The translations under genes were made by a program, and so were the position numbers. Shown here one piece after another: positions 1-64,000 of a stretch of DNA of 64,000 nt. Below the pieces are notes generated by a model. That model saw only the letters and a program-made list of their open reading frames with translations, was not told the origin of the DNA and searched no databases. Origin of the DNA: Cellulosimicrobium cellulans (GTDB lineage: Bacteria > Actinomycetota > Actinomycetes > Actinomycetales > Cellulomonadaceae); the NCBI RefSeq assembly GCF_006539945.1, contig NZ_BJNZ01000003.1, positions 1-64,000 on the forward strand, in the 5' to 3' direction. Positions within the stretch are counted from its first letter, which is position 1. Every line of letters starts with the position of its first letter.

Positions 1-123
1 AGGTCGACGCGATAGCCTGGCGCTCCGCACGACGACGCACCGCCGTCGTCCGACGATGGCCCGGCGCCGCCGCTGAAGGCGCCTCACGATGAACCACACT
101 CGAGGAGCATCCCCCGCGCGCCG
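1..123. other. Upstream sequence, no supported gene
   Basis: I see no convincing coding region, RNA gene or promoter in this edge segment. It leads into the first methyltransferase gene; a GAGGAG stretch near 101-107 is a possible but distant ribosome binding site for it. Confidence 0.4.
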
Positions 124-642
124 ATGAGCGGCGCCAAGTCGACGCCGCGCGAGCTGCGTCGCGCCCGTCGGTCGTCCCGGCACGGTTGCTGGGGACACCT
201 GGTCGTCGCGCCGTTGTGGGTCGCGTACGACGCCAACCTCGGCACCCTCCTGCGCACGTGCGACGCGGTCGGGGCGTGCCTCGCCGTGCCCAGCACCCCG
301 CACTACCGCACGGCCCTCACCGTGGGCGACACGCTCAAGGGTCGCCGTCCGTGCATCCACTGGGTCGCGCCGTCGAAGGAGGCGTGGCTCGACGCCGAGC
401 GCGCCGCCGGGAGGCGCCTTGTCGCCGTCGAGCTCGCTGAGGGCGCGACGCCGTTGCCACGGCTCGCGCCCGCACGCGTGCCGACGGTGCTGCTGCTCGG
501 GCACGAGCGCCACGGTGTGCCCGACGACGTCCTGGCAAACGTCGACGAGTGCGTCGAGATCCCGATGGCGGGTTGGGGCGCGAGCCTCAACGTCGCGGTC
601 GCGGGCAGCCTCGTGCTGTACCGACTGGCGGGCCTGGCGTGA
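124..642 (+). CDS. TrmH/SpoU-family RNA 2'-O-methyltransferase
   Basis: A 172-residue protein with the SpoU methylase fold signatures: an N-terminal AYDANLGTLLRTCDAVG segment (motif 1, asparagine and arginine for RNA/SAM), LLLGHERHGVP (motif 2, the knotted SAM site) and IPMAGWGASLNVAVAGSLVLYRL (motif 3). These proteins methylate ribose 2'-OH in tRNA or rRNA using SAM, as knotted dimers in the cytoplasm. At 172 residues it is the short form without a separate RNA-binding domain. The exact target nucleotide cannot be read from the sequence. The next gene is convergent, 26 bp away, so it appears to be transcribed alone or with upstream genes outside the window. The start is the first ATG in frame; the ribosome site is weak, so the N-terminus is uncertain. 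Confidence 0.85.
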   Translation: MSGAKSTPRELRRARRSSRHGCWGHLVVAPLWVAYDANLGTLLRTCDAVGACLAVPSTPHYRTALTVGDTLKGRRPCIHWVAPSKEAWLDAERAAGRRLVAVELAEGATPLPRLAPARVPTVLLLGHERHGVPDDVLANVDECVEIPMAGWGASLNVAVAGSLVLYRLAGLA

Positions 643-668
643 GTCGGCGGGCCTTCGACGGGCGCGCC

Positions 669-2102
669 TCAGGCGGCTACGAGCACCGGCTCCTCGGTAC
701 GCGCCGCTGCCGGCGGCGCGTCGGTCTCGACCTGGGTCTGGTTCGGGGTCGCCGGAACGGGCGCGAGCGGCGCTCGGCGCGCCGCGCCACCTCGCTCCGG
801 CAGGCGCACGCGACGGAGCGCGAGTCCGGCGCCCACGACGCCGGCCACGACGAGCCCTCCGACCGCGAGCGCCCCGCGGGGGCCCCAGAGCTCCAGGAGC
901 AGGCCGAGGAGCGGCGGGCCGGCGAGGCCCCAGGCGGTGCTCGCGCTGCGCCACACCCCGAGGACACGGCCCCGCATGGCGGGCGGCGGGTCGGTCTGGA
1001 GCACGGTCGTCCCGGCGGTGTCGGAGACCGCCTCGACGAGGGCCATCGGGCCGACGACGAGGAGCAGCACGGTCAGCGTCGGCGCCAGTCCCGCGACCAC
1101 CTGGAGCGTCGCACCCGCGGCGGCGAGCAGGGCGACGAGCCGGACGGTCGGGCGCCGGAGCCTGCCCGCGAGGACGGCTCCGAGGATCCCGCCCGCGGCG
1201 AGCACGGTGGACACCGTGCCGAACTCCTGGGCGCCACCCGCGAGCGCCCCGGTGACGAGCACGGCGAGCGTGAGGGTGTAGTTGCGGCCGAGCAGCGAGC
1301 TGACCGCCGTGACGACGAGGAGCGCGACGAGCCGGGGGCGTCCGAGGAAGAAGCGGAGGGCCCCGGCGTCGCGCCGCGCCGTCGGGGCCTCCACGGGGAG
1401 CGCCTCGTCGTCCGCGGCGTCAGGCGGGGGTGACGCGGGCGGGCGAGCCGAGTGTGCGGCGTCGGGGTGGAGGCGGAGGAACGGGACCACGGCGGCGACA
1501 CCGAGGAGCGACACCCCGTTGGCGACGTAGGCCACGGCGGGACCCGCGAGCGCCACGGCGCCGCCCGCGAGCGCGACGCCGACGAGCCGTCCCGCGCTGT
1601 GCACGACCGACCCGATGCCGATGGCCGACGGGACGTCGTCGACGGGGACGAGGTCGTTGCCGAGGAGGGCGGTGGCCGGGCCGTCGACGGTCGCGACGAG
1701 CCCCGTGAGCGCGGAGAGGGCGAGCAGCGCGGGCAGGCTCAGGAGGTCGAGGGCGACGAGCGCTGCGGTCGTGAGGGCGACGGCGGCGAGGACGGCCTGG
1801 CTCACCGCCGCCGTGAGCTTGCGCGGCCACCGGTCGACGACCGCGCCGCCGACCACGCCGAGCAGCAGGCCGGGCGCGGCCTGGACCGCGAGGGAGAGCC
1901 CGGTGGCCGCGGGGGAGCCGGTGATCTGCAGCACGAGCAGGTTCTGCACGGTGAGCTGCATCCAGGCGCCGGCGTTCGAGACGAGGTTGGCGCCGGACCA
2001 CCAGCGCATCGAGCGGTGGCGCAGCGCGCGCCAGGGGGACCGGTCGGGGGTCGTGCGGGCAGGACGGAACGGGGTGAGGGCAGGGAGGGGCACGGCACGC
2101 AT
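669..2102 (-). CDS. MFS transporter, EntS-like
   Basis: A 477-residue polytopic membrane protein with about 12 hydrophobic segments. The N-terminal half carries the MFS_3/EntS-type pattern (SNAGAWMQLTVQNLLVLQ, then GGAVVDRWPRK between helices 2 and 3, and ATVDGPATALLGNDLV). Relatives export siderophores or drugs by proton antiport; the substrate here is unknown. The open frame extends upstream to 2285, but the region before MRAVPLPALTPF at 2102 is compositionally unlike a protein, so I place the start at the ATG at 2102. An inverted repeat lies 59-74 bp upstream of the start, where a repressor could bind. A disordered, Pro/Ala/Thr-rich tail follows the last helix. Confidence 0.85.
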   Translation of the reverse strand: MRAVPLPALTPFRPARTTPDRSPWRALRHRSMRWWSGANLVSNAGAWMQLTVQNLLVLQITGSPAATGLSLAVQAAPGLLLGVVGGAVVDRWPRKLTAAVSQAVLAAVALTTAALVALDLLSLPALLALSALTGLVATVDGPATALLGNDLVPVDDVPSAIGIGSVVHSAGRLVGVALAGGAVALAGPAVAYVANGVSLLGVAAVVPFLRLHPDAAHSARPPASPPPDAADDEALPVEAPTARRDAGALRFFLGRPRLVALLVVTAVSSLLGRNYTLTLAVLVTGALAGGAQEFGTVSTVLAAGGILGAVLAGRLRRPTVRLVALLAAAGATLQVVAGLAPTLTVLLLVVGPMALVEAVSDTAGTTVLQTDPPPAMRGRVLGVWRSASTAWGLAGPPLLGLLLELWGPRGALAVGGLVVAGVVGAGLALRRVRLPERGGAARRAPLAPVPATPNQTQVETDAPPAAARTEEPVLVAA

Positions 2103-2160
2103 TCGAGGCTGGGGAGAAGCCGCCCCGGAGGAGGGCGGGGGCGGGCCGACGCCCGCGCAC

Positions 2161-2176
2161 GGTTGATCATTCAACC
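2161..2176. promoter_or_regulatory. Inverted repeat, candidate operator of the MFS gene
   Basis: Arms GGTTGA and TCAACC are perfectly complementary around a 4 nt centre (TCAT). It sits just upstream of the MFS start on the minus strand. Size and position suit a MarR or TetR dimer, but no regulator gene is adjacent. A near-identical core (GTTGA-N4-TCAAC) recurs at 26776-26789. Confidence 0.45.
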
Positions 2177-2259
2177 AACTGCTTCGAGCAGCGCTCCACC
2201 TCGTCCACCTGATCGTGACCAAGGTCGCATCGGACGAGCCCGTGCTCGTCGCCGGCCGA

Positions 2260-2313
2260 CGGTGGGGCTGGGGCACGCGTCTCACGATGTGAGAAGCGAT
2301 GACGGCCCCACCG
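2260..2313. repeat. Nested stem-loop: outer 9 bp, inner 6 bp palindrome
   Basis: An outer pair of complementary 9-mers (2260-2268 and 2305-2313, CGGTGGGGC / GCCCCACCG) encloses a second perfect palindrome, TCTCAC-GAT-GTGAGA at 2280-2294. The inner repeat alone looks like an operator; the whole could fold as a structured RNA. Confidence 0.4.
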
Positions 2314-2355
2314 GGTGAACACCGGGCTCGGTGCGGCCGGCAGAACGGCCGCTAA

Positions 2356-2380
2356 GGGACAAACGGACGCAATGTGTCCC
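2356..2380. repeat. Short inverted repeat GGGACA / TGTCCC
   Basis: Two perfectly complementary 6-mers separated by 13 nt within the gene-free region. Possible protein-binding site; could occur by chance. Confidence 0.25.
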
Positions 2381-2613
2381 GACTGGAGAGTCGTCCAGCC
2401 TGCAGGGCCGCGTGGTTCCGTGCACGCTGCCTGCATGCGCCGGTGGCGACCGGGCGGTCGACGGTCGTCCCCAGGGCTGGCTGCGCGGTGGTCACGCGCC
2501 GAGCCCGTCGACGTCAGTCCTCGGGAACGACGCGTGGCGATCGAGCGCAGCGGAGGACCGGCCGTGCGGGAGGGCTCGTGGTGATCGTGGTGGCGGACCT
2601 CCGGCGACCGTGA

Positions 2614-2668
2614 CGATGAGTCGGCCTTGCTCCCCGAGCAGGGGGCCGGGAGGAAGGCCGACTCATCG
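2614..2668 (-). terminator. 15 bp perfect stem spanning the phosphatase stop codon
   Basis: Arms 2614-2628 and 2654-2668 are perfectly complementary over 15 bp with a 25 nt loop. The stop codon of the minus-strand phosphatase gene (2663-2665) lies in one arm. There is no T-run, as is common for actinobacterial terminators. It may stop transcription or stabilise the mRNA end. Confidence 0.55.
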
Positions 2669-3214
2669 ACGCAGGGCGGTGACCAGAAGGTCCGTCTCGT
2701 CGACGATCCGGTCGAGCACGCGGGCGTGGACGTCGTCGTCGTGCCCGTACGGGTCCTCGATGTCCTGGTCGGGACCGAGCCCGCCCAACGTCGCGCGAGC
2801 GCGTCCGGCACCGACGACCACGGCTCGCAGGCGTGCCGCGTCGTCGGAGGCCTCGGGGACGGACGGCACGCGCTGCGCGAGCGCCGCCACCTCGGTGAAC
2901 AGCAAGCACCGTCGCAGCGTTGCGGGAGCCAGCTCGAGCACGGCCGCGCGGTGCGCACGGGTCATGGTCAGGACGAGCTCCGCGGACTCCAGCAGGTCGG
3001 CCGCTACCGGACGTGCGACGAAGCCCGAGACGTCGAGCCCACGTCGTGCGAGCTGCCGCGCCATGGGCCCCGCGACAGGAGCGCCGACGAGCGCTCCCGT
3101 GCCGGCGCTCGTCACCTCGACGGTCCCGTCGAGGACCGAGGAGAGGACGAGCTGCGCTGCGGGTGAACGGCAGACGTTGCCGGTGCAGACGACGAGTACG
3201 GAGAGCACGGTCAT
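2663..3214 (-). CDS. Low-molecular-weight protein-tyrosine phosphatase
   Basis: A 183-residue cytoplasmic phosphatase. The N-terminal P-loop VVCTGNVCRSP (catalytic Cys10, Arg16) is the CX5R signature of the family, and the C-terminal DIEDPYG carries the general-acid aspartate. The frame is open to 3313, but the ATG at 3214 gives the usual MTVLSVLVVCTGN start with AAGG just upstream. The family dephosphorylates BY-kinases of the Wzc type; such a kinase is encoded at 19624-21201 and this gene is divergent to the exopolysaccharide locus, so a Wzb-like role is the likely one (inference). It shares an overlapping divergent -10 region with the DUF4012 gene. Confidence 0.92.
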   Translation of the reverse strand: MTVLSVLVVCTGNVCRSPAAQLVLSSVLDGTVEVTSAGTGALVGAPVAGPMARQLARRGLDVSGFVARPVAADLLESAELVLTMTRAHRAAVLELAPATLRRCLLFTEVAALAQRVPSVPEASDDAARLRAVVVGAGRARATLGGLGPDQDIEDPYGHDDDVHARVLDRIVDETDLLVTALRR

Positions 3215-3239
3215 CCTTCGTGGCGGCGGGTGGTCTGGG

Positions 3240-3246
3240 TAATCTA
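3240..3246. promoter_or_regulatory. Overlapping divergent -10 elements
   Basis: TAATCT (3240-3245, plus strand) and TAGATT (3246-3241, minus strand) overlap by five bases between the divergent phosphatase and DUF4012 genes. Both fit the actinobacterial TANNNT consensus. Polymerase could not occupy both at once, so the two genes may be coupled. No strong -35 hexamers are evident. Confidence 0.45.
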
Positions 3247-3304
3247 GCGCGAGCGGTGGGCGCTCGCGGGCGCGTCGCCGGGGGGCAGAGTCGCGGGGGG
3301 CGGC

Positions 3305-5206
3305 ATGGTGCACGACGGTTGGGGACCTCGGTGGGCGGGCACGGCGACGACGGTCGCCGCGTCACCCGGTCCACGGGAGCGCCCGGACCCGGTAGGGCCC
3401 GTTCCGCGCCGGACCAGGAGGCGCCGCCTCGGGAGACGGGCCGCGGCCGCCGTCTCGCTCCTCCTCGTCCTCGCGGTCGCGTGGGTCGCGTGGCTCGTGG
3501 CGGACGCGCTGCGCGCCCGGGACGCCCTGGAGAGGGCGGCCGCGGAGCTGCCGACGCTCCAGGAGCAGGTCCGCGCCGGCCAGGACACGTCCGTGGCGCT
3601 CGCGGAGGTGCGACGTTCGGCCCACGTGGCGGCGTCGTCGACGCGAGGGCCGCACTGGGCGCTCGCGCGAGCACTTCCGGTGCTGGGCGACGACGCGCGG
3701 GCGCTCGGAGAGGTCGCGACCGCGGTGGAGGCGATCGCCGACGATGCGCTCCCGCGGCTCGCGGACGCCGCCGCGGTCGCGTCGCCGACGCTCCTGGCCC
3801 CTCGGAACGGAGCCGTGGACCTCCGTCCGCTCGAGGAGGCCCGGGACGACGTGGTCTCCGCGGACCGATCGGTCGCGCGGGCGATCGACGCCGTGTCCGC
3901 GATCGACCCCTCGTCGTTGGTCTCGCCGCTCGCGACAGCCGTGACCGGGCTGCGCGAGCAGCTCGTGGAGGTGCACGCGCAGACCGCGACGGCGGCCCGC
4001 GCCGTCGAGCTCGTTCCGCCGATGCTCGGTGCCGATGCCCCGCGCGACTACCTGGTGCTCGTGCAGAACAACGCGGAGCCTCGCGCCGCGGGAGGTATCG
4101 CGGGCTCGGTCCTGCACGTCCGTGCCGAGGACGGCGCCGTCCGGCTCGTGGAGGTGCGTGCCGGGAGCGCCCTGGGCGCGTCCGCGACGAGCGTGGTCGG
4201 TCTCAGCGGGGCGGAGGACGCCCTCTTCGGGGACGACCTGGGGCGGTTCATGCTCAACGTGACGTCGACGCCCGACTTCCCACGTACGGCGGAGGTGGCG
4301 CGCGCGACCTGGCGGGACCGGACCGGCCTCGACGTCGACGGCGTCCTCGCGGTCGACCCGGTCGCGCTCGGTCGCGTGCTCGCGGCGACCGGGCCCGTCA
4401 CGGTCGCCGACCCGGCGGGCGGCGAGATCCGACTGAGCGGCGACGACGCGTCCGCGTTCCTGCTCAACGGCGTGTACCGGAGCTACCCCGACCCCACGGT
4501 CCAGGACGTCGTCCTGTCGGCCGTCGCGGAACAGGTGTTCGCGGGTCTGGCCGGCGGGGGCGCCGACCCAGGGCGGCTCGTGGGCGCCCTCGCCGAGTCG
4601 GCCCGCGAGGGGCGACTCCTCGTCTGGTCCTCGGACGCGGACGAGCAGGAGCGTCTCTCGGGCACGGTCCTCTCGGGCGAGCTCCGGGGCCGGATCACCG
4701 ACGCCTCCGGTGAGGAGACCTCCCCGGTCGTGGGCGTCTTCCTCAACGCGACGACCGCGGCGAAGGTGGGGTACTACCTCGACACGACGGTCGCGATCGA
4801 CGACTTCCGGTGCCGTCCGGACGGTTCCCAGTCCTTCACCCTGACGGTCACCCTCACGTCCATCCTCTCTCCGGACGACGCCGCGTCGCTCCCGACCTAC
4901 GTGTCCGGTGCGGACGGCGACGGGACGATCCGGACGAACCTGCTGGTCTACGCGCCTGCGCACGGTGGCATCGAGGGCGCCACGGGACCGGACGGCGACC
5001 TCGGCCTGTTCTCCCAGGTGCACGAGGGGCTCGTCGTCGGCGCGCGGTCGGTGGCTGTCGGCCCGGGCCAGACGGCCACCTTCGGCTACGAGGTCGTGAG
5101 CGGCAAGGACCAGCGCGGGAGTGTTTCCGTCAGGAAAACTCCTGGTGCCCGGCCGGTGACGGACACCGTTCCCGCTTCCCAGTGCACGGAAGGTGTGTTC
5201 TCCTAG
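3305..5206 (+). CDS. DUF4012-domain membrane protein of the exopolysaccharide locus
   Basis: A 633-residue protein. A basic N-terminus (PRRTRRRRLGRR) precedes one membrane helix (about residues 48-67). A predicted helical stretch of about 150 residues follows, then the DUF4012 core beginning at RDYLVLVQNNAEPRAAGGIAGS and continuing through LNVTSTPDFPRTAEVARATW and the GLDVDGVLAVDPVALGRVLAATGPV block. The topology suggests an extracytoplasmic domain anchored by the N-terminal helix. DUF4012 proteins are frequent near actinobacterial polysaccharide genes, but I know of no assigned activity. The ATG follows a GGGGGGCGGC ribosome site. It is the first plus-strand gene of the locus, with a -10 about 60 bp upstream. 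Confidence 0.85.
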   Translation: MVHDGWGPRWAGTATTVAASPGPRERPDPVGPVPRRTRRRRLGRRAAAAVSLLLVLAVAWVAWLVADALRARDALERAAAELPTLQEQVRAGQDTSVALAEVRRSAHVAASSTRGPHWALARALPVLGDDARALGEVATAVEAIADDALPRLADAAAVASPTLLAPRNGAVDLRPLEEARDDVVSADRSVARAIDAVSAIDPSSLVSPLATAVTGLREQLVEVHAQTATAARAVELVPPMLGADAPRDYLVLVQNNAEPRAAGGIAGSVLHVRAEDGAVRLVEVRAGSALGASATSVVGLSGAEDALFGDDLGRFMLNVTSTPDFPRTAEVARATWRDRTGLDVDGVLAVDPVALGRVLAATGPVTVADPAGGEIRLSGDDASAFLLNGVYRSYPDPTVQDVVLSAVAEQVFAGLAGGGADPGRLVGALAESAREGRLLVWSSDADEQERLSGTVLSGELRGRITDASGEETSPVVGVFLNATTAAKVGYYLDTTVAIDDFRCRPDGSQSFTLTVTLTSILSPDDAASLPTYVSGADGDGTIRTNLLVYAPAHGGIEGATGPDGDLGLFSQVHEGLVVGARSVAVGPGQTATFGYEVVSGKDQRGSVSVRKTPGARPVTDTVPASQCTEGVFS

Positions 5207-5302
5207 ATCTGCACGGCGGGGGCACGTGCCTTGGGGGGTCCGTCGACGACGGCCTCCGTGCAACGGCTCCCGCGTCGCCGACGAAGGCAGGGGGCCTTTG
5301 AC

Positions 5303-5860
5303 ATGAAGCTCCGACACGCAGCGACCACGCTGCTCCTGGCCGCGGCGCTCGCCGCGGCACCGGCGGTAGCGACCGCCTACGAGGCCGACGAGTTCGAGGT
5401 CGGTGTCTCGACCACCACCCCGACGGTGGGTGACTCCTTCACGGTCACGGTGAGCGGTCCGGCCGGCAACCCGAGCATCACGCTCACGATCTCCTCCCCG
5501 GACGTCCCTGACGGTGCCATCTCCATCGCCGGGACCAAGGCGCTGACCAAGGCCACGACGGACGGCTTCGCGTCGTTCACCGTGACGCTCTCCGAGCCGG
5601 GCACGTACACCCTGGTCGCCACCGATGCGGACGGGACGGTGCTCTCGAGCCAGCAGATCGTGGCGGTCGCCGACGGGACCGGAGACGGCGGGACCACCGG
5701 CGGCGCCGGTGACAGCGACGCCCAGGGTCAGGGTCAGGGGCTCGCGGAGACCGGTGGGGACCAGGTCCTCCTCGTGGGAGGAGCCGCGCTCCTCGTCGCC
5801 GGGGGCACGGCCGTGGTCCTCGTCGCGCGCAACCGGCGCAAGGTGAAGACCGGGCCGTGA
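5303..5860 (+). CDS. Wall-anchored secreted protein with LAETG sorting signal
   Basis: A 185-residue preprotein. Residues 1-25 form a Sec signal peptide (MKLRHAATTLLLAAALAAAPAVATA). The mature part has an Ig-like beta-sandwich pattern (VGVSTTTPTVGDSFTVTVSG...GTYTLVATDADGTVLSSQQI), then a Gly/Asp/Gln linker and the C-terminal signal LAETG, a hydrophobic stretch and RNRRKVK. LAxTG is the motif of class E sortases of high-GC Gram-positives. I chose the ATG at 5303, after AGGGGG, over the upstream frame start at 5231. It follows the DUF4012 gene by 96 bp and is probably cotranscribed. Its role may be to hold or present the polysaccharide at the wall (inference). No sortase gene is in the window. 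Confidence 0.82.
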   Translation: MKLRHAATTLLLAAALAAAPAVATAYEADEFEVGVSTTTPTVGDSFTVTVSGPAGNPSITLTISSPDVPDGAISIAGTKALTKATTDGFASFTVTLSEPGTYTLVATDADGTVLSSQQIVAVADGTGDGGTTGGAGDSDAQGQGQGLAETGGDQVLLVGGAALLVAGGTAVVLVARNRRKVKTGP

Positions 5861-5866
5861 GACCGC

Positions 5867-5894
5867 GTGGGCCCGCGACCTCTCGCGGACCCAC
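5867..5894 (+). terminator. Hairpin after the LAETG gene
   Basis: Arms 5867-5878 and 5883-5894 pair over 12 bp with a single mismatch around a 4 nt loop, 7 nt after the stop codon. No T-run follows. It probably ends the DUF4012-LAETG transcript or attenuates reading into the sugar-transferase gene. Confidence 0.55.
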
Positions 5895-6059
5895 GTCGTC
5901 CACCGGCGGTCTCGACCGCCCGTGGCTGCGGGACACCGGCGTCCACGTCCGCAGCCGTCGACCCATCGGCACACCGACCGCGTACCGGCGCACCCGTCCC
6001 TCGAGGCGACGTGTGCTGTGCGGGGCGTGCCGTCCGCACGGACGCCGCAGGGGGCACAC

Positions 6060-7589
6060 ATGACGTTGGAGAAGGAGAGCGAGATCGGTCGGGTCGACCT
6101 CGACGGCTCGACGACCCGGCATGGCCGACGGACGTCGTCGTTCGACACCGGGCAGCTCGTCCGGATCGCGCTCGGCGCCTACCGTCGGCCGAGCTGGAAG
6201 ACGCGGCTCGTCCGCCGGACGGGGTTCGTCGACGCGGTCGCGGTCGCGGTCGCGGTGGGCACCGCCTTCCTCGTGAGGTTCGACGGGATCGGCGGGACCG
6301 CGCCCGACCTCGACTACCTCGTCATCTCGATCGGTCTGCTCGTGGCGTGGCTGGGCGCGCTGCGGATCGCGTTCTCCCGGGAGGGACGACTCATCGGGAC
6401 GGGCGCACCGGAGTACGCGCGCGTCGTCAACGCGACGATCGCGCTCTTCGGTGCGGTCGCGATCATCGCCTATCTCGTCCGGTACGACCTCGCGCGGGGG
6501 TACGTGGCCATCGCGCTGCCCGTCGGTCTCGTGCTGCTGCTCCTCGGCCGCTACGCGACGCGCCGCCGGCTCGTGGCGCTGCGTGCCCGAGGTCGCTGCC
6601 GGTCGCGGACCGTCGTCGTCGGCGGCCGCGAGGGTGCGGCGCACCTCGTCGAGGAGCTGAGCCGCGCGAGCCACACCGGCTACGAGGTGGTCGGCGCGTG
6701 CGTGCCGGGCGGTCCGGTCCAGCCCGGCGAGCGTGTCGCCGGGGTCCCGGTCGTCGGAGACGTCGTCGACGCGGCCAGGCTCGTCGAGCCGCTGCACGCC
6801 GACACCGTCATGGTCACGGGCTCGGACCTCGTGACGCCCCGGACCGTCAAGCGTCTCGCGTGGGACCTGGAGCCGTGGGGCGCGGACCTGGTGCTCGCGC
6901 CGGCCCTCACCGACGTCGCGGGCCCACGGATCAGGACGAGGCCCGTCGCCGGACTGCCGCTCCTGCACGTGGAGGCCCCCGGGTACTCGGGGCCGCAGCA
7001 CGTGCTCAAGCGGACCTTCGACGTCGTGGGGGCGATCGTCCTGATCCTCCTCCTCGCGGTCCCGCTCCTGGTCACCGCCGCAGCCGTCAGGGTGACGAGC
7101 CGTGGCCCGGTGCTCTTCCGGCAGGAACGTGTGGGCCTGCGCGGTGAACCGTTCACCGTGCTCAAGTTCCGTTCGATGGTCGTCGACGCCGAGTCCCGGC
7201 TGGAGGAGGTCCTCGGGGTCGGGAAGGTCGGGGTCTACTACAAGCCCAGGGCCGATCCGCGCACCACGAGGGTGGGGGCCTTCATCCGCCGGTACTCGAT
7301 CGACGAGCTCCCCCAGCTGTTCAACGTGGTCGCCGGGTCCATGAGCCTGGTCGGACCGCGACCGCAGGTGCCGCTCGAGGTCGACCAGTACGACGCCGAG
7401 ATCGGGCGACGTCTGCTGGTCAAGCCCGGGCTGACCGGGCTGTGGCAGGTGTCGGGACGCAACAACCTCACGCTCGAGGAGAGCGTGCGCCTCGACCTGT
7501 ACTACGTCGAGAACTGGACCATGGCGGGCGACCTGCTCATCCTGCTCCGTACGCTCCGGGCGGTGGTGGGGCGTGACGGTGCCTACTAG
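6060..7589 (+). CDS. Polyprenyl glycosylphosphotransferase (initiating sugar transferase)
   Basis: A 509-residue membrane enzyme. The N-terminal half has four to five hydrophobic helices and a CoA-binding-like domain (RSRTVVVGGREGAAHLVEEL). The C-terminal half is the catalytic bacterial sugar transferase domain: KRTFDVVGAIVLILLLAVPL, SRGPVLFRQERVG, FTVLKFRSMVVDAE, RRYSIDELPQLFNVVAGSMSLVGPRPQVP and KPGLTGLWQVSGR. It transfers a sugar phosphate from a nucleotide sugar to undecaprenyl phosphate, the first committed step of repeat-unit assembly. The start at 6060 follows AGGGGGCACACATG, almost the same leader as the gmd gene at 17525. The 3' end overlaps the next gene by 17 bp. Confidence 0.93.
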   Translation: MTLEKESEIGRVDLDGSTTRHGRRTSSFDTGQLVRIALGAYRRPSWKTRLVRRTGFVDAVAVAVAVGTAFLVRFDGIGGTAPDLDYLVISIGLLVAWLGALRIAFSREGRLIGTGAPEYARVVNATIALFGAVAIIAYLVRYDLARGYVAIALPVGLVLLLLGRYATRRRLVALRARGRCRSRTVVVGGREGAAHLVEELSRASHTGYEVVGACVPGGPVQPGERVAGVPVVGDVVDAARLVEPLHADTVMVTGSDLVTPRTVKRLAWDLEPWGADLVLAPALTDVAGPRIRTRPVAGLPLLHVEAPGYSGPQHVLKRTFDVVGAIVLILLLAVPLLVTAAAVRVTSRGPVLFRQERVGLRGEPFTVLKFRSMVVDAESRLEEVLGVGKVGVYYKPRADPRTTRVGAFIRRYSIDELPQLFNVVAGSMSLVGPRPQVPLEVDQYDAEIGRRLLVKPGLTGLWQVSGRNNLTLEESVRLDLYYVENWTMAGDLLILLRTLRAVVGRDGAY

Positions 7590-8718
7590 ACCTGCCGCGA
7601 CGCCCCGCGTCGCCATCACGCAGCCCTACGTCCCGGCGTACCGCGTCGGGCTCTTCGGCCGCGTGGTCGAGCAGCTCGCGGACCTGGGTGTCGAGGCGCA
7701 CGTCTTCTTCGGCGGCGACGCGGACCAGATGCGGCGTCGGCGCGCGCGCGGCGACATGGTCGAGGTCCCCTGGGCGAGCGAGGTCGCGACACGGGTCGTG
7801 CGCCTGGGCCGGGGCGGTCGGCACGTCGTCCACCGCCGGCTCCCCGTCGCGTGGCGGGGCGGCGTGCTCCTCACGGAGATGCAGGCGGGCAACCTCGACG
7901 CGGTCCTCGCGGCGGCGCGCCGGCGCCCGTTCGTCACGTGGGGGCACGGCGCGTCGTACACGGCCGCCGAGGTCTCGGCGGCGGCCCGTCTGGAGTCGTG
8001 GGTGAACCGGCGTGCGGCGCACGTCCTGACCTACACCGAGTCCGGGCGTCGGTCGGTGCTGGACGCCTCGGGTCTTCCGGCGGATCGCGTGACGTCGTTC
8101 GACAACGCGACCGACACGACCGAGCTGCGGCGCGAGCGCGCCTCGCTCGACGCGGCGGGGCTGCGTCGGTACCGCGCGTCGATCGGGCTCCCGGAGGACG
8201 CGGTGCCGGTGCTCGTGCTCGGCGCGCTCAACGAGCACAAGCTGCCCGGCCTCGTCCGGGACGCCGCGCTCGAGGTGTTCCGACGCGACCCGAGGGCATG
8301 GCTCCTCGTCGCCGGGGACGGCCCGGCGGCCCCAGTGTTCCGGGACCTCGCGGACCGCACCGGCCGTGTGGTCCTCCTGGGACAGCTGGGCACGGTCGAC
8401 GTCGCGCGTGCGGGAGCGGTGTCCCGGCTCCTGCTCAACCCGGGGCGCGTGGGCCTCGTCGCGGTCGACGCGCTCGCGCTCGGGCTGCCGGTCCTGACCA
8501 CCGACGCCGCCCGCCACGCCCCGGAGATCGAGTACCTGCAGGAGGGCGCCGACCTGCGCACCGTCCCGGCGACGGCGGAGCTGCTCGCCGACGCTTGGCT
8601 CGACCTGGCCGCGGCGCGACCCGAAGCCCGGTCCGGCGCCCGGACGCTGCCGACGGTCGAGGCCGCGGCCGAGCGGATCGTCCGGACGCTGCACGGCGTC
8701 GTGAAGGACGCCGCATGA
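7573..8718 (+). CDS. Glycosyltransferase family 4-like protein
   Basis: A 381-residue cytoplasmic protein with a two-Rossmann GT-B layout. The N-terminal domain starts RVAITQPYVPAYRVGLFGRVVEQL; the C-terminal domain has VLVLGALNEHKLPGLV, LLVAGDGPAAPVF and the nucleotide-sugar binding stretch NPGRVGLVAVDALALGLPVLTTD in place of the usual E(x)7E loop. The usual first glutamate of that loop is not obvious, so activity should not be assumed. It presumably adds one sugar of the repeat unit. The start is a GTG inside the end of the sugar-transferase gene, indicating translational coupling. Confidence 0.8.
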   Translation: MTVPTRPAATPRVAITQPYVPAYRVGLFGRVVEQLADLGVEAHVFFGGDADQMRRRRARGDMVEVPWASEVATRVVRLGRGGRHVVHRRLPVAWRGGVLLTEMQAGNLDAVLAAARRRPFVTWGHGASYTAAEVSAAARLESWVNRRAAHVLTYTESGRRSVLDASGLPADRVTSFDNATDTTELRRERASLDAAGLRRYRASIGLPEDAVPVLVLGALNEHKLPGLVRDAALEVFRRDPRAWLLVAGDGPAAPVFRDLADRTGRVVLLGQLGTVDVARAGAVSRLLLNPGRVGLVAVDALALGLPVLTTDAARHAPEIEYLQEGADLRTVPATAELLADAWLDLAAARPEARSGARTLPTVEAAAERIVRTLHGVVKDAA

Positions 8719-9827
8719 GGGTGGCCCACTACTACGCGCGCTTCCTGTCGCACCCGTCGGGCGTGACGGACTCGATCGAGAACTGGGTGCGGCAGGCGCG
8801 ACGCGCCGGTCACGACGCGGTCGTGCTCTGCGCCCCCGTCCCGGCCCCGCGGGAGCTGGCGGCGGACGTCAGGGGCGCGGTGCGCACGACCCCGCACGTC
8901 GGACGGAGCCGCACGACCTGGGTCCCGAGAGGGCTCGGGCGCCACGTCGCGCCGGGCGACGTCCTCTACCTGCACGAGGGCTGGGTCGCGAGCAACGTCG
9001 TCGCCGCGCGCCAGGGCCGGCGCCGGGGCGCGGTCGTCGCCCTCATGCCGCACGGCGTCTACGAGACGGGCATCACGTCCCGCCTCAAGGACGTCGCCGG
9101 GATCCGCCGCACCGTCGAGGCCGGCGTGCTCCGGCGGGTCGACTGGATCCACGTCTTCTACCCCTCGGAGGTCGAGCTCGTGGACGTCGTCGTGCGCCGA
9201 CTGACCGCTCACGCCCCGAGCGTCCTCGCCCTGCCGAACGGCGCACCCGCTCCGGAGGACACCGTCCGGTGGGCCGGCGGGGGCGGGTACTTCCTGTGGA
9301 TGGGCCGCTACGACCCGGACCACAAGGGGATCGACCACCTCCTGCACCGGTGGAGCGAGCTGCCGTCGCCCCGGCCGCGCCTGGTCCTCGCGGGGCCCGA
9401 CTTCCGCGGCGGGCGAGGCCGGACCGCCGACCTCGCTGCCGACCTCGGCCTCGGCAGGGACGTCGAGGTCCGGGGGAGCGCCCGGGGCGACGACAAGGAG
9501 CGGCTGATCCGCGAGTGCCGCGCGTACCTGCACCCCTCGCGCTGGGAGTCGTGCAGCATCATGCTGCTCGAGATGCTCGCCGCGGGGGTCCCGACGCTCC
9601 TCTCCGCCACGATCCACGCCGCCGAACCGCTCGCCACGCAGGGCGTCGCCCTCGCGCACGACTTCGGCTCGCCCGACGGCCTCGACGCCTCGCTCGCCGC
9701 GGTCGACGAGAACCACGAGCTGGGCCGGAGCGCGCGCAAGTGGGTCGCCGAGACCGCGACGTGGGACCGCGTCGGGGCCGCCTACGGCGAGTGGCTCGCA
9801 CGACTCGACCAAGGAGGCGCACGATGA
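8715..9827 (+). CDS. Glycosyltransferase family 4 protein
   Basis: A 370-residue GT-B enzyme. The N-terminus RVAHYYARFLSHPSGVTDSIENWV is typical of sugar-acceptor domains. The C-terminal GT4 domain contains YFLWMGRYDPDHKGIDHLL, LVLAGPDFRGG and the HPSRWESCSIMLLEMLAAGVPTLLS loop, whose E-x7-E spacing fits the retaining GT4 family. The start codon overlaps the previous stop (ATGA), and the stop overlaps the next start in the same way. Donor and acceptor are unknown. Confidence 0.86.
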   Translation: MRVAHYYARFLSHPSGVTDSIENWVRQARRAGHDAVVLCAPVPAPRELAADVRGAVRTTPHVGRSRTTWVPRGLGRHVAPGDVLYLHEGWVASNVVAARQGRRRGAVVALMPHGVYETGITSRLKDVAGIRRTVEAGVLRRVDWIHVFYPSEVELVDVVVRRLTAHAPSVLALPNGAPAPEDTVRWAGGGGYFLWMGRYDPDHKGIDHLLHRWSELPSPRPRLVLAGPDFRGGRGRTADLAADLGLGRDVEVRGSARGDDKERLIRECRAYLHPSRWESCSIMLLEMLAAGVPTLLSATIHAAEPLATQGVALAHDFGSPDGLDASLAAVDENHELGRSARKWVAETATWDRVGAAYGEWLARLDQGGAR

Positions 9828-10765
9828 TCGTCGTCGCAGACCCCGGGGCAGCATCGACCAACGTCGGTGACCGCATCATCTCCGAGTCGATCGCGTCGGA
9901 GTTCGTGGAGCCTCTGCGCGCGGCCGGGCGCACCGTGGAGCTCGTCCCGATGCACGGCGCGCTCTCGACCGCCGACCGCGCCGCGCTCCGCGGTGCGGAC
10001 GAGGTCGTCGTGTGCGGCACCAACCTGCTCTCGGACCACATGCGCCTGCGGCGGGCGTGGCACTGGCCGGTCGAGGACATCGAGCTCTGCCGCGGTCGGC
10101 TGACGTTCCTCGGCGTGGGCTGGTGGCAGTACCAGCGCGCGGGCATCGACCCCGTCTCCGCGGCCTGGCTCCGGGCGCTCGCGGGCACGACCCCCTGGGC
10201 CGTGCGGGACGAGTACTCGCTCGCGAAGCTGCGTCGAGCTCGGGTCCCGGCCGTGCACACCAGCTGCCCGACCCTGTGGGGGGTGGAGAAGCAGGTGCTC
10301 CCGTCGGTCGAGCGGCGCGTCGTGGCGACGTTCACCGACTACAACCAGGACCCGCTCGCCGACGAGCGCCTCGTCCGGGAGCTCGTCGAGCACTTCGACG
10401 AGGTCCTCTTCTGGCCCCAGGGCCCGGGGGACCCGGAGTACGTCGACCACGTCCGTCGCGGCGCCGGCGCGGTCCTGGGCAGCGGCCTCGAGGAGCTCGA
10501 CGCCGTGCTCGCCGAGCCCGGGACGGCGTACGTCGGTCTGCGGCTGCACGGGGGGATCCGCGCGATGCAGCGAGGCGTCCCGTCGCTCGTCCTCTCGATC
10601 GACAACCGGGCACGCGAGATCGCCAGATCGGTCGGTCTCCGCGCGCCGTCGCGGCACGCGGCGCGGACGTACCGTGCCGACCTGAGGTCCGGGGAGACGG
10701 TCAGCGTCGCCGTCCCGCGGGAGGCCGTCGACGGATGGCGAGCGCGATGGGGGATCGCACGATGA
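9824..10765 (+). CDS. Polysaccharide pyruvyl transferase family protein
   Basis: A 313-residue protein. The N-terminus ADPGAASTNVGDRIISESI matches the start of pyruvyltransferases, and YVGLRLHGGIRAMQRGVPSLVLSIDNRAREI carries the family's RLHG motif with the probable catalytic histidine. The enzymes use phosphoenolpyruvate to place a ketal-linked pyruvate on a sugar of the repeat unit, adding negative charge. The ATGA overlaps on both sides put it in the same translational chain as the glycosyltransferases. No signal peptide, so action on lipid-linked intermediates in the cytoplasm is expected. Confidence 0.85.
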   Translation: MIVVADPGAASTNVGDRIISESIASEFVEPLRAAGRTVELVPMHGALSTADRAALRGADEVVVCGTNLLSDHMRLRRAWHWPVEDIELCRGRLTFLGVGWWQYQRAGIDPVSAAWLRALAGTTPWAVRDEYSLAKLRRARVPAVHTSCPTLWGVEKQVLPSVERRVVATFTDYNQDPLADERLVRELVEHFDEVLFWPQGPGDPEYVDHVRRGAGAVLGSGLEELDAVLAEPGTAYVGLRLHGGIRAMQRGVPSLVLSIDNRAREIARSVGLRAPSRHAARTYRADLRSGETVSVAVPREAVDGWRARWGIAR

Positions 10766-11112
10766 GGGCCGCGCGCGGCGAGGCCACCGCCGTGCTCCCG
10801 GCGCGCGTCACGACCGACCGGCTGGCCCGGCTCCCGGCGACGGACTACGTCCTCGTCGCGAGCGAGAGCGACTGGCGCGTCGCCGCCCGAGCCGGTCTGG
10901 ACCCCGTGACGACGCACGTGCGGTTCAGCGTCACCGACGCGCGGTCCGACGTCGCGGCACGCCTGGGCCGGCTCGTCATGCCGTGGCGGTGGCGACGCAC
11001 GATCCTCAACACGGGGATCGGGCTGGTGCACAGCGAGCCCGGCGCACCGTTCGCGCCGTTCCTGGGCGCGCTCCTCGCCGGCGCACGCGTGAGGAGGTCA
11101 CGTGACGGCTGA
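10762..11112 (+). CDS. Hypothetical protein, 116 aa, in the polysaccharide operon
   Basis: I do not recognise this protein. It is 116 residues, basic at its C-terminus, with no signal peptide and no clear transmembrane helix. Features include LPATDYVLVASESDWRVAARAGLDPVTTHVRF and LNTGIGLVHSEPGAPFAPFLGALLAGARVRRSR. It starts in an ATGA overlap with the pyruvyltransferase stop and overlaps the flippase start by 11 bp, so it is translated within the operon rather than being a chance frame. It could be a small accessory factor or a remnant of a larger enzyme. Confidence 0.6.
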   Translation: MRAARGEATAVLPARVTTDRLARLPATDYVLVASESDWRVAARAGLDPVTTHVRFSVTDARSDVAARLGRLVMPWRWRRTILNTGIGLVHSEPGAPFAPFLGALLAGARVRRSRDG

Positions 11113-12358
11113 GGGGACGGTCTACCGCCGCGCCGTCGCGACCCTGCGGCGCACCGGCGTCGTCGACGGGGCCTGGACGCTCACGGCCTCCGCCGGGTCG
11201 AAGGCGCAGACGCTCGTCGTCCTGGCCGTGGCCGGTGCCGCCGGAGGGGTCGAGGGCGTCGGGCGGGTGGTCCTCGCGACCTCGACGGCCGTCCTCGTGA
11301 CCGCCGTCGTGGACCTCGGGTTCTCGACCCAGATCATGCGTGCCTTCGCGGCCGGCGAGCTCGCCTCGCGCCGGACCGTCCTCGCGCCCCTCCTCGCGCG
11401 CGTCGGCGTCGTCGTACCGGTCGCGCTCCTCGCCGCGACCGTGGTGGTCGCGCCGCCCGGTGGCGACGGCACGGCCTGGACCCTGGCGGTCGGCGTCTAC
11501 GCGCTCGGGTACCTGGCGTCGAGCGTGGTCACGAGGCTCGCGTACGGGGTCGGGCGGTTCCGGGGTGGGGCGGCGCTCAACGGCGTCGTCCGTGCGAGCA
11601 CCGTCCCCGTCCTGCTGCTCGTGGGCCCGACGGGCGCGCCGCTGTGGACGACGCTCGTCGTCCTCGCGGTCGGCGAGCTCGTCATCGCCGTGGTCCAGTA
11701 CCGGCTCGTGCCGGCGTCCCCGCCGGGCGAGGAGGACGCGGGCGTGCTCGGGGTGCGCCGCACGTGGCGGTTCGGGGTCGCGCCGCTGATCAACACCGTG
11801 ATGAACCGGAGCGACGCTGTGCTCGTCTCGTTCTTCGCCGCGACGGCGGCAGTCGGGGTCTACGGTCTGGCGAGCCAGGTGGAGGGCGCGCTCACCACCG
11901 TCGCGCTCATCCCGGCCGGAGCGGCGGTGGCGTACGCGGCGCGGTCGCGGTCGCACGCCGACGTGAGGACGCAGCGGCGCGTCGTGGCCACCGTCGTGGC
12001 GGGTGCCTACCTCGTCCTCGCGGTGCCCGTGCTCGTGGCACCGGAGGCGCTCGTGGAGCTCGTGTTCTCGGTCACCCTCGAGGACGCGGACGCCCTGCGG
12101 ATCTGCGTGGTCGCCGGCATCTTCTCGTGCCTCGGCGGGGTGGCGACGCAGCAGATCACGGGGCTCGGCCGGCAGAACGCCCTCGTCGCGGTCTGGCTGT
12201 CGACGCTCGTCGTCGGCGTCGCCGGACTCGCGCTCGGTGCGGCCACGGCTGGTGCCGTCGGGGCTGCGTGGGGCGCGCTGGCGCGGGACCTGGTGTTCTG
12301 CCTGCTCTCGTGGTCCGTGCTCCTGTCTCCTCGCCGCCGCGTCAAGGAGGCACCATGA
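11102..12358 (+). CDS. Wzx-type oligosaccharide flippase
   Basis: A 418-residue integral membrane protein with roughly 12 hydrophobic helices. The pattern WTLTASAGSKAQTLVVLAVAG at the start and WRFGVAPLINTVMNRSDAVLVSFFAATAAVGVYGLASQV in the middle is that of the MOP/MATE-like polysaccharide export family. It flips undecaprenyl-diphosphate-linked repeat units across the membrane for polymerisation. The start is a GTG within the end of the 116-residue gene. Confidence 0.86.
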   Translation: MTAEGTVYRRAVATLRRTGVVDGAWTLTASAGSKAQTLVVLAVAGAAGGVEGVGRVVLATSTAVLVTAVVDLGFSTQIMRAFAAGELASRRTVLAPLLARVGVVVPVALLAATVVVAPPGGDGTAWTLAVGVYALGYLASSVVTRLAYGVGRFRGGAALNGVVRASTVPVLLLVGPTGAPLWTTLVVLAVGELVIAVVQYRLVPASPPGEEDAGVLGVRRTWRFGVAPLINTVMNRSDAVLVSFFAATAAVGVYGLASQVEGALTTVALIPAGAAVAYAARSRSHADVRTQRRVVATVVAGAYLVLAVPVLVAPEALVELVFSVTLEDADALRICVVAGIFSCLGGVATQQITGLGRQNALVAVWLSTLVVGVAGLALGAATAGAVGAAWGALARDLVFCLLSWSVLLSPRRRVKEAP

Positions 12359-13182
12359 CGCTCGTCCTGCCCCGACTGGGCCGCGCCGGCCTGGGGAACG
12401 AGCTGTTCCCCGCCCTGCGCGCGGCCGAGGTCGCCGCCGAGACCTCGGGCACGCTGATCGCGCCGCGGTGGTTCCAGCTCCGCGTCGGGCCGACGCTGCG
12501 TGGCGAACGGGACAGGAGGCAGTACTGGCGGCTCTTCCGACCTCCGACCCTCGAGCAGCGGATCCTGCGTCGCCGGGCCGAGTCGGTCGTCCGGGCGGGG
12601 CGCGGGGACGACGCGTCCGAGGTCGTGCTCGTCGCAGGCATGCGCGACTACTACGAGCCCTTCGTCCGGCCCGGGCAGTGGCACCGCGAGACGCTCCTCG
12701 GGTGGGCGCGCGACGGCGTCGTCGGCCCCGCTCGCCGCGACCCGTACCTCGGCGTCCACGTGCGCCTGGGCGACTTCAAGCGTCCGGACGAGGGCGCGTC
12801 GTCCGTGAGCGCCAACAACACGAGCACGCCGCTGGGCTGGTACGTCGGGGCCGTGCGCGCGCTCCGGGCGGGCGGGGTCGACCTCCCGGTGGTCGTCGCG
12901 TCCGACGGCGAGGACTCGGAGCTGGCGGACCTGCTGCGGATGCCCGGGGTCGCGCGGTCGGGTGCTCGCAACGCCCTCGACGAGATCGTCCTGCTGTCGC
13001 GGTCGGCGGGGATCCTGGGGAGCCGGTCGACGTTCACCTCCTGGGGTGCGTTCCTCGGGTCGGTGCCGCTCCTGGTGGCTCCCGGGGGGAACGCCTACCG
13101 GCCGCACGAGCACGTGTGGGAGAGCCGCGCGGAGGACGTCCCCGACGGATGGCTCGACCTGCTCGCGAGGTCGTGGGCATGA
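12355..13182 (+). CDS. GT11-like alpha-1,2-fucosyltransferase
   Basis: A 275-residue protein. GRAGLGNELFPALRAA near the N-terminus matches the GGLGNQLF motif of GT11 enzymes, and YLGVHVRLGDF matches their HxRxGD donor-binding motif; SRSAGILGSRSTFTSWGAFLG resembles the third conserved block. The family transfers fucose from GDP-fucose. GDP-fucose synthesis genes lie in the same locus (17525-19530), which supports the call. The frame overlaps the flippase stop (ATGA) and the polymerase start. Confidence 0.78.
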   Translation: MTLVLPRLGRAGLGNELFPALRAAEVAAETSGTLIAPRWFQLRVGPTLRGERDRRQYWRLFRPPTLEQRILRRRAESVVRAGRGDDASEVVLVAGMRDYYEPFVRPGQWHRETLLGWARDGVVGPARRDPYLGVHVRLGDFKRPDEGASSVSANNTSTPLGWYVGAVRALRAGGVDLPVVVASDGEDSELADLLRMPGVARSGARNALDEIVLLSRSAGILGSRSTFTSWGAFLGSVPLLVAPGGNAYRPHEHVWESRAEDVPDGWLDLLARSWA

Positions 13183-14453
13183 GCGGGGGCACGCGCGTGG
13201 ACCCGGAGCGCGACGTGATGGTCCGCGCCGCCCGCGCGACCTTCCTCGTCGGCGCGTTCCTCGTCCCGCTCACCGCGGTCCGGTCCGTCGCGGGCTTCAC
13301 GGTAGGTGACGCGGCGCTGGTCGTCGCGACGGCCCTGTGCCTGCTCAGCCTCGCCCGCCCGCCCGGGAGGGTTCCGGCCGGGGTCGCCGTGGCCTCGGGG
13401 CTCGCCGTCCTCGCCACCATGGCGCTCGCCGTCACGGCGCCCGCGCCCACGCTCGAGCTGGCGGTCGGCGCTCGGCTGTGCATGGTCTGGCTCGTCTGGA
13501 CCTGGGTGGCCACCGTGGTGCTGCGGACCCCTGCGCACGTGGTCGGGGCGGCCACGGCGTTCGTCCTCGGGGCGTGCCTGTCCTCTGTGGTCGCGCTCGG
13601 CCAGCTGGCCGGCGTCGACCTGCGCCCCCTGTTCCTCGCGACACCGGACGAGGGGACGACGGCGCGATTCGTCGGCCTGGGAGGCCATGCCAACGGCCAG
13701 GGTGGGTGCCTCGCGGTGGCCCTCGTGCTCTGCCTCGCCGCCGTCCTCGCGCGTCATCGGCGGATCGGCGCGCTCGTCGCGACGGCGTTCGTCGCGGTCG
13801 GCCTGCTGCTCACCGCGAGCATCACCGGTCTCCTCACCGCGGCGGTCGGGCTTCTCGTCCTCCTGTGGCGTGCCCGCAGCCCGCGCGCCGCCTTCGGCGG
13901 AATTCTCGGGATCGGTGCCGCGGCATTGGCGCTCGTGATTCTTCGCCGCGCATTCCCGGCCGTGGTGACGCCTTTCGACCGTTATGAGTCGGCGATCGGC
14001 GTCGGCGGGACGAGCACGGTCGGACAACGAATGCAGACCATTCGGTTCGCCTGGGAGAGTATCCGCTCCGACCCGTTCTCCGGAATCGGGTTCGGTCAGG
14101 GTGGCGGGACGTACAACGGGGTCACGCAGGCGCACAACATGCTGGTGCTCTCCTGGTACCAGGGCGGAGTCCTGCTCCTGCTCGCGGTCGTCGTGATGTG
14201 CGTGACCGCGCTCGTCGTCGGATGGAGGGCGCGGGGCCTGCTCGGCACGGCGCTGCTCGCGGCGACCGTTGCAGCACTGTTCTTTGCGCAGACTGGGCCG
14301 TCGCTTTACGACCGCTTCGTCTGGTTCCCCGCCGTCCTGCTCCTGGCCGCGGTGGCGGCTCAGGGGCGAGACGAGAGCGGGACGTCGCGACCTCCGGGAC
14401 GGCTCGTCCGTGCCGGGCGTCGCGCGGAGCGGGACGCGACAGCGCGCGTGTAG
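13179..14453 (+). CDS. O-antigen ligase/Wzy-like polymerase
   Basis: A 424-residue membrane protein with about 10-12 hydrophobic helices. A large external loop has RYESAIGVGGTSTVGQRMQTIRFAWESIRSDPFSGIGFGQG and the QAHNMLVLSWYQGG stretch, characteristic of the O-antigen ligase (Wzy_C) superfamily, where the histidine is important. In this context it is likely the polymerase that joins flipped repeat units. Codon use around 13900-14060 is a little less GC-rich than in neighbours. Its last 94 bp overlap the convergent glycosyltransferase on the other strand. Confidence 0.84.
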   Translation: MSGGTRVDPERDVMVRAARATFLVGAFLVPLTAVRSVAGFTVGDAALVVATALCLLSLARPPGRVPAGVAVASGLAVLATMALAVTAPAPTLELAVGARLCMVWLVWTWVATVVLRTPAHVVGAATAFVLGACLSSVVALGQLAGVDLRPLFLATPDEGTTARFVGLGGHANGQGGCLAVALVLCLAAVLARHRRIGALVATAFVAVGLLLTASITGLLTAAVGLLVLLWRARSPRAAFGGILGIGAAALALVILRRAFPAVVTPFDRYESAIGVGGTSTVGQRMQTIRFAWESIRSDPFSGIGFGQGGGTYNGVTQAHNMLVLSWYQGGVLLLLAVVVMCVTALVVGWRARGLLGTALLAATVAALFFAQTGPSLYDRFVWFPAVLLLAAVAAQGRDESGTSRPPGRLVRAGRRAERDATARV

Positions 14454-15562
14454 TGCTGCTCCAGGAGTGCCGCGACCGCGTCGACGGAGTAGCTGCTCCC
14501 GACGAGCGTCCGGGCCTCGCGGCCGAGCGTCGCCCGCAGTGGGGCGTCGGAGAGGAGGCGTGCCACCGCGACCGGGAGCTCCTGCTCGTCCTCGCTGAGA
14601 ACCACACCCGCGCGGGCCCGGGCGATCGCCGGTGCCAGCCCGCACGAGGAGGTCACGACGACGGGGGTCCCCGCCGACATCGCCTCGAGGACGCTCATGG
14701 GGAACGGTTCGTCGACGGAGGGGAGGACGTAGAGGTCGGCGGCCGCGAGCCGTGCCAGAGTCTCGCCCGGCGGCAGGGCGCCCTCCCAGACGACCTGGTG
14801 GCGGATCGCGGGGGGCAGCCCGGCGATGGCGGCGGTCACCTGCGGACCCTCGCCCTCGTCCGGACCGACGAGCGAGAACCGCACCCCGGGGAAGCGGGGT
14901 GCGAGGTCTGCGGCCATCCGGACGAACGCGAGCGGCCGCTTGCGCCGGTGCAGGCGTGCCAGGAACAGGACCTCGCGCGGGGGTGCCTGCGGCAGTTCTG
15001 CCGCGGCGGGCGGCGCCGCGGGCACGCCGTTGGCGAGGTGGTCGATCGTCGCTGCGTCGGCGAACAGCTCCTTCAGCCCAGCCTCCTCGGTGTCCGTCAG
15101 GACGAGGTTCGTCGACGCCTCCGTGACGACCCGGCGCGTGAGCAGGTGGTCCAGGGGTCGGGAGAGCACGTGCCGGCTCGGCATGACCATGCCGTGGGTC
15201 TGCGTGACGAGAGGTCTGCCCGCCGAGACCAGCACCCGGGCGGCGGGCAGCGTCACGAGATCGCGCGCCAGGTGCACGTGGGCGACGTCGAGACGGGTGG
15301 CGTTCGATCGCAACCACCGGACCATCCCCGGGGCGGCGATCCCGGCGAACCCGGTACCCGGGGCCGCCCGCACGGCCCGGAACGTCCTGACCGGGACGCC
15401 GTCCCACACCGTCGGGAGCGTGTCGAAGCCCGACGCCGCCGCGACGAGCACGGCGTCGTGGCCCCGCTCGCGCAGCGCGCGGACCTGGTTGGTCGCCACC
15501 CGGACGGGTCCGCCGAACGCGCCGTCGGGGGTGATGAGCGTCGTGACGTGCAGGATGCGCAT
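14360..15562 (-). CDS. Glycosyltransferase family 4 protein (reverse strand)
   Basis: A 400-residue GT-B enzyme with a standard GT4 layout: MRILHVTTLITPDGAFGGPVRVATNQVRAL at the N-terminus, REVLFLARLHRRKRPLAFV at the domain hinge and EPFPMSVLEAMSAGTPVVVTSSCG as the E-x7-E donor loop. The frame is open to 15889, but the ATG at 15562 gives the natural start. With the acyltransferase 10 bp upstream it forms a two-gene minus-strand unit within an otherwise plus-strand locus. The last 27 residues are basic and poorly conserved in character and overlap the polymerase gene on the opposite strand. Confidence 0.88.
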   Translation of the reverse strand: MRILHVTTLITPDGAFGGPVRVATNQVRALRERGHDAVLVAAASGFDTLPTVWDGVPVRTFRAVRAAPGTGFAGIAAPGMVRWLRSNATRLDVAHVHLARDLVTLPAARVLVSAGRPLVTQTHGMVMPSRHVLSRPLDHLLTRRVVTEASTNLVLTDTEEAGLKELFADAATIDHLANGVPAAPPAAAELPQAPPREVLFLARLHRRKRPLAFVRMAADLAPRFPGVRFSLVGPDEGEGPQVTAAIAGLPPAIRHQVVWEGALPPGETLARLAAADLYVLPSVDEPFPMSVLEAMSAGTPVVVTSSCGLAPAIARARAGVVLSEDEQELPVAVARLLSDAPLRATLGREARTLVGSSYSVDAVAALLEQHYTRAVASRSARRPARTSRPGGRDVPLSSRP

Positions 15563-15572
15563 CCCGCCGCCC

Positions 15573-16139
15573 TCAGAACCTCGACCGGGACGACAGCTCG
15601 CGCCCGTCCCAGATCGCCCCGTCCGGCACCTCGCCCCGCACCACCGAACCGGGCGTGACGAGCGACGACCGCCCCAGCCGGGTCCCGCCGAGCACGATGC
15701 AGCGGGCGGTGACCCAGGCGCCCGGCCCGACGTGGACGGGCGACGTGACGAGCCCCATGTCGGAGCGGTGCCGGTGGCTGCCGGTCGTGACGAGGGTCTC
15801 CTGGGAGAGCACGGCGTCGTGCTCGATCCGGACGTGATCCTGGTTGTGGATCCAGACCCCCTCGCCGATCCAGCAGTTGTCCCCCACATGAAGCTTCCAT
15901 GGGAATCGGACCCGGGTCCTGGGGCGGAACACGACCCCGTCCCCGATCTCCGCGCCGAACGCGCGCAGCACGCGCACCCGGATCCTCGAGCTGATCTGCC
16001 AGGGATTCGACACGAGGAGGAGCTCGGCGACTCCCCAGAGATAGACGACGGCCGTCGGACGGTCCCACGACGCGCGTTCTCCCGGCGCGTCCGCTAGCGG
16101 GACCACAGGAATTTTCCTGCCCGTAACAGCGGATTTCAT
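15573..16139 (-). CDS. WcaF-like hexapeptide-repeat acyltransferase
   Basis: A 188-residue protein. After an N-terminal helix (WGVAELLLVSNPWQISSRIRVRVLRAFGAEIG) come hexapeptide repeats that form a left-handed beta-helix (IGDGVVFRPRTRVRFPWKLHVGDNCWIGEGVWI), with an SHRHRSDMG loop holding the likely catalytic histidine. The sequence closely follows colanic-acid WcaF-type O-acetyltransferases, which acetylate a sugar from acetyl-CoA. It is transcribed divergently from the WcaI-like glycosyltransferase. Confidence 0.85.
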   Translation of the reverse strand: MKSAVTGRKIPVVPLADAPGERASWDRPTAVVYLWGVAELLLVSNPWQISSRIRVRVLRAFGAEIGDGVVFRPRTRVRFPWKLHVGDNCWIGEGVWIHNQDHVRIEHDAVLSQETLVTTGSHRHRSDMGLVTSPVHVGPGAWVTARCIVLGGTRLGRSSLVTPGSVVRGEVPDGAIWDGRELSSRSRF

Positions 16140-16170
16140 CTGCCCCCCAGCGTCCTCGTCGCGCCGCAGT

Positions 16171-16183
16171 TATGGTAATCGAG
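16171..16183 (+). promoter_or_regulatory. Leaderless promoter of the WcaI-like gene
   Basis: TATGGT at 16171-16176 is followed by 6 nt and the GTG start at 16183. There is no Shine-Dalgarno sequence. This spacing puts the transcription start at or next to the start codon. Confidence 0.5.
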
Positions 16184-17475
16184 TGAAAGCCCCAGGTCTG
16201 CGTGTGCTCGTGCTCGGCGCGAACTACTCTCCGGAACCTACCGGAAATGCGCCCTACACGTCGGCGCTGAGTCGTGCGCTCGTCGCACGGGGCGCCGATG
16301 TGCGTGTCATCACGACCTTTCCGCACTATCCCGGGTGGAAGGTCCAGGACGGATACTCGGGCTGGTCGAGGAGCGAGACCATCGACGGGGTCGCCGTCCT
16401 GCGCGTGCGCCACTACGTCCCCGGCACCCCGACCCCGCTGCGGCGCCTCCTCGCGGAGCTGAGCTTCGGCGTGCGGTCGGCCGCGGCGCGCTGGCCCGAC
16501 GCCGACGTCGTGCTCCTCGTCTCGCCGTCCCTGTTCTCCGCCGCCGTCGCGTCGGCACGGCTCGCGGTCGGGCGCCGTGGCCGACGCGCCTCGCCCGGCG
16601 TCGTCCTGTGGACGCAGGACCTCTACTCCCTCGGCGTGAGGGAGACCGGCACCCTGAGCGGCGCCCTGGCGCGGGTCGTCCGGCAGGTCGAGCGCTGGGT
16701 CGTGCGCCGCGCGGACGGCGTGGTCGCGATCCACGAACGGTTCGCGCGCCACCTCCTCGACGACCTGGGTGCCGCGGCGGGCTCGGTGCGCACCGTGCGC
16801 AACTGGACCCACCTGGCGCCCACCGGCGAGACCGACGTGCGGGCCGTCCGCGAGCAGCTCGGCTGGGGCGAGGAGCTGGTCGTGCTGCACGCCGGGAACC
16901 AGGGCGCCAAGCAGGGTCTGGAGAACGTCGTCGAGGCGGCACGGCTCGCGGACGGGCGGGAGGCGCCGGTCCGGTTCGTGCTGCTCGGCGACGGCAGCCG
17001 CCGCCGCGAGCTGATGGCGGCCGCGGCCGGGGTCCGCTCGATCCAGTTCGTCGACCCGCTGCCGGACGACAGGTTCACCCAGGCGCTCAGGGCAGCCGAC
17101 GTCCTGCTCGTGAACGAGCTCGCGGGTCTCGCGGAGATGTCCGTGCCCAGCAAGCTCACGTCCTACTTCGACGCCGGGCGGCCGGTCCTCGCCGCGACCT
17201 CGGAGGGCTCCACGACGGCGCACGAGCTCCGGGACTCCGGAGCGGGGACGCGCGTCGACGCGCAGGACCCTGAGGCTCTCCTCGCGGCAGCGCTCGAGCT
17301 CGGTGCCGACCCTGGTCGTCGGCGCGAGCTGGGCGCCGCGGGCCGCCGGTACCGGGTCGACGTCCTCTCCGAGGAGGCCGCCGTCGACCGCTTCGAGGAG
17401 TGGTTGGCCCGCCACGGCGGCCGGGAGGGCGCGCCGGAGGGGCTGCGCGGGGCAGCGGCCGCCGCGACCACGTAG
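16183..17475 (+). CDS. WcaI/WbuB-like glycosyltransferase
   Basis: A 430-residue GT4-type enzyme. The N-terminus [47 protein letters not shown] is characteristic of the WcaI/WbuB group, which transfers sugars such as fucose. The C-terminal domain has [35 protein letters not shown] and [22 protein letters not shown], with the donor loop. The start is a GTG with a -10 element directly upstream and no ribosome site, so the mRNA is probably leaderless. It faces away from the acyltransferase and leads a second plus-strand unit with gmd and fcl. Confidence 0.85.
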
Positions 17476-17524
17476 TTCTGACCACGATCGGGCAGCGCCG
17501 CTGCCGACCACAGGGGGCACACAC

Positions 17525-18553
17525 ATGAAGAAGGCACTGATCTCGGGGATCACCGGGCAGGACGGCTCGTACCTCGCGGAGCTCCTGCTCCGCAAGGGGT
17601 ACGAGGTGCACGGGCTGATCCGTCGAGCGTCGACGTTCAACACGGCACGCATCGACCACCTCTACCAGGACCCGCACGAGGAGGACGCGCGGCTGTTCCT
17701 CCACTACGCGGACCTCTCGGACGGCGCGCGCCTGGTCACGCTGATCTCGCAGATCCGCCCGGACGAGGTGTACAACCTCGCCGCGCAGTCCCACGTCCGG
17801 GTCTCCTTCGACGAGCCGGAGCACACGGCGGACACGACCGGTACCGGTGCGATCCGTCTGCTCGAGGCGGTCCGGCTCGCGGGCGTCGACACGCGCTACT
17901 ACCAAGCGTCGTCGTCCGAGCTCTACGGGGCCACGCCGCCCCCGCAGAGCGAGACCACCCCGTTCTACCCGCGCTCGCCCTACGCGGCGGCCAAGCTCTA
18001 CGCCTACTGGATCACCAAGAACTACCGCGAGGCCTACGGCATGTTCGCGGTCAACGGCATCCTCTTCAACCACGAGTCACCGCGCCGCGGCGAGACCTTC
18101 GTCACGCGCAAGATCACCCGGGCGGTCGCCGCGATCCGTGCGGGACGGCAGGAACACCTGTACCTCGGGAACCTCGACGCTGTCCGCGACTGGGGGTACG
18201 CGGCCGAGTACGTCGAGGGCATGTGGCGCATGCTCCAGGCCGACACGCCGGACGACTACGTCCTCGCCACGGGCATCGGCCTGACGGTGCGCGACTTCCT
18301 CGAGGAGGCGTTCTCGCACGTCGGCCTGGACTGGGAACGGCACGTGCGGTTCGACGAGAGGTACCTGCGCCCGACGGAGGTGGACGCGCTCGTCGGCGAC
18401 CCCAGCAAGGCGCACGCCGACCTCGGCTGGAAGCCGACGGTCGACGGGCGGGACCTCGCGCGGATCATGGTCGACGCGGACGTCGAAGCCCTCGAGCACG
18501 CGGGTTCGCCGTGGATCGACCACGTCGCGCTCGCCGCCTGGGACGCCGCGTGA
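17525..18553 (+). CDS. gmd: GDP-mannose 4,6-dehydratase
   Basis: A 342-residue short-chain dehydrogenase/reductase. The N-terminal NADP-binding motif is [17 protein letters not shown]; the catalytic region has SSSELYG and [12 protein letters not shown] with the YxxxK pair, and [16 protein letters not shown] is diagnostic of the family. It converts GDP-mannose to GDP-4-keto-6-deoxymannose, the first step to GDP-L-fucose. The ATG follows AGGGGGCACACAC. Its stop overlaps the start of fcl, which performs the next step. Confidence 0.95.
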
Positions 18554-19530
18554 GCGCGCAGGACACGATCACCTTCGAGCCGGGCCCGCTCGACCGCGAC
18601 GCGGTCTTCTACGTCGCGGGTCATCGCGGCCTGGTCGGGTCGGCGATCTGGCGACGGCTCGAGGCGGCGGGCTTCTCCCGGCTCGTCGGCAGGACGTCCA
18701 AGGAGCTGGACCTGACGGACCGCGACGCCGTCTTCGAGCACTTCCGCCGGGAGCGGCCGCGCTACGTGGCGCTCGCCGCCGCGAAGGTGGGCGGCATCCT
18801 CGCGAACTCGACGTACCCGGTGGACTTCCTCTCGGAGAACGTCCGCATCCAGGTCAACGTCCTCGACGCCGCGCGGGCCCACGACGTCGAGCGGCTCCTG
18901 TTCCTCGGGTCGTCGTGCATCTACCCGCGGCTCGCCGCGCAGCCCCTGCGCGAGGACGCCCTCCTCACCGGTCCGCTCGAGCCGACGAACGACGCCTACG
19001 CCATCGCGAAGATCGCCGGGATCCTCCACGTCCAGGCCGTCCGTCGTCAGTACGGGCTGCCGTGGATCTCTGTGATGCCGACGAACCTCTACGGGCCGGG
19101 GGACAACTTCTCGCCCCGCGGTTCCCACGTCCTGCCCGCGCTCGTCCGGCGCTACGACGAGGCGGTGCGCACGGGCGCGGACCGGGTGACCAACTGGGGA
19201 ACCGGCTCACCGCGCCGCGAGCTCCTGCACAGCGACGACATGGCCGACGCGTGCCTGCACCTGCTCGAGCACTACGACGGACCGACGCACGTCAACGTGG
19301 GGACCGGGACGGACGCGACGATCGAGGAGATCGCCCGCACGATCTCCGACGTCGTCGGGTACCAGGGGGAGACCGTCTGGGACACGAGCAAGCCGGACGG
19401 CACGCCGCAGAAGCTGCTGGACGTGTCACGGCTCGCCGCCACCGGGTGGCGGTCGAGGATCGGTCTGCGCGACGGCCTCGAACAGGTGGTCGCGTGGTAC
19501 CGCGAGCACGCCGCGGACGTCCGTCGATGA
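18550..19530 (+). CDS. fcl: GDP-L-fucose synthase
   Basis: A 326-residue SDR enzyme (GDP-4-keto-6-deoxymannose 3,5-epimerase/4-reductase). Visible features are the NADP motif [16 protein letters not shown], the GSSCIYP segment with the epimerase cysteine, and YAIAKIAG carrying Yxxx[21 protein letters not shown] is also typical. The GTG start overlaps the gmd stop (GTGA), so the two GDP-fucose enzymes are translationally coupled. Its product would feed the GT11-like and WcaI-like transferases. Confidence 0.95.
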
Positions 19531-19623
19531 CGTGGCCGAGGCTCGCGTGGCCTCACGGGGTGTGCGACATTGAGGCGATCGTGGTCGCCGCTCAGGGGGA
19601 GCGGCGCGCGTGAGGGGGCGACG

Positions 19624-21201
19624 ATGGGGCTGAGGGAGTACATCACGCTGCTGCGCAAGCGGTGGGTGACCGTGGCGGTGCTCGTGGTGGCGTGCCTCGG
19701 CGTCGCGGCGGTGCTCTCCCTCGCGGCGACCCCCACCTACTCCGCGCGGTCGCAGGTGTACGTCTCGGTGCAGGGCTCCGACAGCACCACGGACCTGCTG
19801 CAGGGGTCCAACTTCACGGTGCGGCAGGTGAAGTCCTACACGGAGCTCGTGTCGACGCCGCGCGTGCTCGAGCCCGTCATCGAGGAGCTCGGCCTCGCCG
19901 ACGACACGGGGACGCTCGCCGGCCGGATCCGTGCCGAGTCCCCGATGGACACGTCGCTCATCAACGTCACCGCGACCGACGAGTCGCCCCAGCTGGCGGC
20001 CGACGTCGCGAACGCCGTGGCGGGTTCGCTCGCCGACGTCGTCGCCGAGCTCGAGACCCCGGCCGCCGGCGGGGACTCACCGGTGCGGATCAGCACCGTC
20101 CGGACGGCCGCCGTGCCCGCCGCGCCCTCGTCACCCGACGTCCGGCTCAATCTGACGCTCGGTCTCGTGATCGGTCTCGCGCTCGGCGTCGCGGTCGCGG
20201 TGGTGCGCGAGCTCCTGGACACGCGCGTCCGGTCGACCGCCGACGTCGAGGACGTGACGGACACACCCGTGCTGGGCGTCATCGGGTACGAGGAGGACGC
20301 GCCGCAGCACCCGCTCATCGTGCAGGAGTCGCCGAAGGCGATCCGGGCCGAGTCGTTCCGCCGGCTGCGCACGAACCTGCAGTTCCTCGAGCTCGGGCCG
20401 GCCGCCCGCACGTACGTCATGACGTCGGCCCTGCCGGGCGAGGGCAAGACGACGACGAGCATCAACCTGGCGATCACCCTCGCGGACGCGGGCCAGCGTG
20501 TGGTCCTCGTCGACGCCGACCTCCGCCGGCCCTCCGTCGCCCGGTACATGGCGATCGAGGGCTCGGTCGGGCTCACCACGGTCCTCATCGGCAAGGTCGG
20601 GGTCGAGGACGCGGTGCAGCCGTGGGGCAACGGCAACCTCGACGTGATCGCCGCGGGACAGGTGCCCCCGAACCCGAGCGAGCTGCTCGGCGCCGCCCCG
20701 ATGGCCGACCTGCTCGACCGCCTCCGGGCGGAGTACGACGCGATCGTGATCGACACCCCTCCGCTGCTCCCGGTGACCGACGCGGCGATCCTCGCGAGAG
20801 CGGTCGGGGGCGCCATCCTCGTCGTCGGGGCGGGGACGGTGCACCGCAACCAGCTGGAGACCGCCCTCTCGGCGCTCGGCACGGTGGGCGTGCGGCTGCT
20901 CGGGGTGGTCGTCAACCGTGTGCCCGTCAAGGGCCCGGGCGCGCACGAGTACGGGTACTACGAGTACGTGGCGGAGACCGGTCCGCCCACCCGGTCGGGA
21001 CGTCTCGCCGACCGCAAGGGGCGAGCGCACCAGCGCGCACGGCGTGGTGCGGCCGCGGCCGCACCGGGAGGTGCCGAGCCGCCCGGCGGCGAGGGCCCGC
21101 CGCCTCCGCCGCCTCCGGTCGCGGACCGCGGGTTCCCGGCCGCGGTGCCGTCCGGGCCCGTCCGGTCGTTCGACGACGTGGTGGTGCCGCGGAAGAAGTA
21201 G
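19624..21201 (+). CDS. Wzz/Wzc-like chain-length regulator with BY-kinase domain
   Basis: A 525-residue protein. The N-terminal Wzz domain is flanked by two membrane helices (about residues 16-36 and 175-197). The cytoplasmic kinase has Walker A (TSALPGEGKTTTS), Walker A' (VVLVDADLRRP) and Walker B (AIVIDTPPLLP). A tyrosine cluster (HEYGYYEYV) follows, the expected autophosphorylation site, then a Pro/Gly-rich tail ending VVVPRKK. Such single-chain kinases control polymer length and export and are reset by a tyrosine phosphatase, for which the gene at 2663-3214 is the candidate. The ATG at 19624 has a GAGGGGG ribosome site; the upstream frame start is less likely. Confidence 0.92.
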   Translation: MGLREYITLLRKRWVTVAVLVVACLGVAAVLSLAATPTYSARSQVYVSVQGSDSTTDLLQGSNFTVRQVKSYTELVSTPRVLEPVIEELGLADDTGTLAGRIRAESPMDTSLINVTATDESPQLAADVANAVAGSLADVVAELETPAAGGDSPVRISTVRTAAVPAAPSSPDVRLNLTLGLVIGLALGVAVAVVRELLDTRVRSTADVEDVTDTPVLGVIGYEEDAPQHPLIVQESPKAIRAESFRRLRTNLQFLELGPAARTYVMTSALPGEGKTTTSINLAITLADAGQRVVLVDADLRRPSVARYMAIEGSVGLTTVLIGKVGVEDAVQPWGNGNLDVIAAGQVPPNPSELLGAAPMADLLDRLRAEYDAIVIDTPPLLPVTDAAILARAVGGAILVVGAGTVHRNQLETALSALGTVGVRLLGVVVNRVPVKGPGAHEYGYYEYVAETGPPTRSGRLADRKGRAHQRARRGAAAAAPGGAEPPGGEGPPPPPPPVADRGFPAAVPSGPVRSFDDVVVPRKK

Positions 21202-21282
21202 GACGGCGGTCGACCGGCGGCCGCAGCGGTCGGCCACGACCGCGCCGACAGGTGACGACCGACGTGCGAGCAGGGGGAGCAC

Positions 21283-22599
21283 ATGAGGATCTCGGTGATC
21301 GGTTGCGGCTACCTGGGAGCGGTGCACGCGGCGTGCATGGCGACGCTGGGCCACGACGTGGTCGGGGTGGACGTCGACGCGAGGAAGGTCGCCGCGCTGC
21401 ACGACGGGCGGGCGCCGTTCTACGAGCCGGGGCTCGACGGGCTGCTCGCGGAGGCGATCGCCTCCGGGCGGCTCGCGTTCACGACCGACATCGCCGCGGC
21501 GGCCGACGCCGAGGTCCACTTCCTGTGCGTGGGGACGCCCCAGCGCGCCGACTCGTACGCCGCCGACCTGTCGTCCGTCGACGCGGCCTTCCGGTCGCTC
21601 GTGCCGCACCTCGCCGCGGACGCGGTCGTGGTGGGCAAGTCGACGGTCCCCGTGGGCACGGCCGCGCGGCTCGCGGACGAGCTCGCCGCCGTCCGTCCCA
21701 CCTCAACGCTCGTCTGGAACCCCGAGTTCCTGCGCGAGGGGTTCGCCGTCCAGGACACGCTGCGACCCGACCGGCTCGTCTACGGCGTCCCCGACGACGC
21801 CGCGGGCGCTCGTGCCGTCGAGGCGCTCGACGCCGTCTACGCCGCGGCGCTCGGAGACGGCACGCCGCGGCTCGTGGTCGACCGGGCGACGGCCGAGCTC
21901 GTCAAGGTCGCGGCGAACTCCTTCCTCGCCACGAAGATCTCCTTCATCAACGCGATGGCGGAGCTGTGCGAGGTCGCCGGGGGAGACGTGACGCTCCTCG
22001 CCGACGCGATCGGCCTCGACGAGCGGATCGGGCGGCGCTTTCTCAACGCCGGCCTCGGGTTCGGCGGCGGCTGCCTGCCGAAGGACATCCGCGCGTTCAT
22101 GGCGCGGGCCGAGGAGCTGCACGCCGACCCCGCGGTGAGCTTCCTGCGCGAGGTCGACTCGATCAACCTGCGCCGACGCGAGCGCATGGTCGACCTCACG
22201 GTCGGCGTGCTCGACGGACGCCCGCTGGCCGGCGCGCGCGTCGCCGTCCTGGGCGCGGCGTTCAAGCCGGACAGCGACGACGTCCGCGACTCTCCGGCGC
22301 TCGACGTCGCGGAGCGGCTGCACCGTCGGAGCGCGCGCGTCGTGGTGACCGACCCGCGCGCGCTGGCCAACGCGCGCGCCAAGGCCCCCTCGTTGGGCTT
22401 CGCCGAGACCGTCGAGGAGGCGGTGGACGGCGTGGACGCCGTGCTGGTCCTCACGGAGTGGCAGGAGTACCGGGAGCTGGACCCGGGCAAGCTGTACGGC
22501 CTCGTGGCGGCCCCCCGCGTCGTCGACGGCCGCAACGCGCTCGACGCGACCCTGTGGCGCGAGGCGGGGTGGACGTACCGCGCGCTCGGCCGGCGGTGA
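21283..22599 (+). CDS. UDP-glucose 6-dehydrogenase
   Basis: A 438-residue NAD-dependent dehydrogenase. The N-terminal motif is ISVIGCGYLGAVHA; KSTVPVGTA and NPEFLREGFAVQD are family blocks; the catalytic cysteine lies in GFGGGCLPKDIRAF; the C-terminal domain has GAAFKPDSDDVRDSPALDVA. It oxidises UDP-glucose to UDP-glucuronate. GDP-mannose dehydrogenase is related, but the sequence fits the UDP-glucose group better. With gmd and fcl it implies a polymer with uronic acid and fucose. The start follows AGGGGGAGCACATG. Confidence 0.92.
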   Translation: MRISVIGCGYLGAVHAACMATLGHDVVGVDVDARKVAALHDGRAPFYEPGLDGLLAEAIASGRLAFTTDIAAAADAEVHFLCVGTPQRADSYAADLSSVDAAFRSLVPHLAADAVVVGKSTVPVGTAARLADELAAVRPTSTLVWNPEFLREGFAVQDTLRPDRLVYGVPDDAAGARAVEALDAVYAAALGDGTPRLVVDRATAELVKVAANSFLATKISFINAMAELCEVAGGDVTLLADAIGLDERIGRRFLNAGLGFGGGCLPKDIRAFMARAEELHADPAVSFLREVDSINLRRRERMVDLTVGVLDGRPLAGARVAVLGAAFKPDSDDVRDSPALDVAERLHRRSARVVVTDPRALANARAKAPSLGFAETVEEAVDGVDAVLVLTEWQEYRELDPGKLYGLVAAPRVVDGRNALDATLWREAGWTYRALGRR

Positions 22600-23144
22600 A
22601 CGGCGTCCCGGCGGCGCGCGTCGGCTCCGGGACCCGCGCCGGTGCGCGCAGGTTCGCGGTGCTGGTGACGACGCTCGTGAGCCTGTCCCTCGGGGCCTGC
22701 GCGCCGGGCGACGACGGTGGGCGCGGGGCTCCGAGAGCCGCCGACCCCTCGGCGGCGCAGCCCTGGGAGCCGACGGAGTACGCCTCCCGGCTGCTGGCGG
22801 AGACGCAGGAGGAACGCGTCGAGGCGGGGGTGCCCCGGTTGCAGGAGAACGGCTGCGCGGCCGAGGAGGCGCTGTCCCGTGCCACGGCGCTCGTCGGCGT
22901 CCCGCTCGAGCACGCACCCCTCGACGAGGTCGTGACCGCCTGCGCTCCTCCGCGGGGCACCGCGGCGGAGAACCTCAGCCGGTCCTCCGCCGAGCCGGCC
23001 GCGGTCGTCGACGCGTGGATGGGGTCCCACGGGCACCGGGCGAACCTCCTGGACCCGACGCTGACATCCGTCGGCGTCGCGTGCGTCGAGGACGCCACCG
23101 AGGGCGCCGGCGGCCTCGTCTGCGCACAGGTGTTCCTCGGCTGA
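22596..23144 (+). CDS. CAP-domain lipoprotein
   Basis: A 182-residue secreted protein. The N-terminus has a basic stretch, a hydrophobic core (FAVLVTTLVSLSLGAC) and the lipobox LGAC, so it should be lipid-anchored on the outer face of the membrane. The rest is a small SCP/PR1 (CAP) domain: LLAETQEERVEAGVPRL, AENLSRSS and VDAWMGSHGHRANLLDPTLTSVGVAC, the last carrying the conserved GHRxNLL histidine. Its function is unknown; bacterial CAP proteins often act at the wall. The start is a GTG overlapping the ugd stop (GTGA). Confidence 0.82.
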   Translation: MNGVPAARVGSGTRAGARRFAVLVTTLVSLSLGACAPGDDGGRGAPRAADPSAAQPWEPTEYASRLLAETQEERVEAGVPRLQENGCAAEEALSRATALVGVPLEHAPLDEVVTACAPPRGTAAENLSRSSAEPAAVVDAWMGSHGHRANLLDPTLTSVGVACVEDATEGAGGLVCAQVFLG

Positions 23145-23173
23145 CCGCGACCCGACCCCCGCTCCGCACGCCC

Positions 23174-23222
23174 TTGACCCCTCGGCCGCCGCGTCCTAGC
23201 GTCCTTTTCAACGGGTGATGAA
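23174..23222 (+). promoter_or_regulatory. Promoter and candidate operator of the ABC exporter operon
   Basis: TTGACC (23174-23179), a 17 bp spacer and TAGCGT (23197-23202) form one of the best sigma-70-like promoters in the window. An imperfect palindrome TTCAAC-GGGT-GATGAA (23207-23222) covers the expected start site, suiting repression by the operon's own TetR. Confidence 0.55.
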
Positions 23223-23263
23223 TCTGTCCGCACGGTGAGGCGCGGGCAGGACCGGGAGGCATC

Positions 23264-24367
23264 GTGCGCGCGATGGTCGTCAAGGAGTTCCGCGAGCTGC
23301 GCCGCGACCGGCGCACCGTCGCGATGCTCGTCGGGATGCCGCTGCTGCTGCTCGTGGTGTTCGGGTTCGCGGCGAACTTCACGGTCGAGACGCTGTCCGT
23401 CACGGCCGTCGGGCCGGGCGCCGAGCGCGCGGTGGACGCGATCGAGGCGAACCCTGCCGCTGCGGACGCGCTCGACGTCGTGAGCGTGGACCCCGCAGGC
23501 ACGGACTCCGACGCCCGCGCCGCGCTGCGCGACGACCGCAGCGACGTCGCGGTCGTCGCGCCGGCCCCGGGCGACGGCCGGCCGACGGTCTACATCGACG
23601 GTTCCAACCTGTTCGCCGCGCAGTCGGCGAAGGTGCTCGTCGCCTCCCTCGGGGACGCGGTGGACTCGGAGATCCTCTTCAACCCCGACCTCGACACCTC
23701 GTGGGTGATGGTGCCGGCGCTGATCGGCCTCATCCTCACGTTCATCGGGACGATCATCACGTCGATCGGGCTCGTCAAGGAGCGCGAGGCAGGGACGTTC
23801 GAGCAGCTCGCGGTGATGCCGCTCGGCCCCGCCGCCGTGATCCTCGGGAAGATCACGCCCTACTTCCTGCTGGCGTGCCTGGACATGGTCGCCGTGACGC
23901 TGCTCGGCATGTGGATCTTCGACGTGCCGTTCGCGGGCCCCGTCGGACCGTTCGTCGTGGGCGCGGCCCTGTTCCTCTTCGTCGTCCTCGGCATCGGCGC
24001 GCTCATCTCGACCGTGTCGCAGACCACCGGGCAGGCGGTGCAGGTCGCGCTCATGACGATGCTCCCGCAGGTCCTCCTCTCGGGCATGATCTTCCCGCTC
24101 GACGCCATGGCGGCCGGGGTGCGCTGGATCGGGTACCTCCTGCCCCTCACGTGGTTCACCGAGGTCTCCCAGGGCGTCATGGTCCGTGGGGCGTCGTGGT
24201 CCGCGCTGTGGCTGCCGCTCGTCGTGCTCGCGGTGATGGCCGTGGTCGTGTTCGGCCTGGCCGTCCTGCGCCTCTCGCGCGAGCTCTCGCCCGCGCGGGA
24301 GCACCGCCGACGCCGCTCGGCCGCGCCTGCGACCGCGACGCCCGCGGCGCGCGGAGCGGTCCGATGA
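23264..24367 (+). CDS. ABC-2 type transporter permease
   Basis: A 367-residue membrane subunit. One N-terminal helix (MLVGMPLLLLVVFGFAANF) is followed by an external domain of about 120 residues, then five helices starting WVMVPALIGLILTFIGTIITSIGLV. KEREAGTFEQLAVMPLGPAAVILGKITPYFLL is the signature coupling region of the ABC-2/YhgE-YbhR-like family. It should form the pore of an exporter with the ATPase encoded next. The GTG at 23264 follows GGGAGG; an ATG three codons in is an alternative. Confidence 0.9.
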   Translation: MRAMVVKEFRELRRDRRTVAMLVGMPLLLLVVFGFAANFTVETLSVTAVGPGAERAVDAIEANPAAADALDVVSVDPAGTDSDARAALRDDRSDVAVVAPAPGDGRPTVYIDGSNLFAAQSAKVLVASLGDAVDSEILFNPDLDTSWVMVPALIGLILTFIGTIITSIGLVKEREAGTFEQLAVMPLGPAAVILGKITPYFLLACLDMVAVTLLGMWIFDVPFAGPVGPFVVGAALFLFVVLGIGALISTVSQTTGQAVQVALMTMLPQVLLSGMIFPLDAMAAGVRWIGYLLPLTWFTEVSQGVMVRGASWSALWLPLVVLAVMAVVVFGLAVLRLSRELSPAREHRRRRSAAPATATPAARGAVR

Positions 24368-26154
24368 CCTGGGGCGCGCGCGGTCTCGACGTCATCTTCC
24401 GCACCGGGCACGGGCACGTGGTGCACGCCCTCGCCGGCGTGGACCTCGACCTCCCGCGCGGGCAGGTCACCTCGGCCGTGGGGGGCGACGGGGCGGGCAA
24501 GACCACGCTCGTGCGCGCGCTGCTCGGGCAGGCACCGGTCGCCGCCGGCGCCGTGGACGTCCCGCCCCGCGACCGCGTCGGCTACCAGCCGTCCTCCAGC
24601 GGCGTCTGGCCGGCGCTGACCGTCGCGGAGAACGTCGAGCTCGTCGGCGACGCGTACCGCGTGCCGACCGCGCGCCGGGAACGGCGCGCGGACGAGCTGC
24701 TCGAGCGGGCGGGGCTCGCCGAGGCGCGCGGCCGGCTCGGGTCGCAGCTCTCCGGGGGGATGCGCCAGAAGCTCGGCGTGTGCCTCGCGATGCTGCACGA
24801 GCCCGACGTCCTGCTCCTCGACGAGCCGAGCACCGGGGTGGACCCCGTGAGCCGCGTCGAGCTGTGGCGGCTCGTCGCGGAGTCGGCGGCGTCCGGCACG
24901 GCGGTCCTCGTCACGACGACGTACCTCGACGAGGCCGAGCGGGCCGCCGACGTCGTCGTGCTCGACGCGGGCACGGTGCTCGCCGCGGGGACGCCCGACG
25001 AGGTGCGCGTCGCCGCGCCCGGGCGGATCACGGTCGCGTCCGTCCCCCCGGCGGGCCGCGACGGGCGGACGTGGCGCCGCGGCCCGATGTTCCACACCTG
25101 GTGGCCCGACGGCGCGCCCGCCCCGTCGGGGGGCACCGTGCACGCCGACCTGGAGGACGCCGTCGTGGCCCTCACGCTCGGTCGCGGCACGCCCGGCACC
25201 GCCGACGCCGACGACGGGGCGAGCCCGGCGAGACCCCGCACGGACCAGCCGGCGGGAGCCGCGGCCGCGCCGGACGCGTCCCTCGTGCGGGTCGAGGGTG
25301 CCCGGCGGCGGTTCGGGGACGTCGTGGCCGTCGACGACGTCTCCCTCGTCGTGCGCCCCGGCGAGGTGGTGGGCCTGCTCGGCGCGAACGGCGCGGGCAA
25401 GACGACGCTCCTGCGCATGGTCCTCGGCCTCGACCGGCTCGACGGAGGCCGGGTCGAGGTCCTCGGCGCACCGCCGGACCGTGCGGGCCGCCGGTCGGTC
25501 GGCTACGTCCCGCAGAGCCTCGGGCTCTCCGGCGACCTGAGCGTCGAGGAGAACGTCCGGTTCGTGGCGGCGGTGTACGGGGTGCGGGACGTCCCCGCGC
25601 TCCCGCCGGCGCTCGCGGCCGTCCGCCGTCGGCCCGTCGCGGAGATCGGGCTGGGGCGTCGGCGCCAGCTCGCGTTCCACTGCGCCCTGCTGCACGCGCC
25701 GCGTCTTCTCGTCCTCGACGAGCCGACGTCCGGCGTCGACCCGCTCGCGCGGGCCCGCGCCTGGGACGCGATCCACGAGCAGGCCGACGCGGGCGTCGGC
25801 GTCCTCGTGACGACGCACCACCTCCAGGAGGCCGAGCAGTGCGACCGCCTGCACGTCCTGTCGCGCGGGCGCGTCGTGGCCGAGGGCACGGTCGCCGACG
25901 TCGTGGGCGGCCGCGAGGCGGTCGTCGTGCGGTCCCGGGACTGGCAGGCGACGTTCGCGGCGCTCGACGCCGCGGGCCTGCCCGTGATGCTCGACGGCCG
26001 CGCGACGCGCGTGGCGGGGACGCCCCCCGCGGCGGTCCGGGACGCGCTCGCCGCGACGGGCGTCGCCGCGACGTGCGACGTCGTGCCCGCGACGCTCGAG
26101 GAGACCATGGTGCTCGTGGACCGCGCGTCCGCGACCCCGGCGGGTGCGGCGTGA
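24364..26154 (+). CDS. ABC exporter ATPase with two nucleotide-binding domains
   Basis: A 596-residue protein with two fused ABC ATPase domains. Domain 1 (about 1-230) has Walker A GGDGAGKTT, signature LSGGMRQKL and Walker B VLLLDEPSTG. Domain 2 (about 300-520) has Walker A GANGAGKTT and Walker B LLVLDEPTSG, but where LSGGQ is expected reads IGLGRRRQLA, a degenerate signature. So the two ATP sites are probably unequal. The permease stop and this start overlap (ATGA), as do this stop and the TetR start. The arrangement resembles YbhF-type multidrug exporters; the substrate is unknown. Confidence 0.9.
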   Translation: MTWGARGLDVIFRTGHGHVVHALAGVDLDLPRGQVTSAVGGDGAGKTTLVRALLGQAPVAAGAVDVPPRDRVGYQPSSSGVWPALTVAENVELVGDAYRVPTARRERRADELLERAGLAEARGRLGSQLSGGMRQKLGVCLAMLHEPDVLLLDEPSTGVDPVSRVELWRLVAESAASGTAVLVTTTYLDEAERAADVVVLDAGTVLAAGTPDEVRVAAPGRITVASVPPAGRDGRTWRRGPMFHTWWPDGAPAPSGGTVHADLEDAVVALTLGRGTPGTADADDGASPARPRTDQPAGAAAAPDASLVRVEGARRRFGDVVAVDDVSLVVRPGEVVGLLGANGAGKTTLLRMVLGLDRLDGGRVEVLGAPPDRAGRRSVGYVPQSLGLSGDLSVEENVRFVAAVYGVRDVPALPPALAAVRRRPVAEIGLGRRRQLAFHCALLHAPRLLVLDEPTSGVDPLARARAWDAIHEQADAGVGVLVTTHHLQEAEQCDRLHVLSRGRVVAEGTVADVVGGREAVVVRSRDWQATFAALDAAGLPVMLDGRATRVAGTPPAAVRDALAATGVAATCDVVPATLEETMVLVDRASATPAGAA

Positions 26155-26813
26155 GCGGGCGGCGAGGGCGACGCCCGGGTCGCTCGGACACGCGCGCCGA
26201 CATCCTGTCGGCCGCGCGGGACGCGTTCGCGGAGCACGGCTACGACCGCGCGACCGTCCGCGCCATCGCCACGCGGGCGGGCGTCGACGCCGCGATGGTC
26301 CACCACTGGTTCGGCACGAAGGAGAGGCTCTTCCAGGCCGCGGTCGACGTGCCCTTCGACCCGCGCGAGCTCCTCCTCGACGGCGCGCCCGACGGCGAGG
26401 CACGCCTGGGCGAGCACGTCGTCCGCACGCTCCTGCGTGCCTGGGACTCGCCGCGCGGGCGGGTCGCGCTCGCGCTCCTGCGCTCGGCGACGAGCTCCGA
26501 GCGGGCGGCGCGCATGCTGCGCGAGCTCGTGCTGGCGTGGGTCGTGCGACCCACGGTGGCGCGGAGCGAGCCGGACCCGCACCGGGCCGCGTGGCGGAGC
26601 GCGCTCATGGCGAGCCAGCTCGCCGGGCTGGTCGTCGCGCGGTACGTGCTCCGGGTCGAGCCGCTCGCGGGGGCTCCGGCGGAGACGGTGGTCGGGGCGG
26701 TCGGTCCGACGATCCAGGGCTACCTCACCGGTCCGCTCCCGGGAGCCGTGACCGAGGACTCGCGCACCGGCGGAAACGTTGAGAATTCAACTGCGAGGTA
26801 TGTTGCGCCATAG
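26151..26813 (+). CDS. TetR/AcrR family transcriptional regulator
   Basis: A 220-residue regulator. The N-terminal helix-turn-helix is clear: TRADILSAARDAFAEHGYDRATVRAIATRAGVDAAMVHHWFGTKERLF. The C-terminal TetR_C-like domain includes the RELVLAWVVRP and MASQLAGLVVARYVLRVEPLA helices typical of actinobacterial members. The GTG start overlaps the ATPase stop, so it is the third gene of the exporter operon and most likely its repressor. An inverted repeat GTTGA-N4-TCAAC lies within its 3' end. Confidence 0.92.
   Translation: MSGRRGRRPGRSDTRADILSAARDAFAEHGYDRATVRAIATRAGVDAAMVHHWFGTKERLFQAAVDVPFDPRELLLDGAPDGEARLGEHVVRTLLRAWDSPRGRVALALLRSATSSERAARMLRELVLAWVVRPTVARSEPDPHRAAWRSALMASQLAGLVVARYVLRVEPLAGAPAETVVGAVGPTIQGYLTGPLPGAVTEDSRTGGNVENSTARYVAP
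26776..26789. promoter_or_regulatory. Inverted repeat GTTGA-GAAT-TCAAC
   Basis: A perfect 5 bp inverted repeat inside the last codons of the tetR gene. It matches the core of the repeat upstream of the MFS gene (2161-2176). Possible operator; its place in a coding end is odd. Confidence 0.3.
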
Positions 26814-26833
26814 GTCGTCTGTCTGTAGGTTGA

Positions 26834-26862
26834 GCCCCGCCGGCCGAGGCTCGGCGCGGGGC
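26834..26862. terminator. Hairpin between convergent tetR and DUF6545 genes
   Basis: Outer arms GCCCCGC (26834-26840) and GCGGGGC (26856-26862), with an inner CCGA/TCGG pair. It lies in the 93 bp between convergent genes and could terminate both. Confidence 0.5.
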
Positions 26863-26906
26863 CAAGCGCGCAGGGGGAGCTTGGCGTCGAGCCACGGCGG
26901 CCCGTC

Positions 26907-27995
26907 TCAGACGCCCGCGAGGACGCGGGTCGTCCCCTCCCGGTTCGTCCGGTCGCGCAGCGCGCGCCCCAGCCGACGCAGCGCGTCGTCGTCCGCGAGG
27001 AGGGCGGACCAGTCGTCAGGATCGAGGCTCGGCGCGTCGCCCCGGGTCTTGCGGATCGCTGCGACCTGGAGCTGGTAGGCGAGGATCACCTCGCGCGGGC
27101 TCCCCGGGACGGCGATCCGCACGTGGTCCACGTCGTCGCGGCGCGAGTGGAGGGCGAGCGTGGTGAGGCCGTCGAAGATCTCGATGGTCCGGTGGTACTC
27201 GTCCACGGCGGCGCTCGACCCGCGCAGACCGCCGTCGCCCACGACCGCCCGGAGGAACGTGTGGAGGTGGCCGAGGTCGCGGCGGCGCTCGCGCGCGAAG
27301 GCGGCGGACGACGCGAGCTGGCCCACGATGCCGACGGTGAGCAGGACGGTCGCCGCGAGCACGAGGTACCGCGTGCGCAGGCCCAGGACGAGGTACGGCT
27401 CCGTGCTGCCCGGCTCGTGCTGCACCATCGCCACGAAGCTCACGACGGCCCAGGCCACGGCGACGACGGCGCCCGCCCCCGCCACGTCCATGCCCCAGCG
27501 CAGGCGCAGCGGTCGCTGCGAGCGCGTGCGCAGGCACGAGACGGCGAAGGTCGCGGTCGCCGTCACGAACGTCCCGTAGTAGAGCGCCCAGTAGCCCCAC
27601 ATGAGAGGGCGGTCGTGGACCTGCGCGTCGAGGTCGTGGGTCGTCCAGGGGCCGCTCGTCGCGGCGAGCACCACCATGGCGGCCCCGACGCCCGTGGCCG
27701 CGAGCGCCACGTGCCGGGTGCGCGGTGCCCGGCCGGTGGTGGCGCTGTACGCCCACACCCCGACGAAGAGGCAGCCGGTGACGAGCGCGACGTGCTTGGC
27801 GACCTCGTGCGTGCCGGCGGGTGCGTGCTCCTTGAGCAGGTCGGCGACCGCGGGGACCCGCAGCGCGCAGGCGACCGCGACGAAGCCCAGGCCGATCGGG
27901 AGGGCCGCGTCGGCGCGCGTGCGAGCACGCAGGCCGGTCCAGGCCGCGGCGGTGGCGAAGAGCGCCACGGCGAGGAGCTCGAGCGCGTGGCTCAC
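26907..27995 (-). CDS. DUF6545/MAB_1171c-type integral membrane protein
   Basis: A 362-residue protein. The N-terminal half has about seven hydrophobic helices (LELLAVALFATAAAWTGL to YLVLAATVLLTVGIVGQLASSAAF); the C-terminal 120 residues are a soluble domain (HLHTFLRAVVGDG, EYHRTIEIFDGLTTL, EVILAYQLQVAAI). The pattern matches MAB_1171c-type proteins with a DUF6545 C-terminal domain, widespread in actinobacteria and uncharacterised as far as I know. The GTG start at 27995 overlaps the stop of the metalloprotein gene (GTGA). Cotranscription with an XRE regulator and an ImmA/IrrE-like protein suggests a signalling module (inference). Confidence 0.78.
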   Translation of the reverse strand: MSHALELLAVALFATAAAWTGLRARTRADAALPIGLGFVAVACALRVPAVADLLKEHAPAGTHEVAKHVALVTGCLFVGVWAYSATTGRAPRTRHVALAATGVGAAMVVLAATSGPWTTHDLDAQVHDRPLMWGYWALYYGTFVTATATFAVSCLRTRSQRPLRLRWGMDVAGAGAVVAVAWAVVSFVAMVQHEPGSTEPYLVLGLRTRYLVLAATVLLTVGIVGQLASSAAFARERRRDLGHLHTFLRAVVGDGGLRGSSAAVDEYHRTIEIFDGLTTLALHSRRDDVDHVRIAVPGSPREVILAYQLQVAAIRKTRGDAPSLDPDDWSALLADDDALRRLGRALRDRTNREGTTRVLAGV

Positions 27996-28396
27996 CGGTA
28001 CAGCTCCAGGGACGTGAGACGGCGCGCCGAGCTCCCGTGCGAGGCGATCGAGATCATGAGCTCGCTCGCGAGGCGCTCGACGCGCAGCTCGTCCGGGTCC
28101 GCGTACCCGTCCCGGCACGCTCCGACGCGCGGCGCACCCGCCGTCGCCGCCGCGTCGAGCACGTGGACGAGCTCGTGCGCGACGACGTGGTCGCGGTGCT
28201 GGCCGGCGAGGGTCTGGCGGGCGTCGACGAGCACGAGGTCGCGCTCGGGGAAGGCGAGCCAGAGCCCGGTCACGCCCGGGCCGAGGTCTCCCTCGACGAC
28301 CTCGAGGGGCCGGCCGCGCACCGCCGCGACCAGGCGGCACGCCTCCTCGATGCTGCGGGCGCGGTCCAGGCCCGCGGTGCGCAGCAGGTCATCCAC
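27992..28396 (-). CDS. ImmA/IrrE-like metalloprotein
   Basis: A 134-residue protein with DHVVAHELVHVLDAAA, the HExxH-type zinc-binding motif (HELVH), preceded by a strand-rich N-terminal domain (GVTGLWLAFPERDLVLVDARQTLAGQHR). This is the core of ImmA/IrrE-type peptidases, which in known cases cleave or displace XRE repressors. A more distant third ligand may lie in ELRVERLASELM. It lies between its likely target regulator upstream and the membrane protein downstream, overlapping both genes. Confidence 0.82.
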   Translation of the reverse strand: MDDLLRTAGLDRARSIEEACRLVAAVRGRPLEVVEGDLGPGVTGLWLAFPERDLVLVDARQTLAGQHRDHVVAHELVHVLDAAATAGAPRVGACRDGYADPDELRVERLASELMISIASHGSSARRLTSLELYR

Positions 28397-28832
28397 GGTC
28401 GCCGTCCGGGACGTGCGGGGTCACGGGCGGGAGGTGCTCCAGGCGGCGCACGCGGTCGACGATCTCGATGATCGCCCGGACGTTCTCGGGCGACAGGCCC
28501 TGGGCGCGCAGCGCGAACTGCTCGACGCCCTCGTCGGCGAGCGCGGCCCGGAGCCGGTCGTCGGGGTCCTCCTCGGGGTCGACGAGGCTGCCCGTGCTGA
28601 CGTGGAAGAACGCGGCGATGCCCTCGACGACGCGCAGGCTGGGCGAGGAGCGGTGCCCGCCGCGCAGCGCGCTGAGGTAGGCCTCGTTGATCGAGTACCC
28701 GCGTTCCGTCATCCACTGGGCGGCCTCGCGGTTCGTCACGGGCCGCCCGCCGCGCCCGCGTGCGAAGAGCTCGTTGAGCCGGCGGCGGAAGACCCGCGCC
28801 GTCCGCTCGCCGGGTGCCACGTCGTCGTCCAT
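28389..28832 (-). CDS. XRE-family helix-turn-helix regulator
   Basis: A 147-residue DNA-binding protein. The HTH occupies about residues 30-80 (PVTNREAAQWMTERGYSINEAYLSALRGGHRSSPSLRVVEGIAAFFHVS). A C-terminal helical segment (QFALRAQGLSPENVRAIIEIVDRVRRLEHLP) may dimerise. I chose the ATG at 28832: a CACAAT -10-like element lies 7 nt before it and there is no ribosome site, as for other leaderless genes here. The stop overlaps the ImmA/IrrE-like start by 8 bp. It probably regulates its own three-gene unit. Confidence 0.85.
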   Translation of the reverse strand: MDDDVAPGERTARVFRRRLNELFARGRGGRPVTNREAAQWMTERGYSINEAYLSALRGGHRSSPSLRVVEGIAAFFHVSTGSLVDPEEDPDDRLRAALADEGVEQFALRAQGLSPENVRAIIEIVDRVRRLEHLPPVTPHVPDGDRG

Positions 28833-28986
28833 GGCGACGATTGTGACAGGCTGCGGCCCGGGCCGGCACGGGAGCACCACGTCGCGTCGCGCGGCGCCGC
28901 GGGCGCGGGTAGCGTTCCGGACGGGCGCGGGAACGGCCCGGCGCCCGGCGCGGGACGCGCGCAGACCATCCTCGAGGGAGCCCGAC

Positions 28987-29166
28987 ATGAGCGAGCAGAC
29001 ACCGAAGGACGAGGGGGGCCTCGGCGACCTTCTCGGCAAGGCCAAGGAGTTCCTCACCGACGACCGCATCGACGACGTCGCGGAGAAGATCAAGTCCGTC
29101 GCACCGGACTCGGTCGACCAGCACGTCGACACCCTGGCCGAGAAGGCCAAGGAGGCCAACGACTGA
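28987..29166 (+). CDS. Small helical protein, MT0933/Rv0909 antitoxin-like
   Basis: A 59-residue, acidic, strongly helical protein: LGDLLGKAKEFLTDDRIDDVAEKIKSV...DTLAEKAKEAND. The LLGKAKEFL opening resembles the MT0933-type antitoxin-like family of small actinobacterial proteins. No toxin gene adjoins it, so an antitoxin role is not supported here; a stress or structural role is as possible. A GAGGGAG ribosome site precedes the ATG and a strong terminator follows. Confidence 0.7.
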   Translation: MSEQTPKDEGGLGDLLGKAKEFLTDDRIDDVAEKIKSVAPDSVDQHVDTLAEKAKEAND

Positions 29167-29188
29167 GCTGCGGGTCGGTACGATCGAG

Positions 29189-29211
29189 GGGCGCCGTCCA
29201 CGACGGCGCCC
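29189..29211 (+). terminator. Strong terminator after the small helical gene
   Basis: A perfect 10 bp stem (29189-29198 with 29202-29211) and a 3 nt CAC loop, followed by TTCGT. It starts 23 bp after the stop codon. A TACGAT -10-like element (29179-29184) lies just before it, so a transcript for thrS could begin inside it. Confidence 0.8.
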
Positions 29212-29298
29212 TTCGTGCTGTCGGGCAGGGCCCGCCGGCCGCAGGACCTCGACCGGGCGCGCGCCGCGCGCCTCCCGCCAGCAGATCGGAGCACGGAC

Positions 29299-31326
29299 GT
29301 GTCTGACGTCGTCTCGTCACCCCTCACCATCACCCTCGACGCCGAGGAGACCACGGTGACGACGGGCACGACGGGCACGGACCTGTTCGCCGCCCGTCGC
29401 GACGTCGTCGTGATCCGGGTCAACGGCGTCCTCAGGGACCTCGACACCCCGGTCGCCGACGGCGACGTGGTCGAGGGCGTGACCATCGACTCGCCCGACG
29501 GCCTCGCGGTGCTGCGGCACTCGGCCGCGCACGTGCTCGCCCAGGCCGTCCAGCAGGTCAACCCCGACGCGAAGCTCGGCATCGGCCCGCCCATCACGGA
29601 CGGCTTCTACTACGACTTCGACGTCGAGACGCCGTTCACCCCCGAGGACCTCAAGGCCCTCGACAAGGCGATGTCCCGGATCATCCGGGAGGGCCAGACC
29701 TTCCGTCGCCGGGTCGTGACGGAGGACGAGGCGCGCGCCGAGCTCGCCCACGAGCCGTACAAGCTCGAGCTCATCGGGCTCAAGGGCGGCGCGGCCGACG
29801 ACACCGAGGGTGCGAGCGTCGAGGTCGGCGGCGGCGAGCTGACGATCTACGACAACGTGCGCGGCGCCGGGCGGGAGAGCGAGACGGTGGTCTGGAAGGA
29901 CCTGTGCCGTGGCCCGCACCTGCCGAGCACGCGCCTGATCGGCAACGGCTACCAGCTCATGCGCTCGGCGGCCGCCTACTGGCGCGGCAGCGAGAAGAAC
30001 CCCCAGCTCCAGCGCATCTACGGCACGGCGTGGCCGACGAAGGACGAGCTCAAGGCGTACCTCGACCGTCTCGCGGAGGCCGAGCGCCGCGACCACCGCC
30101 GCCTCGGCAACGAGCTCGACCTCTTCTCCTTCCCGGAGGAGATCGGCTCGGGCCTGCCGGTCTTCCACCCCAACGGCGCGACGATCCGCATGGAGATGGA
30201 GGAGTACTCGCGCAAGCGGCACGTGGAGGCGGGCTACTCGTTCGTCAGCACGCCGCACATCACCAAGGCGAACCTCTTCCAGACGTCGCGCCACCTCGAC
30301 TGGTACGCGGACGGCATGTACCCGCCCATGCACCTGGACGAGGAGCTCGACGACGAGGGCAACGTCAAGCGCGCCGGCCAGGACTACTACCTCAAGCCGA
30401 TGAACTGCCCGATGCACAACCTGGTGTTCAACTCCCGGGGCCGCTCGTACCGGGAGCTGCCACTGCGGCTGTTCGAGTTCGGCACGGTGTACCGGTACGA
30501 GAAGTCGGGCGTCGTGCACGGCCTGACCCGCGCGCGCGGTTTCACGCAGGACGACGCGCACATCTACTGCACGCGCGAGCAGATGAAGGACGAGCTGTCC
30601 ACGACGCTCACGTTCGTCCTCGACCTCCTGCGCGACTACGGCCTCGAGGACTTCTACCTCGAGCTGTCGACACGCGACCCGGAGAAGTCGGTCGGGGACG
30701 ACGCCACGTGGGAGGAGGCGACCGAGATCCTGCGCCAGGTCGCGACGGAGTCGGGCCTCGAGCTCGTCGCCGACCCGGGCGGTGCGGCGTTCTACGGCCC
30801 GAAGATCTCGGTCCAGGCGAAGGACGCGATCGGCCGCACGTGGCAGCTCTCGACGATCCAGCTCGACTTCTTCGAGCCGGAGCTGTTCGAGCTCGAGTAC
30901 ACGGCGTCCGACGGCACGCGTCAGCGCCCGGTGATGATCCACCGCGCGCTGTTCGGCTCGATCGAGCGGTTCTTCGGGATCCTCGTCGAGCACTACGCGG
31001 GCGCGTTCCCGGCGTGGCTCGCGCCCGTCCAGGTCGTCGCGGTCCCGGTCGCGGAGCCGTTCAACGACTACGTGGCCGACGTCGTCGAGCAGCTCAAGGC
31101 CCAGGGGATCCGCGCCGAGGTCGACTACTCCGACGACCGGTTCGGCAAGAAGATCCGCAACGCGAGCACGCGCAAGGTGCCGTTCGTCCTCATCGCGGGC
31201 GGCGAGGACGCGGAGGCCGGCGCCGTGTCGTTCCGGTACCGCGACGGCCGCCAGGACAACGGCGTGCCGGTCGCCGAGGCGGTCGAGCGCATCGTCACCG
31301 CCGTCCGCGACCGCGTCCAGGTCTGA
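29299..31326 (+). CDS. thrS: Threonyl-tRNA synthetase
   Basis: A 675-residue class II synthetase. Domains in order: a TGS-like N-terminal domain ([13 protein letters not shown]...[13 protein letters not shown]), the editing/alanyl-like domain ([36 protein letters not shown]), the catalytic core ([75 protein letters not shown]) and the anticodon-binding domain ([20 protein letters not shown]). The GTG at 29299, VSDVVSS, is the likely start; the upstream frame crosses the terminator. It heads the conserved actinobacterial thrS-HIT-pgsA-pimA unit. I see no T-box. Confidence 0.96.
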
Positions 31327-31332
31327 CGACGC

Positions 31333-31977
31333 GTGAGCGACGAGCGCACGGGGTCGCCCGGCGCGGCCGACGCGGCCGCGCCGGGCGGCGACCCCGACCA
31401 CAGGCCGGCCGTCGAGCTCCCGGACGCCCATCCGCGGTTCGACGACGGCCTCGACCGGCTCTGGACGCCGCACCGGATGGTGTACATCGGCGGCCAGGAC
31501 AAGCCCGCCGACGACTCGCGCGGTCAGTGCCCGTTCTGCCGCATCCCGGACCGGTCGGACGAGGACGGGCTGATCGTCGCGCGCGGCGAGACCGCGTACG
31601 TCGTGCTCAACCTCTACCCGTACAACCCGGGCCATCTCATGGTCGTGCCCTTCCGCCACGTGTCCGACTACACGGACCTCACGGAGGCGGAGACGGTCGA
31701 GGTCGCGCACCTCACGCAGACCGCGATGCGCGTCGTGCGCGCCGTGTCGGCGCCCGACGGGTTCAACCTCGGCATGAACCAGGGCGCGGTCGCCGGGGCC
31801 GGCATCGCCGCCCACCTGCACCAGCACGTCGTGCCGCGCTGGTCGGGCGACGCGAACTTCCTGCCGATCGTCGCGCAGACCAAGGCCGTGCCCGAGCTGC
31901 TCGCGGACACGCGGGCGCGGCTCGCCGCGGCGTGGCCGTCCGCCCGACCCGACGTCCCCGCGGAGGGAACCGCCTGA
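31333..31977 (+). CDS. HIT-family nucleotide hydrolase/phosphorylase
   Basis: A 214-residue protein. The CPFC pair (about residues 64-67) may bind zinc, and AAHLHQHVVPRW carries the histidine triad that forms the nucleotidyl intermediate. It resembles actinobacterial AP4A-phosphorylase-like proteins of the thrS-pgsA operon. The first 45 residues are Ala/Asp/Pro-rich and may be flexible. The GTG start lies 6 bp after thrS; the stop overlaps the pgsA start. Confidence 0.9.
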   Translation: MSDERTGSPGAADAAAPGGDPDHRPAVELPDAHPRFDDGLDRLWTPHRMVYIGGQDKPADDSRGQCPFCRIPDRSDEDGLIVARGETAYVVLNLYPYNPGHLMVVPFRHVSDYTDLTEAETVEVAHLTQTAMRVVRAVSAPDGFNLGMNQGAVAGAGIAAHLHQHVVPRWSGDANFLPIVAQTKAVPELLADTRARLAAAWPSARPDVPAEGTA

Positions 31978-32639
31978 TGTTCGGCCGTCTGCGCGCGCTC
32001 ACCACGCGCCTGTTCACCCCGCTCGCCGCGCTGCTGCTCCGCCTCGGCGTGAGCCCGGACGCGGTGACGGTCGCCGGTACCCTCGGCGTCGTCGTCGGCG
32101 CCCTGTGGCTCTTCCCGACGGGCCACCTGTTCGCCGGGGTCATGGTCGTCATGGTCTGCGCCTTCGCCGACGTGCTCGACGGCGTCATGGCGCGCCGCGC
32201 GGGCCGGTCGGGGCCCTGGGGCGCGTTCCTCGACTCGACGCTCGACCGGCTCGCCGACGCCGCCGTGTTCGTGGGGCTCACGCTGTGGTTCGTGCGGGCC
32301 GACGACCCGCGACTGACGCCCGACCTCGCCGCCTGGGGGACCGGCGTCGCGCTCGCGTGCCTCGCGCTCGGCGCGGTCGTGCCGTACGCGCGCGCCCGTG
32401 CGGAGAGCGTCGGCATGACCGCGCAGGTCGGGATCGCCGAGCGCGCGGACCGGCTCGTCGCCGCGCTCGTCGCCGCCGGGATCGTGGGGCTGGGGGTGCC
32501 GCCCGTCGTGCTCGTCGTCGTCCTGGGGCTGCTCGCCCTCGCGAGCGCGGTCACGGTCGTGCAGCGCGTGGCCACCGTGCGCCGCCAGGCGCTCGCCCTC
32601 GTGACCACGCGCACCGAGGAGAAGGAGGACGGTCGCTGA
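31977..32639 (+). CDS. pgsA: Phosphatidylinositol phosphate synthase (CDP-alcohol phosphatidyltransferase)
   Basis: A 220-residue membrane enzyme with about six helices. The CDP-alcohol phosphatidyltransferase motif is complete: D-G-x2-A-R-x8-G-x3-D-x3-D, beginning at DGVMARRAG and ending SGPWGAFLDSTLDR. In actinobacteria the enzyme next to the PIM genes makes phosphatidylinositol phosphate from CDP-diacylglycerol and inositol phosphate. Its position between the HIT gene and the PIM acyltransferase fits that role. Start and stop overlap both neighbours. Confidence 0.93.
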   Translation: MFGRLRALTTRLFTPLAALLLRLGVSPDAVTVAGTLGVVVGALWLFPTGHLFAGVMVVMVCAFADVLDGVMARRAGRSGPWGAFLDSTLDRLADAAVFVGLTLWFVRADDPRLTPDLAAWGTGVALACLALGAVVPYARARAESVGMTAQVGIAERADRLVAALVAAGIVGLGVPPVVLVVVLGLLALASAVTVVQRVATVRRQALALVTTRTEEKEDGR

Positions 32640-33613
32640 TGGCCCTCGACGCCGGCAAGGCGTTCACGTTCGCCTGGCGCAACGCGCGCAAGGTCCCCGA
32701 ACCGGTCCTGCGCGGGCTGTTCAGCGCGATCGCGGACATGACCTGGCTCCTGCACGGCGGGGGAGTGCGCCAGCTCGAGCGCAACCTCGCCCGGGTGCGC
32801 CCGGAGCTCTCGCCGCGCGCGCTGCGCCGGCTCTCGCGCGCGGGCATGCGCTCGTACATGCGGTACTACCGCGAGGCGTTCACCCTGCCCGCCTGGACGC
32901 CGGAGCGGGTCCGGGCCCGGGTGCGGGTCGAGGGGCTCGACAACCTCGCGACGCACCTCTCCGGCGACCGGAGCCCGGTGCTCGCGCTGTCGCACCAGGG
33001 CAACTGGGACCTGGCGGGCGCGTACGCGACCCCGAACATCGCGCCCGTGCTCACCGTCGCGGAGCGGCTGAAGCCCGACGAGCTGTTCGAGGAGTTCCTC
33101 GCGTTCCGGAACTCGATCGGGCTGGAGATCCTCGCGCTCGGCGACGGCGACGTCTTCCGCGAACTCGTCCGTGGTGCGAGCCGGCCGGGCAGGATCATCC
33201 CGCTGCTCGCCGACCGGGACCTCACCCATCGGGGCGTGGAGGTCGACCTGTTCGGCCACCGCGCGCGCGTCGCGGCGGGGCCGGCCGCGCTCGCCGTGAG
33301 CACCGGGACGCCGCTTGTCCCGGCCGGGATCCACTACGAGCGGCTCCGGGGCGCGCGACGCCGGGCGGCGGGCTCGCCGTGGGGCCTCGTCATCCGCTTC
33401 TTCCCCTGTGTGGAGATCGCGCAGGACGTCCCGCGCTCCGAGCAGGTCGCGCGGGCGACCCAGGGCTGGGTGGACGCGCTGAGCGTCGCGATCCGCGAGC
33501 ACCCCGAGGACTGGCACATGCTCCAGAAGGTGTTCGTCGACGACCTCGACCCCGCGCGCTACGCCCGGACCCGGGCCGCCGCGGGCGAGCCGGACGCGGA
33601 GCGTGCCGCATGA
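32639..33613 (+). CDS. Phosphatidylinositol mannoside acyltransferase
   Basis: A 324-residue membrane-associated acyltransferase of the lauroyl-acyltransferase superfamily. The catalytic H-x4-D motif is in LALSHQGNWDLAGAY; VFRELVRGASRPGRIIPLLADRDLTHRGVEVDLFG is a second family block. It corresponds in gene order to Rv2611c (PatA), which acylates mannose of PIM using acyl-CoA. It overlaps pgsA (TGATG) and pimA (ATGA). Confidence 0.92.
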   Translation: MALDAGKAFTFAWRNARKVPEPVLRGLFSAIADMTWLLHGGGVRQLERNLARVRPELSPRALRRLSRAGMRSYMRYYREAFTLPAWTPERVRARVRVEGLDNLATHLSGDRSPVLALSHQGNWDLAGAYATPNIAPVLTVAERLKPDELFEEFLAFRNSIGLEILALGDGDVFRELVRGASRPGRIIPLLADRDLTHRGVEVDLFGHRARVAAGPAALAVSTGTPLVPAGIHYERLRGARRRAAGSPWGLVIRFFPCVEIAQDVPRSEQVARATQGWVDALSVAIREHPEDWHMLQKVFVDDLDPARYARTRAAAGEPDAERAA

Positions 33614-34821
33614 GCCTGCGCGTGGGCATCGTGTGCCCCTACTCCTTCGACGCCCCGGGCGGGGTCCAGTTCCACGTGCGCGACCTCGCCGAGGCGCTCA
33701 TGGCCCAGGGGCACGAGGTCTCCGTGCTCGCCCCCGCCGACGACGACACGCCCGTGCCGGACTACCTGACACCCGCCGGTGGCGCGGTCCCCGTCCGGTA
33801 CAACGGCTCGGTCGCGCGCGTGACGTTCGGTCCGCGCACCGCAGGCCGGGTCCGGCGCTGGCTCGAGGCGGGCCGGTTCGACGTGCTCCACATCCACGAG
33901 CCCGTGAACCCGTCGCTGAGCATGGTCGCGCTGTGGATCGCCCAGGGCCCGATCGTCGGGACGTTCCACACGTCGATCGTGCGCTCGCGCGCGCTCCAGG
34001 TCGCGTACCCGCTCGTCCGGCAGAGCCTGGAGAAGATCGACGCCCGCATCGCCGTGTCGGAGGACGCGCGACGCACGCTCGTCGACCACCTCGGCGGGGA
34101 CGCCGTCGTCATCCCCAACGGGGTGTACGTCGACACGTTCGAGTCCGCGCCCGCGAACCCCGTGTGGCAGGGCACGCCCGACGCGCCGACCATCGGCTTC
34201 CTCGGCCGCCTGGACGAGCCGCGCAAGGGCCTCCCCGTGCTCGCCGCGGCGATCCCGGCCATCCTCGCGCAGGTCCCCGGCGCACGGTTCCTCGTCGCGG
34301 GCCGCGGCGACGACGGCCGCGAGGCCGCGATCGAGGCGCTGGGGGAGCACGCCGCGTCGGTCGAGTTCCTCGGCGGCGTGAGCGACGAGGACAAGGCGAG
34401 CATGCTCGCGTCCGTCGACCTCTACATCGCGCCCCAGACCGGGGGCGAGAGCTTCGGCATCGTGCTCGTCGAGGCGATGAGCGCCGGCGCGTGCGTGGTC
34501 GCGAGCGACCTCGGCGCGTTCCGGCGCGTGCTCGACGACGGCGCGGCCGGGGCGCTGTTCCCGGTGGGCGACCCGGACGCGCTCGCCGCCGCCGTGCTGG
34601 ACGTGCTCGCCGACCCGCCGCGACGCGACGCCTACCGTGCCCGGGCCAGCGAGTTCGTCCGGCGCTTCGACTGGTCCGCCGTGACCGCCCAGGTGCTCGC
34701 CGTCTACGAGACCGTGCTCGCGGCGTCCGAGGCGGTCATCCCGGTCCACGAGGACCCGCGCTCGCGCCGGGGCGGTCGCCTCCTGGGCCGGGCGCGTGAC
34801 GACGAGGGAGGCCGCCCGTGA
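33610..34821 (+). CDS. pimA: Phosphatidylinositol mannosyltransferase
   Basis: A 403-residue GT4 enzyme. The N-terminus LRVGIVCPYSFDAPGGVQFHVRDLAEALMAQGHEV is typical of PimA; VLHIHEPVNPSLSMVALW and GTFHTSI follow; the donor loop is GGESFGIVLVEAMSAGACVVAS. It transfers mannose from GDP-mannose to phosphatidylinositol at the inner membrane face, the first PIM step. Position after the acyltransferase matches mycobacterial Rv2610c. Confidence 0.95.
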   Translation: MSLRVGIVCPYSFDAPGGVQFHVRDLAEALMAQGHEVSVLAPADDDTPVPDYLTPAGGAVPVRYNGSVARVTFGPRTAGRVRRWLEAGRFDVLHIHEPVNPSLSMVALWIAQGPIVGTFHTSIVRSRALQVAYPLVRQSLEKIDARIAVSEDARRTLVDHLGGDAVVIPNGVYVDTFESAPANPVWQGTPDAPTIGFLGRLDEPRKGLPVLAAAIPAILAQVPGARFLVAGRGDDGREAAIEALGEHAASVEFLGGVSDEDKASMLASVDLYIAPQTGGESFGIVLVEAMSAGACVVASDLGAFRRVLDDGAAGALFPVGDPDALAAAVLDVLADPPRRDAYRARASEFVRRFDWSAVTAQVLAVYETVLAASEAVIPVHEDPRSRRGGRLLGRARDDEGGRP

Positions 34822-35465
34822 CCTGGTCCGAGATCACCGTCCTCGTCCTCGTGGTCGCGGCGCTGGTGGCGTGGCTCCTGTGGGTCGCCGCGTCGCGGCT
34901 CGACCGGCTGCACCGCAAGGTGATGGCCTCGCGCCTGGCGCTCGACGCGCAGCTCGTGCGCCGCGCGTCGGCCGCCGTCGACCTGGCTGCGTCCGGCGAG
35001 CTCGACCCGGCCAGCTCGATCCTCGTCGCCGAGGCGGCGCACGCCGTCCTCGACGACGACGACGACACGAGCCGTCTCGCCGACCAGGTGCCGGGCCTGG
35101 CGCCCGAGGGGCCGCGTCCCCGGCGGCTCCTGGGCGGCATGGCCGAGTCGCGCGCCCTCGCCGAGAGCGACCTCACGGCCACGCTCCGCTCGGCCCTCGA
35201 GGACGCCGACGACGTGGCCGAGCTGCGGTCCGGGTCTGCCGGAGACGAGCTCCTCGGCTCGCTCTCCGCCGCCTGGTACCGCGCGCAGCTCGCGCGCCGG
35301 TTCCACAACGAGGCCGTCGCCCAGGCGCAGCGCGTGCGACGCAAGTGGTGGGTGCGGCTGTTCCACCTCGCCGGGCACGCCCCGATGCCCGCGACGGTCG
35401 AGCTCGACGACGCCGCGCCCGACGTCCTCGTCCGCCCCGCGGCGTCGGCGGGCACGGCGGGCTGA
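34818..35465 (+). CDS. Single-pass membrane protein of unknown function, LemA-like
   Basis: A 215-residue protein with one N-terminal helix (ITVLVLVVAALVAWLLWVAASRL) and a largely helical cytoplasmic or external domain. RLDRLHRKVMASRLALDAQLVRRASA and the late ARRFHNEAVAQAQRVRRKWWVRLFHLAGH recall LemA-type proteins, but I would not assign a function. The GTG start overlaps the pimA stop, so it belongs to the PIM operon. The corresponding mycobacterial position holds a Nudix gene instead. Confidence 0.75.
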   Translation: MTWSEITVLVLVVAALVAWLLWVAASRLDRLHRKVMASRLALDAQLVRRASAAVDLAASGELDPASSILVAEAAHAVLDDDDDTSRLADQVPGLAPEGPRPRRLLGGMAESRALAESDLTATLRSALEDADDVAELRSGSAGDELLGSLSAAWYRAQLARRFHNEAVAQAQRVRRKWWVRLFHLAGHAPMPATVELDDAAPDVLVRPAASAGTAG

Positions 35466-35545
35466 CGCTCCGCGGGCCGCCGGCGGCGCTCTGCGCGCGG
35501 GCTCGGGGCAGGCTCGGGGCCGGGGTCGGGTGGACGCCTCGGCGA

Positions 35546-35551
35546 TAGGAT
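35546..35551 (+). promoter_or_regulatory. Candidate -10 element upstream of pdxS
   Basis: TAGGAT lies 95 bp before the pdxS start, in the 180 bp intergenic region that separates it from the PIM operon. No clear -35. The expected leader is about 88 nt. Confidence 0.3.
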
Positions 35552-35645
35552 GGGAGCGCGTGGGAGCATGTGCCGTCGAGCCTGTTCGACGGCGTCCCGT
35601 GCGCGTGCGCGCGACGTTCCCCTGACCTGAAGGTGTGAGGTACCG

Positions 35646-36596
35646 GTGACCAACGTGGCCGACCAGAACGTCCCTGCCGAGAGCGCCCCGGGCGCCGCGA
35701 CCGCGGAGGGTGCCGGCGCCGTCGGCACCGCCAGGGTCAAGCGCGGGATGGCGGAGATGCTCAAGGGCGGCGTCATCATGGACGTCGTCACGCCCGAGCA
35801 GGCGAAGATCGCCGAGGACGCCGGCGCCGTCGCGGTCATGGCCCTCGAGCGCGTGCCCGCGGACATCCGCGCCCAGGGCGGCGTCTCGCGCATGTCCGAC
35901 CCCGACATGATCGACGGGATCATCGAGGCCGTCTCGATCCCCGTGATGGCGAAGGCCCGCATCGGCCACTTCGTCGAGGCGCAGGTGCTCCAGTCGCTCG
36001 GCGTGGACTACGTCGACGAGTCCGAGGTGCTCACGCCGGCCGACTACGCCCACCACATCGACAAGTGGCAGTTCACCGTCCCGTTCGTGTGCGGGGCGAC
36101 GAACCTCGGCGAGGCGCTGCGCCGCATCACCGAGGGCGCGGCGATGATCCGTTCGAAGGGCGAGGCCGGTACGGGCGACGTCTCCAACGCGACGACGCAC
36201 ATGCGCACCATCCGCGCCGAGATCCGCCGCCTCACCTCGCTCCCGGAGGACGAGCTGTACGTCGCGGCCAAGGAGCTCCAGGCGCCGTACGAGCTCGTCA
36301 AGGAGGTCGCGGCGACGGGCAAGCTGCCCGTCGTCATGTTCACCGCGGGCGGCATCGCGACGCCGGCCGACGCCGCGATGATGATGCAGCTCGGCGCCGA
36401 GGGCGTGTTCGTCGGCTCGGGCATCTTCAAGTCAGGCAACCCGGAGCAGCGCGCCGCCGCGATCGTCAAGGCGACGACGTTCTACGACGACCCGGACGTG
36501 ATCGCGAAGGTCTCGCGCGGCCTGGGCGAGGCGATGGTCGGCCTGAACGTCGACGAGCCGGCGCGGTCGATCCAGTTCGCCGAGCGCGGCTGGTGA
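35646..36596 (+). CDS. pdxS: Pyridoxal 5'-phosphate synthase lyase subunit
   Basis: A 316-residue TIM-barrel protein. After a 30-residue Ala-rich N-terminus come [61 protein letters not shown] with a catalytic lysine, and [17 protein letters not shown]. It makes PLP from ribose 5-phosphate, glyceraldehyde 3-phosphate and ammonia supplied by PdxT. The GTG start has GAAGGTGTGAGG upstream. PdxT is encoded 1.4 kb downstream rather than next to it. Confidence 0.96.
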
Positions 36597-36658
36597 CGGA
36601 GCGCTCCACGGGCCGTCCGTCCGTCGTCGTGCCGGCGACGGACGGCTGACGCGCGAGC

Positions 36659-37234
36659 ATGGCCGAGGCTGCCGGAGCGCCGTCGTCCCTGGGGCCCGAC
36701 TGGGTGCTCGGGGACGACGGGCTCTACTTCCGCCGGGGCGCGCGCGTCCTCCTGCTGGACGACGCGGACCGCATCCTCCTGGCCCGCGGGCACGACGTGG
36801 ACCAGCCGGAGCGCTCGTGGTGGTTCACCATCGGCGGAGGCGTCGACGCGGGCGAGTCCGACCGTGACGCGGCGCGGCGCGAGGTGCGCGAGGAGACGGG
36901 GATCCTGCTCGACCCGGGCGCGCTCGTCGGGCCGGTCTACACGCGGAGCGCGATCTTCGACTTCTACCGTCAGCACTGCCGCCAGGACGAGGTGCTCTTC
37001 CTCGCGCGCGTCGACGACGCCTCGGGCGGTGGTGGGGACGCGGGGACGCTGAGCCGGGAGGGGTGGACCGACGTCGAGCTCGACGTCGTCGACGAGATGC
37101 GGTGGTGGTCGCTCGACGACCTGCGCGGCGTCGAGATCGAGGTCTTCCCCGAGGGGCTGGCCGACCTCGTCGCGCCGCTGCTGGGCGGGTGGGACGGCGT
37201 GACGCACCACCTGGGGATCGCGCGCGAGGACTGA
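36659..37234 (+). CDS. Nudix hydrolase
   Basis: A 191-residue protein with a complete Nudix box starting [18 protein letters not shown] and ending REETGI (G-x5-E-x7-R-E-U-x-E-E-x-G-U). [24 protein letters not shown] is the first strand pair. It hydrolyses a nucleoside-diphosphate-linked substrate of unknown identity. It lies between pdxS and pdxT, in the position where mycobacteria have a Nudix gene near pimA, so its link to vitamin B6 is probably only positional. Confidence 0.9.
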
Positions 37235-37274
37235 GCCCTGCGCAGCGTGCCCTCCGTGGAAGGACGCGCGGTCG

Positions 37275-37964
37275 TCACGGCCGGCGGGCGACGACGCGCC
37301 ACACGATGCCGCCGACGAGGAGCCCGAGCCCCAGCAGCACCCCGCCGACCGCGACGAACCACAGCAGGACCGTGCCGCCGACGGTCGCGAAGAACTCGCC
37401 GAACCTCCACCCCTCGGTGACGACGAACGTCGACCCGGGCGAGGCGCCCCCCTGCGCGACGGACACCGTGCAGGTCTGGGTCGACGGCGACGTCACCTCG
37501 GCGACGGTCGTCGCCTCGTGCGAGCCGAAGCCGGAGCTCCCCGAGACGGAGGGGTGGCGCACCTCGAGGTCGCCCTCCGGGCACGAGACGGTGACGTCGT
37601 CGGTGTCGAAGCCCTCGGCGCCGATCGGCACGACCGCCCACACGCTGTACGGCTGGTCGCCCGACAGCGCGACCTCCGCCTCGCCGGGGACGTCGCCGGA
37701 GGCGAGGGCGGCCGAGCCCGGGGCGCCGGTGCCGTCGACCACGCCCGTGGGCAGCGCCCGCACGAAGGTCGTGACACCGAGGACGCCCGCGACGAGCGCG
37801 ACCACGAGCAGGACCGCGCCGATCACGATCAGGACCGTCGCGCCGCGCGTGCTCCGCGGCGGACGGGGCGGGAGGCCGGGGTACGGGTTCGAGGGGTCGG
37901 GGTACCCGGACGGTGGCGGCGTGGGGTACGGCGGTGTGGGTCCGGGGCCGGGCGGAGTGGTCAC
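37275..37964 (-). CDS. Proline-rich two-helix membrane protein
   Basis: A 229-residue protein of unknown function. Residues 1-40 are a Pro/Tyr-rich cytoplasmic tail ([20 protein letters not shown]). A helix follows ([21 protein letters not shown]), then an external domain of about 120 residues with two cysteines (VSCPEG, QTCTVSV) and a second helix near the C-terminus. The GTG start has TAGCCT 7 nt upstream, so it is probably leaderless. It faces away from pdxT and interrupts the pdxS-pdxT arrangement. Confidence 0.78.
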
Positions 37965-37977
37965 GACGGCGAGGCTA
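37964..37977 (-). promoter_or_regulatory. Leaderless promoter of the proline-rich membrane gene
   Basis: TAGCCT on the minus strand (37977-37972), a 7 nt gap and the GTG start at 37964. No ribosome site is present. Confidence 0.45.
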
Positions 37978-38013
37978 GCAACCGCACCGCGACAGGGCAG
38001 GGTGCCGGCGACG

Positions 38014-38028
38014 TATCATTCCCGTTCG
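38014..38028 (+). promoter_or_regulatory. Leaderless promoter of pdxT
   Basis: TATCAT at 38014-38019 is followed by 8 nt and the GTG start at 38028. No Shine-Dalgarno site. It is divergent to the promoter of the proline-rich gene. Confidence 0.5.
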
Positions 38029-38678
38029 TGACGATCACGATCGGAGTCCTGGCCCTTCAGGGCGACGTGCGAGAGCACCGCGCCGCGCTCGAGGCTGCGG
38101 GTGCCCGCACGGTCGGCGTACGGCGTCCCGAGGAGCTCGCCGCGGTCGACGGGTTGGTGCTCCCCGGGGGCGAGTCGACGACCATCGACAAGCTCCTGCG
38201 CATCTTCGAGCTCGACGAGCCGCTGCGCGCCCGCATCGCCGAGGGCCTGCCGGTCTACGGCTCGTGCGCGGGCATGATCCTGCTCGCCGATCGCATCCTC
38301 GGCGGCACCGCGGACCAGCGGACCCTCGGCGGGCTCGACGTGACGGTCCGGCGCAATGCGTTCGGCCGGCAGGTCGACTCGTTCGAGACGGACCTCGCGT
38401 TCACCGGCCTGGCCCCGCAGGACGGCAGTCGCACGGGGGCCGAGGGGGCGGGCGACGTGCACGCGGTGTTCATCCGCGCGCCGTGGGTCGAGGAGGTCGG
38501 ACCGGGGGTCGAGGTGCTCGCGCGCATCCCCGACCACGAGGCGCCCGGCATCCCCGCGGCCGCCGCCGGTAGGATCGTCGCAGTCCAGCAGGGATCGCTG
38601 CTCGCCACCTCGTTCCACCCGGAGATCTCCGGGGACGCGCGCGTGCACGAGCTGTTCGTCAGAATCGCGAAGGGGTAG
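38028..38678 (+). CDS. pdxT: Pyridoxal 5'-phosphate synthase glutaminase subunit
   Basis: A 216-residue class I glutaminase. [19 protein letters not shown] opens the protein, [18 protein letters not shown] is the family's conserved block, the nucleophile cysteine is in [11 protein letters not shown], and the His/Glu pair is in SFHPEIS. It releases ammonia from glutamine for PdxS. The start is a GTG directly behind a -10 element. yebC follows after 6 bp. Confidence 0.95.
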
Positions 38679-38684
38679 GAACGC

Positions 38685-39446
38685 ATGTCAGGGCATTCCA
38701 AGTGGGCCACGACCAAGCACAAGAAGGCGGCCATCGACGCCAAGCGCGGCAAGCTCTTCGCGAAGCTCATCAAGAACATCGAGGTCGCGGCGCGCACGGG
38801 CGGCGGCGACCCCGCGGGCAACCCGACGCTGTTCGACGCCATCCAGAAGGCGAAGAAGTCGTCGGTCCCCAACGACAACATCGACCGGGCCGTCAAGCGC
38901 GGCTCCGGCACGGGTGCCGACGCCGTCGACTACCAGACGATCATGTACGAGGGCTACGGCCCCAACGGCATCGCCGTCCTGGTCGAGTGCCTCACCGACA
39001 ACAAGAACCGGGCGGCCTCCGAGGTCCGCCTCGCGTTCAGCCGCAACGGCGGCAACCTCGCCGACCCCGGCTCGGTGTCGTACCTCTTCTCGCGCAAGGG
39101 CCTCGTCGTCGTGCCGAAGGCGGACGGCGTGACCGAGGACGACGTCATGCTCGCCGCGCTCGAGGCGGGCGCCGAGGAGGTCACCGACTCCGGCGAGGTC
39201 ATCGAGGTGCTCTGCGAGGCGAGCGACCTCGTCGCCGTGCGCACCGCGATCCAGGAGGCGGGCCTCGAGTACGACTCCGCCGACTCGATCTGGCACCCCT
39301 CGATGGAGGTCGAGGTCGACGCCGACGGGGCGCGCAAGATCCTGCGCCTCATCGACGCGCTCGAGGACAGCGACGACGTGCAGAACGTCTACGCGAACTT
39401 CGACGCGTCGGACGAGGTCATGGCGGAGCTCGAGAACGACGACTGA
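38685..39446 (+). CDS. YebC/PmpR-family protein
   Basis: A 253-residue protein starting [37 protein letters not shown], the near-invariant YebC opening, with [21 protein letters not shown] and [28 protein letters not shown] following. Members have been described as DNA-binding regulators and, more recently, as factors acting on translation at difficult proline stretches. Close spacing to pdxT indicates cotranscription. The gene order yebC-ruvC is conserved in actinobacteria. Confidence 0.95.
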
Positions 39447-39492
39447 TCCCGTCGGTTCGGTCGCCGAGGCCGACGGCGTGGTCGCCTTGGGT

Positions 39493-39595
39493 GGCGGGGC
39501 GGGTGAGGTGCGCGCGGTCTACCATCCGCGGCGCTCGTTCCTCGCGCCGCTCCCGCCAGGCCCGCCACGACCGCGCGCACCTCACCCGCCCCGCC
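39493..39595. repeat. Large hairpin: 27 bp perfect inverted repeat
   Basis: Arms 39493-39519 and 39569-39595 are perfectly complementary over 27 bp, separated by 49 nt, in the 222 bp gap between yebC and ruvC. It begins 46 bp after the yebC stop. It is longer than an ordinary terminator and could be a terminator, a palindromic repeat element or the ends of a very small non-autonomous element. Confidence 0.8.
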
Positions 39596-39668
39596 GGTGT
39601 CGCCTCGCCTCGGTCGGCGGCCCGCGAGGCGGACGGTTTCCGTCGTCGGGTCGTGGGAGGGTACAGGC

Positions 39669-40238
39669 GTGCGCGTTCTCGGTGTGGATCCTGGGCTGAC
39701 CCGGTGCGGTGTCGGGGTGGTGGACTCCGCGCGGGGGCGGCGGGCCGAGCTCGTGGCCGTCGGCGTGATCCGGACGGACCCGGACCTCAGCGTGGACCTG
39801 CGGCTCCTGCGGATCGCGGAGCGGCTCGACGCGTGGTTCGACGAGCACGTGCCGGACGTCGTCGCGGTCGAGCGCGTCTTCGCGCAGCACAACGTCGGGA
39901 CCGTGATGGGCACGGCCCAGGCCGCGGGTCTCGCGATGGTCGGCGCGGCGAAGCGGGGTGTCCCCGTGGCGCTGCACACGCCGTCCGAGGTCAAGGCCGC
40001 GGTCACCGGGAGCGGGCGCGCGGGCAAGGAGCAGGTCCAGCGCATGGTCGCCGGCATCCTGGGGCTCGCGGAGCCGCCGAAGCCTGCCGACGCCGCCGAC
40101 GCGCTCGCGCTCGCCATCTGCCACCTGTGGCGGCCCTCGGGTGCGCTCCAGGGCGGCGAGCGGCACGAGCTGACCCCGGCGCAGCGCGCCTGGGCCGCGG
40201 CGGAGCACGCGGCGAAGGGCCGGCGGGCACCGCGCTGA
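39669..40238 (+). CDS. ruvC: Holliday junction resolvase RuvC
   Basis: A 189-residue endonuclease. [19 protein letters not shown] carries the first catalytic aspartate, [22 protein letters not shown] the glutamate and [14 protein letters not shown] the final aspartates. It cleaves Holliday junctions delivered by RuvAB. The GTG start has a GGGAGGG ribosome site. I looked for an SOS box upstream and found none. Confidence 0.96.
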
Positions 40239-40279
40239 CGGCTCCCGTGTCGGTCGGCCGGGGCGTGGGCGCACCTTGC

Positions 40280-40285
40280 TAGAGT
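40280..40285 (+). promoter_or_regulatory. Candidate -10 element upstream of ruvA
   Basis: TAGAGT in the 155 bp between ruvC and ruvA. No clear -35. It could give ruvAB an additional promoter. Confidence 0.3.
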
Positions 40286-40393
40286 GACCGCGGTCGTACG
40301 GGTGTTCGACGCACTCCTCGGCGCCGCGTCGAGCTCGTCGGGCCGGCGGACCATCGGACCAGGTCGGCGCTGCCGACCGGGAGAGGAGCCTGC

Positions 40394-41032
40394 GTGATCG
40401 CGTCGCTGAGCGGAGTCGTGGCGAGCGTCCAGCTCGACCGCACCGTGCTCGAGGTCGGGGGCGTGGGCTACCTCGTGCACGCCACGCCGGCCACGCTCGC
40501 CGGCCTGCGGGTCGGCGAGGACGCCCGGCTCGCGACGAGCCTCGTCGTCCGCGAGGACTCCTTCACCCTCTACGGGTTCGCCGACGACGACGAGCGGAGC
40601 GTCTTCGAGACCGTCCAGACCGTCAGCGGCGTCGGGCCGCGGCTCGCGCTCGCGATGCTCGCCGTGCACACGCCCGACGCCCTGCGCCGTGCCGTGGCCG
40701 GCGCCGACATCGCGGCCCTCGTGCGCGTCCCCGGCATCGGGAACAAGGGCGCGCAGCGGATCGCGCTCGAGCTGGGCGACAAGCTCGGGCCGCCCACCGG
40801 TGCCGACGCCCCCGAGGGCGGCGCGACCGCCGTCGGGACCGGGCCGCGTCAGGTCGACGACCGACGCGACCAGGTGGTCGAGGCGCTCGTGGGCCTCGGC
40901 TGGAACCTCAAGGCCGCGGACGACGCCGTCTCCACCGTGCTCGCCGAGGCGGGGGTCGACGTCGTCGAGGCGCCCGACGTGGCCGGCGCGCTGCGCGCCG
41001 CGCTGCGCGTCCTCGGCGGACCGAGGGGCTGA
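40394..41032 (+). CDS. ruvA: Holliday junction branch migration protein RuvA
   Basis: A 212-residue protein. [35 protein letters not shown] forms the OB-fold; the two helix-hairpin-helix units are in [19 protein letters not shown] and [23 protein letters not shown]; the C-terminal domain ([19 protein letters not shown]) contacts RuvB. The GTG start follows GAGAGGAG. ruvB starts 2 bp after its stop. Confidence 0.96.
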
Positions 41033-41034
41033 CC

Positions 41035-42111
41035 ATGGCGAACTTCGACCAGGTGGGCGTGGACGGGTTCGGCGGGGACGGGACGTTCTCGTCCGAGCGG
41101 ATCGTCGCGGCGGGGGCCGACGACCTCGAGCGCGCCGCCGAGGCAGCACTGCGTCCGCGCCGGCTCGAGGAGTTCGTCGGGCAGGCGGTTGTGCGCGACC
41201 AGCTCTCGCTCGTGCTCCAGGCCGCGCTCGCCCGCGGGAGCTCGCCGGACCACGTGCTCCTGTCCGGGCCGCCCGGGCTCGGCAAGACGACGCTCGCCAT
41301 GATCATCGCCGCCGAGCTCGGGACGTCGCTGCGCGTGACGTCCGGCCCGGCGATCCAGCACGCGGGCGACCTGGCGGCCGTGCTCTCCTCGCTCGAGGAG
41401 GGCGAGGTCCTCTTCATCGACGAGATCCACCGCCTCGCGCGGCCGGCGGAGGAGCTCCTCTACATGGCGATGGAGGACTTCCGGGTCGACGTCGTCGTGG
41501 GCAAGGGTGCGGGCGCGAGCGCGATCCCGCTCTCGTTGCCCCCGTTCACGGCGGTCGGCGCCACGACGCGCGCGGGGCTGCTGCCCGCGCCGCTGCGCGA
41601 CCGCTTCGGCTTCACCGGGCACCTCGACTTCTACTCGAGCGACGAGCTCGAGCGCGTGCTCTCCCGGTCCGCGGGGCTGCTCGGCGTGGCGCTCGACCCG
41701 GACGCCGCGCGCGAGATCGCCGGCCGCTCGCGCGGCACGCCCCGCATCGCCAACCGCCTGCTGCGGCGCGTGCGCGACTGGGCGCAGGTCCGCGGCGACG
41801 GGAGCATGGACCTCGCGGCCGCGCGGGCGGCGCTCGAGGTCTACGAGGTGGACCCCATCGGCCTCGACCGCCTCGACCGGGCGGTCCTCACGGCGCTGTG
41901 CACGCGGTTCAACGGCGGGCCGGTCGGGCTGACGACGCTCGCCGTGACGGTCGGCGAGGAGGCCGAGACGGTCGAGACGGTCGCCGAGCCGTACCTGGTG
42001 CGCGAGGGGCTGATCGGGCGGACACCCCGGGGGCGCGTCGCGACGCCGGCCGCGTGGGCGCACCTCGGGCTCACCCCGCCGCGCGAGGGCGGCACCCTGT
42101 TCGACGCCTGA
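41035..42111 (+). CDS. ruvB: Holliday junction branch migration helicase RuvB
   Basis: A 358-residue AAA+ ATPase. [19 protein letters not shown] is the usual opening, Walker A is [12 protein letters not shown], Walker B is [10 protein letters not shown], and [19 protein letters not shown] is sensor 1 plus arginine finger. The C-terminal winged helix ends [18 protein letters not shown]. It drives branch migration with RuvA. Confidence 0.97.
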
Positions 42112-42191
42112 CGGCCGGTCCGTCGCGGGCCTCGTCGAGGGCCTCGTGGCGGGCCCCGTGACGGCGGTCACAGGCGCGGCGAACGTGGTCC

Positions 42192-42269
42192 TAGAATGGT
42201 CAGGACCCGAGCGGGCGGAACTCCGCGGCGAGACGGCTCGTTGGTGAACCGTGCGCGCACGCCTAGACT
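42192..42269 (+). promoter_or_regulatory. Two candidate -10 elements upstream of yajC
   Basis: TAGAAT (42192-42197) and TAGACT (42264-42269) lie in the 198 bp between ruvB and yajC. Either could start the yajC-secD-secF transcript. The -35 regions are weak. Confidence 0.35.
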
Positions 42270-42309
42270 GCGCGCAGATCCCGCACAGAACAGGACACGA
42301 GACTCCGTC

Positions 42310-42756
42310 ATGGATATCAGCTTCATCCTCATCCTCGCCCTCGCGGCGGGTGCGATGTTCCTCATGACCAGCCGCACCCGCAAGCAGCAGCGCGAGGCCC
42401 AGAACTTCCGGGCGACCCTCGCCCCCGGGCAGGAGGTGATGACGGGCTCGGGCATGTTCGGCACGATCGTCGACGTCGACGAGGAGGCCGACGTCATCAC
42501 GATCGAGTCCACGCCGGGCAACCAGTCCCGGTGGCTGCGGGCGGCCATCGCGAAGCTCGTCGACCCGCCGGTCGAGGAGCCGGAGGGCGACGAGTCGTCG
42601 GAGCCCGCGGCCGTCTACGGCAGCGCGGACGCCGACCCCAGCACGTCGAAGGGGGACGTCGACGACCTCGTCGTCCCCGACGACCTGTCCGGTCTGACCG
42701 ACGACGGGTCGGAGAAGGACCGCGGGCGCCGGGACGACGGCACCGACACCAAGTGA
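42310..42756 (+). CDS. yajC: Preprotein translocase subunit YajC
   Basis: A 148-residue membrane protein. One N-terminal helix (DISFILILALAAGAMFLMTSRTRKQQ) is followed by the conserved cytoplasmic block LAPGQEVMTGSGMFGTIVDVDEEADVITIES and a long acidic tail (Asp/Glu/Ser-rich, about 60 residues) that is not part of the core family. It associates with SecDF. The ATG at 42310 is the natural start; the upstream frame lacks protein character. Confidence 0.93.
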   Translation: MDISFILILALAAGAMFLMTSRTRKQQREAQNFRATLAPGQEVMTGSGMFGTIVDVDEEADVITIESTPGNQSRWLRAAIAKLVDPPVEEPEGDESSEPAAVYGSADADPSTSKGDVDDLVVPDDLSGLTDDGSEKDRGRRDDGTDTK

Positions 42757-42837
42757 CCCTATGCCGGTCGCTGCCGCGACCGGTCTGACGCGGTGGGCCG
42801 CGAGGCCCACCGCACACGCACGAGAAGAGACGGACAG

Positions 42838-44829
42838 TTGGCCACCAGCAGCACACGAGCGAGGCCCGTACGGACCCTCGTCACCCTGGGAATCCTCATC
42901 GTCGTCCTCTTCGGGTCCCTCTTCGCGGGCACGAAGCTCGACCCGAAGACCGAGGACAACCCGGGCGGGGCGAGCCTCACCCCGGGCCTCGCGCTCGATC
43001 TCGAGGGTGGCACGCAGATCATCCTGCAGCCCGTCACCACCGACGGCTCGCAGCCGACGGCCGAGGACATCAACCAGGCGATCAACGTCATCCGCCAGCG
43101 CATCGACGCGCAGGGCGTGTCCGAGGCGGAGATCACGAGCCAGGGACAGAACAACATCGTCGTCGGGATCCCAGGGCAGCCGTCCCAGGAGACGATCGAC
43201 CTCGTCAGCACCTCCGCACAGATGCGGTTCCGGCCGGTGCTCGCGGTGGGAATGCCGACCGCGACCCCGGCCGACGAGGCGACCGACGCGGCCGCGGGCG
43301 ACGACGCAGCGGCCGAGGACGCGCCCGACGCGACCGAGTCCGCCGACGCCACCGAGAGCGCGGACGCGACCTCCGAGGAGTCGGGTGACCCTGCCGCCGA
43401 CGAGGCGACGGACGCTCCGGCGGACGACGCCACGACCGACCCGGCCGAGGAGGCGACCCGTCCGGAGAACCCGAGCGACCTCGCGCAGATCACGCCGGAG
43501 CTGCAGGAGCAGTTCGACGCGCTCGACTGCACGCTCCCGGAGAACCTGGTCGGCGGCGACAGCGGCCCGACGGACTCCGCGTTCGTCGCGTGCGCCGACG
43601 ACGGCTCGGCCAAGTACATCCTCGGCCCGGTCGAGATCGAGGGTACGGACATCTCGAACGCCAACTCCGGCCTCCGCGTCGGCCAGAACGGCGTCGTCAC
43701 GAACGAGTGGGTCGTCAACATCGAGTTCGACGGCGAGGGCACGCAGGCGTTCCGCGAGGTCACGACCCGCCTCACGTCGCTCCCCTCTCCGCAGAACCAG
43801 TTCGCGATGGTGCTCGACGGCCTCGTCATCTCGGCGCCGGTGTCCCAGGTCGCCATCCCGGACGGCAAGGCCGAGATCTCCGGCAGCTTCACGCGCGACA
43901 GCGCGGCGACGCTCGCGAACCAGCTCAACTTCGGTTCGCTGCCCCTGACGTTCGAGGTCCAGAGCCAGGAGCAGATCTCCGCGACGCTCGGCTCCGAGCA
44001 GCTCGAGAAGGGGCTCCTTGCCGGCGCGATCGGCATGCTGCTCGTCGTCATCTACTCGCTCTTCCAGTACCGGACGCTGGGGCTCGTGACCGTCGCGTCG
44101 CTCGGCATCGCCGCCGTCATCACGTTCGGCGTCATCTCGGTCCTGTCGTGGACGATCGGGTACCGGCTGTCGCTCGCCGGCGTCGCGGGGCTCATCGTCG
44201 CGATCGGTATCACCGCGGACTCGTTCATCGTGTACTTCGAACGCATCCGCGACGAGCTGCGCGACGGCCGGACGCTGAACTCGGCGGTCGAGAAGGGCTG
44301 GGAGCGTGCGCGCCGCACGATCCTCGCCTCGGACGCCGTGAACTTCGTCGCCGCGATCGTCCTGTACTACCTGGCGGTCGGTGGCGTGCGAGGCTTCGCC
44401 TTCACGCTCGGTCTGACCACGCTCGTCGACCTCGTCGTGGTGTTCCTCTTCACGCACCCGTTGATGCAGCTGCTCGCCAGGACGAAGTTCTTCGGGAGCG
44501 GGCACCCGGCCTCGGGCCTCGACCCCCGGCGCCTCGGCGTGCGGACGGCGCGCTACGCGGGCCGCGGTCGCGTCGTCGGCGCAACCTCGGCAGGCGCTAC
44601 GGACGGCGGCGACGCCGTGGCAGATGCCCCGGTCCAGGACGCCCCGGCGCCCGAGCGTGCGGCGCCCGTCCGGGAGACGGTCGGCGCCGGCGTGGGCCGG
44701 AGCGACGGGCCGCGCATGACCATCGCGGAGCGCCGCGCCGCCGAGCGGCGGGCCGCCGCGTCGATGGACGGCGACGACGGGTCCCCGACCGCTGACGCGG
44801 CGGGCGACGAGAACGAGGAGAAGCACTGA
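42838..44829 (+). CDS. secD: Protein translocase subunit SecD
   Basis: A 663-residue, six-helix membrane protein. The first helix is VRTLVTLGILIVVLFGSLFAG; LALDLEGGTQIILQPV is the conserved start of the periplasmic P1 domain; helices 2-6 follow from about residue 390 (LAGAIGMLLVVIYSLFQYRTLG, ITADSFIVYFERIRDEL, AFTLGLTTLVDLVVVFLFTHPL). An acidic Asp/Ala/Glu/Thr linker of roughly 70 residues interrupts the P1 domain (nt 43260-43470). It uses the proton gradient to aid late export. No ATG is available; I chose the TTG at 42838 behind AGAAGAGACGG, the GTG at 42793 being the alternative. Confidence 0.93.
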   Translation: MATSSTRARPVRTLVTLGILIVVLFGSLFAGTKLDPKTEDNPGGASLTPGLALDLEGGTQIILQPVTTDGSQPTAEDINQAINVIRQRIDAQGVSEAEITSQGQNNIVVGIPGQPSQETIDLVSTSAQMRFRPVLAVGMPTATPADEATDAAAGDDAAAEDAPDATESADATESADATSEESGDPAADEATDAPADDATTDPAEEATRPENPSDLAQITPELQEQFDALDCTLPENLVGGDSGPTDSAFVACADDGSAKYILGPVEIEGTDISNANSGLRVGQNGVVTNEWVVNIEFDGEGTQAFREVTTRLTSLPSPQNQFAMVLDGLVISAPVSQVAIPDGKAEISGSFTRDSAATLANQLNFGSLPLTFEVQSQEQISATLGSEQLEKGLLAGAIGMLLVVIYSLFQYRTLGLVTVASLGIAAVITFGVISVLSWTIGYRLSLAGVAGLIVAIGITADSFIVYFERIRDELRDGRTLNSAVEKGWERARRTILASDAVNFVAAIVLYYLAVGGVRGFAFTLGLTTLVDLVVVFLFTHPLMQLLARTKFFGSGHPASGLDPRRLGVRTARYAGRGRVVGATSAGATDGGDAVADAPVQDAPAPERAAPVRETVGAGVGRSDGPRMTIAERRAAERRAAASMDGDDGSPTADAAGDENEEKH

Positions 44830-45947
44830 TGGCCAGCGGTTTCGCCCAGTGGGGCAACGACCTGTACACGGGTCGCCGGTCCTACGCCATCGTCGCGAAG
44901 CGACGTGGCTACTTCCTGGTGGCGATCGTCCTCGTCGTCCTGTCCCTCGGGGTCATCGGCATCCGCATGGCGGGTGACGGGCTCAACCTCGGGATCGAGT
45001 TCCGTGGTGGGTCCGAGTTCACGGTCTCCGGCGTGTCGGACACGTCGCAGCAGCCGGCGCTCGACGCCGTCGCAGCGGTCGCGCCCGAGGAGGTGCCGCG
45101 CGTCACATCGGTGGGCTCGAGCACGGTCCGGGTCCAGACCGCCCAGCTCAGCAACGAGCAGGTCGAGCAGGTCGCCACCGAGCTCGCTGACGCCTACGGC
45201 GTGGCGACGGGCGAGGTGACGAGCTCCTACATCGGCCCGACCTGGGGCAAGGACGTCTCGCAGAAGGCCGTCGTCGGTCTCGTCGTCTTCCTGCTCCTCG
45301 TCAGCCTGGTCATGACGATCTACTTCCGGAACTGGCGCATGGCGCTCGCCGCGGTCATCGCGCTGTTCCACGACCTGGTCGTCACGGTCGGCATCTACGC
45401 ACTCATCGGGTGGGAGATCACCCCGGCGACGGTGATCGGGCTCCTCACGATCCTCGCGTACTCGATCTACGACACGGTCGTGGTGTTCGACAAGGTGCGC
45501 GAGAACACCGCGGGCGTCCTCGACCAGACGCGCAGCACGTACGCCGAGCGGGCGAACCTCGCGATCAACCAGACGCTCGTGCGCTCGATCAACACCTCGA
45601 TCGTCGCGCTGCTCCCGGTCGCGGGCATCCTCTTCATCGGTGCGTTCCTCCTCGGTGCCGGCACGCTGCGCGACATCGCGCTCGCGCTGTTCGTCGGCAT
45701 GGCCGTGGGCGCGTACTCGTCGGTCTACCTCGCGACCCCCCTCGAGGTCGCCCTGCGCGAGCGCGAGAAGCCGATCCGGGACCACACGGCGAAGGTGCTC
45801 GCGCTGCGTGCCGAGCGTGTCGAGTCGGCGGGCGACGACGAGGACGCCGCGCTCGCGGCAGCGGGTGTGGGGTCGGGTCACCGCCAGCTCCAGCCGGGCG
45901 AGCACCTCGGCAACAAGGCGCAGCCGCGCCGCCGTCGTCCCCGATGA
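44829..45947 (+). CDS. secF: Protein translocase subunit SecF
   Basis: A 372-residue membrane protein with six helices. [15 protein letters not shown] is the conserved post-helix-1 motif, and helices 2-6 run from [19 protein letters not shown] through [16 protein letters not shown] and [30 protein letters not shown]. It pairs with SecD. The ATG overlaps the secD stop (TGATG) and its stop overlaps the apt start. The C-terminal 60 residues are basic and variable. Confidence 0.95.
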
Positions 45948-46546
45948 CGGACCAGCACCACACGACCGGCGAGGTGGACGGCCTGCGGGCCGTCGGCCTC
46001 GCCGGTCTCGGCGCGCAGCGAGCGTCCCGCGTGCTCGAGCTCGTCCGCGCCGTGCACGACTACCCCGGGCCCGGCATCACCTTCCGCGACATCACCGGGC
46101 TCCTCGCCGACGGCGAGGCCTTCGGTCACGTCGTCGATGCGCTCGGGGACGTGGCGCGCGCGGCGGGCGGCGTCGACCTCGTCGCGGGCATGGAGGCGCG
46201 GGGCTTCGTGATCGGCGCCCCGCTGGCGACGCAGCTGGGCGTCGGCTTCGTACCGCTGCGCAAGGCGGGCAAGCTGCCGCCGCCCACCGACGCCGTGACG
46301 TACGACCTCGAGTACGGCACCGCGACGATCGAGCTGCGCGCGGGAACACTGCCGACCGGTGCGCGTGTTCTCGTGGTGGACGACGTGCTCGCGACCGGGG
46401 GCACGGCGGCCGCAGGCGCCGAGCTCGTCGAGCGTGGGGGAGGCGTCGTCGTCGGCCTCGCGTTCCTCATGGAGCTCGAGGGCCTGGGCGGCCGCGAGCG
46501 GCTCGCGGGCCGCGACGTGACCACACTGGTCCACGTCGAGTCGTAG
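45944..46546 (+). CDS. apt: Adenine phosphoribosyltransferase
   Basis: A 200-residue type I phosphoribosyltransferase. [22 protein letters not shown] is the family opening, [21 protein letters not shown] a substrate-binding block and [20 protein letters not shown] the PRPP loop. It salvages adenine to AMP. The first 25 residues are an extension relative to E. coli Apt. The start overlaps the secF stop; rel follows after 74 bp, an order conserved in actinobacteria. Confidence 0.94.
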
Positions 46547-46620
46547 GATTGCCACTCCGGTCGTCTCGGCTGGTCGTCGACACGGTGTCGGCGATCGCCG
46601 GCCTGCGGAAGGAGGCGCGC

Positions 46621-48966
46621 ATGAGCGAGAACACCAGGACGTCGCGCGCCCCGGAGAAGGCGGGCGCGCAGCCGACCCCGGGGCAGGGCGGTTCCGGCGG
46701 CCGCGGGGTGCGGTCGCGCCTCGTACGCTTCGGGGCCCGGCCGAACGCCGGCAGCCCGGCGCTCGAGCCCGTGCTCCAGGCCGTGCGCACCAACCACCCC
46801 CGTACCGACCTCACCGTCATCGAGCGCGCCTACGAGACCGCGGAGCGTGCGCACCGGGGGCAGCTGCGCAAGAGCGGCGACCCGTACATCACGCACCCCG
46901 TCGCCGTCGCGACGATCCTCGCCGAGCTCGGCTTCGACGGGTCGACCCTCGCCGCCGCGCTGCTGCACGACACGGTGGAGGACACCGACTACTCCCTCGC
47001 GCAGCTCACCGAGGAGTACGGCGAGGAGATCGCCATGCTCGTCGACGGCGTGACCAAGCTCGACAAGGTGACGTACGGGGACGCTGCGCAGGCCGAGACG
47101 GTGCGCAAGATGGTCGTCGCGATGGCGCGCGACATCCGCGTGCTCGTCATCAAGCTCGCCGACCGGCTGCACAACGCGCGCACCTGGAAGTACGTGTCGT
47201 CGTCGTCGGCGGGCCGCAAGGCGCGCGAGACGCTCGAGATCTACGCGCCGCTCGCGCACCGCCTCGGCATGAACACGATCAAGTGGGAGCTCGAGGACCT
47301 CTCGTTCCAGGCTCTGTACCCCAAGGTCTACGACGAGATCGTGCACCTCGTGGCCGAGCGGGCACCCGCGCGCGAGGAGTACCTGGCGGTCGTGCGCGAG
47401 CAGGTCACGGCCGACCTGCGCAGCGCGAAGATCAAGGCGACCGTCACCGGGCGGCCCAAGCACTACTACTCGATCTACCAGAAGATGATCGTGCGCGGTC
47501 ACGACTTCGCGGAGATCTACGACCTCGTCGGTGCACGCGTCCTGGTGGACAGCGTCCGGGACTGCTACGCGGCGCTCGGCGCGCTGCACGCGCGGTGGAA
47601 CCCCGTGCCCGGGCGGTTCAAGGACTACATCGCGATGCCGAAGTTCAACATGTACCAGTCGCTGCACACGACGGTCATCGGGCCCGGCGGCAAGCCCGTC
47701 GAGATCCAGATCCGCACGCACGAGATGCACCGGCGCGCGGAGTACGGCGTCGCGGCGCACTGGAAGTACAAGGAGACCGCGAAGTCGGGCGGGAAGACCG
47801 CGAAGGACGACACCGCGGCGAACGACATGCGCTGGCTGCGCCAGCTCGTCGACTGGCAGCGCGAGACGGCGGACCCCGCGGAGTTCCTCGACTCGCTGCG
47901 TTTCGAGATCGGCGGCGCGGAGGTCTACGTCTTCACGCCCAAGGGCGACGTCATGGCCCTGCCCGCGGGCTCGACCCCGGTCGACTTCGCCTACGCCGTG
48001 CACACCGAGGTCGGCCACCGGACCATGGGCGCGCGCGTCAACGGGCGCCTCGTGCCGCTCGACTCGACGTTGGAGAACGGCGACTCGGTGGACGTCCTGA
48101 CCTCGAAGTCCGAGAACGCGGGACCGAGCCGGGACTGGCTGGCGTTCGTCAAGAGCCCTCGTGCGCGCAACAAGATCCGGCAGTGGTTCTCCAAGGAGCG
48201 CCGCGAGGAGGCCGTCGAGCACGGCAAGGACGCGATCGCGAAGGCGATGCGCAAGCAGAACCTGCCGATCCAGCGCCTCCTGTCGCACGAGTCGCTCGTC
48301 GCGCTCGCCAACGAGCTCCGCTTCGCCGACGTCACGGCGCTGTACGCGGCGATCGGCGAGGGCCAGGTGTCGGCGGCGAACGTCGTCTCCAAGCTCGTCC
48401 AGGCGATGGGCGGCGAGGAGGGCACGGTCGAGGACGTCGCGGAGACCGCGCGCCCCGGGCACACCGCGCGCCGCGTGCGCACGGGCGACCCCGGCGTCAT
48501 GGTCAAGGGCGTCGACGACATCTGGGTCAAGCTCGCCAAGTGCTGCACCCCCGTCCCCGGCGACGAGATCATCGGCTTCATCACGCGCGGCCAGGGCGTG
48601 AGCGTGCACCGCGCGGACTGCGCGAACGTCGTCGGGCTGCGCAACCAGCCCGAGCGCATCGTCGACGTCTCATGGACCACGGGCAGCAACGCGATGTTCC
48701 TGGTCCAGATCCAGGTCGAGGCGCTCGACCGGGCGCGCCTGCTCTCCGACGTCACGCGGGTCCTGTCGGACAACCACGTGAACATCCTCTCGGCCACCGT
48801 GTCGACGTCCAACGACCGCGTCGCGATGTCCCGCTTCGTCTTCGAGATGGCGGAGCCGGCGCACCTCGCGCAGGTGCTCAGCGCGGTCCGCAAGGTCGAC
48901 GGCGTGTTCGACGTCTACCGCATCACGGGGACGAAGGCCGCCGAGGCGACGCAGCTCCCGGCCTGA
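46621..48966 (+). CDS. rel: Bifunctional (p)ppGpp synthetase/hydrolase
   Basis: A 781-residue RelA/SpoT-family enzyme. Domains in order: HD hydrolase (HDTVED at residues 116-121), nucleotidyltransferase synthetase ([55 protein letters not shown]), TGS ([32 protein letters not shown]), a helical zinc-finger-like region with [11 protein letters not shown], and a C-terminal ACT domain. It makes and degrades ppGpp in the stringent response. The ATG follows GGAAGGAGG. The open frame continues upstream through apt, but only from 46621 is it protein-like. Confidence 0.96.
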
Positions 48967-49059
48967 CCGCTCGCGCCGTGCGGGCGGGTGGGCGCCGGCG
49001 TCCGCCGCCCCCGGACGTGTCGTCGTGCCGCACGCTGCGGCCGGTGGCAGCATCGGCAC

Positions 49060-50166
49060 ATGGACCTGCCCGTCATGCCTCCCGTGCTGCCCATGCTCGC
49101 GAAGTCCGTGCCCGACGTGCCCGAGCCCGACGCCGTGGACGGCGGGTACGTGTACGAGCCCAAGTGGGACGGGTTCCGCGCGATCGTGTACCGCGACGGC
49201 GACGAGGTGCGCCTCGACAGCCGCAATGCGCGCCCGATGGAGCGCTACTTCCCGGAGGTCGTCGAGGCGGTGCGCGCGGCCCTGCCGCCCCGCTGCGTGG
49301 TCGACGGCGAGATCGTCGTCGCCCGGGACGGGCGCCTCGAGTTCGAGGTGCTGCAGCAGCGCATCCACCCCGCGGCCTCGCGGGTCCGCCTGCTCGCCGA
49401 GCAGACGCCCGCCGCGCTCGTCGTGTTCGACGTGCTCGCGCTCGGCGACGACGACCTCACGGGCGAGCCGCTGGCGCGCCGCCACGAGGTGCTGGACTCG
49501 TTCGGGCTCGACGGCCCCGCCGTGCACGCCACCCCCCGCACCCGCGACGTCGCGGTCGCGCGCGAGTGGTTCGACACCTTCGAGGGTGCGGGGCTGGACG
49601 GCGTCGTCGCGAAGCCGCTCGACGGGACGTACCAGCCGAACAAGCGCGCGATGCTCAAGATCAAGCACGGACGCGAGGCGGACGTCGTGCTCGCGGGCTA
49701 CCGCCTGCACAAGACGTCGACGCCCGCGAAGCCCCTGCTCGGGTCGCTCCTGCTCGGGCTGTACGACGACGGCGGACAGCTCCAGTTCGTGGGCGTCGCC
49801 GCGTCGTTCCCGGCGGCGAGACGCGCGGCGCTCGTGACCGAGCTCGCCCCGCTGGTCGTCGAGCCCGGCACGCCGGAGGCCGACGCGCACCCGTGGTCGG
49901 GCTGGGAGAACCCTGCGGGCGAGCGGATGCCGGGCGCGGTGTCGCGGTGGAGCTCCGGCAAGGACCTGTCGTTCACGCCGCTGCGCGTCGAGCGCGTGCT
50001 CGAGGTGGCGTACGACCACATGGAGGGCGCGCGGTTCCGGCACACGGCGCAGTTCCGGCGCTGGCGCGACGACCGCGACCCGTCGTCGTGCACCTACGAC
50101 CAGCTCGAGGAACCCGTGCGCTACGACCTCACCGACATCCTGCCGGGCGCCCCCGGCGTCGTCTGA
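49060..50166 (+). CDS. ATP-dependent DNA ligase, LigC type
   Basis: A 368-residue ligase. Motif I, with the AMP-accepting lysine at residue 35, is YVYEPKWDGFRAIVY; DSRNARPMERYFPEVVEA is motif Ia/III, VVDGEIVVARDGRLEFEVLQQR motif III/IIIa, LDGVVAKPLDGTYQPNKRAMLKIKHGR motifs IV-V; an OB-fold domain follows. It lacks the polymerase and nuclease domains of LigD. It faces a separate primase-polymerase gene, the layout of mycobacterial Rv3731/Rv3730c. Likely job: sealing gaps in repair together with that enzyme. The ATG at 49060 has no ribosome site; CAGCAT lies 6 nt upstream. Confidence 0.92.
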   Translation: MDLPVMPPVLPMLAKSVPDVPEPDAVDGGYVYEPKWDGFRAIVYRDGDEVRLDSRNARPMERYFPEVVEAVRAALPPRCVVDGEIVVARDGRLEFEVLQQRIHPAASRVRLLAEQTPAALVVFDVLALGDDDLTGEPLARRHEVLDSFGLDGPAVHATPRTRDVAVAREWFDTFEGAGLDGVVAKPLDGTYQPNKRAMLKIKHGREADVVLAGYRLHKTSTPAKPLLGSLLLGLYDDGGQLQFVGVAASFPAARRAALVTELAPLVVEPGTPEADAHPWSGWENPAGERMPGAVSRWSSGKDLSFTPLRVERVLEVAYDHMEGARFRHTAQFRRWRDDRDPSSCTYDQLEEPVRYDLTDILPGAPGVV

Positions 50167-50216
50167 CGTGCGGGCCGTGCCGCCGCCGGGCGTCGGCCGG
50201 GGGACGCGCCCTGCCG

Positions 50217-51293
50217 CTAGGCGCGGGGCCGGTCGCGGTCCTTGCTCGGCTGCACGCGCTTGGGCTCGCCCGGCATCTTCGGGTACTCCGGGGGATAGGG
50301 CAGGTCGCCGAGCCCGTGCTCGGCCTCGTCGCGCCGGGACAGCTCCAGGGCGGGCTCGAGCGACGCCCCCGGGTCGTCACGGTCGGCGCGCAGCGGCGCG
50401 AAGAGGTCGCCGACCTCGGCGAAGCGCGCGGGCATCGACAGCACGTCGAAGTCGTCCGGGTGGACGTCGGCGAGCTCCTCCCAGCGCAGGGGAGCGGACA
50501 CCGTCGCGCGCTGGTTGGAGCGGATCGAGTACGCCGACGCGATGGTGCGGTCGCGCGCCATCTGGTTGTAGTCGACGAAGATCTTGGCGCCGCGCTCCTC
50601 CTTCCACCACTTGGTGGTGACCTGCTCGGGGAGGCGGCGCTCGAGCTCGCGACCGATCGCGATCGTCGCGCGGCGCGCGGCGACGAAGTCCCACTCGGGC
50701 GCGATCGGCACGAAGACGTGGATGCCGCGCCCGCCCGACGTCTTCGGGTACCCGGGGAGGCCCAGCTCGTCGAGCACCCGGCGCAGGTGCGGCGCGACGC
50801 GCACGGCGTCGTCGAAGTCGGTCCCGGGCTGGGGGTCGAGGTCGATGCGGAGCTGGTCCACGGCCTCGACGTCCTCGCCCCGCACGGGCCACGGGTGGAA
50901 CGTCAGGGTCCCCAGGTTCGCGGCCCATGCGACGACGGCGAGCTCGGTCGGGCACACCTCGTCCGCCGTGCGTCCGCTCGGGAACGCGATGCGCGCGGTG
51001 CGCACCCACTCGGGCGCGCCCTTGGGGATGCGCTTCTGGTAGAACGCGTCGCCGGTGTTGTCGGTGCGGGTGCTCATCCGCGCCCCCTCGAACACGCCCT
51101 TGGGCCAGCGTTCGAGCGTGGTCGGTCGGTCGAGCAGGGCGCCGAGGATCCCGTCCCCGACGCTGAGGAAGTACTGCACGACGTCGAGCTTGGTCACCCC
51201 GCGTGCCGGGAAGACGACGCGGTCCGGGCTCGTGACGCGCACGGTCCGGCCACGGACGTCGAGCTCCACGGGAGGTGTCGTGGCTGCGGCCAT
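50217..51293 (-). CDS. LigD-polymerase-type primase-polymerase (PolDom)
   Basis: A 358-residue archaeo-eukaryotic primase-family enzyme. PDRVVFPARGVTKLDVVQYFLSVG is the PolDom opening; LRIDLDPQPGTDF holds the metal-binding DxD; PKTSGGRGIHVFVPI and RATIAIGRELERRLPEQVTTKW carry the further catalytic His/Asp region; VDYNQMARDRTIASAYSIRSNQRATVSAPL is a conserved nucleotide-binding block. It is stand-alone, like mycobacterial Prim-PolC (Rv3730c). It should fill short gaps with ribonucleotides before ligation. The ATG at 51293 is preferred over 51320. Confidence 0.92.
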   Translation of the reverse strand: MAAATTPPVELDVRGRTVRVTSPDRVVFPARGVTKLDVVQYFLSVGDGILGALLDRPTTLERWPKGVFEGARMSTRTDNTGDAFYQKRIPKGAPEWVRTARIAFPSGRTADEVCPTELAVVAWAANLGTLTFHPWPVRGEDVEAVDQLRIDLDPQPGTDFDDAVRVAPHLRRVLDELGLPGYPKTSGGRGIHVFVPIAPEWDFVAARRATIAIGRELERRLPEQVTTKWWKEERGAKIFVDYNQMARDRTIASAYSIRSNQRATVSAPLRWEELADVHPDDFDVLSMPARFAEVGDLFAPLRADRDDPGASLEPALELSRRDEAEHGLGDLPYPPEYPKMPGEPKRVQPSKDRDRPRA

Positions 51294-51303
51294 GCCGACC
51301 AAC

Positions 51304-51954
51304 CTAGACCGGGTCGTCATCCCCGGCGAGCAGGAGGGCGAGGGCGCGCCGCGCCCGCGGCCGCTCGGCCCACCGGTGGCGTAGCTCGAGCGACCGGGCC
51401 GCGAGCCGGGGATCGAGCCCGCACACGTCGCGCAGCCGGCGGAGGATGCTCAGCGCCTCGTCGGGCTCGCACCGCGTCGCGACGTCGAGGGAGGTCCGCA
51501 CGACCGATGTCACCAGCACCCCCGCGACCAGGGTGCGGTCGTCGCGCAGCACGTGCGACTGGCGCGGCGCCCGGCCCGCGAGCGGTGCGGGACGGTGCCG
51601 GCCCGGCGGGTACACGACGTCGAGCGCGCGCGGCGCCGGTGAGCCGCACAGCACCCAGGCCGCAGCGCTCCCGGCGAGGACCGTTCCCTCCGGGACGAGG
51701 TCGCGGACGGCGAGCGCACGGAGGGTCGGCGTGTCCGGGACGAGCGCGGGCGCGGCGACGTCGCCCCAGAGGCGGCGGAGCGCCCCCGACCGCACGAGGT
51801 CCTGGAAGGCGGCGTGCCCACCGACGTCCGCCGGCACGACGAGAAGTCCCACGTCCGTGGCGAGGGGCGCGAGGAGCGGTGTCAGGTCCGCGGCGGGCCC
51901 GGGTGCGGGCGACGCGGTGCGAGGGGCGGGCAGCATGCGCACACCGTGCCCCAT
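51304..51954 (-). CDS. AbiEi-like protein of unknown function
   Basis: A 216-residue protein. The stretch FQDLVRSGALRRLWGDVAAPALVPDTPTLRALAVRDLVPEGTVLAGSAAAWVLCG, then LVTSVVRTSLDVATRCEPDEALSILRRL, follows the pattern of actinobacterial AbiEi-type putative antitoxin/regulator proteins, but the N-terminal winged helix is poorly defined. No AbiEii-type nucleotidyltransferase toxin is adjacent. It ends 10 bp before the primase-polymerase start on the same strand, so the two may be cotranscribed. An ATG at 51936 is another possible start. Confidence 0.6.
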   Translation of the reverse strand: MGHGVRMLPAPRTASPAPGPAADLTPLLAPLATDVGLLVVPADVGGHAAFQDLVRSGALRRLWGDVAAPALVPDTPTLRALAVRDLVPEGTVLAGSAAAWVLCGSPAPRALDVVYPPGRHRPAPLAGRAPRQSHVLRDDRTLVAGVLVTSVVRTSLDVATRCEPDEALSILRRLRDVCGLDPRLAARSLELRHRWAERPRARRALALLLAGDDDPV

Positions 51955-51972
51955 GGGCCCGGGCGCGCGGAA

Positions 51973-52032
51973 GGGCCGGCGCTCGCCTGTGGACGAGTGC
52001 CGGCCCTCCCGGCCCTCAGCAGATGCTGAGGG
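51973..52032 (-). terminator. Tandem hairpins after the DUF349 gene
   Basis: Two stem-loops lie downstream of the minus-strand DUF349 gene: an 8 bp perfect stem with 4 nt loop (52013-52020 / 52025-52032), 10 bp after the stop, and a 13 bp stem with one mismatch and an 8 nt loop (51973-51985 / 51994-52006). Together they probably end the cyclophilin-DUF349 transcript. Confidence 0.7.
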
Positions 52033-52041
52033 ACGGCGGCG

Positions 52042-53976
52042 TCAGCCGCGCGAGTCCTCCGCCGCCCGCACGACCTGCTCGAGCCAGGCACGACGCGCGG
52101 TCAGCGCGGTCTCGAGGTCCTTGACCGCGCGCGTGTCGCCGCGGCCCTGTGCGGCCGCGAGGTCCGCCTCGAGCCCTTCGATCGCGGACTCGAGCTGCGC
52201 CGCGGCGCCCTCGGCGCGCGCCCGCGTCTCGGGGTTGGTCCGCGTCCACTGCGCCTGCTCGGCGTCGCGGACGGCGTTCTCGACGGCGCGCAGGCGGCCC
52301 TCGACGCGCTGCAGGTCGCCGCGCGGCACGCGGCCGGCCTGCTCCCAGCGCTCCTGGAGGTCGCGCAGCGCGGCCTTCGCCGCACCGAGGTCCTTGACCG
52401 GGACGAGCTTCTCCGCCTCGGCCAGCAGAGCCTCCTTGACCTCGAGGTTCGCGGCGTACTCGGCGTCGGTCGCCGAGTTCACCGCGTCACGGGCCTGGAA
52501 GAACGTGTCCTGCGCGGCGCGGAACCGGGCCCACAGCGCGTCGTCGTCCTTGCGGCTCGCGCGACCGGCGGCCTTCCACCGCGCCATCAGGTCGCGGTAC
52601 GCGCCCGCCGTCGGGCCCCAGTCGGTGCTGGACGACAGCGCCTCGGCCTCGGCGACGAGCTTCTCCTTGGCCGACTTGGCGGAGGCGTTGCGCTGCTCGA
52701 GCTCGGCGAAGTAGTGCCGGCGCTCGCGGTCGAACGCGGTCCGCGCGTGGCTGAAGCGCTTCCAGAGCGCCTCCTCGCTTGCCCGGTCGATGCGCGGTCC
52801 GGAGCGCTGCGCCTCCTTCCAGCGGTCGAGCAGGCCCCGCAGCTCCTCGCCGGCGGGCCGCCACTGCATGCGGCTCGGGTCGGTCGCGGCGATCTTCTCG
52901 GCCGCCTCGATGATCTCGGTCCGGGCCTCGAGGGCGGCCGCCTTGGCGGCGGCGCGCTCCGCCTCGAGCTGGCCGCGGCGCTCGGCCGCGGCACCGCGCA
53001 GCGACTCGACCTGCGCGCGCAGGCCGTCGAGGTCGCCGACCGCGGACGGCTCGGCGGTCTCCTCGGTGAGACGGGCGATCGTCTGGTCGATCTCCTTGAC
53101 CGACAGGTCGGTGCTCGTCAGGCGGGCCTCGAAGAGCGCGACCTTCGCTTGGAGGTCGAGGTAGCGCCGTACGTACAGCGCGAGCGCCTCCTCGGCGTCG
53201 ACACCGGGGAACTGACCCACGGAGCGCTCGCCCGCGCTCTCACGGACGTAGACGGTGCCGTCCTCGTCGACGCGGCCGAACTCGGCCGCGGCCTTCGCGG
53301 CCGCCGAGTCGTCGGCGAGCGCCGGGACCGCAGGCACCTCGGGCACGGCCGCCGGAGCGGTCGGGGCGCCTGCTCCCGCCGGGGCGGGCTTGCGCGGCGG
53401 GTGGGGCACGGCAGACGGCTTGGGGCGGGGGCCCGGTCGCGGGGCGGCGGGCTTGGCCGCAGCCGGCGCCGCGGCCCCAGACGCGGTCTCGGCCTCGGCA
53501 CCGGCGTCGACGGCGGGTGCCGGGTCCTCGGCCGCGGAGGTCTCGGCGTCCTGCGCGTCGATGGGCTCGGCCTCCACGACGGGCGCGTCGGTGGGCTCGG
53601 GCTCGACGGCGGGCTCGCTCACGGGTTCGGCGACAGCCGGAGCCGTCTCCTCGGCGCTCTGCGCGGGGTCCGGCGTGTCCGCTGCCGCCTCGTCTGCTGC
53701 CGTTCCGTCCGAGGCGGCGTCGGGCTGCTGCTCGGCAGCGGGCTCCTCGGCAGCGGGCTCCTCGGCAGCGGGCTCCTCGGCAGCGGGCTCCTCGGCAGCG
53801 GGGGACGGGGTCTCGGACGTCGAGACCTCGGTCGCGTCGTCGGCCTGGGAGGCAGCGTCGGTGGCGGCGGGGGAGTCCGTCGGCTCCACGTCTGTCGCGT
53901 CGACCCGTCCGGTCTCGCTCGCCTCCGCGGGCTCCGGTGCCGGCGTGCTCGCCTGGTCCTGGGCGGGATCGCTCAC
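52042..53976 (-). CDS. DUF349-domain protein with acidic repeat N-terminus
   Basis: A 644-residue protein. Residues 1-190 are disordered and Ala/Pro/Glu/Thr-rich, with near-perfect PAAEE repeats around residues 59-82. The C-terminal 400 residues are DUF349 repeats, helical bundles with conserved tryptophans (WKEAQRSGPRIDRASEEALWKRFSHARTAFDRER; WKAAGRASRKDDDALWARFRAAQDTFF; LQERWEQAGRVPRGD). Function is not established; a role in nucleic-acid or ribosome metabolism has been suggested for relatives. The start overlaps the cyclophilin stop (ATGA). Confidence 0.88.
   Translation of the reverse strand: MSDPAQDQASTPAPEPAEASETGRVDATDVEPTDSPAATDAASQADDATEVSTSETPSPAAEEPAAEEPAAEEPAAEEPAAEQQPDAASDGTAADEAAADTPDPAQSAEETAPAVAEPVSEPAVEPEPTDAPVVEAEPIDAQDAETSAAEDPAPAVDAGAEAETASGAAAPAAAKPAAPRPGPRPKPSAVPHPPRKPAPAGAGAPTAPAAVPEVPAVPALADDSAAAKAAAEFGRVDEDGTVYVRESAGERSVGQFPGVDAEEALALYVRRYLDLQAKVALFEARLTSTDLSVKEIDQTIARLTEETAEPSAVGDLDGLRAQVESLRGAAAERRGQLEAERAAAKAAALEARTEIIEAAEKIAATDPSRMQWRPAGEELRGLLDRWKEAQRSGPRIDRASEEALWKRFSHARTAFDRERRHYFAELEQRNASAKSAKEKLVAEAEALSSSTDWGPTAGAYRDLMARWKAAGRASRKDDDALWARFRAAQDTFFQARDAVNSATDAEYAANLEVKEALLAEAEKLVPVKDLGAAKAALRDLQERWEQAGRVPRGDLQRVEGRLRAVENAVRDAEQAQWTRTNPETRARAEGAAAQLESAIEGLEADLAAAQGRGDTRAVKDLETALTARRAWLEQVVRAAEDSRG
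53731..53802. repeat. 15 bp tandem repeat within the DUF349 gene
   Basis: Four exact copies of a 15 bp unit (CTCGGCAGCGGGCTC) plus a partial fifth. On the coding strand they encode the PAAEE repeat. Copy number could vary by slippage without shifting the frame. Confidence 0.9.
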
Positions 53977-54725
53977 TGGGTCTCAACTCCTTCGATGGTG
54001 ACCGGGGTGGCGGGGGACCCGTCGCCGGATCCGTCCTGCGTCCCCGCGTCAGCGACTGCCTGGACGACGTCCAGGCCGGACGTGATGGTGCCGAACACCG
54101 TGTAACCACCCGCCGCGTCGGACGGGATGGTCGAGTCCTCGTAGACGAGGAAGAACTGGGAGCCCATCGACTCGGCGTCCCCACCCTGGCGCGCCATGGC
54201 GACGGTCCCCGCGGGGTACACGTCGTCCGACGGAGGGTTCTCGATGGGGCCGAACGAGTAGCCCGGGTCCCCGGTTCCCGTGCCGGTCGGGTCGCCGCAC
54301 TGGAGCACGTAGATGCCCGACGTGGTGAGGCGGTGGCACGACGTGCCGTCGAAGTACCCGGACTCCGCGAGGGACACGAAGCTCGCGACCGCCTGCGGGG
54401 CCGCGGCGCCGTCGAGCGTGAGCGTGAGGTCGCCGGCGCTCGTGGTGAGCGTCGAGGTCCAGTCGCGCCCCTCGGCGGCGGACGCGGGAGGCAGCGTGTG
54501 CTCGCCGGAGGCTGAGGGCTCTGCGCCGTCGCCGCCCGCGTCGGTGCCCGGCGCCTGGGTGGCGGACAGCGCCCACCACACGGCGACGCCGATCACCACG
54601 AGCGCCGCGACGACGCCGACGATCGACCAGGTCCGCTGGCGTCTCGCGCGGAGCTGGGCCACGTGGCGGTCCCACTTCTCCTCACGACGGCGCGCCTGCT
54701 CGCGCTCGCGACTCTTCGTCGACAC
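53973..54725 (-). CDS. Membrane-anchored cyclophilin-type peptidyl-prolyl isomerase
   Basis: A 250-residue protein. A basic, charged N-terminus is followed by one helix (TWSIVGVVAALVVIGVAVWWALS), then a cyclophilin domain outside the membrane: AVASFVSLAESGYFDGTSCHRLTTSGIYVLQCGDPTGTGTGDPGYSF and MARQGGDAESMGSQFFLVYED, FGTITSGLDVVQAV. It catalyses proline isomerisation, probably in folding of exported proteins. The usual catalytic FHR is CHR. The GTG at 54725 has a strong GAAGGAG site, so the longer frame to 54761 is rejected. Gene order rel-ppi-MBL-hisS matches mycobacteria. Confidence 0.9.
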   Translation of the reverse strand: MSTKSREREQARRREEKWDRHVAQLRARRQRTWSIVGVVAALVVIGVAVWWALSATQAPGTDAGGDGAEPSASGEHTLPPASAAEGRDWTSTLTTSAGDLTLTLDGAAAPQAVASFVSLAESGYFDGTSCHRLTTSGIYVLQCGDPTGTGTGDPGYSFGPIENPPSDDVYPAGTVAMARQGGDAESMGSQFFLVYEDSTIPSDAAGGYTVFGTITSGLDVVQAVADAGTQDGSGDGSPATPVTIEGVETQ

Positions 54726-54796
54726 CCCAGCTCCTTCGTCCGGCGCCGTCGTGGCGCGCACGGTCGACCCCGGTGCGGCCGCGGTCGGTAGGGGAC

Positions 54797-54802
54797 AGTC
54801 TA
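54797..54802 (-). promoter_or_regulatory. Candidate -10 element of the cyclophilin operon
   Basis: TAGACT on the minus strand, 72 bp before the GTG start. No clear -35. The expected leader is about 65 nt. Confidence 0.4.
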
Positions 54803-54923
54803 GGCACCGAGCGTCCTGGTGGCGGGTGGATTTGCCGTGCGCAGGTCACGGTCCGGTATCGACCGGCCGGGTCCCTCGCAGGTCCCGTGCCCGCGGGCGG
54901 CGACCCGGTGACGCCCCGCGGGC

Positions 54924-54937
54924 TAGCCTCGGGTGCG
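54924..54937 (+). promoter_or_regulatory. Leaderless promoter of the MBL hydrolase gene
   Basis: TAGCCT at 54924-54929, a 7 nt gap and the GTG start at 54937, with no ribosome site. Confidence 0.5.
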
Positions 54938-55722
54938 TGGACCGACCCTCCGGCACGACGCCGCCGCCCCCGCCCGACGACGCGTCGGGCGCCCCCGCGG
55001 TGACGCTGCACGTCGTGGTCGCGCCCGTCTTCGGGACCAACTGCACGGTCGTGAGCGCGCCGAGCGGCGACTGCGTGGTGGTCGACGCGGGCGCGGGGAC
55101 CGCCGACGACGTCGCCGCCCACGTCGCGTCGGCGGGCCTCGTGCCGCGGGCCGTGCTCGCCACCCACGGGCACGTGGACCACACGTGGGACGCGGCGGCG
55201 CTCGCGGACCGGTTCGACGTGCCCGTCGTCCTGCACGTCGCCGACGCGTACCGGCTCGCCGACCCGTTCGGGAGCCTCGAGCACGGCTCGCCCACCGGCG
55301 GCCGGGGCGAGCGCTCGCTCGTCTCCGGTCCGCTCGGCGCGGCGCTCGCCGCGGCCGGTGCCCGTCCAGGGGACTACCGGGAGCCCGAGCGCGTGGAGAC
55401 GTTCGACCTCGCCGCGGGCGAGCAGAGGGAGCTGCGCTGGGGCGACCTCGTCCTGCGCGCGGTCGGCGCACCGGGCCACACCGAGGGGTCGACCCTCTAC
55501 CTCGTGGGCGAGCCGGGCGCGCGGATCGTGCTCAGCGGCGACGTCCTCTTCGCGGGGTCCGTCGGTCGCACCGACCTGCCGGGCGGGGACGGCGCGACGA
55601 TGGCCCGCACGCTGCGCGACGTCGTCGGGCGCCTCGACCCCGCGTGGGACGTGCTGCCGGGCCACGGCCCCGCGACCACCGTCGCGCGCGAGCTCGCGAC
55701 CAACCCGTTCCTCGCAGGCTGA
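54937..55722 (+). CDS. MBL-fold metallo-hydrolase, glyoxalase II-like
   Basis: A 261-residue metallo-beta-lactamase-fold enzyme. ATHGHVDHTWD is the HxHxDH zinc motif; GAPGHTEGSTLYLV holds the next histidine, VLSGDVLFAGSVGRTDL the bridging aspartate and VLPGHGPATTVARE the last histidine. These are the glyoxalase II-type thioester hydrolase features, and Rv2581c has the same place in mycobacteria. The exact substrate is uncertain. About 20 N-terminal residues are Pro-rich. hisS follows after 73 bp. Confidence 0.9.
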   Translation: MDRPSGTTPPPPPDDASGAPAVTLHVVVAPVFGTNCTVVSAPSGDCVVVDAGAGTADDVAAHVASAGLVPRAVLATHGHVDHTWDAAALADRFDVPVVLHVADAYRLADPFGSLEHGSPTGGRGERSLVSGPLGAALAAAGARPGDYREPERVETFDLAAGEQRELRWGDLVLRAVGAPGHTEGSTLYLVGEPGARIVLSGDVLFAGSVGRTDLPGGDGATMARTLRDVVGRLDPAWDVLPGHGPATTVARELATNPFLAG

Positions 55723-55795
55723 CACGGCCCGGCCGCGCGCGTCCGTCGGGCGGACGATGCGGATCTCCGTGCCGGCGTCTGGGAAGATCTCACCC

Positions 55796-57202
55796 ATGGC
55801 CAGGCCCACACCCCTCTCCGGTTTCCCCGAATGGCTCCCTGACGGTCGGATCGTCGAGCAGCACGTCCTCGACACCCTGCGCCGGGTGTTCGAGCTGCAC
55901 GGGTTCGGCGGGATCGAGACGCGCGCGGTCGAGCCGCTGGACCAGCTCCTGCGCAAGGGCGAGACGTCCAAGGAGGTGTACGTCCTGCGCCGGCTCCAGG
56001 AGGAACAGCAGGGCGACGTCGTGGCTGGGTCCGCGGGGAAGGCTGCGGGAGGCGACAAGCAGCTCGGCCTGCACTTCGACCTCACCGTCCCCTTCGCGCG
56101 CTACGTGCTCGAGAACGCCGGCCACCTCGCCTTCCCCTTCAAGCGCTACCAGATCCAGAAGGTGTGGCGCGGCGAGCGCCCCCAGGACGGGCGCTTCCGG
56201 GAGTTCACCCAGGCGGACATCGACGTCGTCGGCGCGGGCGAGCTGCCCTACCACTACGAGGTCGAGCTGCCGCTCGTCATGGCGGAGGCGCTCGGCGCGC
56301 TGCGCGACATCGGCGTGCCCGAGGTCCGCGTCCTGGTGAACAACCGCCGCGTCGCCGAGGGCTTCTACCGCGGCCTCGGGATCGACGCCGTGGACGAGGT
56401 GCTGCGCCAGATCGACAAGCTCGACAAGATCGGCACCGAGAAGGTGGCGGCGCTCCTCGTCTCGGAGGCGGGCACCACGACCGAGCAGGCCGCGGCCTGC
56501 CTCGCCCTCGCCGCGATCAGCGGCAGCGACACGGGCGTCGTGGACCGCGTGCGGGCGCTCGCGGCCCAGCACGGCGTGGAGAGCGACCTGCTCGAGACCG
56601 GGCTCGGCGAGCTCGGGGCGCTGATCGAGGCCGCGAGCGTGCGGGCCCCGGGCGTCGTCGTCGCCGACCTCAAGATCGCGCGCGGCCTCGACTACTACAC
56701 GGGCTCGGTGTACGAGACCGTGCTCGTGGGCCACGAGCAGCTCGGCTCGATCTGCTCGGGCGGCCGGTACGACACGCTCGCGTCCGACGGCGCGAACACG
56801 TACCCCGGCGTCGGCCTGTCGATCGGCGTGTCGCGCCTCGTCTCGCGCCTGCTGTCCGCGGGCCTGGTCCGGGCGACGCGCTCCGTGCCGAGCGCCGTCG
56901 TCGTCGCGGTGACGAGCGAGGAGACGCGCGGCGCGTCCGACGCCGTCGCGTCCGCCCTGCGGTCACGGGGAGTCCCGGTCGAGGTCGCGCCGGCCGCCGC
57001 CAAGTTCGGCAAGCAGATCCGCTACGCCGACCGGCGCGGGATCCCGTTCGTCTGGTTCCCGGGGCGCCTCGAGGAGGACGGGACGCGCTCGCCGGACCAG
57101 GTGAAGGACATCCGCTCGGGCGAGCAGGTGGACGCCGACCCCGCGACGTGGGAGCCGCCCGCCGAGGACCGGCTCCCGCGCGTGGTGCCGGCCGCCGGCT
57201 GA
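55796..57202 (+). CDS. hisS: Histidyl-tRNA synthetase
   Basis: A 468-residue class II synthetase. LSGFPEWLPDGRIVEQHVLDTLRRVFELHGFGGIETRAVEPLDQLL opens the catalytic domain, GLHFDLTVPFARYV and YQIQKVWRGERPQDGRFREFTQADIDVVG are motif 2, and LKIARGLDYYTGSVYE with GSICSGGRYD and YPGVGLSIGVSRL form the histidine site. The C-terminal anticodon domain follows. It lies in the conserved place after the MBL gene. Confidence 0.96.
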   Translation: MARPTPLSGFPEWLPDGRIVEQHVLDTLRRVFELHGFGGIETRAVEPLDQLLRKGETSKEVYVLRRLQEEQQGDVVAGSAGKAAGGDKQLGLHFDLTVPFARYVLENAGHLAFPFKRYQIQKVWRGERPQDGRFREFTQADIDVVGAGELPYHYEVELPLVMAEALGALRDIGVPEVRVLVNNRRVAEGFYRGLGIDAVDEVLRQIDKLDKIGTEKVAALLVSEAGTTTEQAAACLALAAISGSDTGVVDRVRALAAQHGVESDLLETGLGELGALIEAASVRAPGVVVADLKIARGLDYYTGSVYETVLVGHEQLGSICSGGRYDTLASDGANTYPGVGLSIGVSRLVSRLLSAGLVRATRSVPSAVVVAVTSEETRGASDAVASALRSRGVPVEVAPAAAKFGKQIRYADRRGIPFVWFPGRLEEDGTRSPDQVKDIRSGEQVDADPATWEPPAEDRLPRVVPAAG

Positions 57203-57243
57203 CCGACCGGCAGACGCGCCCGCCGGACGTGAGGAGAGGCGAC

Positions 57244-57912
57244 GTGACCGGACCGTTCGAGCTCGCGCTGCCCTTCATCGGGACCTGGCTCGTGCAGAAC
57301 AGCCCGGCGCGTCGCGTCCCGAGCCACGGGACGCACCTGTTCGCCACGACGTACGCGATCGACTTCGTCGCGGTGCGCGGCCGCCGCACCGCGGACGTGC
57401 GCGACTGGCGCACCGTGCTCGGCACCGAGCCGCCGGAACGGTTCCTCGCGTTCGGCCTGCCCGTCCTCGCCCCCGCCCCCGGCACCGTCGTCGCGGTGCA
57501 CGACGGAGAGCCCGACCACGAGGCCCGGCGCTCGCCGCCCGCGCTGCTCGGGTACGCGCTGACTCAGGCGTCCCGGGCGCGTGCCGGCGGCGCGGCGCTC
57601 GCGGGCAACCACGTGGTGCTCGCGCTCGACGCGCCGGACGTCTTCGTGGTCCTCGCCCACCTGCGGCGCGGCTCGGTCGCGGTGCGTCCGGGGCAGCGGG
57701 TGGCGACCGGCGACGTGATGGGTCGGTGCGGGAACTCGGGCAACTCGACGCAGCCGCACGTGCACGTCCAGGCCATGGACGGCCCCGACGCCCACGTCGC
57801 GCGCGGACTGCCGCTGGCGTTCCGCGACTACCGCGAGCACGACCGCGCCGGCCGGACCGGCGCGGTCGCGCTCGGGGTCCCGGCCGAGGGAGCCGTGGTC
57901 GAGCCCGCCTGA
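57244..57912 (+). CDS. M23-like peptidase-fold protein without signal peptide
   Basis: A 222-residue protein. LPVLAPAPGTVVAVHDG and GNHVVLALDAPDVFVVLAHLRRGSVAVRPGQRVATGDVMGRCGNSGNSTQPHVHVQAMDG are the M23/lysostaphin-type fold, with the HxH motif (HVH). GTHLFATTYAIDFVAV may supply the usual H-x3-D-like ligands earlier in the chain. M23 enzymes normally cut peptidoglycan outside the cell, yet there is no signal peptide or membrane helix here. AGGAGAGG precedes the GTG start. Confidence 0.82.
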   Translation: MTGPFELALPFIGTWLVQNSPARRVPSHGTHLFATTYAIDFVAVRGRRTADVRDWRTVLGTEPPERFLAFGLPVLAPAPGTVVAVHDGEPDHEARRSPPALLGYALTQASRARAGGAALAGNHVVLALDAPDVFVVLAHLRRGSVAVRPGQRVATGDVMGRCGNSGNSTQPHVHVQAMDGPDAHVARGLPLAFRDYREHDRAGRTGAVALGVPAEGAVVEPA

Positions 57913-57946
57913 GGACGCGTCGGCGGGTCCGCCCGCCGCGCTCGCC

Positions 57947-58735
57947 TCAGGCGGTGAGCGCACCGATCCCCGTGACCCACCCCGCCAGCGCCCCGACCGC
58001 GACGAGCGCCCCGGCGAGGGCGAGCACCGCCCCCGCCGCGACGACGTCGGGCACGCCCAGCGGCACCGGGCGCGACGTCGTCCGGGGGCCGGAGCCCAGG
58101 CCGCGCGACTCGAGCGCGACCGTCAGCCGCTCGGACCGGCGCACCGCACCGACGAGGAGGGCGAACGCCGCCGCGCCGAGCGACCGCGGCGAGCCGGGGA
58201 GCCGACCGCGGCGACGCCGCGGGTCGCGCACCGCCTGGGCGCAGCGGATCGTGTGCCAGGCGTCGGGAAGCTCGACGAGGAGCCGGTGCGCGGCGAGCAC
58301 CGCGAACGTCCAGGTCGCCGGGAGGCGGGCGTGCTGGTGCAGGCTCGTCATGAGGCGCACCGGGTCGGTCGTGAGGACGAGCACGAGCGACAGCGCCCCG
58401 ACGAACAGCGTGCGCAGCGCGAGCGCGGCACCGATCGTGAGCCCGTCCGCGCCGATCGTGAGCGGCCCGAGCGCGACGACGTCGCCGCCCGGCCGGGTGA
58501 CGACGTTGACGACGAGGAGGCTCGACGCGAAGACCACGAACGGGACGTGGGCCAGCACGAGCGTGCGCACCGGCACACGGCCGAGCGCGAGCAGGGCCAC
58601 GACCGTCAGCAGCCAGGCCGTCGCGGGCGTGACCGGGTCGGTGACGAGCAGCGCGCCGGCGGACAGGAGGAGCGCGGTGGCGAGCTTCACCGTCGGGTTC
58701 CAGCGTTCGAGGACGGACGGAGAGCGTGCGGTCAC
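57947..58735 (-). CDS. ECF transporter T component (YkoC-like)
   Basis: A 262-residue membrane protein with about five to six helices. The cytoplasmic EcfT motifs are visible as LVELPDAWHTIRCAQAVRDPRRRRG and LVGAVRRSERLTVALESRGLGSG, the latter holding the conserved ESRG that couples to the ATPases. It should form the core of an importer with the double ATPase and the S component upstream. The GTG start overlaps the ATPase stop. Confidence 0.88.
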   Translation of the reverse strand: MTARSPSVLERWNPTVKLATALLLSAGALLVTDPVTPATAWLLTVVALLALGRVPVRTLVLAHVPFVVFASSLLVVNVVTRPGGDVVALGPLTIGADGLTIGAALALRTLFVGALSLVLVLTTDPVRLMTSLHQHARLPATWTFAVLAAHRLLVELPDAWHTIRCAQAVRDPRRRRGRLPGSPRSLGAAAFALLVGAVRRSERLTVALESRGLGSGPRTTSRPVPLGVPDVVAAGAVLALAGALVAVGALAGWVTGIGALTA

Positions 58736-60573
58736 GGGGCCACCTCCGCGGAGACGAGAGCCCCGGGCTCCGGGACGCCCGAACCTCCGTCGCTGGCGAC
58801 GGCGTCGCACGCGGCACCGCTCAGGGTGTCGAGCGCGCGCACGAGCGCGCCCGGGTCGAGGCCGCGCGCGCGGCCGGTCCGTGCCCACCAGTCGAGCAGC
58901 GGTGGGCGGCGCAGGCCCGCGAGAGCGCACAGCGCGTCGTCGGCGAGGACCGTGGAAGGCTCCGCGACCGTGGTGAGCGCGCCGTCCACGACCACGGCCA
59001 CCCGGTCGGCGATCGCCGCGACGAGCGAGAGGTCGTGCGAGACGACGACCACGGCACCGCCCGCGTCGGCCCGCCCCCGCAGCACGCGGGCGGCCGCGTC
59101 GGCCTGGCCACGGTCCAGGCCGAACGTCGGTTCGTCGGCGAGGAGGACCGGCGGGTCGAGCACCGTCGCCGTCGCGAGGGACAGGCGCCGCTGCTCGCCG
59201 CCCGAGAGCCGGTACGGGTTCGTGTCGGCGAGGTGCGTGAGCCCGAACGCGGCGAGGGTCCGGGCGACGCGCGCGTCGACGTCGGCGAGGCGGGCGAGCC
59301 GCGCGGACCACGCGACCTCCTCGCGCACGGTGCGCGCGACGAGCTGGTGCTCGGGGTCCTGGAAGACCATCGCGACGGGCTCGCCGGTCGCGGTCGCGAC
59401 GTCGCCCGTGGTGCGCTCGAGACCGGCCAGACCGCGCAGGAGCGTCGACTTGCCGCCTCCGTTGGGCCCGACGACGGCGAGCACCTCGCCCGCGCGGACG
59501 TCGAGGTCGACGTCGCGCACGACGGGGTGCTCGCCCCGGCGGGCGCGTCCCGCACCGAGGCCGCCCCGGTGGACGGCGAGCCCGCGCGCCCGGAGCGCGA
59601 CCGGACGCACCGTGCCCGCCGGTGTCGCGGCCAGGGGTCGGTCCGGCGCCGTCGAGCCCGCCGGCGAGGACCGCACGAGGTCGACCAGCCAGTCGTCCGT
59701 CGCAGGGGAGCCGAGCGGCCCCGGGGCGCCCGCCTGCTCCAGGCGGACAGCGAGCGGCAGCCAGCACCCCAGGTCGGCGAGGTCGCGCGCGTGCTCGCGC
59801 AGGACGCGGTGCGTGGGGCCGTGCGCGACGACCCGGCCCGCGCGGTCGAGCACCAACGTGGCCCCGGGCAGCGCACCCAGGTCGTCCAGGCGGTGCTCGA
59901 CGAGCACGACGGAACGGTGGGCGAGTCGGCCCGGCGACGCCTCGCCGTCGGGCCGGGGTGTCCGGGCGAGGCCGGCGACGAGCGACCCGACCTCGTGGGC
60001 GGCGGCGGGGTCCAGGAGCGCGGTGGGCTCGTCGAGGACGACGAGCTCCGGGTCGGTGACGAGCGCGGCGGCGACCGCGACGCGCTGCGCCTCGCCGCCC
60101 GACAGGGCGTGGGTCGGACGGTCGTGCAGGTGCGCGGCGCCGACCGCGGCGAGCGCGGCGGCCGCGCGGTCGTCCATGGTGCGGGGGTCGGCGCCGCGGT
60201 TCTCGAGCGCGAACCGCAGCTCCTCGTCCACGCGTGCCAGGCAGAGCTGGTCGCCGGGCCGTTGCTGGACGAGGCCCACCCGGGTGGCGAGCACGGGCGG
60301 CGGCACCTCGCGCGGGTCGAGCCCCGCCACGCGCAGCCCACCCGCGACGGAGCCCGGGAGCGTGTGCGGGACGACGCCGACGAGCGCGCGCAGGAAGGTC
60401 GACTTGCCGCACCCGGACGGGCCGAGCACCAGCAGGCTCGTCCCGGCCGGGACGGTGACGTCGACGCCGTCGAGCACCCGGGTGCCGTGGTGCCCCAGGT
60501 GCACGGTCATGCCGGTGACCGCGACGGCGTCGAGCGCGACGGCGTCGGGCACGTGCGCGGTCTCCTCAGCCAC
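58732..60573 (-). CDS. ECF transporter ATPase with two nucleotide-binding domains (YkoD-like)
   Basis: A 613-residue protein with two ABC ATPase domains. NBD1: Walker A LGPSGCGKST, signature LSGGEAQRV, Walker B LVVLDEPTA. NBD2: Walker A VGPNGGGKST, signature LSGGEQRRL, Walker B VLLADEPTF. Both are intact, unlike the exporter ATPase at 24364. The fused form is typical of YkoD-like thiamine-precursor importers. The GTG at 60573 overlaps the S component stop by 8 bp; I rejected the longer frame to 60684. Confidence 0.9.
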   Translation of the reverse strand: MAEETAHVPDAVALDAVAVTGMTVHLGHHGTRVLDGVDVTVPAGTSLLVLGPSGCGKSTFLRALVGVVPHTLPGSVAGGLRVAGLDPREVPPPVLATRVGLVQQRPGDQLCLARVDEELRFALENRGADPRTMDDRAAAALAAVGAAHLHDRPTHALSGGEAQRVAVAAALVTDPELVVLDEPTALLDPAAAHEVGSLVAGLARTPRPDGEASPGRLAHRSVVLVEHRLDDLGALPGATLVLDRAGRVVAHGPTHRVLREHARDLADLGCWLPLAVRLEQAGAPGPLGSPATDDWLVDLVRSSPAGSTAPDRPLAATPAGTVRPVALRARGLAVHRGGLGAGRARRGEHPVVRDVDLDVRAGEVLAVVGPNGGGKSTLLRGLAGLERTTGDVATATGEPVAMVFQDPEHQLVARTVREEVAWSARLARLADVDARVARTLAAFGLTHLADTNPYRLSGGEQRRLSLATATVLDPPVLLADEPTFGLDRGQADAAARVLRGRADAGGAVVVVSHDLSLVAAIADRVAVVVDGALTTVAEPSTVLADDALCALAGLRRPPLLDWWARTGRARGLDPGALVRALDTLSGAACDAVASDGGSGVPEPGALVSAEVAP

Positions 60574-61273
60574 GGCGTTCCGCGCCGATCGCGAAGGCGT
60601 CGAGAGCGCCGGTGCGGGCGAGCGCGTCGCCGAGGAGACGGGCCGCCAGGCCGCACAGCACGACGCACGACACGACCTGGACACCCAGCCGGAGCGACGC
60701 GTAGTCCTGCCCGAGCCAGCCGAAGCGCACGGCGTTGAAGGCGAACGTGACGAGCGCGGCGCTCACGCCGGACGCGACGAACACCCACCAGCCGAACCGG
60801 CGGTAGCGCGTGAGCGCGAACGGCAGCTCGGCGCCGAGGCCCTGGACCAGGCCCACGACGAGCAGGAGCGGCCCGGCGGGGGAGGCGAGGAAGACGACCT
60901 CGACGAGCGCGGCGAGAGTCTCTGCCAGGATGCCGACACCCGGCTTGCGCACGATGTACGTGGCGAGCGGGCCGACGACGATCCACGCGCCCGCGAGGAC
61001 GTTCGCGGCGAGGTCCGCGAGCGGACCCATCGCGAGCTGCAAGGGGGCCCAGAGCTGCACGAACGCCCAGTACACGAACCCGAAGACGACACCGAGGACG
61101 GCGATCAGCACCGTCTCGTGCAGGGTCGGGCCCCGGCGGCGCGCGGCACGCGGGGGCGTCGCCGGGAGCGCGCGGCCCGCCGTCCCGGTGGTCGGGTCGT
61201 CGGTGGTCCCCACGGCCGCCCCGGGGGCGGCGCTCGGGGTCGTCTGCTGCGGGGTGGTGCGGGGCTCGGCCAT
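60566..61273 (-). CDS. ECF transporter S component (YkoE-like), thiamine precursor binding
   Basis: A 235-residue membrane protein with about six helices after a 45-residue polar, Thr/Pro-rich tail. LHETVLIAVLGVVFGFVYWAFVQLWAPLQLAMGPLADLAANVLAGAWIVVGPLATYIVRKPG matches YkoE-type S components. The TPP riboswitch upstream supports thiamine or its hydroxymethylpyrimidine precursor as ligand. The order S-ATPase-T matches YkoEDC. The ATG has GGAGGG upstream. Confidence 0.88.
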   Translation of the reverse strand: MAEPRTTPQQTTPSAAPGAAVGTTDDPTTGTAGRALPATPPRAARRRGPTLHETVLIAVLGVVFGFVYWAFVQLWAPLQLAMGPLADLAANVLAGAWIVVGPLATYIVRKPGVGILAETLAALVEVVFLASPAGPLLLVVGLVQGLGAELPFALTRYRRFGWWVFVASGVSAALVTFAFNAVRFGWLGQDYASLRLGVQVVSCVVLCGLAARLLGDALARTGALDAFAIGAERRG

Positions 61274-61331
61274 GCGGATCCCTCCGTCGGGCCCCCGGGG
61301 CGAGGGGTGCACGACGGCGCCACCGCCTCGG

Positions 61332-61378
61332 CCTGCACGCACGGCCGGGCGCGGCGCGCGCGGGCACGAGCGTGCAGG
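61332..61378 (-). promoter_or_regulatory. Possible expression platform of the TPP riboswitch
   Basis: Arms 61332-61340 and 61370-61378 pair perfectly over 9 bp around a very GC-rich 29 nt loop. It lies between the aptamer and the ykoE-like start. There is no T-run, so control of termination or of the ribosome site are both possible. Confidence 0.4.
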
Positions 61379-61392
61379 GGACGGTGACGTCG

Positions 61393-61500
61393 GCCCTGCT
61401 CCCTTCGCTGGTACGAACCAGATCAGGTTCCACGGGTCTGCAGGGGGGACGGGTGTCCGGCCTGCACTCTCAGCGCTCGTGCGCTCCCCGGAGGCGTTCG
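61393..61500 (-). ncRNA. TPP (thiamine pyrophosphate) riboswitch
   Basis: On the minus strand the conserved THI-element segments occur in order: CTGAGA (61473-61468), GAACCTGATCTGG (61430-61418) and CAGCGAAGGGA (61410-61400). Closing CTCC/GGAG pairs suggest the P1 stem. It is upstream of the YkoEDC-type importer and should switch it off when TPP is plentiful. Ends are approximate. Confidence 0.93.
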
Positions 61501-61628
61501 GCCCCGACCCTAGGGCCTGCGTGCGCTCTCGACAATCCCGGTGTCTCAGCCCGCGGGACGGCGTGGCGAGCGGGTAGGCGTTCGTCCGCGCGACTGCCCG
61601 TGAGGTGCGCGCGCCACCCCGAGCGTTC

Positions 61629-61663
61629 TTGACACCGGTTCGAACACCTGTTCGAATGCTCTC
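61629..61663 (+). promoter_or_regulatory. Promoter of the radical SAM gene, leaderless
   Basis: TTGACA (61629-61634), 17 bp, TCGAAT (61652-61657), then 6 nt to the GTG start. The -35 is a perfect consensus. No ribosome site is present, so the mRNA probably starts at the GTG. Confidence 0.6.
61639..61656. promoter_or_regulatory. LexA (SOS) box
   Basis: An 18 bp perfect palindrome: TTCGAAC-ACCT-GTTCGAA. It matches the Gram-positive SOS consensus CGAAC-N4-GTTCG exactly. It lies between the -35 and -10 and covers most of the -10, where LexA would block polymerase. Confidence 0.85.
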
Positions 61664-63325
61664 GTGCGGTGGGACGGACAGGCGATCGGTGCGGACGACG
61701 GCGCGCTCCCGGGGTTGGAGCGCGTCGGCCTCGTGCGCAGCGTGCGCACGCCGGAGTTCGCGGGGATCACGTTCCACGAGGTGACCGCCAAGAGCGCGCT
61801 GTCCAAGGTTCCGGCGATGTCGCGCATGCCGTTCCGCTGGACGGTCAACCCGTACCGGGGATGCAGCCACGCGTGCTCGTACTGCCTGGCGCCCGCCACG
61901 CCCGTGCTCCTGGCCGACGGCACCCAGCGCCCGATCGGTGAGCTGCGCGTCGGCGACGAGATCATGGGGACCGCGCCGCACGGCGCGTACCGGCGGTACG
62001 TGCGCACGCGCGTGCTCGACCGGTGGACCACCCGCAAGCGCGCCTACCGCGTGACCCTCGCCGACGGCACGCGGCTCGTCGCGAGCGGCGACCACCGGTT
62101 CCTCACGGAACGCGGCTGGCGCCACGTCGTCGGCGGCGCGGGTCCTCGCGCCCACCTCGCTCTCGGCGACGTGCTCGTCGGCCCGGGCGCCGCGGCGCTC
62201 GCTGACGAGGGGGTCGCGCTCGAAGGACGAGACGTCACCGGCGGCGACGCGCTGCGCGTCGACTCCCTCGAGGCCCTCGACGGGCCGGGGGAGGAGACCG
62301 AGCTCGTCGACATCACGACGGGCACGCGCGACTTCGTCGCGGCGGGGGTCGTGAGCCACAACTGCTTCGCGCGGCCCACGCACGAGTACCTGGACCTGGA
62401 CGCGGGGGAGGACTTCGACCGTGAGGTCGTCGTCAAGGTCAACGTCGACGACGTGCTGCGCGCCGAGCTCGGTCGGCGGTCGTGGGGCCGGGAGGCGGTC
62501 GCGCTCGGGACCAACACCGACCCCTACCAGCGGGCCGAGGGCCGCTACCGGCTCATGCCCGGCATCATCGACGCCCTCGCAGCGTCCGGCACGCCGCTGT
62601 CCGTCCTCACCAAGGGGACGCTCCTGCGCCGCGACCTGCCCCTGCTCGCCGACGCCGCCTCGCGCGTCGAGGTCGGGATCGGCGTCTCGCTCGCGCTCCT
62701 CGACCCGGCGCTCCAGGCGAGCGTCGAGCCCGGTACCCCGTCGCCCCGCGCCCGGCTCGACCTCGTCCGGGCCGTCCGCGAGGCGGGGCTGCCGTGCGGC
62801 GTCATGGTCGCGCCCGTGCTGCCCTGGCTGACCGACTCGACCCGCGCGCTCACCGACCTGCTCGACGCGGTGAAGGACGCCGGTGCGACGGGGGTCACCG
62901 TCCTGCCCCTGCACCTCAAGCCGGGCACGCGCGAGTGGTACATGGGCTGGCTCGCGCGCGAGCACCCGCAGCTCGTGCCCGGGTACGAGCGCGTCTACGC
63001 ACGCGGCACGTACGCCTCGAAGGCCTACCGGTCGTGGCTGTGGGACCGCGTGCGCCCGATGCTCGAGGCGCGCGGCTTCGCGGTCTCCGGGCACCGCGAG
63101 CCCGCGGGTGTCGAGGGCCGGTACCGCCGGGGCGAGCTCGGCGGTCTCGGCGACCGGCAGCACGACGCGGGGCCGCCGACGGACGGCATCTACCCGACCG
63201 GGAGCCTCGCCGGGTCACCTCCGGAGCCCGGTGGGCCCGGTCACGACGGCGCCCTCGCGGGCATGCCGGTCGACGGCGGGGGCCTGGACGTCGTCGGCGG
63301 GGGAGTGGAGCAGGTCTTGTTCTGA
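61664..63325 (+). CDS. Rv2578c-family radical SAM protein with embedded mini-intein
   Basis: A 553-residue precursor. The extein is a radical SAM protein: after RMPFRWTVNPYRG comes the CxxxCxxC cluster motif (Cys67, Cys71, Cys74), then FARPTHEYLDLDAGEDFDREVVVK, GTNTDPYQ and GVMVAPVLPWLTDS. A 160-residue intein occupies residues 74-233, so spliced protein would be about 393 residues. The intein's own Cys1 takes the place of the third cluster cysteine before splicing, and the +1 cysteine takes it after. The function of the family is not known to me in detail; SplB-like repair has been suggested. The GTG start is directly behind a LexA-controlled promoter. Confidence 0.93.
   Translation: MRWDGQAIGADDGALPGLERVGLVRSVRTPEFAGITFHEVTAKSALSKVPAMSRMPFRWTVNPYRGCSHACSYCLAPATPVLLADGTQRPIGELRVGDEIMGTAPHGAYRRYVRTRVLDRWTTRKRAYRVTLADGTRLVASGDHRFLTERGWRHVVGGAGPRAHLALGDVLVGPGAAALADEGVALEGRDVTGGDALRVDSLEALDGPGEETELVDITTGTRDFVAAGVVSHNCFARPTHEYLDLDAGEDFDREVVVKVNVDDVLRAELGRRSWGREAVALGTNTDPYQRAEGRYRLMPGIIDALAASGTPLSVLTKGTLLRRDLPLLADAASRVEVGIGVSLALLDPALQASVEPGTPSPRARLDLVRAVREAGLPCGVMVAPVLPWLTDSTRALTDLLDAVKDAGATGVTVLPLHLKPGTREWYMGWLAREHPQLVPGYERVYARGTYASKAYRSWLWDRVRPMLEARGFAVSGHREPAGVEGRYRRGELGGLGDRQHDAGPPTDGIYPTGSLAGSPPEPGGPGHDGALAGMPVDGGGLDVVGGGVEQVLF
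61883..62362 (+). other. Mini-intein coding segment (160 aa, no endonuclease)
   Basis: Block A is CLAPATPVLLADG, with the N-terminal nucleophile Cys; block B includes ASGDHRFL, with serine replacing the usual threonine of TxxH; block F is LVDITTGTRDFVAAG; block G ends VVSHN, followed by the +1 Cys. No LAGLIDADG motif is present, and the region between blocks B and F is only about 70 residues. All residues needed for splicing are visible. The endonuclease has been lost or was never there. Confidence 0.92.
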
Positions 63326-63391
63326 CCAGGTGGCACCGTCCGGGGTGACGCGGATCCTGCGACCGCGGTCCCGGCGCGTCCGGCGGGCGAG

Positions 63392-63706
63392 TCAGGAGGA
63401 CGTGTCGCGATCCGGCACGGCAGCGACCCGGAGGACGTCCGTCCGGGCCACGGCCCGGTCGCGGACCTCGGCCAGCGCCACGCGCGCGGGATCGGCCAGG
63501 TACGCGGTGAGAGCGTCGTCGTCGGGCATCTCGATGACCTGGACCTCCGTCGGCAGCGTCGCGTCCTGGCCGGGCAGTGCACGCACGCGCGACAGCACGC
63601 GGCCGCCGTGCACGGGCACCAGGGCGAGGACGTCGTCCTCGTACTCGCTCAACAGGTCGGCGTTGCCCTCCGTGGGCCAGAGGAGGACGCACAGCGTGAT
63701 CGGCAT
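63392..63706 (-). CDS. DUF1330-like small protein
   Basis: A 104-residue protein with a ferredoxin-like pattern: ITLCVLLWPTEGNADLLSEYEDDVLALVPVHGGRVLSRVRAL, then TEVQVIEMPDDDALTAYLADPARVALAEVRDRAVART. The strand-helix-strand order and the FP/MP-xx-xAL-xAxLADP stretch recall DUF1330 proteins. No catalytic residues can be named. TAGCGT lies 7 nt before the ATG on the minus strand, so it is probably leaderless. Confidence 0.72.
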   Translation of the reverse strand: MPITLCVLLWPTEGNADLLSEYEDDVLALVPVHGGRVLSRVRALPGQDATLPTEVQVIEMPDDDALTAYLADPARVALAEVRDRAVARTDVLRVAAVPDRDTSS

Positions 63707-63719
63707 GGTCGGCACGCTA
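63706..63719 (-). promoter_or_regulatory. Leaderless promoter of the DUF1330-like gene
   Basis: TAGCGT (63719-63714), a 7 nt gap and the ATG at 63706. No ribosome site. Confidence 0.45.
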
Positions 63720-63741
63720 CGCCGCTGCGCGGCCAGGACCG

Positions 63742-64000
63742 TCAGCCGTCCGCGAGGCGCGCGGGGAAGCCGCCCGTCGCGACCGGGCCCCAGCGTGTGA
63801 CCGTCAGGCGCACGAGCGACTTGCCCTGCGCGACCATGGCCTCGCGGTACTCGTCCCAGTCCGGGTGCTCGCCGCCGACGGAGCGGTAGTAGTCGACGAG
63901 CGGCTCGACCGAGTCCGGCAGGTCGATCACCTCGGCCTCGCCGTCGACCTGCACCCACGGGTCGGAGAAGCGCTCGCCCAGCGAGAGCAGCGACGCGCGC
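63742..64000 (-). CDS. PPOX-class F420-dependent oxidoreductase, partial
   Basis: The last 85 residues of a gene that continues past the window end. The frame reads RASLLSLGERFSDPWVQVDG, then AEVIDLPDSVEPLVDYYRSVGGEHPDWDEYREAMVAQGKSLVRLTVTRWGPVATGGFPARLADG, which matches the C-terminal half of pyridoxamine-phosphate-oxidase-like F420-dependent enzymes. The start is outside the window; the GTG at 63954 is internal. Confidence 0.85.
   Translation of the reverse strand, partial: RASLLSLGERFSDPWVQVDGEAEVIDLPDSVEPLVDYYRSVGGEHPDWDEYREAMVAQGKSLVRLTVTRWGPVATGGFPARLADG

Follow-up and report, generated by a model that had tools for sequence, protein, structure and literature searches.

A mini-intein before the third motif cysteine of an Rv2578c-family radical SAM gene with a conserved SOS box in Cellulosimicrobium cellulans

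The stretch of DNA analysed here (the window) covers positions 1-64,000, forward strand, of contig NZ_BJNZ01000003.1 of Cellulosimicrobium cellulans (GCF_006539945.1). The list of its open reading frames includes a plus-strand frame at 61664-63325 that starts with GTG, codes for 553 amino acids and crosses an inserted segment without a stop. The N-extein of this Rv2578c-family radical SAM protein (61664-61882, +) ends in the residues C-S-H-A-C-S-Y and, as read from the sequence, supplies the first two cysteines of a CxxxCxxC motif: Cys67, at position -7 (61862-61864, +), and Cys71, at position -3 (61874-61876, +), the latter a possible disulphide partner of the intein's own Cys1. The insert is a class-1-type mini-intein of 160 amino acids at 61883-62362 (+), with Cys1, a block B of S68-x-x-H71, a block F residue D143 and a terminal H159-N160, the blocks being putatively assigned by position. 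Cys1 is residue 74 of the precursor (codon 61883-61885) and at the same time the third cysteine of C-S-H-A-C-S-Y-C; there is no other cysteine inside the intein. The intein closes with V-V-S-H-N (HN codons 62357-62362), directly followed by Cys+1 (62363-62365). The C-extein (62363-63322, +) opens as C-F-A-R, so that Cys+1 would become the third motif cysteine after splicing, and carries the radical SAM domain and a C-terminal tail outside the family model, the match to NF038135 stopping at residue 472 of 553. Reading the codons confirmed the coordinates, the 160-residue length and the Cys74 numbering of the initial annotation. On the minus strand, a TPP riboswitch at 61381-61500 (RF00059, 60.5 bits, gathering threshold 54.3) leads divergent genes whose translations resemble an ECF-type thiamine transporter.

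A comparison with NCBIfam assigned the whole protein to NF038136, 'intein-containing Rv2578c family radical SAM protein' (9.1e-235; 780.9 bits, cut-off 700), a model that is also matched by the 160-amino acid segment alone, and to NF038135 (520.3 bits, cut-off 430). TIGR01445 (intein_Nterm) reached 27.7 bits with the segment alone, above its cut-off of 24.5, and 24.3 bits, just under it, in the whole protein. The CxxxCxxC motif and a match to PF04055 (Radical_SAM, 46.8 bits, cut-off 29.5) place the host in the radical SAM superfamily, for which a [4Fe-4S] cluster and SAM chemistry are predicted. Cys1, the block B His71, His159-Asn160 and Cys+1 are the features of a class 1 intein. The threonine of the block B TxxH is absent, the window's intein reading SxxH; this threonine is usual in class 1 inteins but is not known to be obligatory. 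With 160 residues and no match to LAGLIDADG homing endonucleases in a Pfam scan, the segment is a mini-intein, while its relative L041 has an endonuclease domain. The suspicion that the insertion may be known proved right, since it has an NCBIfam model of its own with the window's protein above the cut-off; the insertion is not new, and the locus is another example of an already named intein. Among the open-licence literature matches listed, there was neither a paper on inteins of the Rv2578c radical SAM family nor a splicing experiment on that family. What we add to the known insertion are a conserved SOS box and homologous inteins at the third cysteine of DUF5131 proteins. The same genome holds a second intein, in the replicative helicase DnaB (contig C42, L236:510-3155; NF005852, 1296.7 bits), with LAGLIDADG_3.

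Relatives were collected by searches with NF038135 in a sample of the class, where 177 of 394 genomes matched (158 above the cut-off), and in the taxonomic family of the window, where 75 of 121 matched (73 above the cut-off; the two genomes below it were not included). From 220 sequences parsed, two without a result (L175 and L192) and two duplicates (L145 and L155, of L045 and L052) were removed, which left 216 rows; the loci of the window's own genome (L001-L005) were left out of parsing. The parser demanded both motif cysteines and limited position 1 to C, S or A and position +1 to C, S, T or A. An empty site, C-x3-C-x2-C, was present in 132 rows, an intein shorter than 250 residues in 49 (four of which measure 195-249 amino acids) and a larger one in 35. 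As rows from the class sample are intein-sized matches plus chosen empty ones, the 84 in 216 cannot be taken as a frequency; the 27 of 73 with an intein in the window's taxonomic family can. Eleven members of the window's genus were parsed, the window among them; 10 have the mini form and one is empty. Another genus (g2) has four empty, two mini and three large forms. Three inteins in all were scanned for LAGLIDADG_3: L041, a large one, had a match above the cut-off (40 bits), and L119 (294 amino acids) and L168 (249 amino acids) had none.

The initial annotation had proposed comparing relatives with and without the insertion, an ordinary enzyme domain being the alternative to an intein; the 132 empty sites among 216 relatives reject that alternative. 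The comparison of intein and host phylogenies proposed with it gave a partial correlation (Mantel r 0.32 between intein and host distances over 84 rows, the largest of 999 permutations reaching 0.17), and the 216-row host tree calls for at least 35 changes between presence and absence of the intein. The intein has moved horizontally, with some vertical descent. In our reading these are the stages of a homing cycle: inteins invade, lose their endonuclease and invade again, and mini forms are kept. A phage or plasmid source was considered and rejected: among viral contigs, 38 pattern matches for intein relatives yielded none that was confirmed, none was found in plasmids, and the window's whole protein had one weak match to phage sequences, outside the intein.

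Several lines of evidence bear on splicing competence. All 84 intein rows have identical Cys1, block B His71, block F Asp143, terminal His159-Asn160 and Cys+1 (positions 1 and +1 being those limited by the parser), and position -3 is cysteine in all 84, as the parser's motif requires. The codons, NF038136 and this 84-row alignment bear out the placement of the intein exactly at the third motif cysteine with its splice residues. Selection was measured as NG86 proportions (pN/pS) between the window's intein and nine inteins of the same genus. The values range from 0.067 to 0.397 for the intein and from 0.064 to 0.172 for the C-extein, taken over its first 240 residues; these proportions indicate that the intein is under purifying selection. 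In five of the nine comparisons the intein value is the higher one (0.186 v 0.064, 0.254 v 0.170, 0.366 v 0.166, 0.397 v 0.172 and 0.105 v 0.071), so the intein is often the less constrained of the two. The structure predicted for the intein, built from 24 sequences, has a mean pLDDT of 95.1, and the best 50 of 196 PDB matches all belong to inteins or to bacterial intein-like or hedgehog HINT domains. They include, at rank 47, a DnaE intein whose structure was determined in a redox trap (3nzm, E 6.9e-5). The confident model and these matches identify a HINT fold.

Because of purifying selection and the HINT-fold model, splicing of the window's intein is very likely. A splicing-dead or decaying intein is suggested by the serine that replaces the block B threonine, by the weaker constraint in the five comparisons and by the scores of the segment under the Pfam intein cut-offs (PF14890, 25.1 against 35.8 bits; PF05203, 22.6 against 32.1 bits). 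The block B position holds serine in 78 and glycine in 6 of the 84 rows. Against decay, the frame is open over 553 amino acids, none of the 84 rows departs from the catalytic His, Asp, His-Asn and Cys+1, and pN/pS lies far under 1 in all nine comparisons. We consider decay very improbable, given the selection and the invariant residues. The earlier proposal of a functional mini-intein agrees with the invariant splice residues, the purifying selection and the HINT-fold model, while excision itself remains a prediction.

Actinobacterial SOS operators follow the consensus TCGAAC-N4-GTTCGA. A LexA/SOS box, TCGAACACCTGTTCGA, lies at 61640-61655 (+) with no mismatch, its first base at -24 from the GTG; boxes quoted in passages of PMC9380542 start in the same way as the consensus. 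A possible -35 hexamer, TTGACA, was read at 61629-61634 (+), and together with TCGAAT (61652-61657) it would put the transcription start at or next to the GTG, which would make the transcript leaderless. Of 177 box-aligned relatives, 98 have TTGAC shortly 5' of it; a strict sigma-70 scan of 61400-61900 returned no promoter-like site. The 4.6-Mb genome has the perfect box at 8 places and a reversed control pattern at none. One of these boxes stands at the 5' end of an imuA' frame (NF058630), and boxes with one mismatch stand upstream of recA and lexA. At the remaining six perfect places, a family search revealed no known SOS gene; one frame there is a PadR-like regulator below the cut-off. Located in the putative promoter region and common to imuA', recA and lexA of the same genome, the box has the properties of a LexA-regulon operator. 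Two of the genome's perfect boxes, 54 bases apart (L004, contig C3, 107821-107836 and 107875-107890) lie just downstream of an fmt-like frame; one frame was tried at this pair and had no NCBIfam match.

The box is conserved among relatives. Six of the 216 rows had fewer than 110 bases upstream of the recognised start and were left out; of the 210 upstream regions counted, 177 contain the exact core GAAC-N4-GTTC and 206 contain it with at most one mismatch, against 0.2 and 6.4, respectively, in single-base-composition shuffles. The core begins at -21 to -23 in 177 of those 206. Relatives of group f26 (for example L010, L012 and L014) have the box at about -46, as GGGAAC-N4-GTTCTA, and an RBS-like GAGGAGG before an ATG, so that the close, leaderless-looking layout is replaced there. 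In L125, L126 and L127 (group f5, large intein) the SOS boxes are decayed, with two core mismatches. Judging from the box, the gene appears to be under LexA (SOS) repression, as does the whole family with or without an intein, in which case the enzyme should be made upon DNA damage.

A stronger reading of the box is that DNA damage, for instance in the form of single-stranded DNA, acts on splicing itself. The conserved SOS box on the host gene and a precedent speak for it: passages of PMC10663303 report that splicing of the P. horikoshii RadA intein is stimulated by DNA damage. DNA-damage control of splicing, presented in the initial annotation as something that would be new, is preceded by that case, and the damage link found in the window, a conserved SOS box, is transcriptional. 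Moreover, the box, with at most one mismatch, precedes empty genes just as often (129 of 130) as genes with an intein (77 of 80); it therefore belongs to the host gene and is uninformative on splicing. We regard damage-responsive splicing as highly unlikely, and retain probable LexA control of the host gene.

In the open-licence literature, no paper names both Rv2578c and LexA. Papers on the M. tuberculosis LexA regulon may list the gene, so LexA control as such may be known already. In Streptomyces venezuelae, passages of PMC9380542 report LexA control of a radical SAM gene, vnz_31145, which resembles enzymes that repair thymine cross-links; it is a possible ortholog of the window's gene, and the LexA binding and damage induction reported there concern vnz_31145. 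SplB (COG1533) is placed under SOS control in a passage of PMC8565304. A 2026 study (PMC12924846), in the portions available, states that in Streptomyces the phage Samy uses an Rv2578c-family gene as its attachment site; with Samy, the intein makes a second kind of mobile element that uses this gene family. The same portions give the Streptomyces member a weak identity of 17.6% to Bacillus subtilis SplB, warn against the SplB name, term the DNA-repair link of the family speculative and contain no mention of SOS, LexA or inteins. The SOS box bears directly on that link. The gene is also inactivated in Samy's native host strain (PMC12924846), and Rv2578c is reported to be disrupted in an M. tuberculosis outbreak strain; thus the gene is not always needed.

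A profile built from 24 inteins was searched against the 394 class genomes, with five candidates scored per genome, so that further or weaker hosts may lie outside the matches listed. These matches comprised Rv2578c inteins, many weak ones (E of 1e-11 or more) and a single strong outlier (E 4.9e-23), which is an intein inside a DUF5131 protein (L231:756-3128; PF07505, 277 bits). Its flanks read C-S-K-I-S-S-G-C-D-N before Cys1, T-H-N at the end of the intein and C-Y-A after it, and an intein-free DUF5131 relative reads G-C-S-K-I-S-A-G-C-D-N-C-Y-A. A second DUF5131 intein with the same boundaries lies in an open frame on a Streptomyces plasmid (L240:2402-4196); its gene adjoins a TcmP gene, in a stretch without genes in the (incomplete) gene table. 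The L231 intein (345 amino acids) aligns over its full length to large Rv2578c inteins, with about 30% identity and an E-value of 2e-38. Inteins of DUF5131, the phage Gp37/Gp68 family, resemble those of Rv2578c in their boundary at the third cysteine and in a cysteine at -3, whereas the DUF5131 host motif is C-x6-C-x2-C and that of Rv2578c is C-x3-C-x2-C. Since the alignment is full-length and the third-cysteine boundary is shared, what sits at the third cysteine, after C-x2, in these two families (two records for DUF5131) is, to judge from the alignment, one intein lineage. Homing into similar C-x2-C-coding DNA, or selection for that seat, could be the cause.

A weak match of TIGR04471 to the DUF5131 host, far under the cut-off, hints that DUF5131 may be related to radical SAM or cluster-binding proteins. 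PF07505 was present in 29 of the 394 class genomes, with an intein-like split, judged from match spans, in G276:C359 only. Coverage of the L231 protein of at least 80% was found in none of 278 phage and 355 plasmid records (30 and 15 of them listed), and the best plasmid record among those listed, L240, covered 78%. No paper on inteins of DUF5131 appeared among the open-licence literature matches listed.

Taken as a whole, we hold it highly probable that a mobile class 1 intein, having lost its homing endonuclease, lies before the third cluster cysteine encoded by an apparently LexA-repressed gene. LexA repression would be lifted on DNA damage and the enzyme made, with the precursor translated as a single chain. 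Cys1 would attack the Tyr73-Cys74 bond, the N-extein would be transferred to Cys+1, Asn160 would cyclise and the exteins would be joined. Cys+1 would then complete C-x3-C-x2-C and a [4Fe-4S] cluster could form, the enzyme presumably being inactive before splicing. The site would have been chosen as an invariant cysteine that is costly to disturb, and not as a switch; oxidation of Cys-3, Cys1 or Cys+1 would be expected to slow splicing, but as a side effect of the reaction chemistry.

The main rival is a redox gate, in which a disulphide between Cys-3 and Cys1, or between Cys1 and Cys+1, holds a cluster-free precursor until reduction frees both splicing and the active enzyme. A precedent exists in MoaA, which is a radical SAM enzyme. 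In P. abyssi MoaA, according to passages of PMC10663303, a disulphide between an N-extein cysteine and Cys1 blocks splicing under oxidising conditions, and passages of PMC3922620 name the pair as Cys-3 to Cys1; redox control would consequently not be the novelty that the initial annotation expected. The reported Cys-3 would place the MoaA intein at the third motif cysteine as well. Inhibition of splicing by oxidation is likewise described, in passages of PMC6195587 and PMC8529194, for the mycobacterial DnaBi1 intein and the SufB intein. At the present locus the Cys-3/Cys1 arrangement is as reported for MoaA, homologous inteins occupy the matching third-cysteine position in DUF5131, and the fold matches include the redox-trap DnaE intein. 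Only 8 of the 49 mini-inteins have an internal cysteine and the window's has none besides Cys1, so that a Cys1 disulphide must use motif or +1 cysteines. For the same reason an internal-disulphide switch like that of DnaBi1 is rejected for the window's intein and for 41 of the 49 mini-inteins; the 35 large ones do have internal cysteines, which would permit such a switch.

On the other hand, Cys-3 and Cys+1 are imposed by the host motif and are found in empty relatives too, so nothing in favour of gating follows from their conservation. Each of the 35 large inteins has an internal cysteine, which in 23 of them falls in one alignment column; a conserved extein-only switch is thus less simple for these. 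At -2, T or S stands in 57 of the 84 rows with an intein and in 28 of 132 empty ones, but a phylogeny-aware test of this difference was not significant (median p 0.07, range 0.002-1). Finally, frequent gain and loss does not suggest a necessary switch. By analogy with its close precedent the gating idea is reasonable, and we rate it as possible but rather doubtful for this locus.

A variant is that the precursor binds an iron-sulphur cluster through Cys-7, Cys-3 and Cys1, with cluster occupancy gating splicing. The initial annotation noted that CxxxCxxC is present before and after splicing; the spacing is indeed intact in both, C-x3-C-x2-C being whole in the precursor, but this is automatic for any intein that starts with Cys1 and precedes a motif cysteine, and adds no evidence of function. 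Cys1 is moreover the nucleophile of the HINT splicing site, which it would presumably have to leave in order to bind a cluster, and no precedent appears in the literature passages. Cluster gating thus has very little probability in our estimate, and the mobile intein at an invariant cysteine of a LexA-repressed gene stays our preferred reading.

Combining LexA control and redox gating would give an enzyme with two keys. LexA would free transcription on damage, and the intein would keep a cluster-free precursor, protected from oxidation by the Cys-3/Cys1 disulphide, until the cytoplasm is reducing enough for assembly of the [4Fe-4S] cluster; one intein lineage would hold the third-cysteine seat of Rv2578c and DUF5131 proteins, with MoaA as a separate third case. 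We think this combination unlikely. If redox gating did hold, MoaA-type control would extend to a DNA-damage gene of a mesophilic actinobacterium, the empty, mini and large forms within one family, and even one genus, would be natural controls, and whether inteins are sensors or only parasites could be put to a direct test. Should there be no gating, the SOS box still offers a strong lead on a family that is uncharacterised.

Among known systems, NF038136 (rSAM_Rv_intein) has the same host family, the same intein and the same site as the window's protein, and there is no difference in kind. DnaB inteins are related to the window's both by sequence (NF005852, E 7e-11, far under the cut-off; 4o1r, E 1.8e-5) and by fold (4o1r and 6bs8), but the DnaBi1 intein of M. 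smegmatis is of class 3 with an internal cysteine pair, while the window's intein starts with Cys1 and has no other cysteine. The MoaA intein (Callahan et al. 2011, as described in passages of PMC10663303 and PMC3922620) is like the window's in its oxygen-sensitive host and in a Cys-3 facing Cys1. Unlike the window's intein, for which redox gating is hypothetical, it is archaeal, sits in another host family and has been reported to be redox-gated.
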